Positions 1-64,000 of a stretch of DNA of 64,000 nucleotides are shown here, piece after piece. The notes below the pieces were generated by a model, which was given only the letters and a program-made list of their open reading frames with translations, was not told where the DNA came from and did not search any database. Source of the stretch: Candidatus Poribacteria bacterium (GTDB lineage: Bacteria; Poribacteria; WGA-4E; WGA-3G); contig JAPPFM010000030.1 in assembly GCA_028821605.1 (NCBI GenBank), positions 1 through 64,000 of the forward strand. Reading direction: 5' to 3'. Made by a program: the position numbers and the translations under genes. How positions within the stretch are numbered: the first letter of the stretch is position 1; each line of letters begins with the position of its first letter.

Positions 1-49
1 GCACGACTTCTGCTTTAAACTCAGGCGTGTATCTTCTTCGTTTCGCCAT
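1..49 (-). CDS. IS3-type transposase OrfA, N-terminal codons only (partial)
   Basis: The first 16 codons on the minus strand read MAKRRRYTPEFKAEVV and then run off the window. This is the usual opening of IS3/IS911-type OrfA transposase proteins (Tnp_1 helix-turn-helix family), which bind the element's ends. The start is the ATG at 49-47, with an AAAGAG ribosome site about 9 bases upstream. Only the extreme N-terminus is present, so the exact IS group cannot be told. The element's left end should lie between here and the decayed gene starting near 79. Confidence 0.7.
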   Translation of the reverse strand, partial: MAKRRRYTPEFKAEVV

Positions 50-78
50 CGGAATGCTCTTTTCAAATAGATTGTTAG

Positions 79-570
79 AGTCCTTATTCAAAAGAACGTA
101 ATCTCGGAGTTTCTATTTTACCGTGGTTTGGAAACGACGAAGCAATTGAGAAACTTAAGCAATTGAAATCCGATGATCCAAGCCAGTGGGTTCGCGAACA
201 TGCTACATGGGCTCACGAAGTTGCTCAGCAGGAACGAAGTTGCAGAGAAGTTTATCAAAAGGCATTGCAGACCCGCGACTTATTCCGAATCTCCGCTGTT
301 TTTGAGCAAATAAAGCCTGCTTTATAACCTACTGCCCGCTGTTGGTGCCGTCAAATTCACAAAGAAGAGCTCGGTCAGGAACTCCAAGATGAATATCCCA
401 AATTGATTGCTCTCGTCGAGCGATGTTGGGCCCGGTGGGAAAATTCATCGTCAACAAAACGCGATATTGAAATTTTTGGTAGAAAACTTCGTGAGTATTG
501 TCGTGGTGATAAACTTCCAGCAGGTTCACCTCCCCGAATTGCCCCTTGGTGGAAACCAACCTCCGATTAA
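79..570 (+). pseudogene. Decayed gene fragment with in-frame stop, next to an IS element
   Basis: One frame stays open from 79 to the TAA at 568-570 except for a single TAA at 325-327. Both halves read like real helical protein: the first contains GNDEAIEKLKQLKSDDPSQW, the second contains KLIALVERCWARWENSSS and ends in APWWKPTSD. No start codon with a ribosome site is visible. The simplest reading is the 3' part of a gene cut off by the transposase element at the left edge and then hit by a nonsense mutation. The helical, charge-rich text recalls HEAT/TPR-like proteins, but I do not recognise the family. Confidence 0.5.
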
Positions 571-667
571 CATAATTGATTAGGAGGTTATAGTCTGTGC
601 ATGAACCCAATCACATATTGCATGCAATTGTGTAAAGACAGTGTCAATCACAATAGAGGTTAACTAT

Positions 668-735
668 CCTGCAAATCCTAAAATCCCGTAAATCCTAATT
701 CAGACAGGAAAACCGGCGAAGTTTCAAACCTCGCC
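668..735. repeat. Degenerate 'aaatcc' tandem units and a short palindrome
   Basis: Bases 668-708 consist of loose tandem units of the form caaatccta / gtaaatccta. They are followed at 715-735 by a palindrome with arms GGCGAaGTTT and AAACcTCGCC. Similar gaggttt/aaacctc palindromes recur elsewhere in the window (for example at 39740-39754). This looks like interspersed repeat material upstream of the argF promoter. Confidence 0.5.
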
Positions 736-771
736 TACCACTTTTAAAGGGTAGAAAACAACAGAAAACAT

Positions 772-800
772 TTGACTTATATCGGGAATTCAGGTATAAT
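772..800 (+). promoter_or_regulatory. Sigma70-type promoter for the carbamoyltransferase gene
   Basis: TTGACT at 772-777 and TATAAT at 795-800 are separated by exactly 17 bases. Transcription would start near 807, about 90 bases before the ATG at 896. This is one of the two best housekeeping-type promoters in the window. Confidence 0.7.
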
Positions 801-895
801 TATGGTTTCTTACTTACCACCGGTCGGTAACAGCTGAAAATATGCCAGTAAGGGTAAACTTTTGTGGTTTGCCAAACCCTACTGTGGAGGTAATC

Positions 896-1834
896 ATGCA
901 CCTAATTACACTGAACCCATGGTCAGAAACGGATATACTTGAAACCGTTGAAAACAGCCTGAAAATCAAAAACCATCCCGAAAAATATAGACATGCTATA
1001 AGTGGAAAGAGTCTCTGTCTGCTTTTCCAAAAGACCTCTACACGAACGCGCTGCGCAGGTGAAGTCGGTGTAACGCAACTCGGCGGACACGCACATTACC
1101 TCGATTGGCGCACGACAAACTTCGCGTTAGCCGACCTTGGCGACGAGATGCGCGTCCTATCGGCATACATGGACATCATCTTAGCCAGATTCTTAAAGCA
1201 TACAGAACTCGTTGAGGCAGCCGCTGCCGCAACCGTACCAGTAATTAACGGGTGTTGTGACAGATACCATCCGACACAGGCACTCGGTGATCTGATGACA
1301 ATACAGGAACACTTCGGGAGACTGGACGGGATCAAATTATGCTTCATCGGTGTGCATAACAACGTCTGTAATTCGCTGATTGCCGCTGGTATGAAGGTAG
1401 GCGTTGAGGTCACTGTTGTGGCACCGGAAGTGAACCCTGCTGCTGTTGATAAGGAACTGTGGAATGAAGCCTCTGGGAAAGGTCTCTATAAAACACTTGA
1501 TACTGACACCACTGCGATTGAAAGTTCGCTGGAAAAAGTGATTGCTGAAAGCGATGTTGTCTATACAGATACATGGGTGGATATGGAATTTTTCACAGAT
1601 CCGGCTTTTGCAAAAGAGCGGAAACGCCGGTTGGAGAAGATGATGCCTTATCAATTGAATGCCGAACTGCTAAAGGAAAACGAGTGCCGAGTTATGCACT
1701 GTCTCCCGGCGCATCACGGGTATGAAATTTCAGGTGAACTCGTCAACGACGCGCGCTCAATTATATTTGAGCAGTCCGAAAACCGACTCCACAGCATGAA
1801 GGCGATCCTTCTCAAACTGCTTGCACACGCCTAA
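896..1834 (+). CDS. argF: Ornithine carbamoyltransferase-like protein
   Basis: A 312-residue aspartate/ornithine carbamoyltransferase family protein. The carbamoyl-phosphate loop STRTR lies at residues 48-52, HPTQALGD in the middle and HCLPAHHG near the C-terminus. Together these point to the OTCase branch, which makes citrulline from ornithine and carbamoyl phosphate in arginine synthesis. The ATG at 896 is preferred over the in-frame upstream ATG at 842, because GGAGG at 886-890 sits 5 bases before it and the conserved domain starts there. Oddly, the loop where OTCases carry a DxxxSMG ornithine-binding motif reads DTWVDMEFF, so the second substrate may differ. No other arg gene is adjacent; threonine synthase follows after 55 bases. 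Confidence 0.8.
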   Translation: MHLITLNPWSETDILETVENSLKIKNHPEKYRHAISGKSLCLLFQKTSTRTRCAGEVGVTQLGGHAHYLDWRTTNFALADLGDEMRVLSAYMDIILARFLKHTELVEAAAAATVPVINGCCDRYHPTQALGDLMTIQEHFGRLDGIKLCFIGVHNNVCNSLIAAGMKVGVEVTVVAPEVNPAAVDKELWNEASGKGLYKTLDTDTTAIESSLEKVIAESDVVYTDTWVDMEFFTDPAFAKERKRRLEKMMPYQLNAELLKENECRVMHCLPAHHGYEISGELVNDARSIIFEQSENRLHSMKAILLKLLAHA

Positions 1835-1889
1835 TCCAGATCCAGAATTTTGACGGATATTAGATAAAATTTTATGGAAGGAACCTCCT

Positions 1890-3131
1890 GTGAATTCTTT
1901 TCCAAAACGCGTAAGCCCAAGCATCGCGCCGGGCGAGTCTACGGAAAGGGACATAAAAATCCCAACCCATCCCACCGAACCGCAAGGAAAATTAGAAAGA
2001 CTTGAATGTAGCAAGTGTGGTGAAACGTATCCGCACACGGTGCCGCAGAACGTCTGTACCGCTTGCGGGAAACCGCTACTTGCCCGTTACGCGCTTGAAC
2101 AGGTGGCAGAGACGTGGAAAAGAGACACACTTCTGTCAAGACCCGCCTCGCTCTGGCGTTATCGGGAACTCCTGCCTATATCTGACCCAAAAAACATAGT
2201 AACGCTTGGCGAAACGATGACCCCGCTCATCCATGCAAAAAGATTGGGAGCAGAGTTTGGACTCACACAGGTGTGGGTGAAGGACGAATCTCGGTTGCCT
2301 ACTGGAAGTTTTAAGGCGCGCGGCTTAGCGATGGCGGTATCCAAGGCGAAGGCACTCGGATTAACACAGTTAGCCATCCCATCCGCCGGTAACGCGGCGA
2401 CTGCCCTCGCTGTTTATGCTGCTGCCGCAGGTATAACCGCCCATATCTTTATGCCTCAGGATACACCTGCCTTCAACAAAGAGACGTGTCAACTTGCTGG
2501 TGCAAATGTCACACTGATCGACGGTTTAATTACTGATGCAGGCAAAATTGTAGCGGAACGAAAAGAGCGCGAAGGGTGGTTTGACGTGTCAACGCTCAAA
2601 GAGCCGTACCGCGTAGAGGGGAAAAAAACAATGGGATTTGAGCTCGCTGAGCAGTTCGGGTGGGAGTTACCGGATGTTATTATCTATCCTACCGGCGGCG
2701 GCACGGGCATCGTCGGGATGTGGAAAGGCTTTGCGGAGTTAGAAGCGATCGGTTGGATCGGGAAGAAGAGACCGCGATTCATCTCTGTGCAGTCAGCAGG
2801 ATGTGCACCGATCGTTAAGGCGTGGGAAGAGGGGGCTACTGAAGCGACCCCGTGGCGCGACGCAAATACCGTTGCGAGCGGTTTACGGGTGCCACAGGCA
2901 ATCGGCGATTTTCTTATTCTGGAGGCGATTCGTAAAAGCAACGGTGCCGCGATTGCTGTCACAGACGATGCCATCCGTGAATCAATGCAATTGCTCCCTA
3001 CAACCGAAGGACTTTTGACGTGTCCTGAAGGGGCAGCAACGGTCGCGGCACTCGAACAACTTGTCGCGAACGGGATGGTTGAAGCCTCCGAACGCGTTGT
3101 ACTTTTCAATACAGGCGGTTACCAATCATAA
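1890..3131 (+). CDS. thrC: Threonine synthase
   Basis: A 413-residue fold-type II PLP enzyme, expected to convert O-phosphohomoserine to threonine in the cytoplasm. An N-terminal zinc-ribbon-like stretch (CSKCGETYPH and CTACGKPL, about residues 38-60) is typical of one threonine synthase subgroup. The PLP lysine is in GSFKARG (K142), and the phosphate-binding glycine stretch YPTGGGTGIVG follows. The start is a GTG at 1890, chosen for the GGAAGGA ribosome site 7 bases upstream. It could share a transcript with the carbamoyltransferase gene. The zinc ribbon argues against threonine dehydratase, the nearest alternative. Confidence 0.88.
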   Translation: MNSFPKRVSPSIAPGESTERDIKIPTHPTEPQGKLERLECSKCGETYPHTVPQNVCTACGKPLLARYALEQVAETWKRDTLLSRPASLWRYRELLPISDPKNIVTLGETMTPLIHAKRLGAEFGLTQVWVKDESRLPTGSFKARGLAMAVSKAKALGLTQLAIPSAGNAATALAVYAAAAGITAHIFMPQDTPAFNKETCQLAGANVTLIDGLITDAGKIVAERKEREGWFDVSTLKEPYRVEGKKTMGFELAEQFGWELPDVIIYPTGGGTGIVGMWKGFAELEAIGWIGKKRPRFISVQSAGCAPIVKAWEEGATEATPWRDANTVASGLRVPQAIGDFLILEAIRKSNGAAIAVTDDAIRESMQLLPTTEGLLTCPEGAATVAALEQLVANGMVEASERVVLFNTGGYQS

Positions 3132-3167
3132 CCAAAGTAGTAGGCACACGCTGCTGTGCCGTAACGT

Positions 3168-3896
3168 CTACCGCCTTTCAAGATAATCGTAAGTCGGTTT
3201 TCCATTCGTTTCCGTTTCAGGCGCATCTTTCTTAAGGTGATAGCCCACCTCATACTTCTTCACCGATACAATCGGATAAGGACCATCAAATCCCGCGATA
3301 ATACCCTGCACCTCAACCGGTTTATTGTTATTCGCAGCATCAATCCGCAGTTGATCAAACTCAGGATTCGCGCTAAAGACGAATTTCTGTTCTTCACTTC
3401 CAGCAGTCATCGCATGCTGGATATTGGAAGTGTCGGGTCGCCAACGTCGCCATGCTGGAACGTTTCGGAGATAACTTCGGGCGAAACCCGGGTGTGCAAA
3501 CAGGTCGCCGCGAATCGTCGCCTCGGTTTTTAGCACACGGGATTGTCCGAGTCCATGGCGACCCCGGAAACGGGAATCGTTGAGTTGTCGCATGATATCA
3601 TATACATCAAAGGTATGCGTCTCGCTATATTTAGAGATGCCTTGTCTAGGTTTGACTTCCACAACGGTGGTGAAAAGACGTTTTCTACCGTGTTTGTCGA
3701 CAGGCGTACTAAAAGTAATGTCCTTTGGATCTGCCCAAGGTTCTAACAACCGTCGAATATGCCGCGCATCGGTATTGCTAACCACATCGGAAATCTCTAT
3801 CTTCAAAACGGCTACTTCAGCCATGCTTACCATGCTGATTCCAACAAGTAAGAGTACCACCACAAAAGTGAGACAGTAGAAATGTGAGCGTTTCAT
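3168..3896 (-). CDS. Secreted protein of unknown function
   Basis: A 242-residue protein with a clear signal peptide (MKRS, then a hydrophobic run to about SMA at residues 24-26). The mature part is basic, soluble-looking and has no membrane segment. The first 60 mature residues (VAVLKIEISDVVSNTDARHI and following) alternate beta and helix in a way that resembles small ferredoxin-like metal-binding folds, but no CxxC is present. I do not recognise the family. It stands alone, convergent with thrC (36 bases apart), and has a long empty upstream region. Confidence 0.7.
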   Translation of the reverse strand: MKRSHFYCLTFVVVLLLVGISMVSMAEVAVLKIEISDVVSNTDARHIRRLLEPWADPKDITFSTPVDKHGRKRLFTTVVEVKPRQGISKYSETHTFDVYDIMRQLNDSRFRGRHGLGQSRVLKTEATIRGDLFAHPGFARSYLRNVPAWRRWRPDTSNIQHAMTAGSEEQKFVFSANPEFDQLRIDAANNNKPVEVQGIIAGFDGPYPIVSVKKYEVGYHLKKDAPETETNGKPTYDYLERR

Positions 3897-4623
3897 CTTG
3901 ATTTCCTCGCTTAATTTGTAAGTTTACCTTCCTTAATACCTATTAGACACTATTAGATGAAAAAAGTTTCAAAAAAAATGCAAGTTTTCAGTCCCACCGC
4001 TTTCGTAGCACAAAATGCGCTTTGATTCGGGTGAGGCATGCTAATATTTTCCTTGGTAACATATATGATGCCATCTGACTATTAATGATACAATCGAATG
4101 CGGAAAAGGTTGCATAATTTTAGAAAAATTCAAAATCTAAGTTCTATAAAGACTTAAACGGGCTGCACGATAAAGAAGTTTACACAGGTAGCATGTAATT
4201 TACAAATTCTAAGCATAAACTACGCCCCATTTCGTGCAATTGAGTGTAAAGAATGCCCCATTTTGTGCAGTGCTTTTTCTGTCCGTTTGTAGAGAACTCC
4301 GTCGGTGTAGTATTGTTCAAATTGGCACGGAATTTGCTAAATATACATAAGTTCTAATGCCAGTATATAGTTTTGGTCTGTAGATACTTGACGAGGTTGA
4401 TAAGGTTCAAGTTGATAGAAGAAAAAAGAAATAGCCAGAATCGTCCGATTATTTTAATACACTAAGCACGATAGTTGCATCCCATGTATACACAAAATTC
4501 CTTGCGAATTAAGGGAAACTGTGTTAGGATTTAAAAATGGAAGCGTCGCGTCCAGCGCGCTCTTACGAATCATAGATAGCGCGCTTATAAGGCGCACATA
4601 AAGCAAAAGAGGAGATATGAATT
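3897..4623. other. Long intergenic region, no gene seen
   Basis: This AT-rich spacer lies between two divergently oriented secreted-protein genes. No open frame here looks coding. A short direct repeat, GCCCCATTTYGTGCA, occurs twice near 4227-4268. TTGCGA-17-TAGGAT near 4502-4530 is a weak candidate promoter for the propeller gene at 4624. Nothing else was recognised. Confidence 0.5.
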
Positions 4624-5553
4624 ATGAAGAAGATGTTCTCGGTAGTGGTGCTGTCAATGTTGTGTATTGCTACCAGTTACGGTCAATACAACGGTGAATG
4701 TTGGGTTGTAAGTGGTGGAGAGACGGTTTATAAATTATATGCCGATGGAAACGCCGATCCGCAGGTTATCCCAAATTTACCGCAGGCAAGTGCCGCAGAA
4801 GTTAATCCGGCAGATGGCGTTGTCTGGATCGCAGTTTCAGCTGCAAATACTGTTTATCGTTATAATCCAAATACCGGTGATTTTCTTGCGATTCCCGACA
4901 TCAATCGTCCAAACATGGTAGCTATTAACCCCGCAGATGGCTCTGCATGGATTGCTGGTTATGATGCTGTCAAAAAGGTATCCGGCGATGGCACTACCGT
5001 TATAGCCACAATAGAAGCGCATGAACCCGCTGTGGCAGTGAATCCGAAGGACGGTTCTGCCTGGATAACTAATGCTCGCGGCCCAATTGCGCGTTACGAT
5101 GCCGCAGGAAATAAGTTGGTAGATGCACCAGCGATGGGTGAACCGAAAGGTGTGACCGTTGACTACGACGGAAACGCTTGGATTGCGGACAGTCAGCATA
5201 GTGTTCTGATGCGGGTTTCGGCGAGTGGACAGAAACTTGTAGAGATTACCGATATTCCGAATCCCACGGCCCCACGCATCAATCTTATAGATGGAAGTGT
5301 TTGGGTGGTTTCGCAACAATCAATGCTAATCAATTTAGGAGCGGACGGAACGAAGAAGAACGAATTTCTGGCGGGGATGGCGATTGTTGCAATAAGTGTT
5401 TCACCTTCGGATGGTGGTATTTGGATAGCCGACCTACTCGGTGAGACGTTCCAAGGTGAAATTAGTAAATGGACATCAGCCGGGCAGCCGATGTTCAAAA
5501 ATCCTATTCCGCAACCCTCCTCTGTTTCCGTTGGGTACTGGACGGGAAATTAG
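4624..5553 (+). CDS. Secreted beta-propeller protein (NHL/Vgb-like)
   Basis: A 309-residue protein with a signal peptide ending near SYGQ (residue 20). Blade-like repeats carry the recurring phrase NPADGxxWIA or close variants (VNPADGVVWIA, INPADGSAWIA, VNPKDGSAWIT, VDYDGNAWIA, SPSDGGIWIA). This spacing suggests a six- or seven-bladed propeller of the streptogramin-lyase/NHL type. It is probably a periplasmic or surface binding protein, and no catalytic residues can be assigned. AGAGGAGA precedes the ATG. A second secreted protein follows 115 bases downstream. Confidence 0.75.
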   Translation: MKKMFSVVVLSMLCIATSYGQYNGECWVVSGGETVYKLYADGNADPQVIPNLPQASAAEVNPADGVVWIAVSAANTVYRYNPNTGDFLAIPDINRPNMVAINPADGSAWIAGYDAVKKVSGDGTTVIATIEAHEPAVAVNPKDGSAWITNARGPIARYDAAGNKLVDAPAMGEPKGVTVDYDGNAWIADSQHSVLMRVSASGQKLVEITDIPNPTAPRINLIDGSVWVVSQQSMLINLGADGTKKNEFLAGMAIVAISVSPSDGGIWIADLLGETFQGEISKWTSAGQPMFKNPIPQPSSVSVGYWTGN

Positions 5554-5668
5554 TTTAGAACCAGTCGGAATTGAGTCGCCACGTTCGCCTCGTTGAAAGA
5601 TGAACTGAAATCTGATTGTGGCACTCGCCGGAGCGATTACAATTTTTCTCATAGATGTGAGGTGCATT

Positions 5669-8104
5669 ATGATTAGGTCCCCTCTTTTGGCGCAGCGCGT
5701 GAATTTCCAAAACTTGCTGTTAAAATTCGCAATCGGAATGTTTGTTCTTGTCTCGTTTACTACGTCTGGATTCGCACAACTTCCAGATTTCGACGTTGAT
5801 GCTAACAGCATTACCTTCTCTAATCCGACACCTTTTGAAGGAGAAGAGATTACAATCTGGGTTGAGGTGAGGAACATTGGCGATGGCACCCCGACAATGA
5901 ACGAAGACCTTGTTGTTGAGCTGTACGAAGGGGATCCAGCGACAAAGCCACTCCAAATCGTCTGTAAGGATGTAATCTTAGAACTGAAATCCAAAAAGAC
6001 TGGCAGAGTGAAAGCGCAGTGGCAGCCACCCCCTGGCAAAACAGAAATTTACGCTATCGTTAACCCCCTCGGTGAAAAACATATTCAGGAAACGGACGCA
6101 GGAAATAATATCACACGCGCCGCACTTACCGCTGAAACACGAACGTTCCCTCCCGTTACCTCTGAACAGATACAGAGCGCGATAACGAAGGGTGTCGCTT
6201 GGATAGAAGCACAACAAGGAAGACATAGTCGGACCTGTTTGCAGTGTGGAACAGAAAACCAACTTATCTTAATCTGTATTACCTGCGGCGCAAGCCTGAA
6301 GGGGTTGGCTGAAAACTTTATCCCTGGCAATACTTGGAATTTCGGTGAGGATCAGACACAGGAGACAGCGTTGGCATTGCAAACTTTGTTTGCGACAGGA
6401 CAGACATCTTCGCATCCGCCAGTGCAAAAAGGCTTGGATTTCCTGTTGGCAGGGGATTGGAATGAATTCGCTGTTTATCAATTTGCCGTAATTGTTCCAG
6501 TCTTAGTCGCGACGCAAGATCCAGCATACAGAGAACGCGCCCAATTTGCTGTGAATCAGTTAATCAAAAAACAACTCCCAATCAGCGGCAGTGAGTTCAC
6601 AGACGAGCGTGACGATGGCGGTTGGGGATATGGTTACACAGCCGATGGTGCCCACATGAACATGGTTATCTATGCGCTTTATGCTGCAAAGCAGTGGGGA
6701 CTTGATATTCCGCCTGACACATGGGCACGTGCTGAGCAGTGGATTCGCCGAAATCAAACGGGGACAGGGGGTTGGCTCTATAATTTAGTTGACGACGGTT
6801 CGCCCTGGGCAATAGGGGTCTATGGAAGCATGACAGCAACTGGATTGTGGGCACTTCGTGCATGTGGTGTTCCTGTTGATGATCCACAGGTTCAAAAAGG
6901 CATCGCATGGGTGAAAAAGCATTGGACCTTAACCCGGAATCCCGGTTCCAACTCATGGCTCTATTACTATTTACTTTCGCTGCAACGGTTCTGCGACATT
7001 CCACCAACTGTAGACACGCTTGCTGGCTACGATTGGTACGATGAAATTTCACGGATGATGGTCGCGCAACAACAATCTGATGGAAGGTGGCGCGGATCCG
7101 AGAGTGATTTTTTGTCAACCTGTTTTGCTGTGATGTCCTTGAGTCATGCGTTGGTAGGTCCAACGGAACCGAATATAGGGATTGTTCCGCGGAGCCTCCG
7201 GTTCTCGCCACCTTCTCCGCGTGTTGGCGAAGCAGTTCGCCTAAGTGCCACGCTTCGGAACACAGGAACTCCTTTTGACGGAATCCTTAACATGGAATTC
7301 TATGTTGATGACGAAAAGGTCGCCGCAACCGAAGTACTTTGGACACCAAAGTTGGGAGAGACTGTTGTCTCAGCGGATTGGGCACCTACCAGAGAGGGTG
7401 AAATAGAACTTGTGGCACGCGTGGATATTACGGATACCGATGAAAATGACAATACCGCTTCGGAGAAACTCACTGTTCATCCACAATCCACCGCGGCTGC
7501 AGATGTTGAGTTAGCGAAGCCGAAGAAAATTGGTGAAAATGTATATCAACTTGGCAATGTCGTCTTTGATATTGGCAAACGTGAGGTAACAGTGCCGGGT
7601 GAAATTAACATTGTAGGTGGAGATATCAATATTGAGTTTTTTGCCTGCGGTAAACTCGGCAAAACACATGAAAGCATTTTAATTGTTGATGCAGAGCCGA
7701 TTTATATGCTTACTGCACTCGGTGTTTTAGACTTTGAGCCTGGTAGGAACCTCGCCGTTGAAGGTGATCCGCGACCCCCAATAGGTTCGCCTGTTGACAT
7801 TTGGGTAGAATGGCACCAAGGTGACGAGGTCGTTTCTCGCCGCGCACGCGAGTTGGTATGGAATGCCTTTAGAGAACAGCCGATGCAAGATACGCCATGG
7901 ATCTTCACGGGTGGACGGATTAAAAATAGACAATTCACTACCCAACTCTTCCATAACATTATCGCAGTCTACCGCGACCCAGATTCACTTTTCAATCATC
8001 CATTGCCGACTGGTACTGACGACCGGACGTATCGTGTCAATACCGATGTGATTCCGCCTAAGGGAACAAAAGTAAAGGTAATTATTCGGCCCGTTGAGGC
8101 TTAA
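5669..8104 (+). CDS. Secreted CARDB / squalene-cyclase-like repeat protein
   Basis: An 811-residue exported protein. The ATG at 5669 follows GAGGTG and opens directly into a signal peptide ending at FAQ (about residue 34), so it is preferred to the upstream in-frame GTG at 5618. Order of parts: a CARDB-like Ig domain (about 40-150); an alpha/alpha-barrel resembling terpene/squalene-cyclase or prenyltransferase repeats (about 165-500; GGWGYGYTADGAHMNM, GTGGWLYNL, QQQSDGRWRG); a second CARDB domain (about 510-610); and a beta-rich C-terminal region. A CxxC...CxxC zinc-ribbon-like insert (CLQCG, CITCG) sits at the start of the barrel. The catalytic DxDD of true squalene cyclases is absent, so a binding or scaffolding role is more likely. 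Confidence 0.75.
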   Translation: MIRSPLLAQRVNFQNLLLKFAIGMFVLVSFTTSGFAQLPDFDVDANSITFSNPTPFEGEEITIWVEVRNIGDGTPTMNEDLVVELYEGDPATKPLQIVCKDVILELKSKKTGRVKAQWQPPPGKTEIYAIVNPLGEKHIQETDAGNNITRAALTAETRTFPPVTSEQIQSAITKGVAWIEAQQGRHSRTCLQCGTENQLILICITCGASLKGLAENFIPGNTWNFGEDQTQETALALQTLFATGQTSSHPPVQKGLDFLLAGDWNEFAVYQFAVIVPVLVATQDPAYRERAQFAVNQLIKKQLPISGSEFTDERDDGGWGYGYTADGAHMNMVIYALYAAKQWGLDIPPDTWARAEQWIRRNQTGTGGWLYNLVDDGSPWAIGVYGSMTATGLWALRACGVPVDDPQVQKGIAWVKKHWTLTRNPGSNSWLYYYLLSLQRFCDIPPTVDTLAGYDWYDEISRMMVAQQQSDGRWRGSESDFLSTCFAVMSLSHALVGPTEPNIGIVPRSLRFSPPSPRVGEAVRLSATLRNTGTPFDGILNMEFYVDDEKVAATEVLWTPKLGETVVSADWAPTREGEIELVARVDITDTDENDNTASEKLTVHPQSTAAADVELAKPKKIGENVYQLGNVVFDIGKREVTVPGEINIVGGDINIEFFACGKLGKTHESILIVDAEPIYMLTALGVLDFEPGRNLAVEGDPRPPIGSPVDIWVEWHQGDEVVSRRARELVWNAFREQPMQDTPWIFTGGRIKNRQFTTQLFHNIIAVYRDPDSLFNHPLPTGTDDRTYRVNTDVIPPKGTKVKVIIRPVEA

Positions 8105-8115
8105 AGGAACAAACG

Positions 8116-8298
8116 ATGCCAATTTTTGAATACCATTGCAATGACTGCGCTGTTGAATTTGAGGTGCTTCAACGCGTAAGCGATGCCGATACACCTCCGA
8201 AATGTCCCAGTTGTGGTGCGTTGAATCCAAGGAAACGCTTTTCTGCGTTCGCTACCGCAGGTACGCAGAAGGAGACCACCAGCGACAACGCAACCTGA
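8116..8298 (+). CDS. FmdB-family zinc-ribbon protein
   Basis: A 60-residue protein of the FmdB/CxxC_CxxC_SSSS family. MPIFEYHCNDCAVEFEVLQ is the family's usual N-terminus, and CxxC pairs occur at HCNDC and CPSCG. Many bacteria carry such a protein, annotated as a putative regulatory protein of unproven function. AAAGGAAC precedes the ATG. It starts 11 bases after the cyclase-like gene and ends 29 bases before holA, so it is probably co-transcribed with one or both. Confidence 0.85.
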   Translation: MPIFEYHCNDCAVEFEVLQRVSDADTPPKCPSCGALNPRKRFSAFATAGTQKETTSDNAT

Positions 8299-8327
8299 GC
8301 GATTCCAGCTGGCGGCAGTTTGCCCCA

Positions 8328-9740
8328 ATGAAACAGAAACCTACACCTCCCCCGAACATCCTTCGCGAAATCCAAGCAAATAAAGTCTTACCGGTCTATC
8401 TACTCTGTGGTGAGGAAAATTTCCTCATTGAAGGAACCCTCAAACAGATGATTGACCATCTGCTCACACCTGAAATGCGTGATTTCAACCTCTCCTTTTT
8501 GGAGGGTGCTGATATTCCGATTCGTGAAATTCTCACGCAAGCGGATCTCTACCCAGTCATGTCAGAATGGCGAGTCGTGGTTGTGCGCGACGCACCATTT
8601 TTTAAAACCCAACAACGGACAACACCGATAACACTCCTCCGAAATGCATTCAAAATTGAGATCACAGACGCTCCGAAATGTATCTCTACAATGGCAAAAC
8701 TCTTAGAGGTGAATCCGCAACAGATCGCAGAACGGCATCTCGACTTCATAAATGCCACTGATTCACTCGTTGATGAGTTAGGTTCAAGGTTAACCGATGA
8801 GGAACATGGCTTCATAGAGCGTTTGCCGGAAATCGTTCAACAATTGGATACTTATGCTATAGAAGTTAGTGCGCCTGACGATGTCACCTTACTGCTTGAA
8901 TGGCTCCAAGGGGACCTTCCCAAAAGTAGTGTCCTGATATTTACAGTGCAGGGACCCGTGACCGAACGGAACCGCGTTGCGAAGGCTATCCAGGCTGTGG
9001 GACGTTATAGATCCTTTGACCCTGTGGAAGCTGGTCCGTCGCTGAACCGAGACCCGCTCTATAAGAAAGTCTCGGAGAAATTTGCTGAATTTGGTAAGCA
9101 GATAACACCTCGCGCTTTTACGCAACTCCGAACCCGCACCGGCGGCGACATGCACACGATCGCCGAAGCAATTAATAAAATCATTAGTTTTGTAGGCGAC
9201 AAACGTCAAATTGATGAACACGATGTCCAGAACGTCGTGACACAGAATACATTTGATAGTATTTTCGACCTCACCGACGCGATTGGAAAGCGGTCAATTG
9301 AACAAGCGTTGAAAAGTCTCTACGGGGTATTAGCAAGCGGTCAAGAGCCTATCTTCGTTAATTCGACGATCACGCGCCAATTCCGATTTGCGCTCCAAGC
9401 CAAGCTAATCGCTGATCGCAAAGGGCTTCGACCCCTTCGGAGTCGAATGCCGTTCTCTGAATTTACAAAAAATATCTTCCAACCACTTGCTGAAGAGTTA
9501 GGGGGTTTCCTACCGAAGTCAACGACTCATAATATTCTAAAGCAGAACCCTTATGTCGCCTACAAAATCTTTCAAACGCTCCATGCTTTCACCGCTGAAG
9601 AGTTAACCACTGCGATTGAGAAGACGCTTATAGTGGATACCCAATTGAAAACGAGCAGACAAGATGAAACGGGCATTCTGGAGCAATTGGTATGCGAACT
9701 CTGCACCAGTCCACAAGGGAGAAGACCTGCTTCTTTCTAA
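8328..9740 (+). CDS. holA: DNA polymerase III subunit delta, with a large insert
   Basis: A 470-residue clamp-loader delta subunit, which opens the beta sliding clamp during replication. The N-terminal phrase PVYLLCGEENFLIEG, then WRVVVVRDAPFF, a LLLEWLQ segment and the C-terminal collar-like helical domain (DIFDLTDAIGKRSIEQALK) follow the HolA order. Typical HolA is about 340 residues. The excess lies mainly between VVVVRDAPFF and LLLEWLQ (about residues 90-180), a charged segment not found in most homologues. The ATG at 8328 gives the expected N-terminus, although the ribosome site is weak. An open frame extends upstream through fmdB but is not used. Confidence 0.85.
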   Translation: MKQKPTPPPNILREIQANKVLPVYLLCGEENFLIEGTLKQMIDHLLTPEMRDFNLSFLEGADIPIREILTQADLYPVMSEWRVVVVRDAPFFKTQQRTTPITLLRNAFKIEITDAPKCISTMAKLLEVNPQQIAERHLDFINATDSLVDELGSRLTDEEHGFIERLPEIVQQLDTYAIEVSAPDDVTLLLEWLQGDLPKSSVLIFTVQGPVTERNRVAKAIQAVGRYRSFDPVEAGPSLNRDPLYKKVSEKFAEFGKQITPRAFTQLRTRTGGDMHTIAEAINKIISFVGDKRQIDEHDVQNVVTQNTFDSIFDLTDAIGKRSIEQALKSLYGVLASGQEPIFVNSTITRQFRFALQAKLIADRKGLRPLRSRMPFSEFTKNIFQPLAEELGGFLPKSTTHNILKQNPYVAYKIFQTLHAFTAEELTTAIEKTLIVDTQLKTSRQDETGILEQLVCELCTSPQGRRPASF

Positions 9741-9821
9741 CCTTCAATGCGATTAAGAAACCAACAAGGTTTCTATTCCGTTTTAAAAATATATGCGTTC
9801 ATAAAACAAGGAGTTTCTTTC

Positions 9822-10592
9822 ATGAAAGGCACAAGACCTTTAGATAATTCTGAAATCCGAAAAATATCAGATGCTTTTAACGGTGTGTTTGCCGTTCGGA
9901 ACCGGTGTTTGTTTATATTGGGTGTATCCGTCGGGGGACGGATTAGTGAGCTGCTTGCCCTAAAGGTAAACGATGTATGGCAGAATAACAAGCCTGTCAA
10001 GGATCTGCTGTTTGATCGAAATATTGTGAAGGGTGGTGAGGTATCGAGAGCGGTGCCTGTGAATATAGATGGCAGAGAGGCAATTGAGGCACTCATCGCT
10101 TGGCATACCGAGTTATATGGAGATGCCGATCCGACCCGTCCATTGTTTCCTTCTCGAAAAGGACAAGGCTTGAAAACGATGACGAGGATAGCAGCACATA
10201 ATGCACTAAAGGGTGCATTTGAGGCAGCGGGATTGAACGGAAAACTCGGCACGCATTCTTTGCGGAAGTCTTACGCACAGCGTCTTTATGAACAGACGAA
10301 CGATATTTATGCCGTGCAAGAGATGTTAGGGCATAAAAGCGTGGTAACAACTCAGCGGTATTTGGGTGTAAACTATGCGAGTGTTCGGGATGCGTCGGAA
10401 GCGATGTCTATCCATGCCGAACTTAACGTAAGTACGAAAACGTTAAGTTCGGTGGATGATGCCACGGATGACGTGCTTTTAATTGAATTGCTCCGTAGGG
10501 GATATGATGTCGCTCAATTGCTTGAGAAGAAAGACACACCGCAACCATTTCAATTACCTGCTGACGAGGAATCGTCAGTGATCTCCGTGTAA
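9822..10592 (+). CDS. Minimal tyrosine recombinase / integrase
   Basis: A 256-residue phage-integrase-family recombinase with the full catalytic set visible: Arg in GGRISELL (R40), a Lys in the NIVKGG hairpin, HSLR (His and Arg), then GHKSVVTTQRY with the second His and the nucleophilic Tyr. The start ATG follows CAAGGAG by about 8 bases. Almost no N-terminal core-binding (SAM-like) domain is present, because the catalytic domain starts almost at once. The C-terminal 70 residues after the Tyr form an extra acidic tail. It lies just downstream of holA and upstream of a duplicated small-gene cassette, which suggests a small integrated or former mobile unit. No att repeats were identified. Confidence 0.85.
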   Translation: MKGTRPLDNSEIRKISDAFNGVFAVRNRCLFILGVSVGGRISELLALKVNDVWQNNKPVKDLLFDRNIVKGGEVSRAVPVNIDGREAIEALIAWHTELYGDADPTRPLFPSRKGQGLKTMTRIAAHNALKGAFEAAGLNGKLGTHSLRKSYAQRLYEQTNDIYAVQEMLGHKSVVTTQRYLGVNYASVRDASEAMSIHAELNVSTKTLSSVDDATDDVLLIELLRRGYDVAQLLEKKDTPQPFQLPADEESSVISV

Positions 10593-10749
10593 TATTAGCA
10601 TACTGCAATACAGTACATTAATATACGGAATGCTTTCGTATACGAGTACTCATCAAATCAATTTGATGAGTACTTCATTTTTTTTCTATCCTTTTACGTT
10701 TTGCAGACTCTATCTTGTAACACAACAAAAAACAGGAGGAAATTTGAAA

Positions 10750-10962
10750 ATGGAAATAGCAGCTATCATTGTACTCGGTATTCTTGCATGTACTTGGATG
10801 AGCATGTCCTATGCTAAAAAAGCAGCGGGCTTGGAAAAGGGTGCCTCCCAACGGGAGATAAAGGTACTGCAGGAACAAGTAAGCCATATTCAAGAGGAAA
10901 TGGTTGCCCTCAAAACAGAAGTTAAACGACTCATCCAGATTGCTAAAGGTATTGATGAGTGA
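10750..10962 (+). CDS. Small membrane coiled-coil protein A1 (PspB-like layout)
   Basis: A 70-residue protein with one N-terminal membrane helix (IAAIIVLGILACTWM), a short basic patch (YAKKAAG) and a heptad-rich coiled coil (REIKVLQEQVSHIQEEMVAL). This layout resembles phage-shock PspB, but sequence homology is not established. GGAGG at 10736-10740 lies 9 bases before the ATG at 10750; the longer upstream frame is not supported. The stop is 13 bases before the partner gene at 10976. A paralogue with the same KGASQREI phrase lies at 11491. Confidence 0.7.
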   Translation: MEIAAIIVLGILACTWMSMSYAKKAAGLEKGASQREIKVLQEQVSHIQEEMVALKTEVKRLIQIAKGIDE

Positions 10963-10975
10963 AGGAGGGAATGAC

Positions 10976-11338
10976 ATGCTATTCTTACAGATTTTATTGG
11001 TGCTGGCAGTCTGTTTACTCATTCCCGGGCTGATACTCTTTTTCGTTATCACACATGCAGTTGTGCTTACCACTCTTACAGCGATTATTATCGGTGTGGT
11101 AGCAGTTATTATGCTTGTAAGCGCTTGCTTGGGAATCTCGTATTTCTTTAAAAAATCAGACTACCGTCCCAGCAAGGCGAAGCAAAGTTACCTTCAAGTT
11201 GAATCGGACTTGAAGCAAATAGCAGCGGATTTAACCGAGATTCGCTTGCAATTGGATAATGTTGCGCCTTACTTGCGTGAAATGGAATTTTTAAAGTACG
11301 CCCAACAAAATCGCGAATCGAAGAAAAATGGAAAATAG
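10976..11338 (+). CDS. Small membrane coiled-coil protein B1
   Basis: A 120-residue protein with two closely spaced membrane helices in the first 55 residues, then YFFKKSDYRPSKAKQ and a cytoplasmic helical region ending LRLQLDNVAPYLREMEFLKY or close to it. The start at 10976 is chosen because AAGGAGGG (10963-10970) sits 5 bases upstream. It pairs with A1 (13-base gap) and has a paralogue, B2, at 11743 sharing the EIRLQLDNVAPYLR segment. The family is unknown to me. The A-B pairing suggests a two-subunit membrane complex. Confidence 0.7.
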   Translation: MLFLQILLVLAVCLLIPGLILFFVITHAVVLTTLTAIIIGVVAVIMLVSACLGISYFFKKSDYRPSKAKQSYLQVESDLKQIAADLTEIRLQLDNVAPYLREMEFLKYAQQNRESKKNGK

Positions 11339-11490
11339 GTAGGGTAAAACGACTGCTTATAAATCCGTTACAAGGCTTTGTGCTTTTTGGGGTAGGGTTC
11401 CCGGAGTATCTTTTGCAGAGGGCTTGTAGGGCATTCTCGAAAGGATTTTTCAGACAACATTATTTTATTAAAAAGTTGGAGGTATTGAAA

Positions 11491-11727
11491 ATGGCACAAG
11501 TCGTTCTGGTTATCGCTATCATATTTGGGAGTATCACTGTAACAACGCTTGCATGCGTCTGGATGGGAACGTCCTACGCCGCAAAGAAAAAAGGGTTGGT
11601 AAAAGGCGCATCACAGCGTGAGATAGAAGTACTACAGCAGAAAGTGGACGATGTTCAGCAAGAAGTAGTTGTCCTCAAAGAGGAAATGCAACGGCTTATC
11701 AAAATCGCTAAGGGTACAAGCGAGTGA
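11491..11727 (+). CDS. Small membrane coiled-coil protein A2 (paralogue of A1)
   Basis: A 78-residue protein with an N-terminal membrane helix (LVIAIIFGSITVTTLACVWM), the basic AAKKKG patch, and a coiled coil starting KGASQREIEVLQQKVDD. TTGGAGGT lies upstream of the ATG at 11491 with 8-base spacing. It is a clear paralogue of A1, diverged mainly in the membrane segment and conserved in the coiled-coil register and in the C-terminal IAKG. It is followed by B2 after 15 bases, repeating the A-B arrangement. Confidence 0.72.
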   Translation: MAQVVLVIAIIFGSITVTTLACVWMGTSYAAKKKGLVKGASQREIEVLQQKVDDVQQEVVVLKEEMQRLIKIAKGTSE

Positions 11728-11742
11728 AGGAGGAAAGCAGAC

Positions 11743-12075
11743 ATGTGGGTACTACTCTTACTGATCTTTCTTGCGTTAGTGTTCTTTCTCATCGTCAAAT
11801 TCACCACTGCGATTATAGTGTCTGTTGTAGCAATAGTTATAGGTACAACAACAGTCACTATAATCGCCTGTGTTTGGCTCGGAACATCCTACTATCTCAA
11901 AAAATTAGGGTATACGGAGGACACAGCACAACAGACTTATCGTCAGGTAGACTCGGATTTAAACCAGATTGTTCGGGATTTGCAGGAGATCCGCTTGCAA
12001 TTGGATAATGTTGCACCATACCTGCGCAATATGGAATTTTTAAGGTACGCTCGACAAAATCGCGAATCGAAGTAA
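11743..12075 (+). CDS. Small membrane coiled-coil protein B2 (paralogue of B1)
   Basis: A 110-residue protein with two hydrophobic helices, then YYLKKLGYTEDTAQQTYRQV and a helical tail containing EIRLQLDNVAPYLRNMEF, closely matching B1. GAAGGAGG lies before the ATG at 11743. Its 3' end and the following 120 bases repeat those of B1, including an identical stretch around gggcttgtagggcattctcg at about 11420 and 12172. The whole A-B unit therefore appears to have been duplicated in tandem. Confidence 0.72.
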   Translation: MWVLLLLIFLALVFFLIVKFTTAIIVSVVAIVIGTTTVTIIACVWLGTSYYLKKLGYTEDTAQQTYRQVDSDLNQIVRDLQEIRLQLDNVAPYLRNMEFLRYARQNRESK

Positions 12076-12232
12076 AATGGGAAATAGGTAGGACAAAACA
12101 ACTGCTTATAAACCCGTTACAAGACGGTGTGTTTTTTGGGTAGGGTTACCATAGCAGGGTATCTTTTACAGAGGGCTTGTAGGGCATTCTCGAAAGGAAT
12201 TTTTTCAAAGGGATTTTGCGTAAGCCTAAATA

Positions 12233-13420
12233 CTAAAAAGTCAACCATCGGTGAAATACAACACCGTTACCCTCAGGTTCAACGACTCTTAACAGAACCT
12301 TTCCATCGTTGAGAAAATCTATCGCCATAAAACCGGTATGTTGATGTGCGAATAGCGTGTTATTTCCAGACATCACCTCTGTCACTTTCCGACTCGCGGC
12401 AGCCCCACTCACGAGAAGATAATCTGTAACATTGCCTTTTAAGACCTGAAGGGAATGTTCATGTCCAGACGCATATATTAGGAGTGATGGACCTTGGGGT
12501 GGCGATTTTCGAGTCGTAAACGCTCGATTTAGTTGCGCTACCATATTTTTGTTACGCGCGCCGCTCATATCTTGGTCGGATCTGTAGAGATGCCATCGCG
12601 CATGAGGATACGCGGAACCAACTACCGGAATTGGAATCCAGAGCCACTTTTTTAAAAATCTGATGGGAAAAAGGTGTGCCTTCCAATCATAAAAGCCGCC
12701 ATGTGAACCGTAACTTTCTAACGGATGGTGTCCGACAACGATGACCGGTAATGCCGTATCTAACAGTGCTATGAGTTCCTCTATAATTTTTTCAGGTGAT
12801 TTTTTCGGTTTTTCATGTTGATGGAGCCACCACTGCGTGTCCAGCACGATGAGCCGCAAAACCGGATTAGTTTTGGGGAGTTCAAGCATAACAGGACCAG
12901 GCGATCCACCAGGCGGCAAGAAATTTTCTTCATTGGCAAGAGCATTGTTAATAAAGTCCTCTTGCGCGCGCAACGCGCTGTATCCCTCCGCTTTTCCACT
13001 CGCCCAATCATGGTTTCCGGGGATAAAGAGTCCATGAGCACCCGTAGTTTTGACAACCGCGAGTTGTGGTGTGATACGCGTCGGTGCTTCATGCTTTTTA
13101 CGTTCTGTCATCCCTTCTGGATACATGTTGTCCCCTAAAAAGACAATGCTTGTCCGCGTAGCATCTTTTCCCACCCATTCGCTGAGCGTTTTCAGTACAG
13201 GTTCACCCGGTTTTGGTTCGCCGCCATCACCAAGTAACAGAAGACGATATTGGAGCGTGCCTTCCGCTTTACGATCCTGTTTCGCACTCTCCAATATATC
13301 GGGATGGTAATACGGTTTTGTGTGACTGCACCCGGCAATTGTTAATTGCACTGCTTGGACAATGCAACAGAGGAGGATAACATAGCGGGTGAAGTTGGGT
13401 CGTTGATAAAATCGCTTCAT
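12233..13420 (-). CDS. Lipoprotein metallophosphoesterase (purple-acid-phosphatase-like)
   Basis: A 395-residue calcineurin-like phosphoesterase. An N-terminal hydrophobic segment ends in LTIAGC, a lipobox that predicts a lipid-anchored protein outside the inner membrane. Metal-binding motifs appear in order: LLLGDGG, VFLGDNMYP, IPGNHDW, VGHHPLES and ASGHEHSLQ. This is the DxG / GDN / GNHD / GHxH set. The natural substrate is unknown. It starts 6 bases after hisS and is probably the last gene of the hisZ-hisG-hisS run. A purple-acid-phosphatase-type enzyme is the closest alternative description. Confidence 0.82.
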   Translation of the reverse strand: MKRFYQRPNFTRYVILLCCIVQAVQLTIAGCSHTKPYYHPDILESAKQDRKAEGTLQYRLLLLGDGGEPKPGEPVLKTLSEWVGKDATRTSIVFLGDNMYPEGMTERKKHEAPTRITPQLAVVKTTGAHGLFIPGNHDWASGKAEGYSALRAQEDFINNALANEENFLPPGGSPGPVMLELPKTNPVLRLIVLDTQWWLHQHEKPKKSPEKIIEELIALLDTALPVIVVGHHPLESYGSHGGFYDWKAHLFPIRFLKKWLWIPIPVVGSAYPHARWHLYRSDQDMSGARNKNMVAQLNRAFTTRKSPPQGPSLLIYASGHEHSLQVLKGNVTDYLLVSGAAASRKVTEVMSGNNTLFAHQHTGFMAIDFLNDGKVLLRVVEPEGNGVVFHRWLTF

Positions 13421-13426
13421 CTTTCT

Positions 13427-14758
13427 TTAACCATCTATCCATTCTTGGATGCATTCAACAAATTCTTCCCGCGGGACAATCTGTTGCTCTCTGTTTGAGA
13501 GGTTCCGAATCGCTACTTTACCTGCTTCTAATTCGTCAGAGCCGAGGATGACGGCATAAGGGATGCCTTTAGTGTCTGCATACTTTATCTGTGCGCTGAT
13601 ACGCGATGGACGAGAATAGACCTCTGTCCGGATGCCATTTTGGCGCAGAAGCGTCGCCAATTTTAGGGATTCTTGGGCGAGTTCGGCATCAAAAATAGTG
13701 ACCAATACCTGTGTTACTGTCTTACCAACGGCGGAGGGGAACATATCGAATTCTTCCATCACGTCAATAATCCGCTCAATACCGAAACTGGTGCCCGTTG
13801 CTGGGTAACCCTGTTTGCTGAAGCTCCCGATGAGTTCATCGTATCTGCCGCCGCCGGTGATACTTCCGATTCTCGGTTCTTCAACAATGGTCTCATAGAT
13901 CGGACCGGTATAGTATTCCAAGCCGCGCACCATCGCAACATTCACTTTGTAGAATTTATCTGGGACCCCGAGCGTCGCGAGATAACCGATCAATTCCTCC
14001 AATTCCGAGATACCCTCTCGCGCGACTTCAGAATCGCCGAGTTGCTCGCTGAGGACGTTTAGTACTGTCGCTGCATCACCTTCAACCTCAAGCAATGCAA
14101 GTAGTTTCTCAATAACAGGTTCTGGAATCTGATTTTCTGCTAATTCTTCCCTGACTCCCGCCAACCCAATTTTATCCAATTTATCAATAGAGCGGTAGAG
14201 TCCTCCGAGTTGTTCGGTAGGCACGCCAGCAAATTGTCCAATTCCGGTGATGAGTTTTCGGTCGTTGATGTTAATCTCGAATTGCTGAAAACCGAGGCGA
14301 GAAAGCACTTGGTAGATGAGATTGACGTTTTCGGCATCGGCGAGCATGCTCTCGCTGCCGACTGTATCTGCATCGCATTGGAAAAATTGACGATAGCGTC
14401 CCTTTTGCGGGCGTTCCGCTCGCCAGACGGGATCGATTTGGTATCGCTTAAACGGTTTCGGGAGCTGTGGGTGCATAGCGACGACTCGGCAGAGCGGCAC
14501 CGAAAGATCGTAGCGGAGGGAGATGTCCTCCTTTCCACCGACGTGTCCTGCCTGATAGATGAGTTTCTCTGCATCCGGTCCATACTTACCTGTGAGTACT
14601 TCAGATAATTCGAGCGCGGGTGTCTGTAAGGGTTCAAATCCAAATTCTTCAAAGACATCACGAATCACACTTATGACGTACTGTCTGCGAATCATCTGTT
14701 CAGGTAAAATATCTCGCATCCCACGCGGGACGCGCGGTTTAATGAATGGGGTTGCCAT
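13427..14758 (-). CDS. hisS: Histidyl-tRNA synthetase
   Basis: A 443-residue class II aminoacyl-tRNA synthetase. It has the HisRS opening PRGMRDILPEQM, motif 2 RAERPQKGRYRQF, the histidine-binding signature VRGLEYYTGPIYE, GGGRYDELI, and a C-terminal anticodon-binding domain (AQESLKLATLLRQNGIRTEV onward). ATG at 14758-14756 is preferred to the in-frame GTG nine bases upstream, because AAGGAG lies at 8-base spacing. The hisG gene ends 16 bases upstream. Together with the HisZ-like gene this gives two HisRS-fold proteins in one operon; this copy has the intact synthetase signatures. Confidence 0.92.
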   Translation of the reverse strand: MATPFIKPRVPRGMRDILPEQMIRRQYVISVIRDVFEEFGFEPLQTPALELSEVLTGKYGPDAEKLIYQAGHVGGKEDISLRYDLSVPLCRVVAMHPQLPKPFKRYQIDPVWRAERPQKGRYRQFFQCDADTVGSESMLADAENVNLIYQVLSRLGFQQFEININDRKLITGIGQFAGVPTEQLGGLYRSIDKLDKIGLAGVREELAENQIPEPVIEKLLALLEVEGDAATVLNVLSEQLGDSEVAREGISELEELIGYLATLGVPDKFYKVNVAMVRGLEYYTGPIYETIVEEPRIGSITGGGRYDELIGSFSKQGYPATGTSFGIERIIDVMEEFDMFPSAVGKTVTQVLVTIFDAELAQESLKLATLLRQNGIRTEVYSRPSRISAQIKYADTKGIPYAVILGSDELEAGKVAIRNLSNREQQIVPREEFVECIQEWIDG

Positions 14759-14774
14759 GAGTTCCACTCCTTAA

Positions 14775-15554
14775 TTAGATGTGTCCGGGGAGGGTCTGAC
14801 TCCGCCGCCTCCGCAGACCTTTCTGAAGTGCCTGCTTGAATGCTTCAATCTTTTCTCGCTTCCATGAGTTCTTGAGTGCTTTCGGATTGGCAATAAGGGT
14901 AGATTCGGATTCGCGTAAGAGTTCAATCTCCTTAAGGGCATTTGCCTTGATTGTACGCCGTGATGCCGTCGAATTGTCAATGATAGCATCCGCTTCTTCA
15001 GGCGGTTTTCCCTCGGTCGCACCGAAAGACAGCATGAGCGTGATGGGAGACTGATAAGTGCCACGAGTATTAAGTCGCTTCCACGGTGTTAAGATTGCGG
15101 GTGCGACTCTATTTTCTGTCTTTTCAAGAATGTATTTCTCGGCAATATTTAAATATTCGGTAGAGATAAGGATATCTCCATCGGCGAGGTTCATCAAATC
15201 TTCAAATGTGTTGACATCTTCTCGTTCTTCGCGAACAGCGAGAATGATATCAATGTGCCCGTATTCCAGAGGCAAAATTTCTTCAACTTCCGCGTCGGTT
15301 TCCTCAACCCAATCTTGACCGGTAATTCCTAAGTCGTAGAAATCATCCATACCGACGTAGACAGGTATCTCTTGCGGACGCGAAATTTTAATCTGAAATT
15401 CACTATCGTCGCGGAAAGTTGCGCGATAGGACCTATCCATTTCGGTATAACCGTTGAGTTCGTAACCGGCACGCTGAAACAGTTCAAGTGTATCTGATTG
15501 TAGACTTCCTTTTGGTAAAAGTAGGTTCAGCGTCCGTTGTGATTCCGTTTGCAT
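14775..15554 (-). CDS. hisG: ATP phosphoribosyltransferase, catalytic subunit
   Basis: A 259-residue HisG, which joins ATP and PRPP in the first step of histidine synthesis. LLLPKGSLQSDTLELF at the N-terminus, DLGITGQDWVEE, and the EADAIIDNSTASRRTIKAN segment match the family's PRPP and ATP regions. It lacks the C-terminal regulatory ACT-like domain, so it is nearer the short form, which needs HisZ. Fittingly, a HisZ-like gene lies directly upstream. At 259 residues it is longer than most short forms; the extra length is spread through the middle and a basic C-terminal tail (LRRRRSQ). Confidence 0.85.
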   Translation of the reverse strand: MQTESQRTLNLLLPKGSLQSDTLELFQRAGYELNGYTEMDRSYRATFRDDSEFQIKISRPQEIPVYVGMDDFYDLGITGQDWVEETDAEVEEILPLEYGHIDIILAVREEREDVNTFEDLMNLADGDILISTEYLNIAEKYILEKTENRVAPAILTPWKRLNTRGTYQSPITLMLSFGATEGKPPEEADAIIDNSTASRRTIKANALKEIELLRESESTLIANPKALKNSWKREKIEAFKQALQKGLRRRRSQTLPGHI

Positions 15555-15642
15555 TTTTTAATTCTTGTCCTTTCTTTCATCGCATTTAGATGTCTCAGAG
15601 ATAATTGCGTTACATTCCATTTTTTTTGCAAGCGCGAAACAT

Positions 15643-17079
15643 CTAAAGAAGATCGTCAACGGTGACCACCTGTGTGTCGCCAGTTTTGACTTGAGTTCGA
15701 CGCATCGGTTCATCGGGGACCAAGCGGATAAGATAATCATAGTTTGCTTGGTTGGCGTAATCCTGTTGTGCTTGTAGGTCGCGTTCCATCAAATCTACTT
15801 CGACGTTCTTACCTGCTCCTCGCAGGGTTTCAGCGAGTCGTTGTGCTTTTGAAATGTGTTCAGGCGTTTCTGCTGCGATGAAGTAGTCTTTTCTCCCGTT
15901 GACAGTTACCTTACCTGTATTGGTAAAGGCTTCTACAAGCACGTCGAACTGAAACGCGAACCCAGCACCAGGTGTTGATGGACCACCGAAGGAGGCAATC
16001 AGTCTATCATATCTCCCACCGCCACAGAGCGGTAGACCTTTCTCAGAAAATTCAATCTGAAAAACCGTACCGGTATAGAAATCAAATCCGCGCGTGATAC
16101 CTAAATTGATTTCAAAATCTGTAATGCCGTAGTTCTCCAAACATACACAAAGTTCGATCAGTTCCTTGCGTGCTGCTTGCGCGGTTTCACCGAGACGTGT
16201 CTCCCACGCTGCCATTACAGTGTCCTTATCGCCACAAACCTTTGAGACATCTATACAGCACTGAGCAACCTCTTCCGAAATGTTGAAATAACGGTGCCAC
16301 CTTGCTTTATAGGTTTCCTCAGAAATCATCGGCAACTTTTCTGCATAAGTGGAGACAGTACTTTCAGTGAGCTCCTGAATCTCGGCAGTCTCAATCTTGT
16401 GGGTGCCATGATAGTCAGGTCCTTGCGAACGACGCAACATATTGAGTTCATCGCGAAGCACTTCCATATCCCAAAGTTGGCTTTCGTTACGGAGGCGGAC
16501 GAGATGGTCAATGTCCCATATCATTTCTGCTTGGTCTTTGGGATCAAGCGCAATCTGTTCAAAAATCTCTCGGAAGACCCGTGTATTACCAATTCTTAAC
16601 TTTGTCTGTGAAATGTTGAGTTTCTCAAGAATTCGGATTGGAATCGTAATAATTTCAGCGTCTGCATGGGCGGAAGCCGGTCCGATAAGTTCAACACCTG
16701 CTTGTCGAAATTCACGTCTTGCCTCCGACGTGTCCGTGGTTGGCTCCTGTCGGACGCATTGTCCGATGTAGTAAAGCTTATATGGATAAGGGAGATGATC
16801 TAATTGTCCATTGGCAATGAGTCGGCAGACAGGGGCAGTCAACTCAGGCCTTAGGGCATAATCCACCCGATCTGAGCCGACGAATGTAAACATCTTGTGA
16901 CGGATCTCCTCGCCAGCTTGTGCAGACAGGAGGGCAAAGGATTCAAACAACGGGGTTTGAATCTGGGCATATCCGTATGTTTCAAAGGTTTCACGAACGA
17001 TATTTTCGACGAAATTGCGCTGAATCATTTGCTCCGGTAAAAAATCGTTCGTTCCAGTAGGTTTATCAAACTTTTCCAT
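15643..17079 (-). CDS. hisZ: HisRS-like protein, probable HisZ regulatory subunit
   Basis: A 478-residue HisRS-fold protein starting MEKFDKPTGTNDFLPEQM. The motif-2 region reads RREFRQAGVELIG, which is the HisZ form, rather than the RYRQF form of the neighbouring HisRS. The histidine-site segment is TRGFDFYTG. A C-terminal anticodon-domain-like region remains (AQRLAETLRGAGKNVEVDL), which many HisZ proteins lack. The adjacent short-form HisG supports a role as its allosteric partner in ATP phosphoribosyltransferase. A second functional HisRS is the main alternative. It appears to be the first gene of the run. Confidence 0.72.
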   Translation of the reverse strand: MEKFDKPTGTNDFLPEQMIQRNFVENIVRETFETYGYAQIQTPLFESFALLSAQAGEEIRHKMFTFVGSDRVDYALRPELTAPVCRLIANGQLDHLPYPYKLYYIGQCVRQEPTTDTSEARREFRQAGVELIGPASAHADAEIITIPIRILEKLNISQTKLRIGNTRVFREIFEQIALDPKDQAEMIWDIDHLVRLRNESQLWDMEVLRDELNMLRRSQGPDYHGTHKIETAEIQELTESTVSTYAEKLPMISEETYKARWHRYFNISEEVAQCCIDVSKVCGDKDTVMAAWETRLGETAQAARKELIELCVCLENYGITDFEINLGITRGFDFYTGTVFQIEFSEKGLPLCGGGRYDRLIASFGGPSTPGAGFAFQFDVLVEAFTNTGKVTVNGRKDYFIAAETPEHISKAQRLAETLRGAGKNVEVDLMERDLQAQQDYANQANYDYLIRLVPDEPMRRTQVKTGDTQVVTVDDLL

Positions 17080-17585
17080 ATTTTTAACGATTAAGTTTTC
17101 GCTCCGTTTTTTCCGTTGTCAAAAACGGGTTTTCGTCAAGTTTCAACAACGTTAGTTATAATTGAGGGAGAGGTGGCAAACCTCACCAACAAATAAATTG
17201 TGTTTTAATAGTCAAAAAAGTCAAAAAAAAACCCAGTAAACAGTCTGCTCTTTTTCTCGCGCGTACCGCTAACGCGGCACGGAGGAGAGCGGCTCGTTTA
17301 CCAGGGTCCAAACAAGTTAAACTTACTTTGTATCAAATATATTTATTCATATTCCCCTCATCCGCTCTACTCAGAAGTGGACCGAATGATGGTGATGAAT
17401 GTTGGGTGTATTGGCGTTACGCATTTTTCGGTATCGCTTGCAAACTAAAACTTGCGGCTAAAAAGTTAGTGATTTTAATTTAGATTTAATGATATTATAC
17501 TCTATCCGAAAGCAAATGTCAAATTTTTTTATCGGTTGTCAGGCTCACTATTTTTCGACTTATGTGATGGCAAAGACTGTGATTA
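17080..17585. other. Intergenic region with an imperfect hairpin
   Basis: This spacer separates the divergent hisZ and glycosyltransferase genes. It contains an imperfect inverted repeat at about 17232-17304, with arms GTAAACagtctGCTCT and AGAGCggctcGTTTAC. A gaggtggcaaacctcacc repeat lies near 17170. No coding frame was found and no convincing promoter was picked. Confidence 0.5.
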
Positions 17586-19217
17586 ATGAAGATTAAACCT
17601 ATTTTCATCATCTCTATACTCGGTGTACTACTGTCGGTACTTCTATGTGGTATCTATTTCCAGTTTTCCTACTTTGAACCGGATACCGTCTCGTATCTAT
17701 TCCAAGCGAAGTTGTTCGCAGAGGGTAAACTCTCTGTCCCCGCGCCCCCGGAACACGGGTTCTCCTCTTCACCGCACATCAATGTACTAAACGGTAAATG
17801 GTATTCAAAATACCCATTCGGAAACGCCTTGATGCTGATGTTCGGCGTATTTATCAACGCGCCGTGGCTGATTCCTGCGCTTGCAACGGGTGGTGCGCTG
17901 CTGCTTCTCTACCTTTTTGTGAAAGAGATATATGGGAACATTCATCCCGGAATTGCACTTACTGCCGCGGTGCTCGCGCTCATTTCGCCAGCAACACTGG
18001 GTATGGGTTCGACATGGTTCAGTGAACCGGTAAGTCGTTTCTATCTTTCGCTTTACCTCCTTACACTCCTCAAGACGTTGAATTGTGAAGATGATGCCTC
18101 TCGCCTCGCGCGGATCGGTTATCCGCTTCTCTCAGGGTTTGCATTGGGATACGCGTTCAATACGCGCCCGCTCTCTGCAATAGTCTTTGGCGTTGTTGGC
18201 GCAGGACTAACAGTTTATCATTTATTTACCCAATTGCGGGATCAACAAGCGTTGCCAGTTACGATGAAACGGTTAGGGTTCTTCTTTATTCCGTTTGTTG
18301 TGATGCTTGGTATATGTATGGCGTGGAATGCGCATTTCACAGAGGATCCGTTCCTGTTCACACACACGGTTGCGCAACCCTATGATAAAATCGGGTTCGG
18401 TGCTCGGACGGAAGGGTACGAACCTAATATTGAACAAGCATTTATTTTCACACCGGCGTGGGCAATTGAGAGGACATGGCGACACATTCTGCCGTGTATC
18501 AGTTTTAACGCACTCGGTTGGGGGAGTTATCATCACAATTTATTGAAAGATGCCGAATTGTCGTTGACGTGGATTATTGCCTTTGTACCGTTAATTCTGC
18601 CGTGGTGTTTGCTACTGATACCTTTCTTCCATCGTTCGCGTAACAGATACGATGTGTTCTGCCTTGTCCTGCTTGTCGGTAATCTGTTGCTTTACGCCTT
18701 TTTCTACTTTGAAGGCTCAACATGGGGGTATACGCCAGTGAACGCTCGCTATTACACTGAATCGACGTTTCTCGCTTTCATTCCATTGGTGGCGCGTGGG
18801 ATGTTTATCTGTTATGAACGATTCAAATTGCGTGAGAGGCGGGGGTTTGCCATTGCTGTTGGGGTATGCCTTCTGCTACTCAGTGTCAACACTGTGTGGA
18901 GTTATGTCCGTATTGGGGAAAGGTACCAGAATTGGGGGCATGTCTACCAGAAGCTGCCGCCGATGGTAGCAAAGCAAGACATTCATAACGCCGTTATTTT
19001 CGTGTCTCGACACCGAGGCGCGCCGATTGGCGATTATCCGTTTAAGAGTCTACCAGAAGCGGACATTGTCTATTTTAAGCTCGGTCCCGCACCACGCTGG
19101 AAGCTGACAAACAGCGATTGGGAGAATGTGTACGCACAGTATTTCACGGGTAGGAATGCATATCTGTATGTACCAGGTGAGAATAACCTGACCCCTTTAT
19201 CTATTGAAACTCGTTGA
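17586..19217 (+). CDS. Membrane glycosyltransferase-like protein (GT-C fold)
   Basis: A 543-residue polytopic membrane protein with about 10-11 hydrophobic helices and a C-terminal soluble part. The first extracytoplasmic loop contains FEPDTVSYLFQAKLFAEG, an acidic E-x-D motif in the position used by GT-C enzymes (PMT/ArnT-like, dolichyl- or undecaprenyl-phosphate-sugar users). A second loop has WYSKYPFGNALML, as in many GT39/GT83-type proteins. It probably transfers a lipid-linked sugar outside the inner membrane; donor and acceptor are unknown. It is a single-gene unit. The start is the ATG at 17586 with only a weak ribosome site. Confidence 0.7.
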   Translation: MKIKPIFIISILGVLLSVLLCGIYFQFSYFEPDTVSYLFQAKLFAEGKLSVPAPPEHGFSSSPHINVLNGKWYSKYPFGNALMLMFGVFINAPWLIPALATGGALLLLYLFVKEIYGNIHPGIALTAAVLALISPATLGMGSTWFSEPVSRFYLSLYLLTLLKTLNCEDDASRLARIGYPLLSGFALGYAFNTRPLSAIVFGVVGAGLTVYHLFTQLRDQQALPVTMKRLGFFFIPFVVMLGICMAWNAHFTEDPFLFTHTVAQPYDKIGFGARTEGYEPNIEQAFIFTPAWAIERTWRHILPCISFNALGWGSYHHNLLKDAELSLTWIIAFVPLILPWCLLLIPFFHRSRNRYDVFCLVLLVGNLLLYAFFYFEGSTWGYTPVNARYYTESTFLAFIPLVARGMFICYERFKLRERRGFAIAVGVCLLLLSVNTVWSYVRIGERYQNWGHVYQKLPPMVAKQDIHNAVIFVSRHRGAPIGDYPFKSLPEADIVYFKLGPAPRWKLTNSDWENVYAQYFTGRNAYLYVPGENNLTPLSIETR

Positions 19218-19282
19218 CTTACTCGTCTTGTTAAAGCAGGAAACTTCTGCGCTCACTTCCAATTACGCATTTATCTCTATCC

Positions 19283-20638
19283 TCAGATCCATTCACGCTT
19301 CACCTCTTTCGGTCTCGTACCAAGCGTATTGGAGAATCGTGTTAACACGGCATCTCTAAACATCGTCCGATTCAATTCTATGCCAATACTGTTCCGTCCT
19401 TGACGAAATGACTCTATTGTCGTCGTGAATGCACCTGCGAAAGGATCAAGAACGGATTCATTCACGCCTGTGAACACTCGCACCGCGTATTCGGGAATTT
19501 CCTTTGGGAAGGGTGCTGTATGTCCAAGAATATTCTGTCCGTTGCTGTTTATCTTTATCACCGGTGCAAATTTGACTACATCGCGACGCCATTGACGCAG
19601 CAAATCCTCCTCAACAAAATTAACTTCTTGTTGCAACCCAGTCATTAACTGTGTACGGGCTGAGAAGCGTTTACCGCGATTGGCTGCCGATCGCTCAAAA
19701 CAGTCTAAATTTTTGCATTCCCAAGATTTGATACCTATCCCAGAGTAAGCATTTCCATTGACTTTCAAACAGCCGCATACTGGGCATGGATAAAGCGTTT
19801 TGTCTAACCGGTGTTTGTAGAAAACAAAAATGTGTTCATAACAGTTGATCGGATATTGATATAAAGGGTAGGGTCTGTTTCCGTTTTTATGCCGCTGGGT
19901 CTGAACTTCTCCTTTGTCCCAGATAAAGTCGTCCACAAATTGAAAATCATGATCTTCAAATATCTTAGTGAAATATGCCCCCAAGGGTATTCGGCGTTTT
20001 CCCCAAGATGATTCAGTATGCCTATTGTCATTGTCAAATATGTCGCCAACATTGAAAACGAAGGGACGATGATTGTCCAAGACTCGATAGCATTCCTTGA
20101 TAATACAAGACATATCATCCAAATAATCATCCAGAGTTGCCCACTGGGAATAATCCCTTGCGTTGTAATATGGTGGAGAAGTAACCATCAACTGAACGCT
20201 TTCACTGTCCATGCGACGCAAAAAATCCAGGCAGTCACCCCACAACGCTTTCGGAATGTGAGGTTCAGAAAAGATAGATTGATTCAGAGACGGATCGGCG
20301 TTGGTGTATTGTTTTCGATACTCTCTTTTGACCAAATCGTAATACGCTTTGACATACTGCTCTATGGTCGAATTCCTGTCGCCTCGAATATGACGAAAGC
20401 AATCTATTCTAAATCCGTTTAGAATTTCTTCATTGAACACACGCTTTAGATATTTATCACTTACCTCAAATATCTTATGCAGGTACGGATCTAAAACATC
20501 AGTCATGCGCGATTTTTCATCCTCTGCAGGTAAGGTATCGGTCGCATGCGATGTGTCATCATCCGGAGGCAGCGAGAAATAATACTGCTCTGAATCCTTT
20601 AGATCTATTTCCTTTTTGGTTAATCGTTCCTGTTCCAT
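19283..20638 (-). CDS. Solitary DNA methyltransferase (beta-class, N4-cytosine or N6-adenine)
   Basis: A 451-residue SAM-dependent DNA methylase. The catalytic TSPPYYNARDYSQW (motif IV) comes first and the SAM-binding DPFAGAFTTTIES (motif I) comes near the C-terminus, which is the beta-class order. SPPY is commonest among N4-cytosine enzymes. A four-cysteine zinc-ribbon insert (CPVCG...CKNLDC, about residues 290-320) lies between them. The N-terminal 160 residues are acidic and helical. The start at 20638 (ATG) follows AGGA by 8 bases; a TTG six codons earlier is also possible. No restriction enzyme gene is adjacent, so it may be an orphan. Confidence 0.85.
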   Translation of the reverse strand: MEQERLTKKEIDLKDSEQYYFSLPPDDDTSHATDTLPAEDEKSRMTDVLDPYLHKIFEVSDKYLKRVFNEEILNGFRIDCFRHIRGDRNSTIEQYVKAYYDLVKREYRKQYTNADPSLNQSIFSEPHIPKALWGDCLDFLRRMDSESVQLMVTSPPYYNARDYSQWATLDDYLDDMSCIIKECYRVLDNHRPFVFNVGDIFDNDNRHTESSWGKRRIPLGAYFTKIFEDHDFQFVDDFIWDKGEVQTQRHKNGNRPYPLYQYPINCYEHIFVFYKHRLDKTLYPCPVCGCLKVNGNAYSGIGIKSWECKNLDCFERSAANRGKRFSARTQLMTGLQQEVNFVEEDLLRQWRRDVVKFAPVIKINSNGQNILGHTAPFPKEIPEYAVRVFTGVNESVLDPFAGAFTTTIESFRQGRNSIGIELNRTMFRDAVLTRFSNTLGTRPKEVKREWI

Positions 20639-20661
20639 AATAATTATCCTATTCAAAATAG

Positions 20662-20680
20662 TTTAGTATAATTCTAAACT
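20662..20680. promoter_or_regulatory. 19-base palindrome upstream of the DNA methyltransferase
   Basis: Read on the gene's strand, GTTTAG and CTAAAC arms flank AATTATA, making a near-perfect palindrome 24-42 bases before the methyltransferase start. The right half contains TATACT, a possible -10 box. A repressor overlapping the promoter, possibly autoregulation, would fit. This is an inference from position only. Confidence 0.4.
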
Positions 20681-20756
20681 TATGGTAAGTTTTTTTCAAA
20701 TTAACGCAATAAACAGTATAAGGGTTTATAAATTTCCTTTTCCTAACATCTATATT

Positions 20757-21863
20757 TTACATTACTTGTTCCAAAATGACAATATCCCCGGGGTTCCACG
20801 ATTGCGCGATAATGTAGAACTTACCATCAATTTTGCGGATCACGGCACCATGCAGATGCTGGAAGGTCTCTACTCCTAACTCTTCTTTCAACATAACGGT
20901 TGAGACGAGGTTATTTCCCTCCAATATGTAAAGCGGCGCGCCTTTATCCTTATTCGGTCCGAAGAGACACGCGACGACAGCATATCCTGCTTCGTAATCA
21001 ATGCTGCATGGAAATGAACCTTTGATAAGTGGAAGCGTCTCCAGATAGGTGCCGTCCGGCGAATAGCGTTCGATTTCTGCGTTTGCCCGATCGGAAGCAT
21101 CCAATCGATTGGTTCCATAAGGGACTGTAATGTGATGTCCTGTCCCGAATTGACCGGGTTCATCGCCTTTGCCACCAAACGCCAACGGATACCAACTCGC
21201 CTCAAGGGGTTCAAGGTTCGTGAGTTTCGCACCCAGAATGTAATCTAAATCGGAGTAGCCAGTCGTAACGTAAAGCATTCCGTCAATATGTGTTACGCCA
21301 GTGGGTACAAACTTACCTCCCTCACTGAAATAGGTGTTGACTGCCTGATGTTTGAAATCCGTCATTGCGTCAGGTGCTTCCAGCGTATGAACGAGCTTTC
21401 CATCCATGGTTGTCGTGAAGATTTTACCGACATCATTAGCAGGAAAAGAGAGGTAGGGGGTACCAGCAGCGGTCGTCCAGACGGTTACATAGTGTGCATT
21501 CGCCGCTTTTAGCCCAGCAGGTGTTTCAATCAGTCGCGTTGTTTTCAGGTCTGCACTGATTTGGATAATACCAACGCCCGGGAGTGCAAAGTAGGTTTCG
21601 CCTTGTCCATCTCGCCGATCCACGTCGAATCCACCGTGTGCTTTGTCAATTGCGGCGACGACTTCTGCGGAGAAATGGCCTCGCGTATAGAGGACTTTAA
21701 ACTTAAGCGCGCCCTGTCCACTGGTGAGCTTCATGTCAGGTGCTTCATGATGTGCAACGAATTGAAAGTTTTTCGTTTCAGCCGATGGATGTTCCGTCAC
21801 GTGTGCATGAACGTGTCCAATTATAAAGGTAAGGACAAAAATTAAAAAAACAACCTGTCTCAT
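20757..21863 (-). CDS. Secreted NHL-type beta-propeller protein
   Basis: A 368-residue exported protein with a signal peptide ending near HVHA (residue 20). The mature part reads as a propeller: repeated strand pairs with GVTHIDGMLYVTTGYSD, GTGHHITVPYGTN, and a His-rich C-terminal strand (FQHLHGAVIRKIDGKFYIIA). It resembles NHL/peptidyl-alpha-hydroxyglycine-lyase-like propellers, but the lyase active site cannot be confirmed by eye. It lies 15 bases downstream of the isomerase-like gene, with the same orientation, so co-transcription is likely. Confidence 0.7.
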   Translation of the reverse strand: MRQVVFLIFVLTFIIGHVHAHVTEHPSAETKNFQFVAHHEAPDMKLTSGQGALKFKVLYTRGHFSAEVVAAIDKAHGGFDVDRRDGQGETYFALPGVGIIQISADLKTTRLIETPAGLKAANAHYVTVWTTAAGTPYLSFPANDVGKIFTTTMDGKLVHTLEAPDAMTDFKHQAVNTYFSEGGKFVPTGVTHIDGMLYVTTGYSDLDYILGAKLTNLEPLEASWYPLAFGGKGDEPGQFGTGHHITVPYGTNRLDASDRANAEIERYSPDGTYLETLPLIKGSFPCSIDYEAGYAVVACLFGPNKDKGAPLYILEGNNLVSTVMLKEELGVETFQHLHGAVIRKIDGKFYIIAQSWNPGDIVILEQVM

Positions 21864-21878
21864 TCAGCAATCTCCTCT

Positions 21879-22652
21879 CTATGTTTGTATCATCGCTCGA
21901 AACTTTTTGGTAAACTCGCAGCTGCGCGCGATGCTTGCTACGTCCTCCATCTTATATTGGACAACGAGCGGACCTGAAAAACCAATCTCCTTCAAGCCTT
22001 GTGCAAACGTCTCAAAATCGAAAACGCCGCCACCGGGTTCGCCGCGATTGCTTCCCGATACATGTACATCACCGAGACATGCCTTCATTGCGTGTGCCGC
22101 TGTGTGCGGTTCAGCACCATCGTTGAAAAGGTGATATGTATCGCACGTCAAATAGACTGACAACCCTGTGTCCTCAATAAATGCGATCCCTTCACGATAG
22201 TTATCAAGCGGACATCCCTTCTCAAATTCAAGTGCGATCTTCATTCCATTTTCATTGCAAGACGGAATCATCTGCGACAGATTGTCGGCGAGTGCGTCCA
22301 GAGATTCTTGTCGCGACACACCCTCTGATGGATTCACCCATACCCCGATGACATCAGCGCGGAATCGGCGAGCGACCTCAAGGACAATCTCAAAATGTTG
22401 CAACGCCTCATCTTTTCGGGCAGGGGTTGTCAAAATGTGATTGCCGAAGCCGATTGTTGGTGCGACAAGTTCGTATTTTTCGGCGAGGTTTACCGCGTCG
22501 TCTATCTCTGCAGTTGAAAGTTCACCGAGAAAACCGGAATGGACAGGGATGTTGATACCTTCGTAGCCCGCCTCGGCGACGAGGTCAAATATCTCGGCAC
22601 GCGCAAACCTACCTAATGTACCAGAGTATGGATCGTAACAGATAGTTAACAT
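21879..22652 (-). CDS. Sugar phosphate isomerase/epimerase-like TIM barrel
   Basis: A 257-residue xylose-isomerase-like (AP endonuclease 2 superfamily) TIM barrel. Barrel-strand signatures include GYEGINIPVHSG, ALEFEKGCP, TCDTYHLF, GDVHVSGSNRGEPGGG and GPLVVQYK, which carry the usual Glu/Asp/His metal ligands. Proteins of this kind isomerise or epimerise sugars or polyols; the substrate is not predictable. The start ATG is at 22652. It is upstream of the secreted propeller gene by 15 bases. Confidence 0.8.
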   Translation of the reverse strand: MLTICYDPYSGTLGRFARAEIFDLVAEAGYEGINIPVHSGFLGELSTAEIDDAVNLAEKYELVAPTIGFGNHILTTPARKDEALQHFEIVLEVARRFRADVIGVWVNPSEGVSRQESLDALADNLSQMIPSCNENGMKIALEFEKGCPLDNYREGIAFIEDTGLSVYLTCDTYHLFNDGAEPHTAAHAMKACLGDVHVSGSNRGEPGGGVFDFETFAQGLKEIGFSGPLVVQYKMEDVASIARSCEFTKKFRAMIQT

Positions 22653-22705
22653 TTTTCCTCTCTATATAAACTTTGCCCCTACGGTGTTTCGGGAGTGACT
22701 TGGTA

Positions 22706-25039
22706 TTACTTCCTGATTAGCATCTTGCGCGTCGCAGTCAAATCATCGGCTTCAAGCGTGTAAAAATAGACACCGCTTGCAACAGTTTCGCCTACTTCGT
22801 TTTTCCCATCCCAATACGCTGCGCGGCTCTGGCTGGCGTAATAACCTGCCGGTTGGTGTCCTAACGCTAAACGCCGTACCACAGTACCGCTCGCATCATA
22901 AATCAGAATCTGTACCTCTGTTGCTTTTACCAACTGATACGGTATCCATGTCTCAGGATTGAACGGATTCGGATAGTTAGGAAGCAACCTTGTCTTGCCG
23001 GGACGTGATATTGATAATAGATTTTGGAGCAAGGCGATTGACCACCGATATTTGAATGCCCCATCGTTTTCAGCATGCAAAATGTTCAGTTGTGCCTCCA
23101 GTTTCACCCCATCTAACGGTATTGCTGTCTCTATGCTCGTAGGTGCGGCAGCACTCTCTGGGTCATCCAGGCTTTCAATTACAATCAATAAGTCTGCTAC
23201 ATTAACGGCACCATCTCCATTGACATCTGTGCGTGGGTTAGTTGGTGTATCTGCTACGAGTGCAGTCACTACCAACAGTAAATCGACGGCATTGATCCTG
23301 CCATCCTCATTGATATCAGCCTTGATATCAGCCAGTTCTGGTAGAACAACCTCAATATCCAATTCCATATCTGGATTCCGCTTAAGTAGACTGTGAAGCG
23401 GGGAATTATCTTGAATCGGATTGCCAGCAAGGAGTAATGATTCTAATTTCGTTAAGTTTGCGAGCACACTGATGTCACGAATCTGATTGCCCCAGAGATG
23501 TAGATGCCTTAACTCTGTTAGACCTGCAAACGCCTTAATGTCCATAATCCGATTAGCCTGGAGATGTAGTTGCTGTAATTGTGTCAGATTTGAAAGCGGA
23601 TTCACATCTTGAATTTTATTCTCCCAGAGGTCTAGACGTACTAATTGCGTAGCGTATTCCAATCCAGTGAGGTTCGTTATTTCACGGGCGGAGGCACCCA
23701 AGGTCGTTAACCTTTGCATCGCCTGTTCTGTGATAGGGGTGCTTGCGGGCAGCCCTAGTTCCTGGCGCACAGCTGCAGCTAAATTCGCGTCCGGCATTTT
23801 CACCTGAGGACTGTTATTATTTTCTGCTTCTGGGAAAATCAAGATGCGTCCCATCTTTGTCTCAGCACGATACACCGAAAGGGTCTTACCGTTGCCATCT
23901 TTGAGCAGCCAAAGTGCCCCGACATGTGTATCATAGAATACCATGTCACCCCGTAGGCTATTATGGAAATACTCCGTACCATCAGGGGCGACCCAATACA
24001 CGTGTACATCGTCAACCCCGAAATTCCTGATAGCAATTAGTATAGTATTGCCATCACGTCTTGAGGCTTGCAGGCGTGGCAGTTCACTCGGCGGATACGC
24101 TTGCAAGTTGACCCACCGCCCATCACCGGTGCTCTCTGGATCGCTTGTGAATGCCTCATACAACGCCAATATATCTGGAGGCCATTGAAATGTTGGCGAA
24201 TTCTGCGGATCAAATCCTTGAAGATGCGGTTCATTGAGACGAGTTTCAGGCGGCGTATATCGCCATTCGCTGTCGCCATAGACTTCGACGATCAGCGCAG
24301 TGAGTTCCGGGTCGTACGCTTTCAAGTCTTCCCGCGTATCGCCGAAGCGATCGAAACTGGCTGTAGTCTTAGGATTAAACCAAGCTTCCGAAGCCTCTGC
24401 CCAGTATTCTTTGTGGTTTACAGCGGCATAGGTATCTTTCCATAATCCTTTCGTCATTGCCGCTTTGTAGGTGATCCTGAGACGGTTATCAAATTCGGGA
24501 TCAATCCGACTCAATCCTCTTTCGTGAACCGCATGGGCTAACTCGTGAAACAATACACTGAAACCGAAGTAGGGATCCTCCGGATAGTGCAGCAGATTTT
24601 CCTCACTACAGCTGGTGGTCAAATTCCGGTCTGCAGATCCTAAACCGCGATTCCGGATGTCCTGATAAAAATCGGGCTGAAGGGAACTGTATTCGGGAAT
24701 CTGGGTAGTTGTTTCGTTGTATCCAATTATAGAAAAGCGTTCCTTGTTTTGCGAGAAGGTTTGTAGTATATCCAAACGATGCCCGAGCACCTGTCTGATA
24801 AGATATGCGGCTTCCTTTACGGCATAAGGACTCACGTTCGCGGATGCTAACACGGGAAAGCCATTCACGTCAATCCACTGCTGGTAAAAGGAGTCGAGGT
24901 CAAAGGCTTCTCGAACGGCAGCCGGCGGCGGTACAGGCTCACGGATGTTAGGCTCTTGTGTTTGTATGGATAGCGAAATTGAGGAAAATAGTACCCAGAA
25001 CGTGAGCATACAAACAATTAATAAATGGGGTGTTTTCAT
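22706..25039 (-). CDS. Secreted metallopeptidase-like protein with LRR, dockerin and FlgD-like tail
   Basis: A 777-residue exported protein. Parts in order: signal peptide (to about residue 27); a zincin-like domain with HELAH (near residue 170) inside LFHELAHAVHERG; a beta-rich region (about 300-420); four or so leucine-rich repeats (LTQLQQLHLQANRI, LTELRHLHLWGNQI); a dockerin pair (DINEDGRINAVDLLLVV and DVNGDGAVNVADLLIVI); and a C-terminal segment PNPFNPETWIPYQL followed by a FlgD-like Ig fold (AYWDGKNEVGETVASGVYFY). That tail is typical of Poribacteria secreted proteins. The second-Glu zinc ligand of a specific peptidase family was not assigned, so activity is plausible but unproven. Confidence 0.78.
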   Translation of the reverse strand: MKTPHLLIVCMLTFWVLFSSISLSIQTQEPNIREPVPPPAAVREAFDLDSFYQQWIDVNGFPVLASANVSPYAVKEAAYLIRQVLGHRLDILQTFSQNKERFSIIGYNETTTQIPEYSSLQPDFYQDIRNRGLGSADRNLTTSCSEENLLHYPEDPYFGFSVLFHELAHAVHERGLSRIDPEFDNRLRITYKAAMTKGLWKDTYAAVNHKEYWAEASEAWFNPKTTASFDRFGDTREDLKAYDPELTALIVEVYGDSEWRYTPPETRLNEPHLQGFDPQNSPTFQWPPDILALYEAFTSDPESTGDGRWVNLQAYPPSELPRLQASRRDGNTILIAIRNFGVDDVHVYWVAPDGTEYFHNSLRGDMVFYDTHVGALWLLKDGNGKTLSVYRAETKMGRILIFPEAENNNSPQVKMPDANLAAAVRQELGLPASTPITEQAMQRLTTLGASAREITNLTGLEYATQLVRLDLWENKIQDVNPLSNLTQLQQLHLQANRIMDIKAFAGLTELRHLHLWGNQIRDISVLANLTKLESLLLAGNPIQDNSPLHSLLKRNPDMELDIEVVLPELADIKADINEDGRINAVDLLLVVTALVADTPTNPRTDVNGDGAVNVADLLIVIESLDDPESAAAPTSIETAIPLDGVKLEAQLNILHAENDGAFKYRWSIALLQNLLSISRPGKTRLLPNYPNPFNPETWIPYQLVKATEVQILIYDASGTVVRRLALGHQPAGYYASQSRAAYWDGKNEVGETVASGVYFYTLEADDLTATRKMLIRK

Positions 25040-25120
25040 TGTGTTTTCTTAAAGGATGTAAAAAATTTTAAGAGCATTAGACAGACAAATGCATCTTTCC
25101 TACCACACAACACATTAATT

Positions 25121-25333
25121 CTATGTTTCCTCTTCTTCCGATAACGGATAGGGGTCTTCCTTGGTTAGTTCACCATTAGGGAGTTCATAGTAAAGATGCC
25201 CGTTGAAATCATACACATTCGGAATCCCTTTTTTGCGGTTTTCCTCCTGTGCCCTTTTCGCAGCTTGATTGGCAATCCGAAGCAACTTACGTGCTTGTTT
25301 GTAGGTTTCAAGGCTCAATTCATCTTGACGCAT
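25121..25333 (-). CDS. Small partner protein of the zeta-type kinase (putative antitoxin)
   Basis: A 70-residue, highly charged protein starting MRQDELSLETYKQARKLL, helical in the first half and ending in an acidic tail (PLSEEEET). Its start overlaps the stop of the zeta-like gene by one base, so the two are translationally coupled. Small genes of this type often accompany zeta/UMP1-like kinases, and an antitoxin role is an inference. It is not similar by eye to the epsilon antitoxin. Confidence 0.6.
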   Translation of the reverse strand: MRQDELSLETYKQARKLLRIANQAAKRAQEENRKKGIPNVYDFNGHLYYELPNGELTKEDPYPLSEEEET

Positions 25334-25920
25334 TATGTCCCTCCATTGCGAATGTCTCGCATAAATAGTTCAAAGAAATCATTTTTTATCACCGTAAACT
25401 GGTTTCCTTCACCAGACGCGACTTCCTGAGGATGTTCAGCAGAATTATAGAACAGATGCCACCCATCCACCAGGTCCTTGTAGATATACCAAAAGTTGTG
25501 CTTGCTCCGATAAAACCGACGCACAACATCTTCTGTTGGCACATGGTGTCCGCCTGCTTCTACCCGATTTCGCACACGAGCAACGCTCGTCTCAGGGGAT
25601 TTAAGAAAAATAAAGACGATTGTGACTGTATAGCCAGCACGTTTCAATTGAGAGATAGTTCTTGCAAATCCTTTTCCTGCAAGCGTCACCTCTACAATAA
25701 AATCTGTCCCTGATTGGATAAGCCCATGGATTTCTCGTATAAAGAGCCGACCTGCCTGAATTTTGACGCTGTCCATGTCCTCCGGTCGGGATACCAGTCT
25801 TTCCGCGATTGCATCGGCACTGATGTATTCAGAAATCTCTGACTCTCGAAGATATTCGGAAACAAACGTCGTTTTGCCTGATCCGTTTGGACCCGCTACG
25901 ACTATTACATTTTTTGACAA
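25333..25920 (-). CDS. Zeta-toxin-family kinase
   Basis: A 195-residue P-loop kinase. VVAGPNGSGKTTF at residues 6-18 is the Walker A, ISADAIAERL follows, and the substrate-side region SGTDFIVEVTLAGKGF and a lid with RVRNRVEAGGHHVPTEDVVRRF complete the zeta/UDP-N-acetylglucosamine-kinase-like layout. Chromosomal members phosphorylate peptidoglycan precursors or have other targets, so toxicity is not certain. The small gene downstream overlaps it by one base, giving toxin-first order, the reverse of epsilon-zeta. A start ATG at 25920 is consistent with the family. Confidence 0.8.
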   Translation of the reverse strand: MSKNVIVVAGPNGSGKTTFVSEYLRESEISEYISADAIAERLVSRPEDMDSVKIQAGRLFIREIHGLIQSGTDFIVEVTLAGKGFARTISQLKRAGYTVTIVFIFLKSPETSVARVRNRVEAGGHHVPTEDVVRRFYRSKHNFWYIYKDLVDGWHLFYNSAEHPQEVASGEGNQFTVIKNDFFELFMRDIRNGGT

Positions 25921-25949
25921 AATTGTGCCCTTTCACGCAGGAGGCTGGC

Positions 25950-27248
25950 TTACGTTTTGTTTAAACAACACTGTTTATACTTTCGCCCGCTGCCACACGG
26001 ACACGGTGAGTTTCGTCCGACTTTCTGTGAGACTTGTGCGGCTATCGCGGTGTTGCCTTGTGCTTTTTCCTGCCGACGCTGCCGTAGAATCGGCATGATG
26101 CTATTTGCAGGTCGTCCTGCTTGCAGCGCAGCAGCCATCATCTTCATCGGTTCGTCGATGTGATTGAAAAATTGCTTGTAGCCAGCGCAGAGGTAGTTCA
26201 AACCATCTTCACCCGTGGGCGTTTTGATGAATCGGTTTTTCGGACAACCACCATTACAGACGAACTTCACTTCGCAGCTTCGGCAGTATTCGGGGAGCGT
26301 ATCTCGTTTATCGGTCCCGAATTTGCGTTGGAACGTAGAATCCACCATCTCAGCAATAGTGTTCTCCTCAATGTTTCCAACGTGGTAGTCGGGCGTAACG
26401 AAATGATCGCAAGAGTAGAGATCCCCGTTATGCTCAATTGCGAGAGCGTCGCCGCAGGTTTCATTGAAAACGCAGAGGCTTGGGTTATAGCCCAACCACG
26501 CCTCTAACGCCACATCGAAAATCTGGACGAAGATTCTGCCGATGTCGTTCACGACCCATTCATCGAAGATGGTACACAGAAATTTACCGTATTGCCTCGC
26601 TGTGACGGAGCGCGGGGACACATTCTTTCCACCGAAATGCTCAACTGCAGGAATGAACTGCATAAACTCTGTGCCAAGCTCTTTGAAGTAGTTATAGACC
26701 TCCTTTGGATACTCAGCGTTGTGTTTATTGACGACACACAGTATATTATAATCGACGTTGTGTTTCTGCAAAACACGCAACCCCCTGATGACTTGCTCGG
26801 AGGAGGGTCTGCCGCGTTTATCGTAGCGGTATTTATCGTGGGTTTCCGGCGGTCCGTCAATACTTACGCCGATTAGGAATTTATTCCGTTTGAAAAACTC
26901 TCCCCATTCATCGTCAAGGAGTGTGGCGTTTGTCTGAAACGAATTCTGAATCTGCATGCCCGGATGTCTGTATTTCTGCTGGTATCTGATCGCTTGTCGG
27001 AAAAAATCTACACCCATCAATGTAGGCTCGCCGCCTTGCCATGCGAATGTGACTTCGTTGACCTCTTGTGCCTCGATGTATTGTTTAACGTAATTTTCCA
27101 AAATCGCGTCATTCATTCGGAAAGAGCGCGCTTCAGGGTAGAGTTTCTCTTTATCGAGATAGAAGCAGTACTCGCAATCCAGATTGCATATCGGCCCGAT
27201 CGGCTTTGTCATGACATGAAATGCGCGCGGTGCATTGTGTTGAACCAT
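25950..27248 (-). CDS. Anaerobic sulfatase-maturase-like radical SAM enzyme with SEC-C tail
   Basis: A 432-residue radical SAM/SPASM protein. The SAM cluster cysteines are CNLDCEYC (C21, C25, C28), WQGGEPTLMG is characteristic of anSME, and C-terminal SPASM cysteines appear in CGDALAIEHNGDLYSC and CRSCEVKFVCNGGCPKNR. These enzymes oxidise a Cys or Ser in sulfatases to formylglycine. An extra C-terminal SEC-C zinc motif (PCPCGSGRKYKQCC) is fused. No sulfatase gene is visible in this window, although sulfatases are abundant in related sponge-associated bacteria. The zeta-type gene follows 29 bases later. Confidence 0.85.
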   Translation of the reverse strand: MVQHNAPRAFHVMTKPIGPICNLDCEYCFYLDKEKLYPEARSFRMNDAILENYVKQYIEAQEVNEVTFAWQGGEPTLMGVDFFRQAIRYQQKYRHPGMQIQNSFQTNATLLDDEWGEFFKRNKFLIGVSIDGPPETHDKYRYDKRGRPSSEQVIRGLRVLQKHNVDYNILCVVNKHNAEYPKEVYNYFKELGTEFMQFIPAVEHFGGKNVSPRSVTARQYGKFLCTIFDEWVVNDIGRIFVQIFDVALEAWLGYNPSLCVFNETCGDALAIEHNGDLYSCDHFVTPDYHVGNIEENTIAEMVDSTFQRKFGTDKRDTLPEYCRSCEVKFVCNGGCPKNRFIKTPTGEDGLNYLCAGYKQFFNHIDEPMKMMAAALQAGRPANSIMPILRQRRQEKAQGNTAIAAQVSQKVGRNSPCPCGSGRKYKQCCLNKT

Positions 27249-27481
27249 CTGATTGTCCTCTTCTTGTGTGACCTCATGGTATAGGTGCCAAACATGCGTT
27301 AAAGTTTAGCATATTCCCTGTGAATCTACAAGAGAAAATGTGAAAATGCTTCTGGTAAAGGAAAAAGAAACGTGTTATAATATTTTGCACAACGGTAATA
27401 CAGGGAAACTTGTTCACTTAACATTTTAAGATTTTTACCCAATAAGACTTTGGGATTTCGTATCTCATGGAGGAATTCAGA

Positions 27482-28252
27482 ATGAAATTGTTGAGTATAG
27501 GGGTCGCATTACTATTATGTTTTTGCACCGGTTCATGGGCATTAGAAGAAGACGATCCAGCGATTGTTGGTGTATGGCTCTTTGAAGGTGATGTTAAAGA
27601 TGCATCAGGCAACGGCAATGATGGAAAGATTATCGGCAATTTTAAATTTGAGAACGGTAAATTTGGCAAGGCAGTCGTCGCGGGTGGCGGGGGCAGCATT
27701 GATGTCCAAGATTCAAAAAGCATCCAGAGCGTCAGTGACGAAGTGACTGTGGCTGCTTGGTTCCGAGTAGATGCCGACTCAGATACCGGTGTCAGGAAAA
27801 ACGGTGCCTATTTGCTGGAAGACCAATCTGCTGGTGAGCCAATTCCTGACGGTTTTTCATTCAGAGTCTGGACAGACGCTGGTATCACCCCTGGGTTCTA
27901 TGGAAAAACAGAACTGGAACAGGGAAAGTGGCACCATGTTGCTGGAACTTATGACGGTAAAAATGTTGAGATGTACGTTGATGGTGAACCCGAAAGTAAA
28001 AAAGGCGCGTTGTCAGATGCCAAGGCGGATTGGAAACCGGAGTGGAATGGCAAGGTTGCCGCAGGGCAGACTTTGCAACTTAAATTCGGTCCAGAGTCTT
28101 TCACCGGTGGCATCGACGAGATTGTTATTCTCAGCCGCGCCCTTGAGGCTGATGAGATTGCGCAATTATTGAATGGTTGGGATGAAGCTTTCGCTGTTGA
28201 ATCGGAAGGCAAATTGGCGACAACCTGGGCAAGAGTGAAGGCTTCCCGATAA
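27482..28252 (+). CDS. Secreted LamG-domain (concanavalin-like) protein
   Basis: A 256-residue exported protein. A signal peptide runs to about WALEE (residues 20-22), followed by a single LamG/concanavalin A-like lectin domain: VGVWLFEGDVKDASGNGNDG, EVTVAAWFRVD, GKWHHVAGTYDGKNVEMYVD and GGIDEIVILSRALEADEI are the classic strands. It is probably a carbohydrate- or protein-binding surface protein. The ATG at 27482 has GGAGG 9-13 bases upstream and is preferred to the ATG five codons earlier. A TATAAT box lies at about 27375-27380 without a good -35. Confidence 0.8.
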   Translation: MKLLSIGVALLLCFCTGSWALEEDDPAIVGVWLFEGDVKDASGNGNDGKIIGNFKFENGKFGKAVVAGGGGSIDVQDSKSIQSVSDEVTVAAWFRVDADSDTGVRKNGAYLLEDQSAGEPIPDGFSFRVWTDAGITPGFYGKTELEQGKWHHVAGTYDGKNVEMYVDGEPESKKGALSDAKADWKPEWNGKVAAGQTLQLKFGPESFTGGIDEIVILSRALEADEIAQLLNGWDEAFAVESEGKLATTWARVKASR

Positions 28253-28263
28253 GTTGATAGTGG

Positions 28264-28340
28264 AAAGGCGAATTAAGCAGAAGGTCGCGGTTCAGGAATT
28301 GTCTCGGCAACAAAGAATCGCGACGTGAAGGTCGCTCCTA
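28264..28340. repeat. Interspersed inverted repeat ('gtcgc...gcgac' type)
   Basis: Arms GTCGCGGTT (about 28286) and AATCGCGAC (about 28316) are followed by gtgaaggtcgctcctac, which runs up to the ATG of the next gene. Related aggagatcgctccta text occurs near 49710. The element leaves the downstream methylase gene without a visible ribosome site. Confidence 0.5.
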
Positions 28341-28341
28341 C

Positions 28342-29850
28342 ATGGATAAATCGACTGGAATTGGAGAGGTTTTTACGCCGCTGAAATGGGCAGAATGGCT
28401 CATCAACAGGTGGGCCATCTTCGAGGCGTGGCTTGATGGCGCACATATCTGTGATCCAACTGCCGGGAGAGGTTCATTTGTACTTGCACTACTCCATATC
28501 GCAAGGTGCAAAGGTATCCCTATCACCCCGGAACGCTTGTCCCGCCTAACACTCATCGAAATGAACGCTGCACATCTGGCCTGGTTTAGAAAAAACGTCA
28601 AGCAAGAATTTGGTATTGATTTCCCAGTGTCGCAATTCTTCTGCCAAGATATTATCATGGAGTCGCACGCGGGAAAGTATGACATTCTTGTCGGTAATCC
28701 ACCGTGGGCGAATTTCGGGGATCTGCCATCAAATTACAAAGCACGTGTAAAACCTTTTTTCCTCACAGAAGAACTGATGTCCGACAGACAGCAGTTACTC
28801 TTAGGTTCTTCCCGTATTGATATAGCAGCACTCGTCTTAAAAATTGTTCTTGGTAAATTATTAAAAAAGAATGGGGTTGGGTGTTTCTATCTGCCACTTT
28901 CTCTTTTTTTCGGTGATGGTGCCCATAAGGGTTTTAGAAACTACCGAGCGAATCAACGCGACTTTGCTGTGGATACGGTCTACGAATTTACGGCGACCAG
29001 AGTGTTTGAAGGTGTTAACACGTCATACTGCTGTGCCAAATTCCGGTGCGATATGCGCCAGACTTTTCCAGTTTCGTATTTTAGAGAATCACACGGAAAA
29101 TGGACTCAGCACAATGCGGTACCACTTAAAGATTCGGCAGACCCATGGCGGGTCGTGCGGCAACTTAATGAACTGAAAACAGACCCAACGCTTGACCTTA
29201 ACTTGTCCCCGACACAAGTGCCCCGACAGGGTGTAAATACGTGCGGTGCCAATAGCGTTTTTATTTTTCAAGACAAGCCGGCACATCTCCCGGAAGAATT
29301 TTTATATCCACTTGCAACAAAGGAGATTTGGCAGCAAGACGCGCCACCATCTCCGCGAAAGTGGATACTTCTACCGTATCATCCGCGAACTGGAAAGCCA
29401 ATGTCGTGGCATCAGATTCAAGAGCATACCGCCTTAAAGAATTATCTTGAGAGTGCTCAAGAAGTCTTACAAACCCGAAAGGGAACGCTTCTCCGATCGG
29501 CTATTGATAGAGGGTATTGGTGGGCATTGTTCGGGGTCGGAACCTATTCGTTCGCGCCTTTCAAAGTGATATGGGAGGCGTATGGAAAAAACCAGTTTCG
29601 TCCAATTGTATTAGGTTGTATAGGCGGTCAGGTTTGGCAGGGCAACCAATCGATGCATGCATTTATCCCTTGCTGGTCTGAAGGTAGCGCACAAAGGATT
29701 AAGAGTGTGCTCGAAGATCCTGAGATTCCGACGCTATTGCGGCAGCTCAACGGCGCGGGCAAATGCAATTGGGCACAACCGGGAAAAATTAAGAAAATTC
29801 TATCGTTTAGAGAATCGCAAGACGCTCAGGAAAATAAGGCATACGTATGA
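28342..29850 (+). CDS. Eco57I-like N6-adenine DNA methylase
   Basis: A 502-residue SAM-dependent methylase. GEVFTPLKWAEWLI precedes motif I (CDPTAGRGSFVLALL, about residue 37), and the catalytic motif NPPWANFGD lies near residue 118, as in gamma-class Eco57I/TaqI-like N6-adenine enzymes. The C-terminal half (about 250-490) has the mixed target-recognition look of these proteins. No separate nuclease domain is recognised. Its stop overlaps the HDAC-family gene by four bases (ATGA), so the two are translationally coupled. It lies upstream of two DUF262 genes, a context typical of defence loci. The start ATG follows a repeat directly and lacks a clear ribosome site. Confidence 0.8.
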   Translation: MDKSTGIGEVFTPLKWAEWLINRWAIFEAWLDGAHICDPTAGRGSFVLALLHIARCKGIPITPERLSRLTLIEMNAAHLAWFRKNVKQEFGIDFPVSQFFCQDIIMESHAGKYDILVGNPPWANFGDLPSNYKARVKPFFLTEELMSDRQQLLLGSSRIDIAALVLKIVLGKLLKKNGVGCFYLPLSLFFGDGAHKGFRNYRANQRDFAVDTVYEFTATRVFEGVNTSYCCAKFRCDMRQTFPVSYFRESHGKWTQHNAVPLKDSADPWRVVRQLNELKTDPTLDLNLSPTQVPRQGVNTCGANSVFIFQDKPAHLPEEFLYPLATKEIWQQDAPPSPRKWILLPYHPRTGKPMSWHQIQEHTALKNYLESAQEVLQTRKGTLLRSAIDRGYWWALFGVGTYSFAPFKVIWEAYGKNQFRPIVLGCIGGQVWQGNQSMHAFIPCWSEGSAQRIKSVLEDPEIPTLLRQLNGAGKCNWAQPGKIKKILSFRESQDAQENKAYV

Positions 29851-30785
29851 CACAAAAAACAGGGTTCGCCTATCATCCAGACTACCTTAATCATGATACC
29901 GGTCCCGGGCACCCAGAACGACCAGATCGGCTCCGCGCGAGTTTAGCGGCACTTCAGGAAAGCAACATCTGGAACCAGTTACACCCTATTGAACCTACGC
30001 CAGCAAGCACTGATCAACTCTGTTACGCACACAATCCTGCCTATCCGGAACACATCAGGCAATATTGCGAACAAGAGATTCCACTCACTTACGACACCAC
30101 CGTTTGTCATGAATCGTTTGATATTGCTCTGCTTTCGACAGGCGGTGTCCTGCGCGTGGCAGATGCGGTCGCAACAGGAACCGTGAAAAACGCCTTCGCG
30201 ATGGTGCGTCCACCGGGACACCACGCTACGCAGGGACAGAGTATGGGGTTTTGCCTATTCAACAACATCGCGATTGCGGCACGCTATCTTCAGCGTGAAC
30301 ATGGGGTCGGGAAAGTCGCAATTGTTGATTGGGATGTTCATCACGGCAACGGCACACAAGACATTTTTTATGAAGATGAGACGGTCTTCTTTTTCTCTAT
30401 CCACCAATCGCCGCTCTACCCCGGGACGGGTTCAAGTCGCGAGCGCGGGAGCGAAAAAGCGCATGGCACAACCCTAAACGTTCCGATGCCTGCAGGGAGT
30501 GGTGATAGCGAATACAGCGCGGTCTTTACGGATGTCCTCATCCCCGTTTTACAAGATTTCTCACCGGAAGTTATATTAATTTCGGCAGGCTTCGATGCAC
30601 ACTACCTCGATCCACTCGCCGGAACTGAACTCACAGCGAACGGATTCGCCGCACTGACGGACCTAATTCTTGAGTTTGCCGAAGAGACCGCATCAGGGCG
30701 CGTTGTCTCGGCATTGGAAGGTGGTTATAGTTTAGAAGGAGTATCCGAGTCCGTTGTGGCGCATGTGGAATGTTTAGGTAAGTAG
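29847..30785 (+). CDS. Histone-deacetylase-family (acetylpolyamine/acetoin) hydrolase
   Basis: A 312-residue HDAC-fold zinc hydrolase. It has HPERPDRL at the N-terminus, the catalytic His pair in RPPGHHA, zinc ligands in DWDVHHGNGTQ and SAGFDAHYLDPLA, and the final EGGYSLE tyrosine. Bacterial members deacetylate polyamines, acetoin or unknown targets. It is coupled to the upstream methylase by an ATGA overlap, an unusual partner. A palindrome (GCAAATTTTAATTTGC) downstream of the stop near 30794-30810 may serve as terminator. The DUF262 gene follows after 141 bases. Confidence 0.88.
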   Translation: MTQKTGFAYHPDYLNHDTGPGHPERPDRLRASLAALQESNIWNQLHPIEPTPASTDQLCYAHNPAYPEHIRQYCEQEIPLTYDTTVCHESFDIALLSTGGVLRVADAVATGTVKNAFAMVRPPGHHATQGQSMGFCLFNNIAIAARYLQREHGVGKVAIVDWDVHHGNGTQDIFYEDETVFFFSIHQSPLYPGTGSSRERGSEKAHGTTLNVPMPAGSGDSEYSAVFTDVLIPVLQDFSPEVILISAGFDAHYLDPLAGTELTANGFAALTDLILEFAEETASGRVVSALEGGYSLEGVSESVVAHVECLGK

Positions 30786-30926
30786 TAAATAAACGGCAAA
30801 TTTTAATTTGCAAAAATATGTGGAATGTGTTATCGTTAAGGAAATATTAGAATTTCAATACCCTCATCGCAAACCTATCTTATTCGTGAAAGGTAACAGG
30901 AAGGACTAAACAACTAAAGGTGAAAA

Positions 30927-32534
30927 ATGAATAACGCGAAAACATTAGGCGATGTTAGCAATAGCATTGAGGATGTATTAGGTCTTGACTATCAATATAA
31001 GGTGCCGCTTTACCAGCGACGTTACGTCTGGGAGGAGGCAAACTGGGAAAAACTCTGGGGAGATATCCTTTATCAGGAGAATTTAAAGCGTGATCCGGGA
31101 GAGCGTCCCTCTGGTCTTCAAGGGCATTTCACCGGACCTATTGTAACACTTCCGATTGAAGGAGAGCAAAATAAGTTTGAAGTGATTGATGGGCAGCAAC
31201 GCCTCACAACTTTTCAAATTATATTCTGTGTCATTAGAGATCTATGGATTGCAGACATACCATTGAAAAGTGCCGCTGAGCGTTACATTATGTACGGAGA
31301 TACCCATAAATTCGTCCCCACAACCTATGACAAAGAAACATTTGAAAAAGTGGTAGAGGGAGACTATGGGAAGGCTATTGCCCCAGCATTTGATGAAAGG
31401 CAAAACTGTTTGATACCTGAAAAAATAGAAGAAGCAAGATTATCTATATTTGGTACAAAAAGAGTTAGTCCCAATATCCTTAAGGTCTACGATGATTTTT
31501 ATGAGAAAATCAGAAAGTACTTAGGTACAGATCGCACAAAAGCAGTTACTCTAATCGCTACTATTGAGGATGATTTTAAACTCATTCATCTAACGCTTGG
31601 TACACCAGAACAAGCGGAAAGGATATTTGAATCTATCAATGCAACGGGGAGAATGCTCTCGGATTTTGATTATCTTAGAAACTACCTTTTCTTACGTGCC
31701 AGAGAACTTGGGAAAAACGGCCAGGGCAAACTTTATAGGGATATATATTATAAAGACCATTGGGGTTTTGAAAACACTTCTAATTATTGGGATGCAAGCA
31801 AACTAAAAGCGTTTTTCCGGACGTTTCTCATGGCTGTGTGGAATCCGAATTATTTTAAAGGAGAAGACACTAAATCCTTTGAGGAATATCGAGCGTATAG
31901 TAAATCTCTAGACAGCAAGTTTTCAACTAATAAGGATAGAATTGAATATGAGTTTGAGCAATTAAATTCCTATGCAGAATCTTATGAAGAGTTAAGGAAT
32001 GCAGATTCCACTTCCGAAGTTGGCGAACATAGGCAATTTTATACAGACCTTGGGCTTCGTTCCTTGGATGCATTCCTATTGTTTATCAAACGCAACTATC
32101 CTTGTGAGCTTACTGGTACAAGAGGCGTTTGCTCAATTTTGGAATCCTATATAGTGAGACAAATGTTCGTCTATGGAGACGATCCAAATATACAAAATGA
32201 AAAGATCGAAGAAAGTTATACTTATATAAACGATCTTTTTCTTCCTGCAATTAAACACGGTGAATTCGATAGAAGGAATTTCGTAGAATCTTTGCAACAG
32301 AGTTGGCCTGGTGACCAACAAGTTGTGGATGCTTTTCTAAACACCGAATCTAAAAGTCGTGAGATCGTTGAGTACATATTCAAAAAAATGATGGAGTACG
32401 AGGCAATATGGAATTTCGAGGAACAAGCGAACTTTGATGCAGAAATTCGGGAAACTTTACAAAATCAAGGAGCTCAGGAAAACCTGGGTAAGTTTAACCT
32501 CCTATGGCCACCTCTCTTTCACTTCACTCAATAA
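30927..32534 (+). CDS. DUF262 (GmrSD/ParB-like) protein, short paralogue
   Basis: A 535-residue protein with the DUF262 signature: VPLYQRRYVWEEANWEKLW, then HFTGPIVTLPIEGE and the nucleotide-site motif EVIDGQQRLTTFQIIF (about residue 85), as in the NTP-binding half of GmrSD-type enzymes. A long helical middle follows (QAERIFESINATGRMLSDFDYLRNYLF). It stops just where a DUF1524 HNH domain would begin: its end, NLGKFNLLW, only faintly echoes LGNLTLL, and no His-Glu nuclease motif is seen. The DNA around the DGQQRLTT motif is nearly identical to the next gene. Proteins of this kind act in anti-phage defence; the target here is unknown. Confidence 0.82.
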   Translation: MNNAKTLGDVSNSIEDVLGLDYQYKVPLYQRRYVWEEANWEKLWGDILYQENLKRDPGERPSGLQGHFTGPIVTLPIEGEQNKFEVIDGQQRLTTFQIIFCVIRDLWIADIPLKSAAERYIMYGDTHKFVPTTYDKETFEKVVEGDYGKAIAPAFDERQNCLIPEKIEEARLSIFGTKRVSPNILKVYDDFYEKIRKYLGTDRTKAVTLIATIEDDFKLIHLTLGTPEQAERIFESINATGRMLSDFDYLRNYLFLRARELGKNGQGKLYRDIYYKDHWGFENTSNYWDASKLKAFFRTFLMAVWNPNYFKGEDTKSFEEYRAYSKSLDSKFSTNKDRIEYEFEQLNSYAESYEELRNADSTSEVGEHRQFYTDLGLRSLDAFLLFIKRNYPCELTGTRGVCSILESYIVRQMFVYGDDPNIQNEKIEESYTYINDLFLPAIKHGEFDRRNFVESLQQSWPGDQQVVDAFLNTESKSREIVEYIFKKMMEYEAIWNFEEQANFDAEIRETLQNQGAQENLGKFNLLWPPLFHFTQ

Positions 32535-32698
32535 GTTTTTAGGTAATTCGTGATTACAAACATTCTACATTACCGAATTAAATTTTTCTTTTCATTCAGT
32601 TTGTGTTTTCGTGTTTCGCGTACACCGCCAGTTTGCACTACAAGCAGTTCCTTTTTACCGAACTCACATAGTCAAAAAAACACAAGGACCATTTAGAG

Positions 32699-35600
32699 AT
32701 GAATTCAACTAGAGCTAGTGTACATAGTCTATTCCGTAATAAAGTTCAATACCAGGTTCCGCTTTATCAACGGCGCTATGTTTGGAATAAAACGAATTGG
32801 AAAACACTTTGGGAAAATATCCTTGATCAAAAAAAATTAAAGGCTGTGGGGGATAGAGGACATTTCACCGGACCTATTGTAACACGTCTCATTGAAAAAC
32901 AACAAAATAGGTTTGAAGTGATTGATGGGCAGCAACGCCTCACAACTTTTCAAATCATCTTTTGTGTCATTAGGGATCTATGTAGTAAGTCACCGAGCCT
33001 TTGTCAATTTGAAAAAGACGCAGAGGATCATGTAAGGAATGATGATATTGCTATAGAAAACCTCAGACTACAAGATCCTTTGAGTGAACTACCTGAGCCT
33101 ATTTATAAATTTATCCCTACAGACTACGATAATTTGGCTTTTAAAAAAATAGTTCAAAGAGAATATGGCCGGGCTATTCTCGCAGCATCTAGCGTAGAGG
33201 AAGCTAGAGTAAAAGTATTTGGTGAAGAAAAGTTTAGTCACAGGATCCTTGATACCTACGATTATTTTTATATGGTAATTACGGATTTAGAGGAAATTTC
33301 CAACGAAATACCTAATCTCCTTGAAACTATCAAGAACAATTTGGACCTAGTTCAAATAACACCCGGTCGATCACAGCAGGCAGAAAAGATATTTGAATCA
33401 GTCAATGCAACAGGAAGGAGCCTTTCGGAGTTTGATTACCTCAGGAATAACCTTTTCCTGCGTGCTGATGACAAGAGTGTGACCTTGTATAAGTATCTCT
33501 GGTTTGAAAATGATCCTGATTATGATTGGAGCGATAACAGATTGGAATCGTTTTTTCAGGCGTTTCTTATGGCAAAATTGGGCCCCGATGCTCTTAACGA
33601 TGACGCAAAATTATTTGATGTATACGAACAGAATTTGGTAATTCCTAATGTAGAAAATGAATTTGAAGATATAAAGAATTTTGCGGGCACGTATAAAAAA
33701 TTGGACGTGGATCCGGATATGTTGGACGTGGATCCAGAATTCAAAACCCGAATGCAATTTTACGAAGACCTTCGCGTTTATGAAAACGAAGAAAGTTATT
33801 TGGATTTTGAATCGCAACATTACTATAATGTCACAGTTGTTCGAGCTTTTATTATGCATTTACAAGAGGAGTTAAAGAGACCTCGTAGTGAAATCCTTAA
33901 GGTACTTGAAATTCTAGAGTCTTATATAGTGCGGCGGATGTTGGTTGATACTGTTACCGGCCGCTATGCTTATAATACAATAAAAGCCTTTTTTCGCAAT
34001 TTGTGCAAACCCGAAGAATTTACCCTTGATAGCCTTGAAGAACACTTAGCTAGTGGCCAAAGTTGGATATCTAACAATGTGGTTGAGAACTGGTTTAAAG
34101 GGAACGAGTATCATTATCAATCCGATTGGTTTGCACAAGCCTTAGGGTTTACAGAACGTTACATCTTCTATCGAATCGAAAATTGGAAGAGGATGGATGC
34201 GGGTGAAAAACCGCTAAATTTTACAGCAAAGGAATTCCCGATTTCTCGGAAACGCGTGCGTACTCTTACGCAATTATCGTACAATGAGGATGCGTGGGCA
34301 AGTCTCGGAAATCTAACTTTCTGTTGGGAGAACGACACAAGACAGGGAAGAAATAAGTTTGATGAAAAAAAACTTTGGGGGAATGAGGTTAATCGAAAAC
34401 TGAAATTAAACAGTGAAATATGCAATAAGTCAGAATGGGATCTCAATGAAATTGATGACAGAGAACGAGAACTATTTTTTATTTTTCGCGAAATATGGAA
34501 GGAAAATTCTATTATTGAGAAACGTAGGGAAGATATTAAAAAGAAATATCAGGTCGGTTCAGAAGTTCTAGGACGGGTTGTTAATATCGTCAAGTTTGGC
34601 GTGTTTGTTGAGTTAGAACTTGGAATTGATGGACTCGTCCATGTTTCGGAGATGGTGTGGACTTCCCGCAAAGTTGAACCTGCGGAAATTGTCAGTAAAG
34701 GTGAAAGTGTTACAGTCAAAATACTTGAAATTTCAGAGAAAGAACAAAGGATTAGGCTGAGCCTGAAACGAATGCAGCCTGATCCTTGGGTAGAAGCCGC
34801 TGAGAAATACAAAGCTGGTTCTGTTGTAAAGGGGAGAATCGTTGAACTTACTGATTTTGGTGCATTCGCTGAACTTGGGGAAGGAATTGAAGGGCTCATT
34901 CACATTTCTGAACTTTCGTACCGACGCGTCGAAAAACCGGAAGCGATTATATCACGTGGGGAAGAGTTGTATCTGAAGGTGATTGAGTTAGATCCAAAAG
35001 AAAGAAGAGTCTCATTGAGTTTGAAGGCGATGCAGCCTGATCCTTGGGAAGAGGTTGTTAACAAGTACAAAGTTGGTTCTGTTGTAAAGGGGAAAATCGT
35101 CAAGTTTACTCGTTACGGTGTGATCATTGAACTAGAAGAAGGAATTAGAGGATTGATTTACAACTCTGAGCTTGCATATCGACACATCAAAAACCCAGAA
35201 GATGTTGTATCACTTGGACAAAAGTTGGATCTGAAGGTAATTAGGTTGGATCGGAAAGCCCGGGGGATCAGGCTGAGCTTAAAACAAACACAACATGATC
35301 CTTGGGTAGAAGTCTGGGGGAAATATGAGGTTGGCTCTGTTGTACGAGGGAAAATTGTCGATATCCTTGATCGTGGAGTGTATGTTGAATTAAACGAAGA
35401 AATTACAACCTTTATTCATATTTCCGAATTAGCATATCGGCAAATTGAAAACCCTGATGAGATTGTATCAGTTGGAGAGAAATACATGCTAAAAGTGATT
35501 GAGTTAGATATGCAAAAAAGAAGAATCTCATTGAGCTTAAAAGCAATGCAGCCTGATCCGTGGGAAAATATTAAAACGAAATATCCCGTTGGTTCAGAAG

Positions 35601-36337
35601 TTCAGGGTACCGTTGTCAAAATCAACCCATCTGGTGCAGCTCTCCAATTAGAAAATGGCGTTGAAGGAGTAGTCAAGTGCGAAGATATGGGGTGGTTTAA
35701 TATCCACAACATTCACCCTTCAGAAATTGTAAAAAAGGGCGAGAAAATTAATGTTAAAATAATTGGTATTTTAGAAAAGGAAGGAGCGATTTCGCTAAGT
35801 ATAAGAGAGACACAGCCCAATCCTTGGACCCAAATACCTGAAAAATATAAAGTTGGCTCAATTGTGCGGGGGAAAATTGTCAGTCTCACTGATTCTGTTG
35901 CGTTTGCTGAACTGTCAAAAGGAATTCAAGGCTTAATTCGTATTTCTGAATTAGCAAATAGGCCGATTGAAAAACCAGAGGAAGTTGTGTCAGTTGGAGA
36001 CGAATTAAACCTGAAAGTGATTAAGTTTGATCCAGAAAAGAGGCAGATTGACTTGAGTTTGAAGGCAGCATCTTGGGAAGAATTTACTAAGAATAATAAA
36101 GTTGGCTCAATTGTGCGGGGGAAAATTGTCAGTCTCACTGATTCTGTTGCGTTTGCTGAACTGTCAAAAGGAATTCAAGGCTTAATTCGTATTTCTGAAT
36201 TAGCAAATAGGCCGATTGAAAAACCAGAGGAAGTTGTATCAGTTGGAGACGAATTAAACCTGAAAGTGATTGAGGTGGATGTTGTGGAAAAAAGACGAAT
36301 TAATTTGAGTTTAAGAGCGGTAGTTAAGGAGTCATGA
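32699..36337 (+). CDS. DUF262 protein fused to seven S1 RNA-binding domains
   Basis: A 1,212-residue protein. Residues 1-460 are DUF262 (VPLYQRRYVWNKTNWKTLW, HFTGPIVT, EVIDGQQRLTTFQIIF, ARSLSEFDYLRNNLF-like text). Residues about 500-600 resemble a DUF1524 C-terminal half (LGNLTFCWENDTRQ, KLKLNSEICNKSEWDLNEID) but lack the His-Glu catalytic motif. From about 615 to the end are seven S1 domains starting near residues 616, 703, 788, 875, 960, 1049 and 1133. They have the VGSxVxGxI...FGxFxEL...GLIHISEL pattern and QPDPW linkers as in ribosomal protein S1. The last two are almost identical in DNA. RNA binding is likely. The function is unknown, possibly an RNA-sensing or RNA-targeting defence effector. 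Confidence 0.85.
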   Translation: MNSTRASVHSLFRNKVQYQVPLYQRRYVWNKTNWKTLWENILDQKKLKAVGDRGHFTGPIVTRLIEKQQNRFEVIDGQQRLTTFQIIFCVIRDLCSKSPSLCQFEKDAEDHVRNDDIAIENLRLQDPLSELPEPIYKFIPTDYDNLAFKKIVQREYGRAILAASSVEEARVKVFGEEKFSHRILDTYDYFYMVITDLEEISNEIPNLLETIKNNLDLVQITPGRSQQAEKIFESVNATGRSLSEFDYLRNNLFLRADDKSVTLYKYLWFENDPDYDWSDNRLESFFQAFLMAKLGPDALNDDAKLFDVYEQNLVIPNVENEFEDIKNFAGTYKKLDVDPDMLDVDPEFKTRMQFYEDLRVYENEESYLDFESQHYYNVTVVRAFIMHLQEELKRPRSEILKVLEILESYIVRRMLVDTVTGRYAYNTIKAFFRNLCKPEEFTLDSLEEHLASGQSWISNNVVENWFKGNEYHYQSDWFAQALGFTERYIFYRIENWKRMDAGEKPLNFTAKEFPISRKRVRTLTQLSYNEDAWASLGNLTFCWENDTRQGRNKFDEKKLWGNEVNRKLKLNSEICNKSEWDLNEIDDRERELFFIFREIWKENSIIEKRREDIKKKYQVGSEVLGRVVNIVKFGVFVELELGIDGLVHVSEMVWTSRKVEPAEIVSKGESVTVKILEISEKEQRIRLSLKRMQPDPWVEAAEKYKAGSVVKGRIVELTDFGAFAELGEGIEGLIHISELSYRRVEKPEAIISRGEELYLKVIELDPKERRVSLSLKAMQPDPWEEVVNKYKVGSVVKGKIVKFTRYGVIIELEEGIRGLIYNSELAYRHIKNPEDVVSLGQKLDLKVIRLDRKARGIRLSLKQTQHDPWVEVWGKYEVGSVVRGKIVDILDRGVYVELNEEITTFIHISELAYRQIENPDEIVSVGEKYMLKVIELDMQKRRISLSLKAMQPDPWENIKTKYPVGSEVQGTVVKINPSGAALQLENGVEGVVKCEDMGWFNIHNIHPSEIVKKGEKINVKIIGILEKEGAISLSIRETQPNPWTQIPEKYKVGSIVRGKIVSLTDSVAFAELSKGIQGLIRISELANRPIEKPEEVVSVGDELNLKVIKFDPEKRQIDLSLKAASWEEFTKNNKVGSIVRGKIVSLTDSVAFAELSKGIQGLIRISELANRPIEKPEEVVSVGDELNLKVIEVDVVEKRRINLSLRAVVKES
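35849..36271 (+). repeat. Near-identical tandem S1-domain units inside the DUF262-S1 gene
   Basis: Bases 35849-36022 and 36098-36271 (174 bases each, offset 249) differ at one position by eye, a G/A in the GTTGTRTCAG phrase. The offset is a multiple of three, so the frame is kept. This is a very recent internal duplication adding one S1 domain. Confidence 0.9.
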
Positions 36338-36443
36338 AGAAACCGTTACCTCGAAACCGCCGAGTCGATAAAAAAAACACTAACAAACCCAAGAGCTGAA
36401 CCTTGTCTAAGCCTGACACTCCTGCAATAATATTTAGCAAGGT

Positions 36444-37247
36444 TTATTCAGCTTTCTTCCCAAAGTGAATTGCAACGATTCCGAAAGTTTTTCGATAATA
36501 CTGTACATCTGTCAATCCACACTGCTCCATCACCGTTTTCAGCGCATCGCAATTCGGAAATTTCATAACTGAACGGGGGAGATACCCGTACGCATCGTCT
36601 TTGTTACGTGAGATTAAGTTCCCCACGAAGGGTAATATCTTTGTAAAATAGAAATAGTAAAGACTCCGAAATAGTGGATTCACGGGTTGTGTAAACTCTA
36701 AGATAACGACCCGACCTCCCGGCGCGGCAACGCGTGTCATCTCACGTATCCCCATCTCTAAATCTACAACGTTCCGAATGCCGAAGCCTACAGAGACGAC
36801 ATCGAAAGTATCGTCCAAAAAGGGCAGAATGAGGGTATCCGCTGCCAGGAAACGGGGGCTGGCAGAAGGGGTTGGAAGGAGGGAAGGCGTTGGACTGGAA
36901 GGATGGAAAGGTGGAAGGTTGGGGTCCCCATCCTTCCCTTCTTCCATCCTTCCTCTCTTTTGTTCCCCTCTTCCAGTTCCGACTTTCTGATTTCCGATAA
37001 CGAGCATCTCGAAGCAGAAATCTGAACCGATGACAAAACCCTCCGCCCCAATTTTGTCCGAGTATGCAAGGGCAAGTTCACCCGTCCCTGTACAGACATC
37101 TAACACCTTGCTCGCTGTTTTGACATCACTGACCTTGACGGTTTCGTGTCGCCAACTTTTGTCGCGTTTGAGACTTAGCAATGTGTTGAGAAAATCGTAA
37201 TGACGCGCGATGACAGAAAATAAATTTTTTATCCTGTCTGCTTGCAT
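36444..37247 (-). CDS. ubiE: UbiE/MenG-type quinone methyltransferase with an in-frame repeat insert
   Basis: A 267-residue SAM methyltransferase for the C-methylation step of menaquinone or ubiquinone. FSVIARHYDFLNTLLSLKRD at the N-terminus, the SAM motif LDVCTGTGELAL, VSVGFGIRNV and the C-terminal KTFGIVAIHFGKK are all family hallmarks. A proline- and charge-rich stretch of about 42 residues (KVGTGRGEQKRGRMEEG to SASP) interrupts the core after the acidic-loop helix. It is encoded by a palindromic repeat. The ATG at 37247 is four bases after the pheT stop and is preferred to the longer frame overlapping pheT. It is probably part of the pheST transcript. Confidence 0.87.
   Translation of the reverse strand: MQADRIKNLFSVIARHYDFLNTLLSLKRDKSWRHETVKVSDVKTASKVLDVCTGTGELALAYSDKIGAEGFVIGSDFCFEMLVIGNQKVGTGRGEQKRGRMEEGKDGDPNLPPFHPSSPTPSLLPTPSASPRFLAADTLILPFLDDTFDVVSVGFGIRNVVDLEMGIREMTRVAAPGGRVVILEFTQPVNPLFRSLYYFYFTKILPFVGNLISRNKDDAYGYLPRSVMKFPNCDALKTVMEQCGLTDVQYYRKTFGIVAIHFGKKAE
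36855..36985. repeat. Purine/pyrimidine palindrome inserted in frame in ubiE
   Basis: On the plus strand a GA-rich arm (ctggaaggatggaaaggtgg onward, 36895-36923) faces a CT-rich arm (ccccatccttcccttcttcc onward, 36925-36953) around a GGGGTCCCC centre. Weaker GA/CT arms lie outside. The whole lies inside ubiE and keeps the frame. A similar GA/CT element occurs inside the ABC ATPase gene at 51066-51183. Confidence 0.7.
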
Positions 37248-37251
37248 AACC

Positions 37252-39705
37252 CTACATCCGTAGTTCCGCACCAAGTTCCTGATTGAGACGTTCAACAACC
37301 TTGTCGTGAAGGGCATTGACGGCTTTGTCTGTCAAGGTTTCGGTTGCGGAATGATAGGTGATAGTATAAGCGAGACTCTTCTTCCCTTCCGGGACCTGTT
37401 CCCCCTCATAAACGTCGAACAGACGAACCGACTCTACTACATCTCCACCGGTCGCATAGATAAGTTCTGTTGGCATATCTGATAATATCTCCTTATCCAC
37501 AACAATCGCAAGATCTCGTGCGACCTTCGGATAGATGGAGATTGGCTCGAAACGTTTGGTAAACACTGCAATGTCTACCAAGCCTTCAAGGTCGAATTCA
37601 AAGAGATACGCCTTATACGGTAGGTCATAATTTTCGAGAACCTGTGGATGTGCTTCTCCGAAAGTACCGAGTTGTCTATCCCCTAATAGCACCGCTGCAT
37701 TTCTACCTGGATGGAAGGTTGGTGTGTCTGCTTTCTGCAGGGTGTAATCGGCAATACCGCACACTTCGAGTATTCCTTCCACGAGACCTTTGATGTCGAA
37801 GAAATCCGGTTGTCGATACGGGTTGCTGTAGATGCCTTCGCCAATCTGTCCGGCGAGGATACCTGTAACGCGCTCCGGTTCAAGAGACGCGATTCGGAGA
37901 TCGCTTCTACCGTTTTGGTTATTATGAATGAAAACACTTCCTATTTCAAAGAGTGCGATAGTATCTATTTGGTGATTGCGGTTGTGTTGTGCGTTCTCCA
38001 GTAGACTTGGCAGCAATGTTGTACGAAGCACCGACATCTCTGGACTCAAGGGGTTTCGCAACTTTACGGTATCGCGAAGCGGATCATTCGCATTCAACCG
38101 AATTTTGTCAAAGCAGTTGGGATCACAAAAACTGTAGTTCACCGCCTCCATCATTCCGGCAGCGAGGAGAAAACGCTTTATACGGTTGTGGACTTCTGTC
38201 TTTGGGTTCGGCGGTGGTACCGGAATATCGCCTTTGGGCAGTGTTGTCGGGATATTGTCGTAACCGTAGACCCGCGCGATTTCCTCAATGAGGTCGATTT
38301 CGCGAGTAAGGTCTGACCTGAACGTCGGTACAGTGACCTGATAAACATCTCCTGAAGTTTCTACATCAAAGTCGAGACGATTCAAAATCTGCACCATTTC
38401 CGCCGTTTCAATTGTAGTCCCTAATATGAAATTGACGCGTTCGGGACGCAGTTGAATTCGGGTTAAGGGCTGCTGCCCCGGGTAGACATCAACAGCACCT
38501 TCACAGACAGTGCCACCTGCCAACTCAGCGATGAGTTGCGCTGCGCGGTCGAGGGCAGCGATGACTACGCCCGGATCGGCACCACGTTCAAATCTGTAGG
38601 AGGCTTCCGTGCTTATTCCCAACGCTTTTGCGGTAGCACGAACACTTGACGGATTAAAATAAGCACTCTCCAATAGGACATCACAGGTCGTTTCTGTGAT
38701 CTCAGAATCGTAGCCACCCATAATTCCAGCAAGTGCGACGGACTTTTCGGCATCAGCGATGACGAGCATATCAGCGGTGAGTTCGCGTTCAACTTCGTCA
38801 AGTGTTGTTAGTTGTTCACCGTCCACTGCGCGGCGCACAACGATACGCCTCAGGGCGCAGCTTGCAAGCCCATATTTAACGGCTGTGAGTTTGTGATAAT
38901 CGAAAGCGTGGAGCGGTTGCCCATATTCCATCAGGACGAAGTTCGTAATATCGACAATGTTGTTAATAACACCGACACCAACAGATTCGAGACGTTGTTG
39001 CAGCCATGCAGGGGATTCTCCAACTTTAATACCTTGAATGACGCGTGCTGCGTAACGCGGGCAGAGATCTGGCGCGTCGATTGTCACAGAGGTTAGTTCT
39101 TGGATATCAGTTTCACTTTCCTTCAGATCAACAGATGGAAGTTTTAAGGGATTTCCGGTTTCCGCTCGGATTTCGCGAGCGATACCGATCAGACTGAGGC
39201 AATCGGGACGGTTAGGAGTAATTTCAAGTTCAAACACAACATCGTCCAATCTGAGAGCCTCTGAGAGCGGTGTACCAAGAGGTGTATCTGCTGGCAATTC
39301 CATTAAACCGGCTGCATCGTCGGAGAGTCCTAACTCCTTTTCAGAGCAGAGCATTCCTTGCGAAGTTTCGCCACGCAGTTTGGCGCGTTTGATTGTTAAA
39401 CCGATGGGCAGTGTCGCCCCGATTGTAGCGACGGGGGCAAGCATGCCCTCTCGGACGTTCGGTGCCCCGCAAACGATCTGGAGTTCTTCCACCTCGCCAA
39501 CATCTACCTGACAAAGAACAAGTTTGTCAGCATTTGGATGTGGTCGAATAGAGGAAACACTGCCGACGACGACACCTTCAAGTCCAGCACCGAGCTGCTT
39601 GATGGATTCAACCTCAATCCCTAACATTGTGAGTCGGTCAGCGAGTTCGCTTGGAGAAAGGTCAAAGTCGATGTAAGTTTTAAGCCAATTCAGGGTTACG
39701 TTCAT
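37252..39705 (-). CDS. pheT: Phenylalanyl-tRNA synthetase beta subunit
   Basis: An 817-residue PheT. MNVTLNWLKTYIDFDLSPSELADRL starts the protein, followed by the tRNA-binding EMAP-like domain (residues about 40-150), B3/B4, B5 (RAAQLIAELAGG onward), the class-II-like core and a C-terminal FDX-ACB anticodon domain (VYEGEQVPEGKKSLAYTI). In complex with PheS it charges tRNA-Phe. Between HAFDYHKL and RIVVRRAVDGE about a dozen residues (TAVKYGLASCALR) are extra compared with usual PheT; their DNA is an interspersed repeat. It follows pheS with a 72-base gap and precedes ubiE. Confidence 0.95.
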   Translation of the reverse strand: MNVTLNWLKTYIDFDLSPSELADRLTMLGIEVESIKQLGAGLEGVVVGSVSSIRPHPNADKLVLCQVDVGEVEELQIVCGAPNVREGMLAPVATIGATLPIGLTIKRAKLRGETSQGMLCSEKELGLSDDAAGLMELPADTPLGTPLSEALRLDDVVFELEITPNRPDCLSLIGIAREIRAETGNPLKLPSVDLKESETDIQELTSVTIDAPDLCPRYAARVIQGIKVGESPAWLQQRLESVGVGVINNIVDITNFVLMEYGQPLHAFDYHKLTAVKYGLASCALRRIVVRRAVDGEQLTTLDEVERELTADMLVIADAEKSVALAGIMGGYDSEITETTCDVLLESAYFNPSSVRATAKALGISTEASYRFERGADPGVVIAALDRAAQLIAELAGGTVCEGAVDVYPGQQPLTRIQLRPERVNFILGTTIETAEMVQILNRLDFDVETSGDVYQVTVPTFRSDLTREIDLIEEIARVYGYDNIPTTLPKGDIPVPPPNPKTEVHNRIKRFLLAAGMMEAVNYSFCDPNCFDKIRLNANDPLRDTVKLRNPLSPEMSVLRTTLLPSLLENAQHNRNHQIDTIALFEIGSVFIHNNQNGRSDLRIASLEPERVTGILAGQIGEGIYSNPYRQPDFFDIKGLVEGILEVCGIADYTLQKADTPTFHPGRNAAVLLGDRQLGTFGEAHPQVLENYDLPYKAYLFEFDLEGLVDIAVFTKRFEPISIYPKVARDLAIVVDKEILSDMPTELIYATGGDVVESVRLFDVYEGEQVPEGKKSLAYTITYHSATETLTDKAVNALHDKVVERLNQELGAELRM
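38846..38880. repeat. 'gcttgcaagc' repeat copy inserted in frame in pheT
   Basis: The text gggcgcagcttgcaagccca then tattt closely matches copies in the infC leader (42441-42515) and just upstream of the endonuclease IV gene (45575-45640). Here it adds about 12 codons to pheT without breaking the frame. Confidence 0.65.
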
Positions 39706-39739
39706 GTATAAAGTCCTTCGTTACGGCACATGAAAAGTC

Positions 39740-39754
39740 GGGGTTACAAACCCC
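39740..39754. repeat. Short palindrome between pheS and pheT
   Basis: GGGGTTaCAAACCCC followed by acctac is a small palindrome of the same general type as the one at 715-735. It lies in the 72-base pheS-pheT gap and no gene is affected. Confidence 0.45.
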
Positions 39755-39777
39755 ACCTACAAAAATACCTATTACTT

Positions 39778-40794
39778 TTAGAACTGGCGGAGGAAACGGA
39801 GGTCGTTCTCATAGAGGGTGCGGATGTCCGGGATGCGGAATTGGAGATTTGCGAGCCTCTCCACTCCCATACCGAAGGCGAACCCCGTTACTTGCTCTGG
39901 GTCGTAGTTCACGGCTTCAAATACCGATGGATCGACGGCACCTGCTCCCAATATTTCAACCCATCCTGTACCGCCGCAACTCCGACACCCTTTTCCTTGA
40001 CAGACGGCACAGGAAATGTCCATCTCCGCGCTCGGTTCTGTAAAAGGAAAGAAATGGGGGCGGAATCGCATCTGTGTTTGGTCACCGAACATCTGACGGG
40101 CAAACGAGGTCAGAATCCCCTTTAGGTCACTAAAGGTGGCGTGCTTGTCCACGAGGAGACCTTCTACCTGATGGAACATCGGCGTGTGTGAGACATCATA
40201 ATCTACACGATAGCATTTCCCCGGCACGATAATTCGGACGGGTGGTTTCTGATTTTCCATGGTGCGGATCTGGACAGGCGAGGTATGGGTACGTAACAGG
40301 TGTCCGTCCATTAGGTAAAAGGTATCATGTAAGTCGCGAGCCGGATGATCGGCGGGTGTGTTCAAGGCATCGAAGTTGTAATATTCGGTCTCAATGTCTG
40401 GTCCTGTCACCACTTCAAACCCCATTTGGCGGAAAATCGCCTCAATTCGCTCCAGAGTTTGCATCACGGGGTGTGCTTTCCCGTAGGCAGGCTTTCGTCC
40501 GGGAAGCGTGATGTCAACGGCTTCCGCCTCAAGCTGCTGTTCCTGTTGTTGGCGATCCAATGCCTGCTTTGCCGCTTGATACGCTTCTGTGAGCGTAGCA
40601 CGGACCTCATTTGCAAGTTTGCCGATCTCTGGGCGCTCCTCTGCGGAAAGCGTTTTTATTCCTTTGCTGACCTCGGTTAGTTTACTTCTGGGTCCAAGAT
40701 AGGTAATTCGGAACGATTCAAGCTCGTCCGATGTTTGCACCGATTTCAAAGCTTCAAGAGCCTCTGCTTGAATCGCTTGTAATTCTACTTTCAT
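39778..40794 (-). CDS. pheS: Phenylalanyl-tRNA synthetase alpha subunit
   Basis: A 338-residue PheS. The N-terminal coiled coil (residues 1-90) is followed by the class II core: HPVMQTLERIEAIFRQMGFEV, HPARDLHDTFYL, the Phe-pocket and motif 2 region RVDYDVSHTPMFHQVEGLL, and the C-terminal FGMGVERLANLQF. An internal zinc-ribbon-like CxxC pair (CAVCQGKGCRSCGG) occurs in the segment before the end, as in a number of bacterial PheS. The start ATG follows AAGGA by 11 bases. It is preceded by a phenylalanine T-box leader. Confidence 0.95.
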   Translation of the reverse strand: MKVELQAIQAEALEALKSVQTSDELESFRITYLGPRSKLTEVSKGIKTLSAEERPEIGKLANEVRATLTEAYQAAKQALDRQQQEQQLEAEAVDITLPGRKPAYGKAHPVMQTLERIEAIFRQMGFEVVTGPDIETEYYNFDALNTPADHPARDLHDTFYLMDGHLLRTHTSPVQIRTMENQKPPVRIIVPGKCYRVDYDVSHTPMFHQVEGLLVDKHATFSDLKGILTSFARQMFGDQTQMRFRPHFFPFTEPSAEMDISCAVCQGKGCRSCGGTGWVEILGAGAVDPSVFEAVNYDPEQVTGFAFGMGVERLANLQFRIPDIRTLYENDLRFLRQF

Positions 40795-40832
40795 ATTTTT
40801 AATTTTCCTTTAACCAACAACTGACGACCATA

Positions 40833-40893
40833 AAAAAACGCCTATCACTTCGCTCCATAAGGATTGATTTCCTTATGGGGACGAAAGCGATAG
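40833..40893 (-). terminator. Rho-independent terminator of the pheS T-box leader
   Basis: On the minus strand CTATCGCTTTCG and CCATAAGG arms fold back on CCTTATGG and GCGAAGTGATAG, followed by GCG and seven T residues. It ends about 38 bases before the pheS start codon, and its left arm is where the competing antiterminator would form. Confidence 0.88.
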
Positions 40894-41070
40894 ACATCTA
40901 CTTCCGCGGTACCACCCCGCTTGACAGATTCATGGAATCTGTCCGCTTCATTATTTCTTTTCAAACAGCTCCAGGATGAAATTCAGTAGTTGCTCTCAAA
41001 ACCGTGCTTCCAGCCGATGACACGGTCTCTCTGGTTGAGAGATCTCAACTACTTACATAGGTCCCTTCGT
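40833..41070 (-). promoter_or_regulatory. T-box leader (tRNA-Phe responsive) upstream of pheS
   Basis: On the minus strand the leader runs from the AGTAGTTG...CAACTACT stem (about 41052 to 40983) through a specifier region GAATTTCATCC, with the Phe codon UUC at 40980-40978. The T-box sequence GGTGGTACCGCGG lies at 40916-40904, and the terminator follows. Uncharged tRNA-Phe would pair its anticodon with UUC and its NCCA end with the T-box, favouring antitermination and pheST expression. All three landmarks are in the correct order and spacing. Confidence 0.88.
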
Positions 41071-41125
41071 AGCTTTTTATGTATTAATTCGTTACGATAT
41101 GCAAATTAACGGCAGTTGTGTTAGC

Positions 41126-41473
41126 CTACCCTTTTGCGAGGGTAACAAGCTGCCCGAAACCAGCCTCGTCATTCACTGCGATGTCGGCGAGGACTTTTCG
41201 ATCCAGTTCAATACCGGCGGTTTTGAGTCCATGGATAAACCGGCTATAGGTGAGTCCGTGCAATCTGGCGGCGGCGTTAATCCTTGCAATCCAAAGTCGC
41301 CGAAAATCGCGTTTCCGTGCACGTCTATGTGCGTAGGCGTGGTTCCAACCTTTCTCTACCGCTTCTTTAGCGGTTCGCTTGAGGTTATTCCTGCCCCCGC
41401 GATAGCCTTTGGAATGCTTAAGTATCCGGCTACGGCGTTTACGGCGGACACTCCCTGTTTTTACTCGTGCCAT
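41126..41473 (-). CDS. rplT: 50S ribosomal protein L20
   Basis: A 115-residue L20 protein, essential for early 50S assembly. [19 protein letters not shown] at the start, [18 protein letters not shown], and [20 protein letters not shown] are diagnostic. In many bacteria L20 also represses its own operon through the leader mRNA. It is the third gene of infC-rpmI-rplT, ending about 56 bases before the pheS T-box begins, so the ribosomal genes and pheST are probably controlled separately. Confidence 0.96.
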
Positions 41474-41561
41474 TTAAAGCTCCTATTGCGACCGTCAATG
41501 TTATCAGCGATCGCATCCACAATTCACCCGGATACGCGCGTAGATACCGGGTATTCAGGAT

Positions 41562-41756
41562 TTATTTATGAATGAGGCGTTTCAAACGTTTCTCGTTGCT
41601 GGGATCAACAAGGGTTGCTTGTCGCAGTCTGCGTTTGCGCTTTGCTGATTTTGAAATGAACAGGTGTCCTGCGTATGCGCGCTTGCGACGAATTCTACCT
41701 TTCGACGTGAATTTGAAACGTTTCGCTGCGCCTTTATGCGTTTTCATTTTCGGCAT
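41562..41756 (-). CDS. rpmI: 50S ribosomal protein L35
   Basis: A 64-residue L35 with the typical MPKMKTHKGAAKRFKFTSKG start and basic tail (RLKRLIHK). It lies between infC and rplT, 88 bases before rplT, in the canonical order. A hairpin (CCCCGTAA...TTATACGGGG) lies in the 120-base infC-rpmI gap and could be a regulatory stem, though no L20 site was confirmed. Confidence 0.95.
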   Translation of the reverse strand: MPKMKTHKGAAKRFKFTSKGRIRRKRAYAGHLFISKSAKRKRRLRQATLVDPSNEKRLKRLIHK

Positions 41757-41876
41757 TAGAATATCCTTGAAAGTATTGTGTCCAGAGGTCGCTGCAGCAA
41801 AAAGAAAAGTGTCGTGACCGTTAGATTGCCCGTATAAAAAATTACGGGGAAAAACACGAGTACGACAACAGAAGTA

Positions 41877-42422
41877 TTACGCAGATTTCGGTGCGAGGAT
41901 CATTGACATGATGCGGGTTTCCAAGCGTGGTGGTTGTTCCACATCAGCAATTTCTTCCAGATCGTCTTTGAGGCGTGCAAGTAAATTCTTGCCAAGCTCG
42001 GTATGGAGCATCTCACGTCCCCGAAACCGGACAGTCGCGCGAACCTTCCAGCCGTTTTTTAGGAAATCCTCAACGTGCCGCTTTTTGAACTGGTAGTCGT
42101 GTTCAGCAGTATCTGGACGGAACTGCATCCCTTTCAGGACCACCTTCGTCTGTTTCTTTCGAGCCTCACGAGCGCGTTTGTTTTTCTCATACTGATACTT
42201 CCCGTAATCCATAATCTTACAAACCGGCGGGGTGGCGTTCGGTGAAACCTCGACCAAATCCAATCCAACCTCTTCGGCAAGTTTCATGGCATCGCGGGGA
42301 GACATGACTCCCAACTGCTTGTTCTCGTGATCTATCAGTAAGATTTCCTTAGCTCGAATCTGATAATTAGAACGACTCTGTCTTTCCTTCGTCCTCTGTG
42401 TACGTCTGCCTTTGTAGTGTAT
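41877..42422 (-). CDS. infC: Translation initiation factor IF-3, probable AUA start
   Basis: A 181-residue IF-3 if started at the ATA at 42422-42420. From the first in-frame ATG (42314) the protein would lack the conserved N-terminal stretch QIRAKEILLIDHENKQLG, which is plainly encoded upstream in the same frame. That frame has no ATG or GTG before a TGA stop, and its only TTG falls inside the conserved stretch. An ATA lies six bases after GGGGGTG, a strong ribosome site. The deduced N-terminus HYKGRRTQR has the basic layout seen in E. coli IF-3, whose gene starts at AUU. Non-AUG starts are how IF-3 limits its own synthesis. The C-terminal domain (DTAEHDYQFKKRHVEDFL) is normal. Confidence 0.88.
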   Translation of the reverse strand: MHYKGRRTQRTKERQSRSNYQIRAKEILLIDHENKQLGVMSPRDAMKLAEEVGLDLVEVSPNATPPVCKIMDYGKYQYEKNKRAREARKKQTKVVLKGMQFRPDTAEHDYQFKKRHVEDFLKNGWKVRATVRFRGREMLHTELGKNLLARLKDDLEEIADVEQPPRLETRIMSMILAPKSA

Positions 42423-42440
42423 TTTTCACACCCCCAAGTA

Positions 42441-42515
42441 AAGGCGCTACAGCGCGCCGCTCGCAAGCCCACATCAAGACTGTAAAGCATAGCTTGCAAG
42501 CCCATATTAAAACGG
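42441..42515. repeat. Double 'gcttgcaagcccat' repeat in the infC leader
   Basis: Two related units lie side by side: gccgctcgcaagcccacat and atagcttgcaagcccatatt. The second is shared with the copy inside pheT (38846-38880). It sits upstream of the infC ribosome site and could fold into the leader RNA. Confidence 0.6.
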
Positions 42516-42522
42516 AAGCGAC

Positions 42523-42726
42523 TAACTTATTCGTTGCACTCCAGTATACAAGATGAACTCTATCTACAAAACGTTTTGTATCGACTCGGACGTTGTGAAG
42601 CGGGTCAAAACCTTTAACCTCAGCAGGCTCAAGAAACAGCAAGCCAAGTGTTGGCTCATCTATCATTAGAAGCCGAGCGTCCGAATGAGTTAAGTAATTA
42701 TACCATATCGGTAACAGAAATGCAAG
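42523..42726. other. Spacer upstream of infC, no gene seen
   Basis: A minus-strand open frame (42367-42666) crosses this stretch and the repeat, but it lacks a ribosome site and known motifs. The promoter for infC should be here or in the preceding gene end; none stands out. Confidence 0.4.
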
Positions 42727-43083
42727 TTAAAAAAAACCAATTGTCCACAAAGTCCGTAAAACAACTAATCCGCCTGCTAACCCCCCAAAAACAACGATAA
42801 AACTGATACTGACCACAAGAGCAAGCCGGATAATTCGTTCGCCAAGTTCTGGTTGTTCGCTTATCCACGCGCGCGCTAACCAGAAAGTTAACGCAACACT
42901 CACCAAACTCAGGGTGCACGCGCCTAAAACTGATAGCAGTATCCCCGAAAAATCTACCATCTGTATCGTTTCTGGGAGCGACCCGTATTGGGAGTAATGT
43001 CGGATGACCGCAATCAGAATCCCTCCTAAAATCACGATAAAACCGATGAAGACAATGATGGCTTTTTTAAAAGCGGTTCCCAT
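42727..43083 (-). CDS. Small membrane protein of unknown function
   Basis: A 118-residue protein with three predicted membrane helices (IIVFIGFIVILGGILIAVI; GILLSVLGACTLSLVSVAL; ALVVSISFIVVFGGLAGGLV) and short loops, the middle one WLARAWISEQPELGERI. I do not recognise a family. It precedes infC on the same strand by about 300 bases and is divergent from the oxidoreductase gene. Confidence 0.6.
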   Translation of the reverse strand: MGTAFKKAIIVFIGFIVILGGILIAVIRHYSQYGSLPETIQMVDFSGILLSVLGACTLSLVSVALTFWLARAWISEQPELGERIIRLALVVSISFIVVFGGLAGGLVVLRTLWTIGFF

Positions 43084-43215
43084 AGTTGATCCAATTTGTG
43101 GTGTACAGCCTCAATTCGTATTTTAATTATATCACACTTCAGTTTGAATAGCAATCTTGTCCCTACCCTTCGGTTACAACGACGCTAATTTTAAACAAAT
43201 TTTTCTCGCTTATGC

Positions 43216-43221
43216 TATAAT
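43216..43221 (+). promoter_or_regulatory. Possible -10 box for the oxidoreductase gene
   Basis: TATAAT preceded by TATGC (extended -10-like) lies 38 bases before the ATG at 43259. The -35 region is AT-rich without a good TTGACA match. Confidence 0.4.
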
Positions 43222-43258
43222 TAAAGCATTCATATATGAAAAAGAAGGAGCCGAACAA

Positions 43259-44287
43259 ATGGCAGATATTATCAAAGGTGCCGTCCTCGGGTACGGAGCG
43301 GCATTTAATATGGGCAGAGCCCACGCAAATATGATGCAAAACACCGAGGGCATCGAATGTGTTGCTGTCTGTGACATCGATCCAGACCGAACAACGGCGG
43401 CGGAAGAAGACTTTCCGGGAATCCGGACCTATAACACAGTCGAAGACCTCAACGCGGATGACGGGATTGATCTCGTAGCAAACGTCCTCCCCCATAGCCT
43501 GCACTGTAGTCCAACCGTGGCGAGCCTTAAAGCAGGCAAGCACGTCATCGTTGAAAAACCGATGTGTGTTACGATTGCGGAAGCCACCGAGATGATTACA
43601 ACCGCTGAAGAGAACGGGGTCATGTTATCCGTTCACCACAACCGGCGGTGGGATGCCGATTTTTGGACACTTCGTGAACTTGTCCATTCCGGTATTATCG
43701 GTAAAGTCTTTAACGTTGAGATGTGGGGTGGTGGTTACGGAAGACCGAATCCTGATTGGTGGCGCAGTGTCAAGGCGATCTCTGGTGGACAATTCTATGA
43801 CTGGGGTGCCCATTACCTTGATTGGCTGCTTAATGTTCTTGAAGCCCCAATGATTAACATCACCGGCTTCTATCAACCGAACCTCGTCTGGGATGATATT
43901 AGTAATGAGGACCACGTCCAAGCGATTATTCGGTTTGCAGGCGGAGAAGTGGTCGCAGATGGCGCGATGGCAAACATTCAGATGTCTAACATCGCGAAAA
44001 TTGGTGGACCGCGGTGGAAGCTGCTCGGTTCACACGGCGCGATTACCTCCGAAGGCAACGGATTTAAAGTGCTATCCGAAGTAGAAGGACAGCCGAACGA
44101 GCAGGAGGTCGGGCACCATGGCAGACCTGGACCGAGTTACTATCAGAACATCGTCGCTCATTTGAACGATGGCACACCTTTACTCGTAACACCGGAATCC
44201 GCCCGCCGCGTTATTGCTGTAATGGATCTGGCAGAAAAGTCCGCTAAGACCCATCAGGCAGAGACGGTGCCTTACGAGTTTGAATAG
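43259..44287 (+). CDS. Gfo/Idh/MocA-family oxidoreductase
   Basis: A 342-residue NAD(P)-dependent sugar dehydrogenase family protein. The Rossmann start is GAVLGYGAAFNMGRAHA (a GxG variant), CDIDPD ends strand 2, and the EKP catalytic motif lies in VIVEKPMCVT, followed by the C-terminal substrate domain with GGQFYDWGAHYLDWLL. Members oxidise or epimerise sugars and inositols; the substrate is unknown. ATG at 43259 follows AAGAAGGAG by 9 bases and matches the domain start; the longer upstream frame is not used. The alcohol dehydrogenase gene follows 132 bases later. Confidence 0.87.
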   Translation: MADIIKGAVLGYGAAFNMGRAHANMMQNTEGIECVAVCDIDPDRTTAAEEDFPGIRTYNTVEDLNADDGIDLVANVLPHSLHCSPTVASLKAGKHVIVEKPMCVTIAEATEMITTAEENGVMLSVHHNRRWDADFWTLRELVHSGIIGKVFNVEMWGGGYGRPNPDWWRSVKAISGGQFYDWGAHYLDWLLNVLEAPMINITGFYQPNLVWDDISNEDHVQAIIRFAGGEVVADGAMANIQMSNIAKIGGPRWKLLGSHGAITSEGNGFKVLSEVEGQPNEQEVGHHGRPGPSYYQNIVAHLNDGTPLLVTPESARRVIAVMDLAEKSAKTHQAETVPYEFE

Positions 44288-44419
44288 CGGCATATCTGCT
44301 TCGAGGATGGGGTTTCCGTATTCGCTTCATAAGTTTTGATCTCATCCTCACTTCTCCGGCTTTTACCAACAAATTTTTAACCTCACCGTCCAATCAACGA
44401 AACAAATTTACAAAAGAAT

Positions 44420-45436
44420 ATGAAAGCCATCGTTTTTGAGAAAATCCAGCAATTACGTATTCACGATAAGCCCATCCCTGCGCTTACTACTGGAGATGTA
44501 CTTATCCAGATGGACCTCTGCGGTATTTGCGCATCCGACCTCGCTGCACTCCGTGGAGATGTGTCGGATTATGCACCACCCGTCGTGATGGGGCATGAAC
44601 TTGCAGGCGTGATAGTGGAGAGCCGACATCCGGATGTCAACATCGGTGAACGGGTTACGATCAATCCAATGCTCTCTTGTGGTGTGTGTGCCGAGTGTCA
44701 GAATGATCTGGATAAGTACTGCAATACGATTGAAGGCATCGGACACGATATTGACGGTGGCTACGCCGAATATATGCGGATGCCAAAGCATGGCGTGGAT
44801 ACGGGTAAGCTTATCCGAGTCCCGGACAGTATTCCGCCGGAAGAATTGCTCTTCCTGGAACCCTTGGGATGCTGCCTGAATGCGATGCAAGAGACTCTTT
44901 TCAAGGATTCTGTTGCTATCCTCGGTGCCGGTCCCATTGGTTTGATGTTCACGCAATTGGCAAAGCGGGCAGGTTTAGTAACCTACGTGGTGGAGCCTTT
45001 ACCGCATCGCAGGACTGTTGCTGAAACCCTCGGTGCTGATCTTACTTTTGATACCTCACCTGAGGCTGTCACGCAGCTCCAAGAGATTACCCGTGGTGGT
45101 GTTGATACTGTCATTTCTGCAACTACTAACGATGCTTCTGCAATTGCACTCGCTTTTGAGATTGTCCGCAGAGGGGGGTGCCTCAATTTCTTTGGGCTTG
45201 CCCCGGAAGGTGAAGAACTCCGCGTCAATCTTGAAGAATTTCACTATGCGGGCCACAAACTAATGGCTTCGTGGGCGTTTTCCCGTGCCAGCCTTGAAGA
45301 ATCCAAACAACTCCTGATAGAGAAAGCACTCAATTTTGAACCTTTGCTAACGCATCGGTTTCCGATTGCAGAGGGTTTGGCAGCGTTTGATAACGCTGAT
45401 GCGCAGCGCGGCATCAAAACGGTTGTCCATCCCTAA
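44420..45436 (+). CDS. Zinc-dependent medium-chain alcohol dehydrogenase
   Basis: A 338-residue MDR-family dehydrogenase. Catalytic zinc ligands lie in CGICASDLAAL and GHELAGVI, structural zinc cysteines in SCGVCAECQNDLDKYC, and the nucleotide site is ILGAGPIGLMFTQLAKRAG. It resembles threonine/sorbitol/galactitol dehydrogenases in this zinc pattern; the substrate is not assigned. Lying behind a Gfo/Idh/MocA oxidoreductase on the same strand, it may act in a sugar or polyol catabolic route. The ribosome site is weak (AAAAGAA). Confidence 0.88.
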   Translation: MKAIVFEKIQQLRIHDKPIPALTTGDVLIQMDLCGICASDLAALRGDVSDYAPPVVMGHELAGVIVESRHPDVNIGERVTINPMLSCGVCAECQNDLDKYCNTIEGIGHDIDGGYAEYMRMPKHGVDTGKLIRVPDSIPPEELLFLEPLGCCLNAMQETLFKDSVAILGAGPIGLMFTQLAKRAGLVTYVVEPLPHRRTVAETLGADLTFDTSPEAVTQLQEITRGGVDTVISATTNDASAIALAFEIVRRGGCLNFFGLAPEGEELRVNLEEFHYAGHKLMASWAFSRASLEESKQLLIEKALNFEPLLTHRFPIAEGLAAFDNADAQRGIKTVVHP

Positions 45437-45574
45437 CAACAAATTTCCCGATTTGCTATTATCCTACATAACTTCAAACGCTTTTCGTTTGACTTCGTTG
45501 CGTTTTTGTGGTATTTTTAATGATAGAAGGTGCTAAGTTCGTCTAATTAGTAAAAAGAGGAATACCAATTTCAA

Positions 45575-45640
45575 CGTAGCTTGCAAGCCAAAACTCGTGA
45601 TACTAAAGCCAACATGGCTTGCAAGTTTCCGAAACTTGCG
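45575..45640. repeat. 'gcttgcaagcc' repeat copies upstream of endonuclease IV
   Basis: tagcttgcaagccaaaact and catggcttgcaag are two units of the family also found in pheT and the infC leader, followed by a small gtttccgaaac palindrome. They account for the spurious upstream extension of the nfo reading frame. Confidence 0.6.
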
Positions 45641-45649
45641 ATAGAAAAT

Positions 45650-46489
45650 ATGATTCTCGGTGCACATGTGTCCACTTCAGGTGGGTTACACAATGCCATT
45701 AAAAATGGCGAAGAACTCCACTGCGACACGATCCAAATTTTCTTGAGAAATCCGAATCGGTGGCAAGCAAAACCGCCAACCGCCGCGATAATTGAAAAAT
45801 TTCGTGATGCTTGGACGGAATCTCCCATTGGAGATGTAATAGTTCACGATATCCACTTGAGTAATCTTGCCTCGCCGAAAACGGAAGTGCTTGAGAAATC
45901 CCGCCAACAGTTTCAGGAGCAGATGGAACTTGCGCATGTACTCGGTCTCCGCTATATTGTTACCCACCTCGGCGCGCACCTTAACGAAGGCGAGGCGTTC
46001 GGCTTAAAACAGTTAAGCCAGAGTTTCGATTTCCTCTTTGAAAACGTTGAAGCATCGGATGTCACTATTCTCCTTGAGACCACCGCTGGACAAGGCACGA
46101 ACCTCGGCTACTGTTTTGAACATTTGCGCGATGTTATCGGTATGTCAAAATATCAGGATCGGTTCGGGGTCTGTTTGGATACATGCCATGTTTTTGCCGC
46201 TGGTTATGACCTACGGACCGAAGCTGACTGCGAGGGGACGTTTAATCGGTTTGATGACATCGTCGGCCTTGCACGATTAAAGGCTTTTCATCTCAACGAC
46301 GCAAAATCAACCTATCAGAGTCGTGTAGATCGGCATGAACACATTGGCGATGGCAACATCGGTGCAACTGCATTTGCATATATCCTCAACGATTCTCGAT
46401 TTGCGGAAATTCCACTCATTATTGAAACGCCACAGATGGAAACTATGCACAAGACAAACCTGGCGACTTTGCGTCAACTAAAGGCGTAG
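45650..46489 (+). CDS. nfo: Deoxyribonuclease IV (endonuclease IV)
   Basis: A 279-residue AP endonuclease for base-excision repair. MILGAHVSTSGGLHNAI is the classic N-terminus, and zinc-cluster motifs include VTHLGAHLNEGE, LLETTAGQG, GVCLDTCHVFAAGYDL and FHLNDAKSTYQSRVDRHEHIG. Start at 45650 is chosen because the conserved text begins there; the ribosome site is poor (GATAGAAAAT) and the upstream frame is repeat-derived. It is a single gene between ADH and two small genes. Confidence 0.94.
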   Translation: MILGAHVSTSGGLHNAIKNGEELHCDTIQIFLRNPNRWQAKPPTAAIIEKFRDAWTESPIGDVIVHDIHLSNLASPKTEVLEKSRQQFQEQMELAHVLGLRYIVTHLGAHLNEGEAFGLKQLSQSFDFLFENVEASDVTILLETTAGQGTNLGYCFEHLRDVIGMSKYQDRFGVCLDTCHVFAAGYDLRTEADCEGTFNRFDDIVGLARLKAFHLNDAKSTYQSRVDRHEHIGDGNIGATAFAYILNDSRFAEIPLIIETPQMETMHKTNLATLRQLKA

Positions 46490-46532
46490 GCAAGTCTACA
46501 GTATTGAAGTAGAAACCGGCGGAGATTAAGGT

Positions 46533-46712
46533 GTGTCTATCGGTTTTTGGGAAGTAACCTTTCTTATTATCCTTTTTTTCGGAATCGTCATCGTATCACG
46601 TTTTGTGGAGCGTTCTCGAACAAAGCGGATTTGTCCTGAATGTGGATTGGCGATCCGGACACATACATCCAACTGTCCAGCGTGTGGACGTAATTTTCCA
46701 ACAAAGGTATAA
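46533..46712 (+). CDS. Small membrane-anchored zinc-ribbon protein
   Basis: A 59-residue protein starting at a GTG with GGAG eight bases upstream (MSIGFWEVTF...). One hydrophobic helix (FLIILFFGIVIVS) is followed by a zinc ribbon: RICPECGLAIR and SNCPACGRNF. It ends four bases before the ATG of the HMA-domain protein, so the two are probably co-translated. Many bacteria have similar tiny ribbon proteins of unknown role. It is easy to overlook because of its length and GTG start. Confidence 0.75.
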   Translation: MSIGFWEVTFLIILFFGIVIVSRFVERSRTKRICPECGLAIRTHTSNCPACGRNFPTKV

Positions 46713-46716
46713 CATC

Positions 46717-46923
46717 ATGGAAAAGACAAAATTGAAAATTGGCGGAATGTCCTGTGAACATTGCGTCAAAACTGTAACTAATGCACTCACTGAGCTTCCG
46801 GGTGTTCGGCGCGCGAAGGTGAATTTGCGCAAAGCGGAGGCTGTTGTGCATTTTGATGCCTCGCACGTTACCACTGCGAATCTTACAGAGGCAATAACCG
46901 CAGCAGGTTTTGAGGTAATATAG
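46717..46923 (+). CDS. Heavy-metal-associated (copper-chaperone-like) protein
   Basis: A 68-residue ferredoxin-like HMA protein. The metal motif GMSCEHCVKTV (MxCxxC) lies at residues about 9-19, and the expected LTELPGVRRAKVNLRKAEAVV and AAGFEVI strands follow. It resembles CopZ or a MerP-like carrier. The ATG at 46717 follows AAAGGT; a longer frame from 46603 overlaps the ribbon gene and is not needed. It pairs with the ribbon protein four bases upstream. No P-type ATPase is in the window. Confidence 0.87.
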   Translation: MEKTKLKIGGMSCEHCVKTVTNALTELPGVRRAKVNLRKAEAVVHFDASHVTTANLTEAITAAGFEVI

Positions 46924-46996
46924 GTTTGACTAAAACGTATACTAAACTTTGGACAATTTTAAGAGTTTTCATATAGGAGTTGGGTATACAGATGTC

Positions 46997-47009
46997 GCCC
47001 CGCTGGGGC
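46997..47009. repeat. GC palindrome in the spacer before obg
   Basis: GCCCCgctGGGGC lies in a 226-base spacer with the flanking text tttcccattttcgg. It is probably another interspersed hairpin. TATAAT at 47094-47099 may be the -10 box for obg, without a clear -35. Confidence 0.4.
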
Positions 47010-47146
47010 TTTCCCATTTTCGGTTGTGTGCATTCTATAGACATTCTGAAGAAATACGCAAAAACACCAAAATTTGTTAGTAGTAACTTGGGTTATAATA
47101 GACACAGTAGGCGATCAGTGCGGACTCCATTCTCTAAGGTGTGTAG

Positions 47147-48439
<1,293 letters not shown>

Positions 48440-48452
48440 GCAACGTGCATGT

Positions 48453-49556
48453 TTGTCAGACGTGAGACGTATTGTCGTAAAAGTTGGTAGCAGTACCATT
48501 TCAGAAGGTGCGAATCTCAATGAAGATGCACTCCATGGGCTTGTCCACGATTTAGCACTCGTTAAACAGGACGGTGTGGAAGTTATCCTCGTCACATCTG
48601 GGGCGATCGCCGCAGGCTGGCCACAACTCGGTCTAAAGCAGCGACCACAGACGCTACCGCTCTTACAAGCCGCTGCTGCTGTTGGACAGATCCAGTTGAT
48701 GGCGGTTTACGAGGAACTATTTCGCAACTATGGGCAGCAGGCCGCCCTCATGCTCCTTACACGCGACGATTTCTCTAATCGGGAACGCTACACCCGCATG
48801 AACGATACGATGCGCGCCCTTCTCCATCTCGGCGTGATTCCGATTATCAATGAAAACGATACCGTTGCTGTTGACGAAATTAAGGTCGGTGATAACGATA
48901 CCCTCTCTGCTTACGTGACGAACCTCGCTCAGGCACAACTCCTCGTTATTCTGTCAGATCAGGCAGGATTTTACACCGCAGACCCAAGACACAATCAAAA
49001 CTCGGAATTGATTCACACTGTCACATCTATTTCAGAGGGGATATGGCAAGCCGCTGGAACTGCTGGTACAACGAGCGGCACTGGCGGCATGGTGACAAAG
49101 TTGCGTGCAGCAGAAATTGTCACCAGTTCAGGAGAAATGATGGTGATGGCACACGGACGAGAACCGCTTGTTGTCACAAGACTCTTGAAAGGTGAACTGC
49201 TCGGAACACTATTCCTGTCTCAAACCCGTATCTCTGGACGCAAGCGATGGATCGCCTATTCGCGTCCTCCTAAAGGCAGACTCTTCGTTGATAACGGCGC
49301 ACGAGACGCGCTCGTGCAAGGTGGGAAAAGTCTACTGCCTGCTGGCATCCACCGTGTGGAGGGCAACTTCGACTATAGTGACACGGTTTCATGTCTCACG
49401 GAAAATGGTGTGGAGTTCGCACGCGGCTTAGTAAACTACAATGCTATAGAGACCGCCAAACTCGCAGGGAAACACACGAAGGATATTGAAAACATTCTCG
49501 GCTACCGCGATTACGATGAAATCATACATCGGGATAATCTTGTCCTGCTGGATTGA
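48453..49556 (+). CDS. proB: Glutamate 5-kinase
   Basis: A 367-residue ProB, which catalyses the first step of proline synthesis. The amino-acid-kinase fold starts RRIVVKVGSSTIS, with VTSGAIAAGWP, ENDTVAVDEIKVGDNDTLSA and GTGGMVTKLRAAEI, and ends with a PUA domain (GRLFVDNGARDALVQGGKSL onward). The start is uncertain: TTG at 48453 (MSDVRRIVV) is chosen, GTG at 48462 is possible, and neither has a strong ribosome site. Longer ATG starts overlap obg. It probably relies on coupling to the obg stop. Confidence 0.9.
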   Translation: MSDVRRIVVKVGSSTISEGANLNEDALHGLVHDLALVKQDGVEVILVTSGAIAAGWPQLGLKQRPQTLPLLQAAAAVGQIQLMAVYEELFRNYGQQAALMLLTRDDFSNRERYTRMNDTMRALLHLGVIPIINENDTVAVDEIKVGDNDTLSAYVTNLAQAQLLVILSDQAGFYTADPRHNQNSELIHTVTSISEGIWQAAGTAGTTSGTGGMVTKLRAAEIVTSSGEMMVMAHGREPLVVTRLLKGELLGTLFLSQTRISGRKRWIAYSRPPKGRLFVDNGARDALVQGGKSLLPAGIHRVEGNFDYSDTVSCLTENGVEFARGLVNYNAIETAKLAGKHTKDIENILGYRDYDEIIHRDNLVLLD

Positions 49557-49574
49557 TTTTGCGTTGGCTGCCAG

Positions 49575-49745
49575 TTGAGATGGGTGCGATTAGAACCGCA
49601 CCGAATACGTCAGTTTGAGAAGGATACTCTGTCTGCCTCTCATGCTCTGAGGCTAAAGTTCTCAGGGGAAACGCGTATTCGTATTTTCAGGTCTCTTAGG
49701 TGGGGTAGCGCGCTCAGGAGATCGCTCCTAACGGTTTTGAGAATT
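49575..49745. repeat. Interspersed repeats between proB and the DUF6807 gene
   Basis: GGTGCGaTT/AAcCGCACC arms near 49580-49600 and aggagatcgctccta near 49708-49725 match the family seen at 28264-28340. The open frame running through here is repeat-derived rather than a gene. Confidence 0.5.
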
Positions 49746-49749
49746 TCTG

Positions 49750-49778
49750 TTGACAGGTCTGCACAAATAGCATATACT
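49750..49778 (+). promoter_or_regulatory. Sigma70-type promoter for the DUF6807-ABC importer operon
   Basis: TTGACA at 49750-49755 and TATACT at 49773-49778 are separated by 17 bases. It lies about 95 bases before the DUF6807 gene, the first of a likely four-gene operon. Confidence 0.72.
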
Positions 49779-49872
49779 TTTTCCACTGTTTGGTGGAAGA
49801 ACGGTGTGCTAATTCAGCGGATGAGAATTGAACTGGACCCTATGAAGATTTCACGCAATATTCAGAAGAGAT

Positions 49873-50727
49873 ATGAAAAACATTTTTGAAGTTAAAGTTA
49901 ATGCAAAAACACATTTAGTTGTTCAAAGCGATACGGGACGTTGTTTGGGTGGAGTGGGTGCTAATTTTTATCGTCCCTTTGTTTTTCCGTTCTATACGCC
50001 AGCAGGACATACCGTTGTTCAGGAGTTCGCCTTTGATCATCCGTTCCACAACGGTATTTTCGTTGGACAAGGACCGGTGCATGTCGGCGAGAGGGAAGCA
50101 GGTTTTTGGGCATCACCGCCTCGCCGCTCCTTTACAGACAAAGTCTTTGAAAAGTTGGGACGGATGGACACGCAGAAAGAGGTTGACATTACCCCGCATG
50201 CCGATGGTGTTCAGTTCGTCCAAAACGTTGTCTGGCGGGATGAAAACGAAGAACCGCTGATTGATGAAATCCGGACTGTCAATCTTTTCGCGCTTGATGA
50301 TGCCACAGTCTGCGATATGACGAGCGAAAAAATTGCGTCCTACGGTGCTGCAACATACCCACAGACAAAGTTTGGAAGCATTGGCATGCGTGTCGAGCCG
50401 AGACTTCTGCCTGTCATGGGTGGTATTGTGCTGGCGGACAACGGACGTAAAGGGAGCGTTGATGTCGTTCATGAAGGCGAATCGGACTATGTTGCCTATC
50501 AGAACTTGCTAACCGGACACGGACAATTTGGTGTTTTTATGTCAATCCTTGATGAGAATATTCGGGGTCCGTGGTTCATTCGGGATTATGGGATGGCACT
50601 CTATAACCCAACTTGGACGGATTCCGTATCAACACCAGCGGGTGAGCGTTGGAAAGTTGCGCTTCGATACGTCGCTTATGATGGAGAATTAACGGCGGGA
50701 AGAGCCGAAAAATGGTGTCTGCTGTAG
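49873..50727 (+). CDS. DUF6807 (PmoA-like) family protein
   Basis: A 284-residue beta-rich protein of the family called DUF6807 or 'PmoA', where the name comes from distant annotation and does not imply methane oxidation. FDHPFHNGIFVGQGPVHV is the recognisable N-terminal motif, with WRDENEEPLIDEIRTV and GPWFIRDYGMALYNPTW later. Such proteins are common near sugar dehydrogenases and transporters in Planctomycetes-like genomes. No signal peptide is present. Its stop directly abuts the ATG of the ABC ATPase, so it is part of the importer operon. Confidence 0.78.
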   Translation: MKNIFEVKVNAKTHLVVQSDTGRCLGGVGANFYRPFVFPFYTPAGHTVVQEFAFDHPFHNGIFVGQGPVHVGEREAGFWASPPRRSFTDKVFEKLGRMDTQKEVDITPHADGVQFVQNVVWRDENEEPLIDEIRTVNLFALDDATVCDMTSEKIASYGAATYPQTKFGSIGMRVEPRLLPVMGGIVLADNGRKGSVDVVHEGESDYVAYQNLLTGHGQFGVFMSILDENIRGPWFIRDYGMALYNPTWTDSVSTPAGERWKVALRYVAYDGELTAGRAEKWCLL

Positions 50728-52359
50728 ATGGATAAAGAAAACATCCTCGAACTTCGGAATGTTACGAAAACCTTCGGCGATTTTGTTGCTGTTGACAGTG
50801 TTGATTTTGAACTCCAAGCCGGTGAAATCCACGCGATTTTAGGTGAAAATGGCGCGGGGAAGTCCACGCTGATGAATCTGATCTATGGTATTTACCAACC
50901 ATCAGGCGGACGCATCTATGTTACAGATCGCGAAAAGTGGCGGCGCAGGTTCCGAGCGAAGTCGCCGCGCGATGCGATTGCAAACGGGATCGGTATGGTA
51001 CATCAGCATTTCATGCTGATTGAAAATCTCACTGTTGCTGAGAATATTGCCTTAGCTCTTGGACAATTAAAAGGAAAGCAGAAAGATCGGATGGAAGGAT
51101 CGAAGATCGGATGGATGGATGCCCCTCAATCTTCCAATCTTCCACGCTTCCTGTCTTCTCTTCCATTCCCTGCTTTTTGGTTTAAGAAAGAGGATGCGAT
51201 TCGTATTACTCAAGAACTTTCGGAACGGTTTGGTTTAGCTGTAGATCCAACTGCGCTGGTACGGACGCTCTCGGTCGGTTTGAAACAGCGTGTAGAAATT
51301 CTAAAGGCACTCGCTGTTGATGCCCGAATTCTGATTCTCGACGAACCGACAGCCGTCTTGAGTCCGCAAGAGGTAGAAGGCTTTTTTACAATTCTACGCA
51401 AACTTCAAGCTGATGGTCGCGCAATCATCTTCATTAGCCATAAAATGAAAGAGGTTTTGAGTATCAGTGATAGGATTACTGTCTTGCGACGCGGCAAGAA
51501 GGTGTACCTTGGTAAGACAGGAGAACTGACTGCACGAGAACTCGCACGGGAAATGATTGGCGAAGAAATTGATGAGGTGGAACGTTCAACCAGTTCGCAT
51601 CTGGAAAGTGATCCTCCGGACAGTCTCCTACAACTTTCAAATCTAACGGTACTCGGCAGCCGAGACGAAGTCGCAGTTTCAGATGTCTCTATGGAGACAC
51701 ATCGCGGTGAGATCGTTGGTATTGCGGGTGTAGATGGCAATGGACAGCGCGAACTCGCTGAGGCGATCATGGGGTTACGACACAACGCATCTGGAACGAT
51801 AAACATCTTGGGTGCTAACCCGAAAGGGATAAATGCGGTGCGGCATCGCGGTGTCGGCTATATCCCTGAAGATAGACAGACGACAGGTGTCATCGCAGCA
51901 TTTTCAGTTACGGAAAACCTCTTGTTGAATGTAACACACTTAGAAAACATTGCCCAGTGGAATATTCTTAACCAGAAAAGAAAACGTGAAACAGCAGAAA
52001 ATCTAATTGCTGATTATGACATCCGCCCCCCTAACCCAGATATTCTAACTTCTGCCCTCTCTGGCGGCAATCAACAGAAAATCGTCATCGCCAGAGAAAT
52101 CTCACTTCAGCCCGACCTCCTTATCGCTGTCAATCCCACACGCGGTTTAGATGTCAACGCCGCTCGCTATGTACACGAGAATCTGTTGGCACAACGCGAC
52201 AAAAAGAAGTCTGTGCTCTTAATCTCAACAGAACTGGACGAGGTACTGCTGCTGAGCGATCGACTTTATGTCATGTCAAGAGGCAAACTCATCGAAGCGA
52301 CCGCACAACGCAACAACATCGAAGCACTCGGATTATTAATGACGGGGGAAGGGTTATAA
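50728..52359 (+). CDS. ABC importer ATPase (nucleoside/simple-sugar type)
   Basis: A 543-residue protein with two ABC ATPase halves, as in RbsA/MglA/NupO. Half one has GENGAGKS, the signature LSVGLKQRVEI and a Walker B ILILDEPT. Half two has a degenerate Walker A (GVDGNGQREL) and LSGGNQQKIVIAREI. The degenerate second P-loop is normal for this subfamily. An extra proline/charge segment of about 35 residues (KGKQKDRMEGSKIGW onward) interrupts half one and is repeat-encoded. It works with the two permeases downstream. The stop lies within the next repeat element. Confidence 0.9.
   Translation: MDKENILELRNVTKTFGDFVAVDSVDFELQAGEIHAILGENGAGKSTLMNLIYGIYQPSGGRIYVTDREKWRRRFRAKSPRDAIANGIGMVHQHFMLIENLTVAENIALALGQLKGKQKDRMEGSKIGWMDAPQSSNLPRFLSSLPFPAFWFKKEDAIRITQELSERFGLAVDPTALVRTLSVGLKQRVEILKALAVDARILILDEPTAVLSPQEVEGFFTILRKLQADGRAIIFISHKMKEVLSISDRITVLRRGKKVYLGKTGELTARELAREMIGEEIDEVERSTSSHLESDPPDSLLQLSNLTVLGSRDEVAVSDVSMETHRGEIVGIAGVDGNGQRELAEAIMGLRHNASGTINILGANPKGINAVRHRGVGYIPEDRQTTGVIAAFSVTENLLLNVTHLENIAQWNILNQKRKRETAENLIADYDIRPPNPDILTSALSGGNQQKIVIAREISLQPDLLIAVNPTRGLDVNAARYVHENLLAQRDKKKSVLLISTELDEVLLLSDRLYVMSRGKLIEATAQRNNIEALGLLMTGEGL
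51066..51183. repeat. GA/CT palindrome inserted in frame in the ABC ATPase gene
   Basis: A GA-rich arm (aaaggaaagcagaaagatcg onward) faces a CT-rich arm (ccattccctgctttttgg at the right end), with weaker inner arms GGAAGGATCGAAGAT/ATCTTCCAATCTTCC. The frame is kept. It resembles the ubiE insert at 36855-36985. Confidence 0.65.
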
Positions 52360-52488
52360 GTTATAAGTTATAAGTTAAAGAGGTTCCTTGCAGTAATTCA
52401 ACGGGTCTTGGAATATTCCAGAGCAAGGTTGATTGTTCCCAAACGCCTCTTAACCAACAACTTATAACTAACAACCGACAACTCTTAA
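52353..52488. repeat. Interspersed element at the ABC ATPase stop codon
   Basis: Left gttataagttataagttaaagagg-like text (three gttataa units) faces right cctcttaac-caacaacttataact. The first gttataa contains the TAA that ends the ATPase gene (52357-52359). It belongs to the same family as the elements at 53601, 55018, 58300 and 63138. Confidence 0.7.
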
Positions 52489-52491
52489 AAC

Positions 52492-53547
52492 ATGATAGTA
52501 AAAAAAATCAATATTCACTGGGTCGCAACACCTGTTATAATTCTCGCGAGTGCCTTTGTCACAAACGCCATTATAATGTTGCTGTGTCATTATAACCCAT
52601 TGGAAGCTTACCAAGCAGCAGTGAGCGGTGCGTTCGGTAATAGTAGGAAATTGGGAGAAACGCTGGTGAAAAGTACCCCGTTTCTGATGGCAGGACTCTC
52701 GGTTGCGATGGCATTTCGGTGTGGGATCTGGAATATTGGTGCCGAAGGACAATTTTTGATAGGCGCGTTAACGGCGACATGGTTTGGAACGAAGCTCGCT
52801 CCACTTTTCCCTCAAAACACGTGGATTGCTGTACCAATCTGCCTCTGCTTTGCCACATTCGCAGGCGGAATATGGGGACTCATTCCCGCCGTTCTTAAGG
52901 TGACACGTGGGGTCAACGAAGTTATCAGTACGATTATGTTGAACTACGTCGCTCTCCATCTGGTGAGTTTGATGATAGATGGCGGTCCATTGCAGGAAAC
53001 AGCACAACGCGGTCCTCAGAGTGATCGGATCGTAGAGTGGGTGTTCCTCCCGCGGCTTATCTCACCGCATCGAGTCCACCTCGGCATTGTCATCGCTGTG
53101 ATATTGGCGATCATCCTCACGTTTGTCCTCTTTCGGACAGCGTTTGGATACCAACTCCGGGCAGTCGGCGAGGGGGCTGCTGCAGCAGAAGCAGCAGGAA
53201 TTTCGATTGTCCAGAACACACTCCGGGTCTTTTTTATCAGTGGTGCACTCGCAGGACTCGGTGGGGCAATTGAGCTGACAGCACTGACCCGTCGACTTTT
53301 CCTCAACTTTTCGCCCGGATACGGTTATACAGCAATTGCTGTTGCGCTGTTAGCGAAGTTGAATCCGTTGGTGACGGTTGCTGCTGCCCTCCTGTTTGGT
53401 GCCCTGACAACCGGTTCGTATAGCATGCAACGGGAAGTGGGTATCTCTGACAAAGTAACGTTCATAATGCAAGCAACAATTCTGCTTTTCGTTATTGGTT
53501 ATGGTTCTGTCCAACTTTTCCGTAAGCGTGCGACTGCACAGGAATAG
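52492..53547 (+). CDS. ABC importer permease, first subunit
   Basis: A 351-residue integral membrane permease of the branched-chain/BMP-type family (BPD_transp_2; NupP-like). It has about 9-10 helices, with GIWNIGAEGQFLIGAL in the conserved position after helix 2-3 and TRGVNEVISTIMLNYVAL in the cytoplasmic coupling region. It probably imports nucleosides or simple sugars together with the ATPase and second permease. No substrate-binding lipoprotein gene is found between 49.7 and 55 kb. Confidence 0.88.
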   Translation: MIVKKINIHWVATPVIILASAFVTNAIIMLLCHYNPLEAYQAAVSGAFGNSRKLGETLVKSTPFLMAGLSVAMAFRCGIWNIGAEGQFLIGALTATWFGTKLAPLFPQNTWIAVPICLCFATFAGGIWGLIPAVLKVTRGVNEVISTIMLNYVALHLVSLMIDGGPLQETAQRGPQSDRIVEWVFLPRLISPHRVHLGIVIAVILAIILTFVLFRTAFGYQLRAVGEGAAAAEAAGISIVQNTLRVFFISGALAGLGGAIELTALTRRLFLNFSPGYGYTAIAVALLAKLNPLVTVAAALLFGALTTGSYSMQREVGISDKVTFIMQATILLFVIGYGSVQLFRKRATAQE

Positions 53548-53560
53548 TAGAGGGAATAGT

Positions 53561-53716
53561 TTTAACCATCAACTCGCCTCCGTTATAGTTGATGGTTAAA
53601 GTTATCAGTTGGTTCTCCTTGCAGTGAGAGTTACAAGAGGGTTCTGTTAAACGAAAACCTCTTAACTGAAAACTGAAAGGTTTTTTGAAAGAAAACCGTA
53701 CTGAAAACTGATAATC
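53561..53716. repeat. Two interspersed elements between the permease genes
   Basis: 53561-53600 is a perfect 14-base inverted repeat (TTTAACCATCAACT / AGTTGATGGTTAAA) with a 12-base loop. 53601-53716 is an element of the gttatcagtt...cctcttaactgaaaactg family ending CTGAAAACTGATAA. They fill most of the gap between the two permease genes. Confidence 0.7.
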
Positions 53717-53727
53717 AGTAGAAAAAT

Positions 53728-54660
53728 ATGTTTGAAGAGATTCTTTCAGCTACAATTCGCGGGGCAACCCCGCTGCTACTCGCGGCGTTAGGCGAAGTCA
53801 TTTCCCAACGCGCGGGTGTGCTTAACATCGGTATTGAGGGGATGATGCTCATCGGCGCGTTCTTTGGGATGGTTGGCTCATTCTACACGGCGGAATTCGC
53901 GATGTTCGCACCGTGGTGCGGATTGTTTATAGCAGGATTCAGTGGGCTTATCGCTGCAGCGTTGTTTGGACTGTGTGCGATAAGATTGCGTGGAGACCAA
54001 GTTATTATCGGCACAGCGATGACGCTTTTAGCGTTGGGTTTGACAGAGGTCATCTACCAGCGACTCTTTGGTATAACAGGCATCGCACAAGGAGTGCCAG
54101 CGTTTCAGCAGATAGACATCCCCTTGCTTTCACAAATTCCTTTTCTTGGACCTGCACTGTTTTCACACAATATCCTTGTTTTCATTACGTTTCTGCTGGT
54201 GCCGTGTGTCTATTTTTTCTTGTACCACACGCAACCCGGGCTTCGGATACGCGCCTGTGGTGAGCATCCAAGGGCAATTGCCGCTGCTGGCTCTAACGTC
54301 CACCGTTTGAGAATGCTCTGTTTGCTATTTGCGGGTGCTATGGCAGGCATGGCGGGCGGTTATCTCTCTATTGCCGATGTCCCATATTTTACGCCTGGGA
54401 TGACGGTTGGACGTGGATTTATTGCTCTGGCGATCGTTATTTTTGGGAAATGGCATCCTGTGAAGGCATGCGGTGCTGCGCTGCTTTTTGGACTCGGTTC
54501 AGCATTGGATGCGCGGTTCCAAGCGTTAGGGTGGGAAATCCCGTACCAGCTGTTTTTGATGTTGCCCTATGTGCTCTGTTTAGCAGTGTTGGCGGGGTTT
54601 GTTGGACGTGCCGAAGCACCTCTTGCGCTGGGAAAACCCTACGGCGAGTCAGAAGAATAG
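53728..54660 (+). CDS. ABC importer permease, second subunit
   Basis: A 310-residue membrane permease of the same BPD_transp_2 family (NupQ-like). AGVLNIGIEGMMLIGAFFG matches the family motif in helix 2, and RACGEHPRAIAAAGSNVHRL lies in the conserved cytoplasmic loop. It forms the heterodimeric pore with the 351-residue permease. The start ATG at 53728 follows a repeat, so the ribosome site is unclear. It ends the importer operon. Confidence 0.88.
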   Translation: MFEEILSATIRGATPLLLAALGEVISQRAGVLNIGIEGMMLIGAFFGMVGSFYTAEFAMFAPWCGLFIAGFSGLIAAALFGLCAIRLRGDQVIIGTAMTLLALGLTEVIYQRLFGITGIAQGVPAFQQIDIPLLSQIPFLGPALFSHNILVFITFLLVPCVYFFLYHTQPGLRIRACGEHPRAIAAAGSNVHRLRMLCLLFAGAMAGMAGGYLSIADVPYFTPGMTVGRGFIALAIVIFGKWHPVKACGAALLFGLGSALDARFQALGWEIPYQLFLMLPYVLCLAVLAGFVGRAEAPLALGKPYGESEE

Positions 54661-55017
54661 TTTTCAATACTCAGTTATAGTAAAACCCGAAAATAAGAAG
54701 GCACTTTGGAAAACACAAAACGCCTCACTACCGCTGGCGAGAGTGTTTTTGCTGGGGTGTTTCTTCTAGGAACCTCGCCCTTCTACAATGTCTAATTATA
54801 GTAAAACCAATAATTAAATAGACACTTTGTCTTTAACAGAAGACTATTCGTAGGGGCGAGGTCCCCTCGTCCGTTGGCACAAATCCGATAAATCGTAGGG
54901 GCGAGGTTTCCTCGTCCGTTTTCCAAAATGTGTCTCATTATTTTTAGAGGTCACTATAATTGTAGGTTTTACTATCAACGCTTGTGTCGGTTACTTTTAG
55001 TATTACTGCCACAAGAT
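54661..55017. repeat. Composite of dispersed repeats between the importer and tamA
   Basis: tatagtaaaacc...cacttt text occurs twice (about 54675 and 54796) and in inverted form near 54950-54977. gtaggggcgaggtcccctcg (about 54852) and its near copy gtaggggcgaggtttcctcg (about 54896) are direct repeats followed by tccgtt. No gene was found here. Confidence 0.65.
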
Positions 55018-55113
55018 ACCTCTTAACTTTGACCAACAACTCGTCTACAGATACTTTTGCTAAGGCACGAGTTGTTGGTCAAAACTATTAACTCGTAACT
55101 GATAACTATTCCT
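55018..55113. repeat. Interspersed element directly after the tamA stop codon
   Basis: TTTGACCAACAACTCGT (55028-55044) and ACGAGTTGTTGGTCAAA (55067-55083) are a perfect 17-base inverted repeat. The element continues to aactgataactatt, ending a few bases from the tamA stop (TAG, 55116-55114 on the minus strand). Confidence 0.75.
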
Positions 55114-58100
55114 CTAAAAAGGACTGCCGAGGCGAAGATGAAAGGCTCTGTAGCGATCTAAAGCACCCGGAACAGACACAAGCGGGATAGCGTAGTCTAT
55201 TCCGACGGTGAGAGCACCGAGATCCAAGTAAAGCCCTGCACCAACAGAAGATGGCAACTGCGCTGTTGTATTGATATCTTCCAATGAATTCCAAACATTG
55301 CCAACGTCAAAAAAGAGCGCGCCCCGGACCCACCAATAGATGGGAAAGCGTAACTCTGTGTTAAAGATGAATTGTACATCGCCGCGATGGATACCTGCGC
55401 TATCTTTGGGCCCGAGAGAGCGTTCCGCATACCCTCGAACTGTTGTCCCTCCACCTGCCCAAAACCGCTCAAAAGAGATCAATTCCGCCCGACGGCTTGA
55501 GTGCAATCCGGTGGTGATACCGAGTCGGAGTGCGGTTGCCAACACAAGTCCGGAATCCCCGCCCGCTGCTGAGAAGGGACCAACGAGTTTTTGGTAATAT
55601 TGGGTATCTGTTGTGGCTTTGATAAAACCGGTTTCGCCTTGCAAAAAGCCGCCCGCATATTCAAGCGTGAGCGCGTTGAACATGCCATCCGTAGGATTCA
55701 GATAACGTCCGCGGCTACCATAGGTCCAGGAAAGTTGAACGCTGCTCACAGTTGTGCTGAAAGGGTTCTGTGCTTCAGGAAAACGGATAGCTTCGGGTGT
55801 TCCTGGCATCGGTGGAACCGGTTGGTCCAAGTCCCGGTAGCTATATCTTAGATCAAGGTGATGCGATTTGAACAGGTCTCTGCTGAAAATAAAACTGCCT
55901 TGAAGTGCTCGGACGTTGTCGTCGACCTCTAATTTCTTGGCTAATACTTGTAGACTCCCCCGCGTCCGTCCAATCAACCACGGTTCGGTGAGTGTCGCAT
56001 CGAAGAGATAACCTAGCTCATCTCGCCATCCGAGTCTACCGCGCACGCGCCCTCGGATGTTCCGTTTAAAGAGAAAGTTACTATCTGTTAGTGCCAATGT
56101 CCCACGGAAACCCTCTGCAAAACTGTAACCACTACTTAAACTGTATGTTCGCGGATTCTGTTTTTCGACCGTTATTGAAACATCATTGATTTTCCCTGGG
56201 CGAGGCATCTCTGTGCTCCGGGTAGGCTGCAAGAAACGTTCATCTTTGACACTGTGAAAAATCCCTAAACCGTAGAGATTTTGCAAGGCAGTGCTTAACT
56301 TCTTTGCTGTCCAAAGGGTTCCTTCAAGATGTGCTACTTCGCGTTCAAGCACATGGCGCTTTACAATGTCCGTGTCTCCTTCAAAATAGAATTTGCCGAA
56401 CACGACCTGTTCACCCTCTTCATCAACAGTGAGGCGAAGGACACCGTGTTCAAAAACCTCAAGGTGCGTCGCTTCCTGTTTGAGTGTATAGCGAGGATTG
56501 CCCTCAATGTCTTGGATGCTCCAGCGGTTACCAATACGGGTTGCTATGTCAACACCAGAAAGCGTAAGATTGTGCTCTTTAAATCTTCTTCGGACTTCGA
56601 GGGGAAGTCTGCGCGCATCAAGGGAGTCCGAGAAATTACCTGCAACGCGGAAGACCGGGACTTCCGAGTCTGGTATATACCTACCACTCACCACCGCATC
56701 AATATATCCGTGTTCATGGTAGGCTTTTAAGATTGCCCTTCCATAGGTTTGCCGCGCGGGTGACGCATTTGGCTGCGGGAGGGGGAGTTCAATTTGCAAA
56801 CGCTCCAGAAGTATAGTAGTATCTAATGCTTCGTTGCCAGTGATGTCGCATCGGTGAATTATCTCTTTGCGTTCCTCGGCTATTATAAGATGTATCATGA
56901 CTTCACCGATATCAAGATTGTCAGCACTCTTTTTATCAAGCGTTGTTTTGATGGATGCCTTCGGATAACCAGCTCTTGTGTATAGAATTTCGAGTCGATC
57001 TACATCTGTGTCGAGTTCTTGTTGATAAAAAAAGCGGTTCTGTTCCCGTCGAAATAATATTCTTGAAAGGTTTGCTTGCAAGTTTCGTAAAAATCCCGCT
57101 ATCGGTTTTGTGGTCATCTCTCGCAGCAGTTTTGCATCTGAAAACGCCCGATTCCCCGAAAAAGCGATGCTCTTAACGACATAGCGCGTCCCGGGATTGA
57201 TAGTGAGTCGAACACTGAATTCATCCGAGGCCTCCTCAGCCACAGTAGTGTCATGGTAACCTTCGGTTTTAAAATAGGATTTTATCCTTCCTTCCCACAT
57301 AGAAGGAGAAGCAGTATTAATGAGAGGTGTTATATCCTTTCTGAATGCATCTTCGAGCAATAGCGGAAGTTCACCGATGTTCGGGACGAACCTAAGCTGG
57401 ACGTGCTTGCCTTCGTTGATATGAAATTGCAAAATACCGGTTTCATGAACGAAGATCGGTGTGATCATAGCAGTCGGATAGCTGCTTTTGTGGTAGAGGT
57501 CTAACATGGATGCTACATCGGCTTCCACGTTGGATTGATTGTAAATCGGAGAGAGGCGGCTAAAGTTACAGACCTCTTTAAGGCGGTTTGTTGAGATAGC
57601 AGTGTTACCCTGAATTTGCAGTATCTTAATAATTGACGCATCTCCCGCGATGATCTGGTAGGTTAAGGTTCCATCTTCGGTGAGAGCATCGGCAACCGTA
57701 ACTTCAGCGTCGAAATATCCATACTCTTGACATACCCTTTCGATGCGATTGGTATCAGTTTTGGCGATTGTCGGGACATACCTCCCACCTGGTTTTGATC
57801 TCATCGCATTTTTGATAGTGTTCTTAAATTCGTTTTCGGGGATCCCAAAAAGCACAATTTCTTTGATGCGTGCAAAGGGTGTTAGGTCATAGGTTAAAAT
57901 AATGCCATCGGGGGTGTCTTGCGAGTAAACCCGAATTTGGGAATACTGTTCTGTCGTATAGAGTACTTTGATACTCTGTTGAATAGCACTTCTGGATAAT
58001 CTGTCACCGGCATACACGACCGTTTGGCTTCTACGTATATTGAGGTGCTCTGTCGTTTCCTCTATCGGGTTTCCGTTTATAGTGTACTCTATCTTCGCGA

Positions 58101-58275
58101 TGTGTTTGCGTTTGGGTTCTCCGCTTAGTGAAGGTGTGGTTTCACCCGACTTCCTTGTATCGCGTGAGATTTCTGTCGGTTCATTTGCTTCTACAGGTTG
58201 TAGAAGAAAGCAGCAGAGTGTCAGGATAAGCCAGTTCCATACTGTCAATGTGTAGTTTGAGCAGAACCTATACAT
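55114..58275 (-). CDS. Omp85-family outer-membrane protein (BamA/TamA-like)
   Basis: A 1,053-residue Omp85 protein. A signal peptide (WNWLILTLCCFLLQPVEA) precedes a long row of POTRA-like domains (about residues 70-680; NRIERVCQEYGYFDAEVTV, DVDRLEILYTRAGYPKASI, and others, at least five). A 16-strand-type barrel ends with the VRGY lid-loop motif in GTTVRGYAE and finishes LRLGSPF. At over 1,000 residues it has more POTRA domains than E. coli TamA (three) or BamA (five). The ATG at 58275 follows AAAAGG and opens straight into the signal peptide; the longer frame is repeat-derived. It is adjacent to tamB, which supports TamA, though BamA cannot be excluded. Confidence 0.85.
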   Translation of the reverse strand: MYRFCSNYTLTVWNWLILTLCCFLLQPVEANEPTEISRDTRKSGETTPSLSGEPKRKHIAKIEYTINGNPIEETTEHLNIRRSQTVVYAGDRLSRSAIQQSIKVLYTTEQYSQIRVYSQDTPDGIILTYDLTPFARIKEIVLFGIPENEFKNTIKNAMRSKPGGRYVPTIAKTDTNRIERVCQEYGYFDAEVTVADALTEDGTLTYQIIAGDASIIKILQIQGNTAISTNRLKEVCNFSRLSPIYNQSNVEADVASMLDLYHKSSYPTAMITPIFVHETGILQFHINEGKHVQLRFVPNIGELPLLLEDAFRKDITPLINTASPSMWEGRIKSYFKTEGYHDTTVAEEASDEFSVRLTINPGTRYVVKSIAFSGNRAFSDAKLLREMTTKPIAGFLRNLQANLSRILFRREQNRFFYQQELDTDVDRLEILYTRAGYPKASIKTTLDKKSADNLDIGEVMIHLIIAEERKEIIHRCDITGNEALDTTILLERLQIELPLPQPNASPARQTYGRAILKAYHEHGYIDAVVSGRYIPDSEVPVFRVAGNFSDSLDARRLPLEVRRRFKEHNLTLSGVDIATRIGNRWSIQDIEGNPRYTLKQEATHLEVFEHGVLRLTVDEEGEQVVFGKFYFEGDTDIVKRHVLEREVAHLEGTLWTAKKLSTALQNLYGLGIFHSVKDERFLQPTRSTEMPRPGKINDVSITVEKQNPRTYSLSSGYSFAEGFRGTLALTDSNFLFKRNIRGRVRGRLGWRDELGYLFDATLTEPWLIGRTRGSLQVLAKKLEVDDNVRALQGSFIFSRDLFKSHHLDLRYSYRDLDQPVPPMPGTPEAIRFPEAQNPFSTTVSSVQLSWTYGSRGRYLNPTDGMFNALTLEYAGGFLQGETGFIKATTDTQYYQKLVGPFSAAGGDSGLVLATALRLGITTGLHSSRRAELISFERFWAGGGTTVRGYAERSLGPKDSAGIHRGDVQFIFNTELRFPIYWWVRGALFFDVGNVWNSLEDINTTAQLPSSVGAGLYLDLGALTVGIDYAIPLVSVPGALDRYRAFHLRLGSPF

Positions 58276-58299
58276 TTTACCTTTTCGCTCGTCAGCGGA

Positions 58300-58452
58300 A
58301 TAGTTATCGGAGGAATAGTTGTGAGTTATCAGTTCGGTTTTTCTGCGAAAACCTTTCAATGGTCAATTAATATTCTGTGGCAGGAACAAGGTTTCTAACT
58401 GACACAAGACATCTCTTAACTGAAAACTGAAAACTAATAACCGATAACTATT
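58300..58452. repeat. Interspersed element between tamB and tamA
   Basis: Perfect 12-base outer arms AATAGTTATCGG (58300-58311) and CCGATAACTATT (58441-58452) enclose gttatcagtt and cctctt/ctcttaactgaaaactg text. The right end abuts or supplies the tamB stop codon (58453-58451 on the minus strand). Confidence 0.78.
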
Positions 58453-61400
58453 AAAAGCGTCCCTTGAGTTCAACGTCAATCCCGTGTTCCCTTTTTTCAT
58501 TCGTCTCAATTTTAATGGATATATTTTTCCCAAGTGGATACTCGGCACTAATAGAGCGTACGTTTTCCTCAAACGGGCGGTGAAGGCTAAAGGTAAACCG
58601 ACCGAACTCCCCTGAGAGTGCAGGGTTACGGAAAAGGAAAGCCGTAATATCTTCATCTGTGAGGACTTCCGTTGTCGTTTCAGAGGACGCGCTCAGGGTG
58701 AAATTAGGATTGTTTAGCGTACCGGTAAGGGCACCAAACACCTGAAGATCCACTGTGGTTTCATTTCTTGGCAGTATTCCGCGAATACGGTTCGGGGTCT
58801 GGAGATGAACGTTGAGCACTGGATTAAAATCGACAGTACTCTGATTGCTGATTGTAGAGCCTTCAACGATTTCAAAGGTTTGCGCAAAAAACCCAACTTT
58901 TCCTCTAAGCACTGAGACGTTTCCACTAAAAACCGGTCGATTAATCGGACCGATGAGTTCACCTAAACAGCCAATTTCAATATCTGTTGGTCCAGTAATG
59001 GATGACAGCACACGAAAATTGTTGGGAATGTTGATATCCACATCCAGATGTAAATCGCGTAGAATTGGATAGTCCAATAAAATATCTGTTTCCTTGACTG
59101 AAACACCCGTGAGCCAATCCCGAACAATTTCCCAGTTTTGTTGATAGTAGCCTCCATTGATATGGAGATTACCTGTTAAACGTGGGCGGAGAAGTTCACC
59201 TTGTAGAGAAAACTCAGTGGAATCGAGGTCCACCCGATACTGTCCTTGTTGTTCAAAGACCATTGATGTCAAGTTGGCTTGCATCTCCAGCGTTGGCGGT
59301 GTCTGCCATATTCGTCTGTCTGGCGGAGCTGTCATGCTACCTTTGACTGAAAAGTTGCCTCCATTCAGCATACCATCAAACTGCGTAATGCTTGCACCCT
59401 TTTCCGATAGCTGAAGCTTACCTTCTATATTTTCAATATTGATTCCAGCGTCTGGAAGTTCAAATCCAACATTTTTAAAAAGGATACCACCGTTGGCTTC
59501 TGGGGTTTCCATCGTCCCTGTCAGTTCAACATGCATTTCGCTTGTACCGGTTGTCGTTCTAAGTCCCGGAACCACAAATCGCAGCATATCAAGGTCCTCT
59601 ACTGCAATATCCAAAATTCCTCGCATTGGGGTCTGCTGGAATTCCGTCCAGACTTTTTCTGCAGACTGTTGCAATGCCGTAAAAAACGGGATCAGTTCAA
59701 GTTGATAAGGCATACTCCATGAGAAGTTCAGCTGGTTTTCACCGAATGTCGCTTTAAGGTAACGCCTCTCTGAAATTTCCCACTTCCCGTTCTGATACCG
59801 GATTCTCCATCGAAGGTCAATGGGGACATCATACAGATAGAGTTCAGCGGGTTCATTTTCGTGCCGCCGCAAGGTTATCTTCGGATTTTCGCTCGTGCCA
59901 CTCATCTGTAGACTTCCCGACAACGCGCCGGTAATCCGATAGGGTGCTGGCCACGCCTCGGTTATCGCTAAGACATCGAAATTCTTGAACCGAAGTGCAC
60001 CGTCAAATTCTCCATTCACCGACCATTTGCTTTCTGCATCAATGCTTAGCGTTGTTTTGGCTTCTTCAATCGTGCGCACGTTACCAACGATCTCCGCTGG
60101 TTCTTCATCCTCGTCGGTAAAAGTCTGCTTAACTGGGAAGGAATACTCATTTTCAAGGATAAATGCTTCAGATAACGTTACTGTTCCATCATTCAAGAAT
60201 ATCTGAATCGGTTGTGGATCTTGGAAGTCGTAATGCCGATTCAGTGCCTTAAAACTGAGACGAACACTCTTAATTAATAGGTCTGCGCTTGAAACTGCCA
60301 CAAGGTCAGCAAGTGAGGGGATCTCCTGGATTTGCAATGGCATGTTTTCTTCACTTGTCAAAAAACTGTCGAGGGGAACTGTTAGTTCATTGAGTGTCAT
60401 ACTTAAATACCCCTCTACCTCTTCGAGTAAGTCTGGTGGTAACGAGTGCTGAACCGTTGAACCGAGTGGGAATAATTCAAATCTCAATCCGGCTAATGTG
60501 AAGTCCTTAGGTGTGAGGCCATCTAACGCCAATCGTCCCTGCTGAAGTATACAGTACCCTCTGCCTATATCAAATTGGAGTTCTGTGACATCAATTGCGC
60601 CATCGTTTGCCTTGAGTCGCATCTTCATGTTCTGGATTGGTTCGTGGAAGCTCTTCAGATGGAGTTGAGGTGCTTCAAGCGATACGTTCCCCATGATATA
60701 AGGATCGCGGCTTGTACCTTGTAGGGCTAAATCTATATCAATCGTGCCGTCTGCTTCTGAAAAGAACGTATCAATCCCAGGAAAAAAATTGAGGGGCAGT
60801 TCACTACTTCGGAGACGCATGTTGATCGGTTCGGCGAGGAACCGCTCGGATATGTCCATCGCCACGAATGTCAGGTTAAACGGAATAACACCCGTGAGAG
60901 TTAACATATCCGTTCCATCTTTTACTGTGATTCCAATGAGTTCTATCTGACTGTTCCTGTATTGGATATTTCCTGTCCACTCTTTTTGATTGAGCGTGCC
61001 GTTCCATCCTGTTGTAATATTGGGTGCGTCAAGCGTGCCACCAATATCAATGTTCATCAATGCCGTCATCTTAGGAGATGTGAGTTGTAAAGGGATATGC
61101 ACAGCGAGGGTCTCCGCTGCCTCAGTGATTCCGCTCGGATCATATCTGAATTGGAGGGGGGCACTGTTAGTAAGACGGAAATCGTAGCCATCAAGTTCCA
61201 GTTTGTTTATTTCACTAATTACCGTAATCCGCTGTGGGTCCAAGTCTGTACCACTCAGCTTAACATATCCTGAAGCGACACCATAGCTCCCAATCTCTAC
61301 TTGTGACGCTGACACATCAATTTCAAAATAATTGTAGGGGTTGGGTGACCCAAACCCTACAACTGCTTTTCCTTCTGCAAGGTAGGTGCCATCTCCCATC

Positions 61401-64000
61401 TGTCCGTTCGCTTCCGCCTTTTGAATACGTACAAATTCTGAATCAAAGTTCATATCTACACGAAGTCTCTCCAGTGTGATAGCCGGGATATAAGAGGCAA
61501 AGCGGATCGGACGCTTTCCTACTGTTTCAGCGTATAGTAGCGCAAGAGGTTCAGCGAGCGTGCCGCCAATCTCCATTGAAGTCTCTAAAATCCCAGTTAT
61601 TCCGTTACCGGAGCCAAAATTATCGATAGCTTCCATCGGCAAGGTGGCGAGATCCAAAGCAATTGTATTGACGCGGAGGTGTAATTCCGAGTTGTTAACT
61701 TTCTCCGAGTCAACATCAATGTGTCCTCCCAGAGTAACGTCGTTACCGAGGAGTTTGAAAGCACAATCCTCAAGACGCAGCGTCTCCTCTTGATATATTA
61801 TTGCACCCCCGGCATCCGTTACGTCAATATCGCCAACTTCTGTTTCTAACGTGAGTGCTGGGATTGCCCATTCTAAGTTGACAATGGGTTCGAGAGATGT
61901 TCCGGTCACTTTCAAATCGTAACGAGCAGTACCGGCTTGCAGCATACCAAGCGGAAGTCCCAACGCGTTTCCAAATGGCGGCAGCGCGAACTCATCGGAT
62001 ACAGCATGCAGATTCATCGCCTCGCTTTTTGCATCGAATGTTCCTGTCAATCCAATAAACGGTGATTTGTCTTCGGAGGTCCTTAGAGAGAGCGCGTCAA
62101 TTGTCCATTCGTCGTCTTTGAGATGCAAGCGAATCGGTTCAGTATTTGTGAATTCAATTCGATGGTCTGCCGTGTTCTCGTAGCGAAGTTGAGAAGTGGT
62201 TACGAGAACGTTGACATCGTAGGGATAAATCTGCTTTTTGTCGGATGCAGCGGTTTTGTCTTCGGGTGATGGTGCCAGGTCCTGCAATGTTCCACTTATC
62301 GATGCACTGCCATCAGCGGTACCTATAACCGATGCAAGCGCAGGGTGCAAGATGCTCAGAATCGGTTTAACCACAAATGCTTCGTTCTCTGCTGTGAAAT
62401 GGTAGGGGTTTCCGGTATCCATACTGACGTAACCCCGAATCTGGCTCGTTCCGTCAAACCCGTGTCCATGGAAATCAAAAATATCGGGTTCACCGGTGGT
62501 GTTTTTCCGTTCTATGAGTTTACCGAGCAGGGAAACATCACCGAGCAAATGTTTGGTGCCGCGTCCGTTATTTAAGAAAGTTACGTCTGAGAAATCGAGT
62601 TCAACCCGAAAATCGGCCCCATGCTCAACAAATTGATGAACGTCAGGTTTTCTAAGCACTCCAACAACTCGAACATCGAATTCTCCTTCAAAGGGAAAAT
62701 CGGAGATGTTTGCTGCTTTCGCAATCTCCTCAAAGCGTACAGGGGCATCGCTTTCGAGGAGGAAGTCGTAATCAGAGTTGGGAGCAACCGAAATATTGAG
62801 CGTAACTTGCTGTCCGCGTGTTGTTATCTTAAAGTTCGGCAGTGTGACGTTGTAATCCTCAATTTCTAAAGGGAGCGTTAGGGGATCTAAATGGACCCCC
62901 CATGCCACGCCTTTGGTGACACTGAAATTCGCCCTGCCATCCAGATTGATGAGCGTTCCATCTAATTTGAGTTCGCCCCTGACCTCACCATCTACCGGAT
63001 ATTCTGCGCCTAATAGGACCCTTGGATAATGTTGAACGTAGACAGGATCGGCGACAATGCTGAAATTCGCAGGGAATTCGCCTTCAACGTCCACAGTGCC
63101 GGTGATTGTTGCGCGACTCTCATATTCGGTTTCAGTCGTTATCAGTTGTCGGTTGTCAGCCATCAGTGAAGAGGCACTTGATACATCGTCCCCCTCTTTA
63201 ACTGATAACTTTTCTATCGTATTTTTCGTCAGCAAGCCCTTTTCAATAAATACCTTGCCATCGTGATAACGAAAATCACCCGTCAGCAGACCGATCGGGA
63301 TGTCGTTAAAGGTTGCCTCTGGAATCTCTATGGATCCCTTCAGTATGCCGTCGGACAGCTGCGCGGACAATTCGGCTGTCCCGCCAATATCGGCACTTTT
63401 GGCAAGCTTCATTAGGTCGTCAAAGTTGACACCGGACAGCCGAATATCTAAAATATCTTGCTGTGCTAAGGGGAAGGGTCCCGTAATGTTAATCTCGGTT
63501 TCATCAAGGTTACCATCGACCGTCAGATTGCCATCTGCTATTGTGCAGTCAAGCACTGAATCCTCAAATTTAATTTCGTCGAGAGTCGTCTCCATCACTG
63601 CTATCTGGCTGTCAAATTTGAGGCTTGAGAGGTCTGCGCTATTGCCGTTGAATTCGGCGGTTCCTGAGAGGACTCCTGTGCTATCTGCGAGGTTCTCTGG
63701 GAGTTTCACGAACATTGACAGGAACGGTATCAGTTGTACTTCTGTACCAGACCATTTCCCCTTGTAGTTAAAGGGGTGATTTACGAGTTGTTGAAATTGC
63801 TTCAATAGGTTGCCTTCCAGTGGGTTTTCTAACGTAACGCTCCCGTCACTGGTCATAGTGCCATCGGCAACTTGTACATGAAATGTTTTTAGTGTGAATG
63901 TTGGTGTGGGTTCAGAATTGAAATTCGCTTCAACATTGAGATCCGCCAACGCTATGCTGGCGAGGATTGTATCCTCGCCTGTCTGCGAATTGTTCTTAGC
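58451..64000 (-). CDS. tamB: TamB-like translocation/assembly protein, 5' end outside the window
   Basis: At least 1,849 residues, open to the window's right edge. The whole is a long beta-rich AsmA/TamB-type repeat (alternating strands such as LTGTFDAKSEAMNLHA, DNTVTLSEAFIL-like), ending in the typical DUF490 C-terminus: GNVSVLRGKVGFFAQTFEI, DFNPVLNVHLQTP, LTDEDITAFLFR and GIDVELKGRF. E. coli TamB is 1,259 residues; this one is much longer. It bridges the periplasm for outer-membrane protein assembly or lipid transport. Two repeat elements lie in frame within it (61332-61362 and 63138-63209). Confidence 0.85.
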   Translation of the reverse strand, partial: AKNNSQTGEDTILASIALADLNVEANFNSEPTPTFTLKTFHVQVADGTMTSDGSVTLENPLEGNLLKQFQQLVNHPFNYKGKWSGTEVQLIPFLSMFVKLPENLADSTGVLSGTAEFNGNSADLSSLKFDSQIAVMETTLDEIKFEDSVLDCTIADGNLTVDGNLDETEINITGPFPLAQQDILDIRLSGVNFDDLMKLAKSADIGGTAELSAQLSDGILKGSIEIPEATFNDIPIGLLTGDFRYHDGKVFIEKGLLTKNTIEKLSVKEGDDVSSASSLMADNRQLITTETEYESRATITGTVDVEGEFPANFSIVADPVYVQHYPRVLLGAEYPVDGEVRGELKLDGTLINLDGRANFSVTKGVAWGVHLDPLTLPLEIEDYNVTLPNFKITTRGQQVTLNISVAPNSDYDFLLESDAPVRFEEIAKAANISDFPFEGEFDVRVVGVLRKPDVHQFVEHGADFRVELDFSDVTFLNNGRGTKHLLGDVSLLGKLIERKNTTGEPDIFDFHGHGFDGTSQIRGYVSMDTGNPYHFTAENEAFVVKPILSILHPALASVIGTADGSASISGTLQDLAPSPEDKTAASDKKQIYPYDVNVLVTTSQLRYENTADHRIEFTNTEPIRLHLKDDEWTIDALSLRTSEDKSPFIGLTGTFDAKSEAMNLHAVSDEFALPPFGNALGLPLGMLQAGTARYDLKVTGTSLEPIVNLEWAIPALTLETEVGDIDVTDAGGAIIYQEETLRLEDCAFKLLGNDVTLGGHIDVDSEKVNNSELHLRVNTIALDLATLPMEAIDNFGSGNGITGILETSMEIGGTLAEPLALLYAETVGKRPIRFASYIPAITLERLRVDMNFDSEFVRIQKAEANGQMGDGTYLAEGKAVVGFGSPNPYNYFEIDVSASQVEIGSYGVASGYVKLSGTDLDPQRITVISEINKLELDGYDFRLTNSAPLQFRYDPSGITEAAETLAVHIPLQLTSPKMTALMNIDIGGTLDAPNITTGWNGTLNQKEWTGNIQYRNSQIELIGITVKDGTDMLTLTGVIPFNLTFVAMDISERFLAEPINMRLRSSELPLNFFPGIDTFFSEADGTIDIDLALQGTSRDPYIMGNVSLEAPQLHLKSFHEPIQNMKMRLKANDGAIDVTELQFDIGRGYCILQQGRLALDGLTPKDFTLAGLRFELFPLGSTVQHSLPPDLLEEVEGYLSMTLNELTVPLDSFLTSEENMPLQIQEIPSLADLVAVSSADLLIKSVRLSFKALNRHYDFQDPQPIQIFLNDGTVTLSEAFILENEYSFPVKQTFTDEDEEPAEIVGNVRTIEEAKTTLSIDAESKWSVNGEFDGALRFKNFDVLAITEAWPAPYRITGALSGSLQMSGTSENPKITLRRHENEPAELYLYDVPIDLRWRIRYQNGKWEISERRYLKATFGENQLNFSWSMPYQLELIPFFTALQQSAEKVWTEFQQTPMRGILDIAVEDLDMLRFVVPGLRTTTGTSEMHVELTGTMETPEANGGILFKNVGFELPDAGINIENIEGKLQLSEKGASITQFDGMLNGGNFSVKGSMTAPPDRRIWQTPPTLEMQANLTSMVFEQQGQYRVDLDSTEFSLQGELLRPRLTGNLHINGGYYQQNWEIVRDWLTGVSVKETDILLDYPILRDLHLDVDINIPNNFRVLSSITGPTDIEIGCLGELIGPINRPVFSGNVSVLRGKVGFFAQTFEIVEGSTISNQSTVDFNPVLNVHLQTPNRIRGILPRNETTVDLQVFGALTGTLNNPNFTLSASSETTTEVLTDEDITAFLFRNPALSGEFGRFTFSLHRPFEENVRSISAEYPLGKNISIKIETNEKREHGIDVELKGRF
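61332..61362. repeat. 31-base palindrome in frame inside tamB
   Basis: TTGTAGGG/CCCTACAA outer arms and TTGGGT/ACCCAA inner arms form a near-perfect hairpin within the coding sequence, encoding VVGFGSPNPYN. The flanking protein text on both sides reads as continuous TamB. Confidence 0.7.
63138..63209. repeat. 72-base interspersed element in frame inside tamB
   Basis: GTTATCAGTT (63138-63147) and AACTGATAAC (63200-63209) are perfect 10-base terminal inverted repeats, with gaagagg / cctcttt inside, the hallmarks of the family at 52353, 53601, 55018 and 58300. At 72 bases it adds 24 codons with no frame change (about ISVKEGDDVSSASSLMADNR). Confidence 0.78.

Follow-up and report, generated by a model that had tools for sequence, protein, structure and literature searches.

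The leader that separates rplT from pheS in the window (the whole analysed stretch of Candidatus Poribacteria DNA, 64,000 nucleotides long) is very probably a working T-box riboswitch, i.e., a transcription attenuator that responds to tRNA-Phe, and comparison with its relatives suggests, with clearly less certainty, that a lineage of Poribacteria runs such a Phe T-box without Stem II despite its A/U-rich UUC:GAA duplex. This transcriptional T-box leader occupies positions 41079-40832 of the minus strand. The elements named in the original prediction (Stem I, the UUC specifier, the T-box sequence and a rival terminator with a run of T) are all present on this strand, and pheS lies downstream, as had been proposed, with its start at 40794; pheS-pheT follow the leader directly. 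The coordinates given there were nearly right, the full element being 40832-41079, while neither the missing Stem II nor the infC-rpmI-rplT-pheST setting had been noticed. The parts of the leader and its neighbouring genes are as follows:

40967..41074, minus strand: Stem I, long form with distal elbow-binding loops (RF00230 alignment; covarying helices 1-5, 28 relatives)
40978..40980, minus strand: specifier UUC (Phe), followed by A (GAA[A/T]UUC is invariant in poribacterial pheS leaders)
40944..40966, minus strand: A-rich linker of 23 nt, GUUUGAAAAGAAAUAAUGAAGCG, which replaces Stem II and the IIA/B pseudoknot
40923..40943, minus strand: Stem III (helix 6; 4/8 pairs changed on both sides)
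40877..40918, minus strand: antiterminator, helices A1 GGGG/CCCC and A2 GCGGA/UUCGU (RF00230 alignment; helices 7-8 invariant in 28/28)
40908..40914, minus strand: T-box bulge UGGUACC, whose UGGU complements ACCA of tRNA-Phe (A73 and CCA)
40832..40895, minus strand: intrinsic terminator hairpin and seven U (fold -34.4 kcal/mol; pairing counts)
39778..40794, minus strand: pheS, phenylalanyl-tRNA synthetase alpha (Pfam PF01409, E 1.5e-100)
37252..39705, minus strand: pheT, phenylalanyl-tRNA synthetase beta (Pfam PF17759, PF03483)
41126..41473, minus strand: rplT, ribosomal protein L20, the upstream gene (Pfam PF00453; its place next to pheS is conserved phylum-wide)
41562..41756, minus strand: rpmI, ribosomal protein L35 (open reading frame list, sequence and position; assigned by eye)
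41877..42314, minus strand: infC, IF-3, whose true start may be further upstream (Pfam PF00707, PF05198)

The T-box core reads GGGGTGGTACCGCGG, and Stem III is flanked by AAGCG and AA, which by comparison with PMC7583486 represent the purine-string motif. The terminator hairpin extends from 40895 to 40840, with seven U behind it at 40838-40832. Within the 5' arm of this hairpin lie the 3' strands of both A1 and A2, and since the strand CGUCCCC is common to antiterminator and terminator, the two folds are mutually exclusive. The sequence AAAGGA is found 11 nt upstream of the pheS start, and all genes in the order infC-rpmI-rplT-[T-box]-pheS-pheT run in one direction. A promoter scan of the minus strand from infC to pheS, which was uninformative, returned no promoter-like site, and the T-box terminator was missing from the output of the terminator scan, presumably as its stem exceeds the 20 pairs counted. 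At 36444-37316 of the window, a ubiE-like methyltransferase gene with a low-complexity insertion (GRGEQKRGRMEEGKDGDPNLPPFHPSSPTPSLLPTPSASPRF) overlaps the 3' end of pheT.

When searched in 501 bases, the leader was aligned to RF00230 at 41079-40874, with the model covered end to end (1-219), 79.7 bits and E 1e-17, and a whole-genome search with the same model returned the same leader at E 2.9e-17. The family match that the original prediction had named as its check was therefore obtained, though below the Rfam gathering score for RF00230 (93 bits), and because of this cut-off the default Rfam scan with the curated gathering score does not list the leader. The low score is consistent with the missing Stem II, as relatives that keep Stem II mostly score higher, and a chance match is excluded by the E-value together with the conservation in 28 aligned relatives. 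Among the characters that define the T-box family, the model match, the specifier, the UGGN bulge, mutually exclusive antiterminator and terminator, and a cognate gene were all found, and the specifier, the tRNA match and the gene downstream support its assignment as a genuine phenylalanine T-box. Matches to mir-1 and nos_TCE in the same stretch were attributed to chance or hairpin resemblance, and a pattern match to the T-box core within rplT (TGGAACCACG, translated GWNHAYAHR) was rejected as coding sequence.

The tRNA-Phe of this genome (one good match was found per genome searched) has the anticodon GAA and the discriminator A73, so that both tRNA contact points fit, by UUC:GAA and UGGU:ACCA complementarity. 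Covariation was counted for 44 pairs over 28 aligned relatives without Stem II, where 97.6% of the cells were paired and 18 pairs were changed on both sides, compared with 7.5 +/- 1.7 after shuffling and 1-5 when the pairing was slid by 1-3 columns. Stems I and III covary among these relatives, and no change is seen in the specifier, the T-box bulge, A1 or A2 of any of the 28, diverged as they are. Taken together, such conservation and covariation point to selection for a switch and not to a chance fold.

From this we infer tRNA binding and switching in the following way. RNA polymerase would read through from rplT, or start at a putative promoter of the leader, and transcribe Stem I, which would capture tRNA-Phe by UUC:GAA pairing and by placing its distal loops on the tRNA elbow. 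The ACCA end of an uncharged tRNA would pair with the UGGU bulge and hold the antiterminator (A1 and A2), with pheS-pheT being transcribed, while with a charged tRNA the 3' strands of A1 and A2 would enter the long terminator hairpin and transcription would stop. A single-stranded linker would join Stem I to the discriminator, which is the glyQS-type layout, but with an A/U-rich codon. Counting against such a working switch are the Rfam score under the cut-off, the negative promoter scan of the minus strand between infC and pheS, the view that Stem II is necessary for A/U-rich codons (PMC7583486), and two relatives in which the terminator is present without the sensor, so the sensor is not indispensable everywhere.

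T-boxes were found in 79 of the 85 genomes of the phylum, and in 55 of 56 when only those of good quality are counted. The usual complement is two, Phe (UUC) at pheS and Val (GUC) at ilvB, the specifier register of the pheS leaders reading GUC in poribacterial ilvB leaders; in one genome (locus L121) the ilvB T-box reads AUC (Ile) instead. The search for further T-boxes in the window's own genome, also suggested at the outset, gave a second copy upstream of ilvB (L001, G000:C59:219501-219794, minus strand, 104.9 bits) with a GUC (Val) specifier and with Stem II kept, and the genome has the cognate tRNA-Val(GAC). A further class of Poribacteria has both T-boxes as well (G082: L149, L150), and the rplT-[T-box]-pheS arrangement is kept across families and in that class. 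T-boxes are known mainly from Gram-positive bacteria; the surveys consulted (PMC2494555, PMC3766115) list Firmicutes, Actinobacteria, Chloroflexi, Deinococcus-Thermus and Geobacter-type Deltaproteobacteria, and no paper in the literature searched links T-boxes with Poribacteria, so the predicted extension of the range holds, and phylum-wide. Among individual loci, L054:1313-3000 has a 452-aa open reading frame between the Phe T-box and pheS, which splits the switch from its target, and L052 shows the same kind of upstream sequence. In L010 (G074), a Phe T-box still stands between rplT and pheS although the encoded PheS has diverged strongly (48% identity, branch length 1.71), and pheST may possibly have been replaced there under the old switch.

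PheS and both T-boxes follow the phylum, and descent within it is well supported by these comparisons. As for the ultimate source, we give roughly even chances to the ancestor of the phylum having received just the RNA elements, or these together with ilvB, from a different phylum, and not from the common bacterial ancestor, which concerns the origin only and is compatible with a working switch inherited within the phylum. Acquisition and inheritance scenarios are both found in the literature (PMC3766115), whole-genome searches returned no T-box in the named Hydrogenedentota and Cloacimonadota genomes with the next-closest PheS, and Oleimmundimicrobium-type loci likewise have the order rplT-[Phe T-box]-pheS; the T-box RNA tree, however, where the Phe and Val groups separate and cohere and the deep forks are weak, is too short to place the origin. 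The loci with this order (L065, L066 and L069, labelled Oleimmundimicrobium or Actinomycetota) have a variant core, GGUGGUAACGCGG. Another phylum, that of G095 (L012, L278, L279, L280), has about one T-box per genome (24/31), which at each of these four loci lies upstream of leuA and has the specifier CUC (Leu).

Regarding classification, the window leader has neither a Stem II with an S-turn nor a IIA/B pseudoknot, as class I would have, only the 23-nt linker; a long Stem I with a linker in place of Stem II is the class II (glyQS-type) layout, while the specifier UUC (Phe) departs from the glycine specificity by which class II is defined (PMC10482949). In homologous leaders from other families, the linker site is occupied by roughly 100 nt or more, with an S-turn and a CCGUUA motif, and Stem II with GAAC...AGUAGG and IIA/B CCGUUA or a close variant was read in L009, L015, L030, L118, L011, L144, L150 and others. 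Genus g2, a sister within the window's own family (G038/G041; L153, L158), keeps Stem II, whereas Stem II and IIA/B are gone in the window leader and about 40 relatives; the Val T-box of the same genomes retains Stem II. In the PheS tree, the leaders without Stem II cluster together with four loci counted as leaderless (29 rows, SH-aLRT 90), and a clade of 31 rows (support 100) unites this cluster with g2, a pattern best read as a single loss in an ancestor shared by g1 and g3. A short linker hairpin with a CGUUA-like loop is kept in L269 and perhaps also in L264 and L266, which may be intermediates. The linker of L263 contains a mobile-element-like insertion with inverted ends (GGACTTACGCA / TGCATAAGTCC), which suggests that this region tolerates change, and L260, L261 and L262 have such insertions in the Stem III loop; the T-box core is intact in all four. 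On the tRNA side, compensation for the loss was sought, and the tRNA-Phe anticodon loop proved identical between genera with and without Stem II, where only anticodon-stem pairs differ.

According to reviews, class II T-boxes, which have no Stem II, are specific for glycine (PMC10482949), and they can dispense with it owing to their strong GGC:GCC duplex, since only A/U-rich codons make Stem II essential (PMC7583486). The C. acetobutylicum alaS leader (GCU) is a known second case without it (PMC4695836). In a sample of 40 clostridial T-boxes, where absence of Stem II was recognised by eye, it is missing from Gly (L232, L247, L255) and Ala (L231, L244, L254) leaders, and the Phe leaders retain it. 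Since UUC:GAA has a single G-C pair, the window element cuts against the rule on A/U-rich codons. A possible reconciliation is that this rule was drawn from ileS T-boxes with a short Stem I and no elbow contact. A T-box that reads UUC and lacks Stem II looks undescribed in the literature searched, although an earlier mention elsewhere may exist.

If the same rule is followed (PMC7583486), the leader could be a decaying relic that no longer senses tRNA-Phe once Stem II is lost, with only the terminator still mattering as a fixed attenuator between rplT and pheST. In two relatives, L058 (about 2904-3000) and L048 (about 2748-3000), the sensor is indeed lost and the terminator hairpin alone remains between rplT and pheS. 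Nevertheless, about 40 relatives without Stem II have conserved the specifier, the bulge, A1 and A2 and show covariation in Stems I and III, and these are the parts that a relic would lose first, which makes decay improbable; we infer instead that function has persisted without Stem II.

The genome is not that of a Firmicute, as the 27 closest named PheS loci, 78-91% identical, all belong to Candidatus Poribacteria. The alternative in the original prediction, that the element marks a transfer, is not sustained for a recent event, because the T-box is phylum-wide and follows the PheS tree. Clostridium species do have Phe T-boxes before pheS, and their PheS is about 52% identical, but poribacterial PheS (except the long-branch L010) forms one group outside Clostridium with support 93, the T-box stands after rplT here while clostridial rplT either could not be located within 3 kb or is separated by more than 1.2 kb, and two poribacterial classes have the element. 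It is therefore very unlikely that pheS and its T-box were recently transferred together from a Firmicute. A contaminating contig misbinned into a poribacterial genome (the assembly has 60 contigs and an estimated contamination of 3%) is refuted, to the point of having a negligible probability, since dozens of independent assemblies of Poribacteria, among them the single-contig G021, G028 and G004, show this gene order with the T-box.

The inherited, apparently functional leader of the window resembles class I T-boxes (B. subtilis tyrS/pheS type, RF00230) in its long Stem I, specifier, distal loops, Stem III, UGGN bulge, antiterminator/terminator switch and an aminoacyl-tRNA synthetase operon as target, and differs from them in lacking Stem II and the IIA/B pseudoknot, and in its place between rplT and pheS of a phylum that is not Gram-positive. 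With B. subtilis glyQS (class II) and the C. acetobutylicum alaS deletion variant it shares the linker that replaces Stem II and IIA/B; those two read Gly and Ala (GCU) codons, however, whereas the window leader reads the A/U-rich UUC (Phe). In E. coli, pheM, between rplT and pheS, is a leader-peptide attenuator of pheST that works by ribosome stalling on the leader peptide. The place and the job would be the same in the window, with Phe-tRNA supply predicted to set pheST attenuation, but unlike the leader peptide the T-box would bind the tRNA directly. The window element thus belongs to a known family, and its arrangement of domains is apparently undescribed for its specificity.

These results add a candidate phylum outside the Gram-positives with ancestral and nearly universal T-boxes, and they bear on whether T-boxes spread from Firmicutes or have an older origin. 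The default Rfam cut-off overlooks copies without Stem II, as all those recognised in the window's family score below 93 bits. If a Phe T-box does work in this lineage without Stem II, the Stem I elbow contact and the discriminator would suffice, and the accepted role of Stem II, lateral support of weak codons, would not hold in T-boxes whose Stem I is long. Sister genera that differ in Stem II, but have the same specifier, operon and anticodon loop, represent a natural experiment on the role of this domain.
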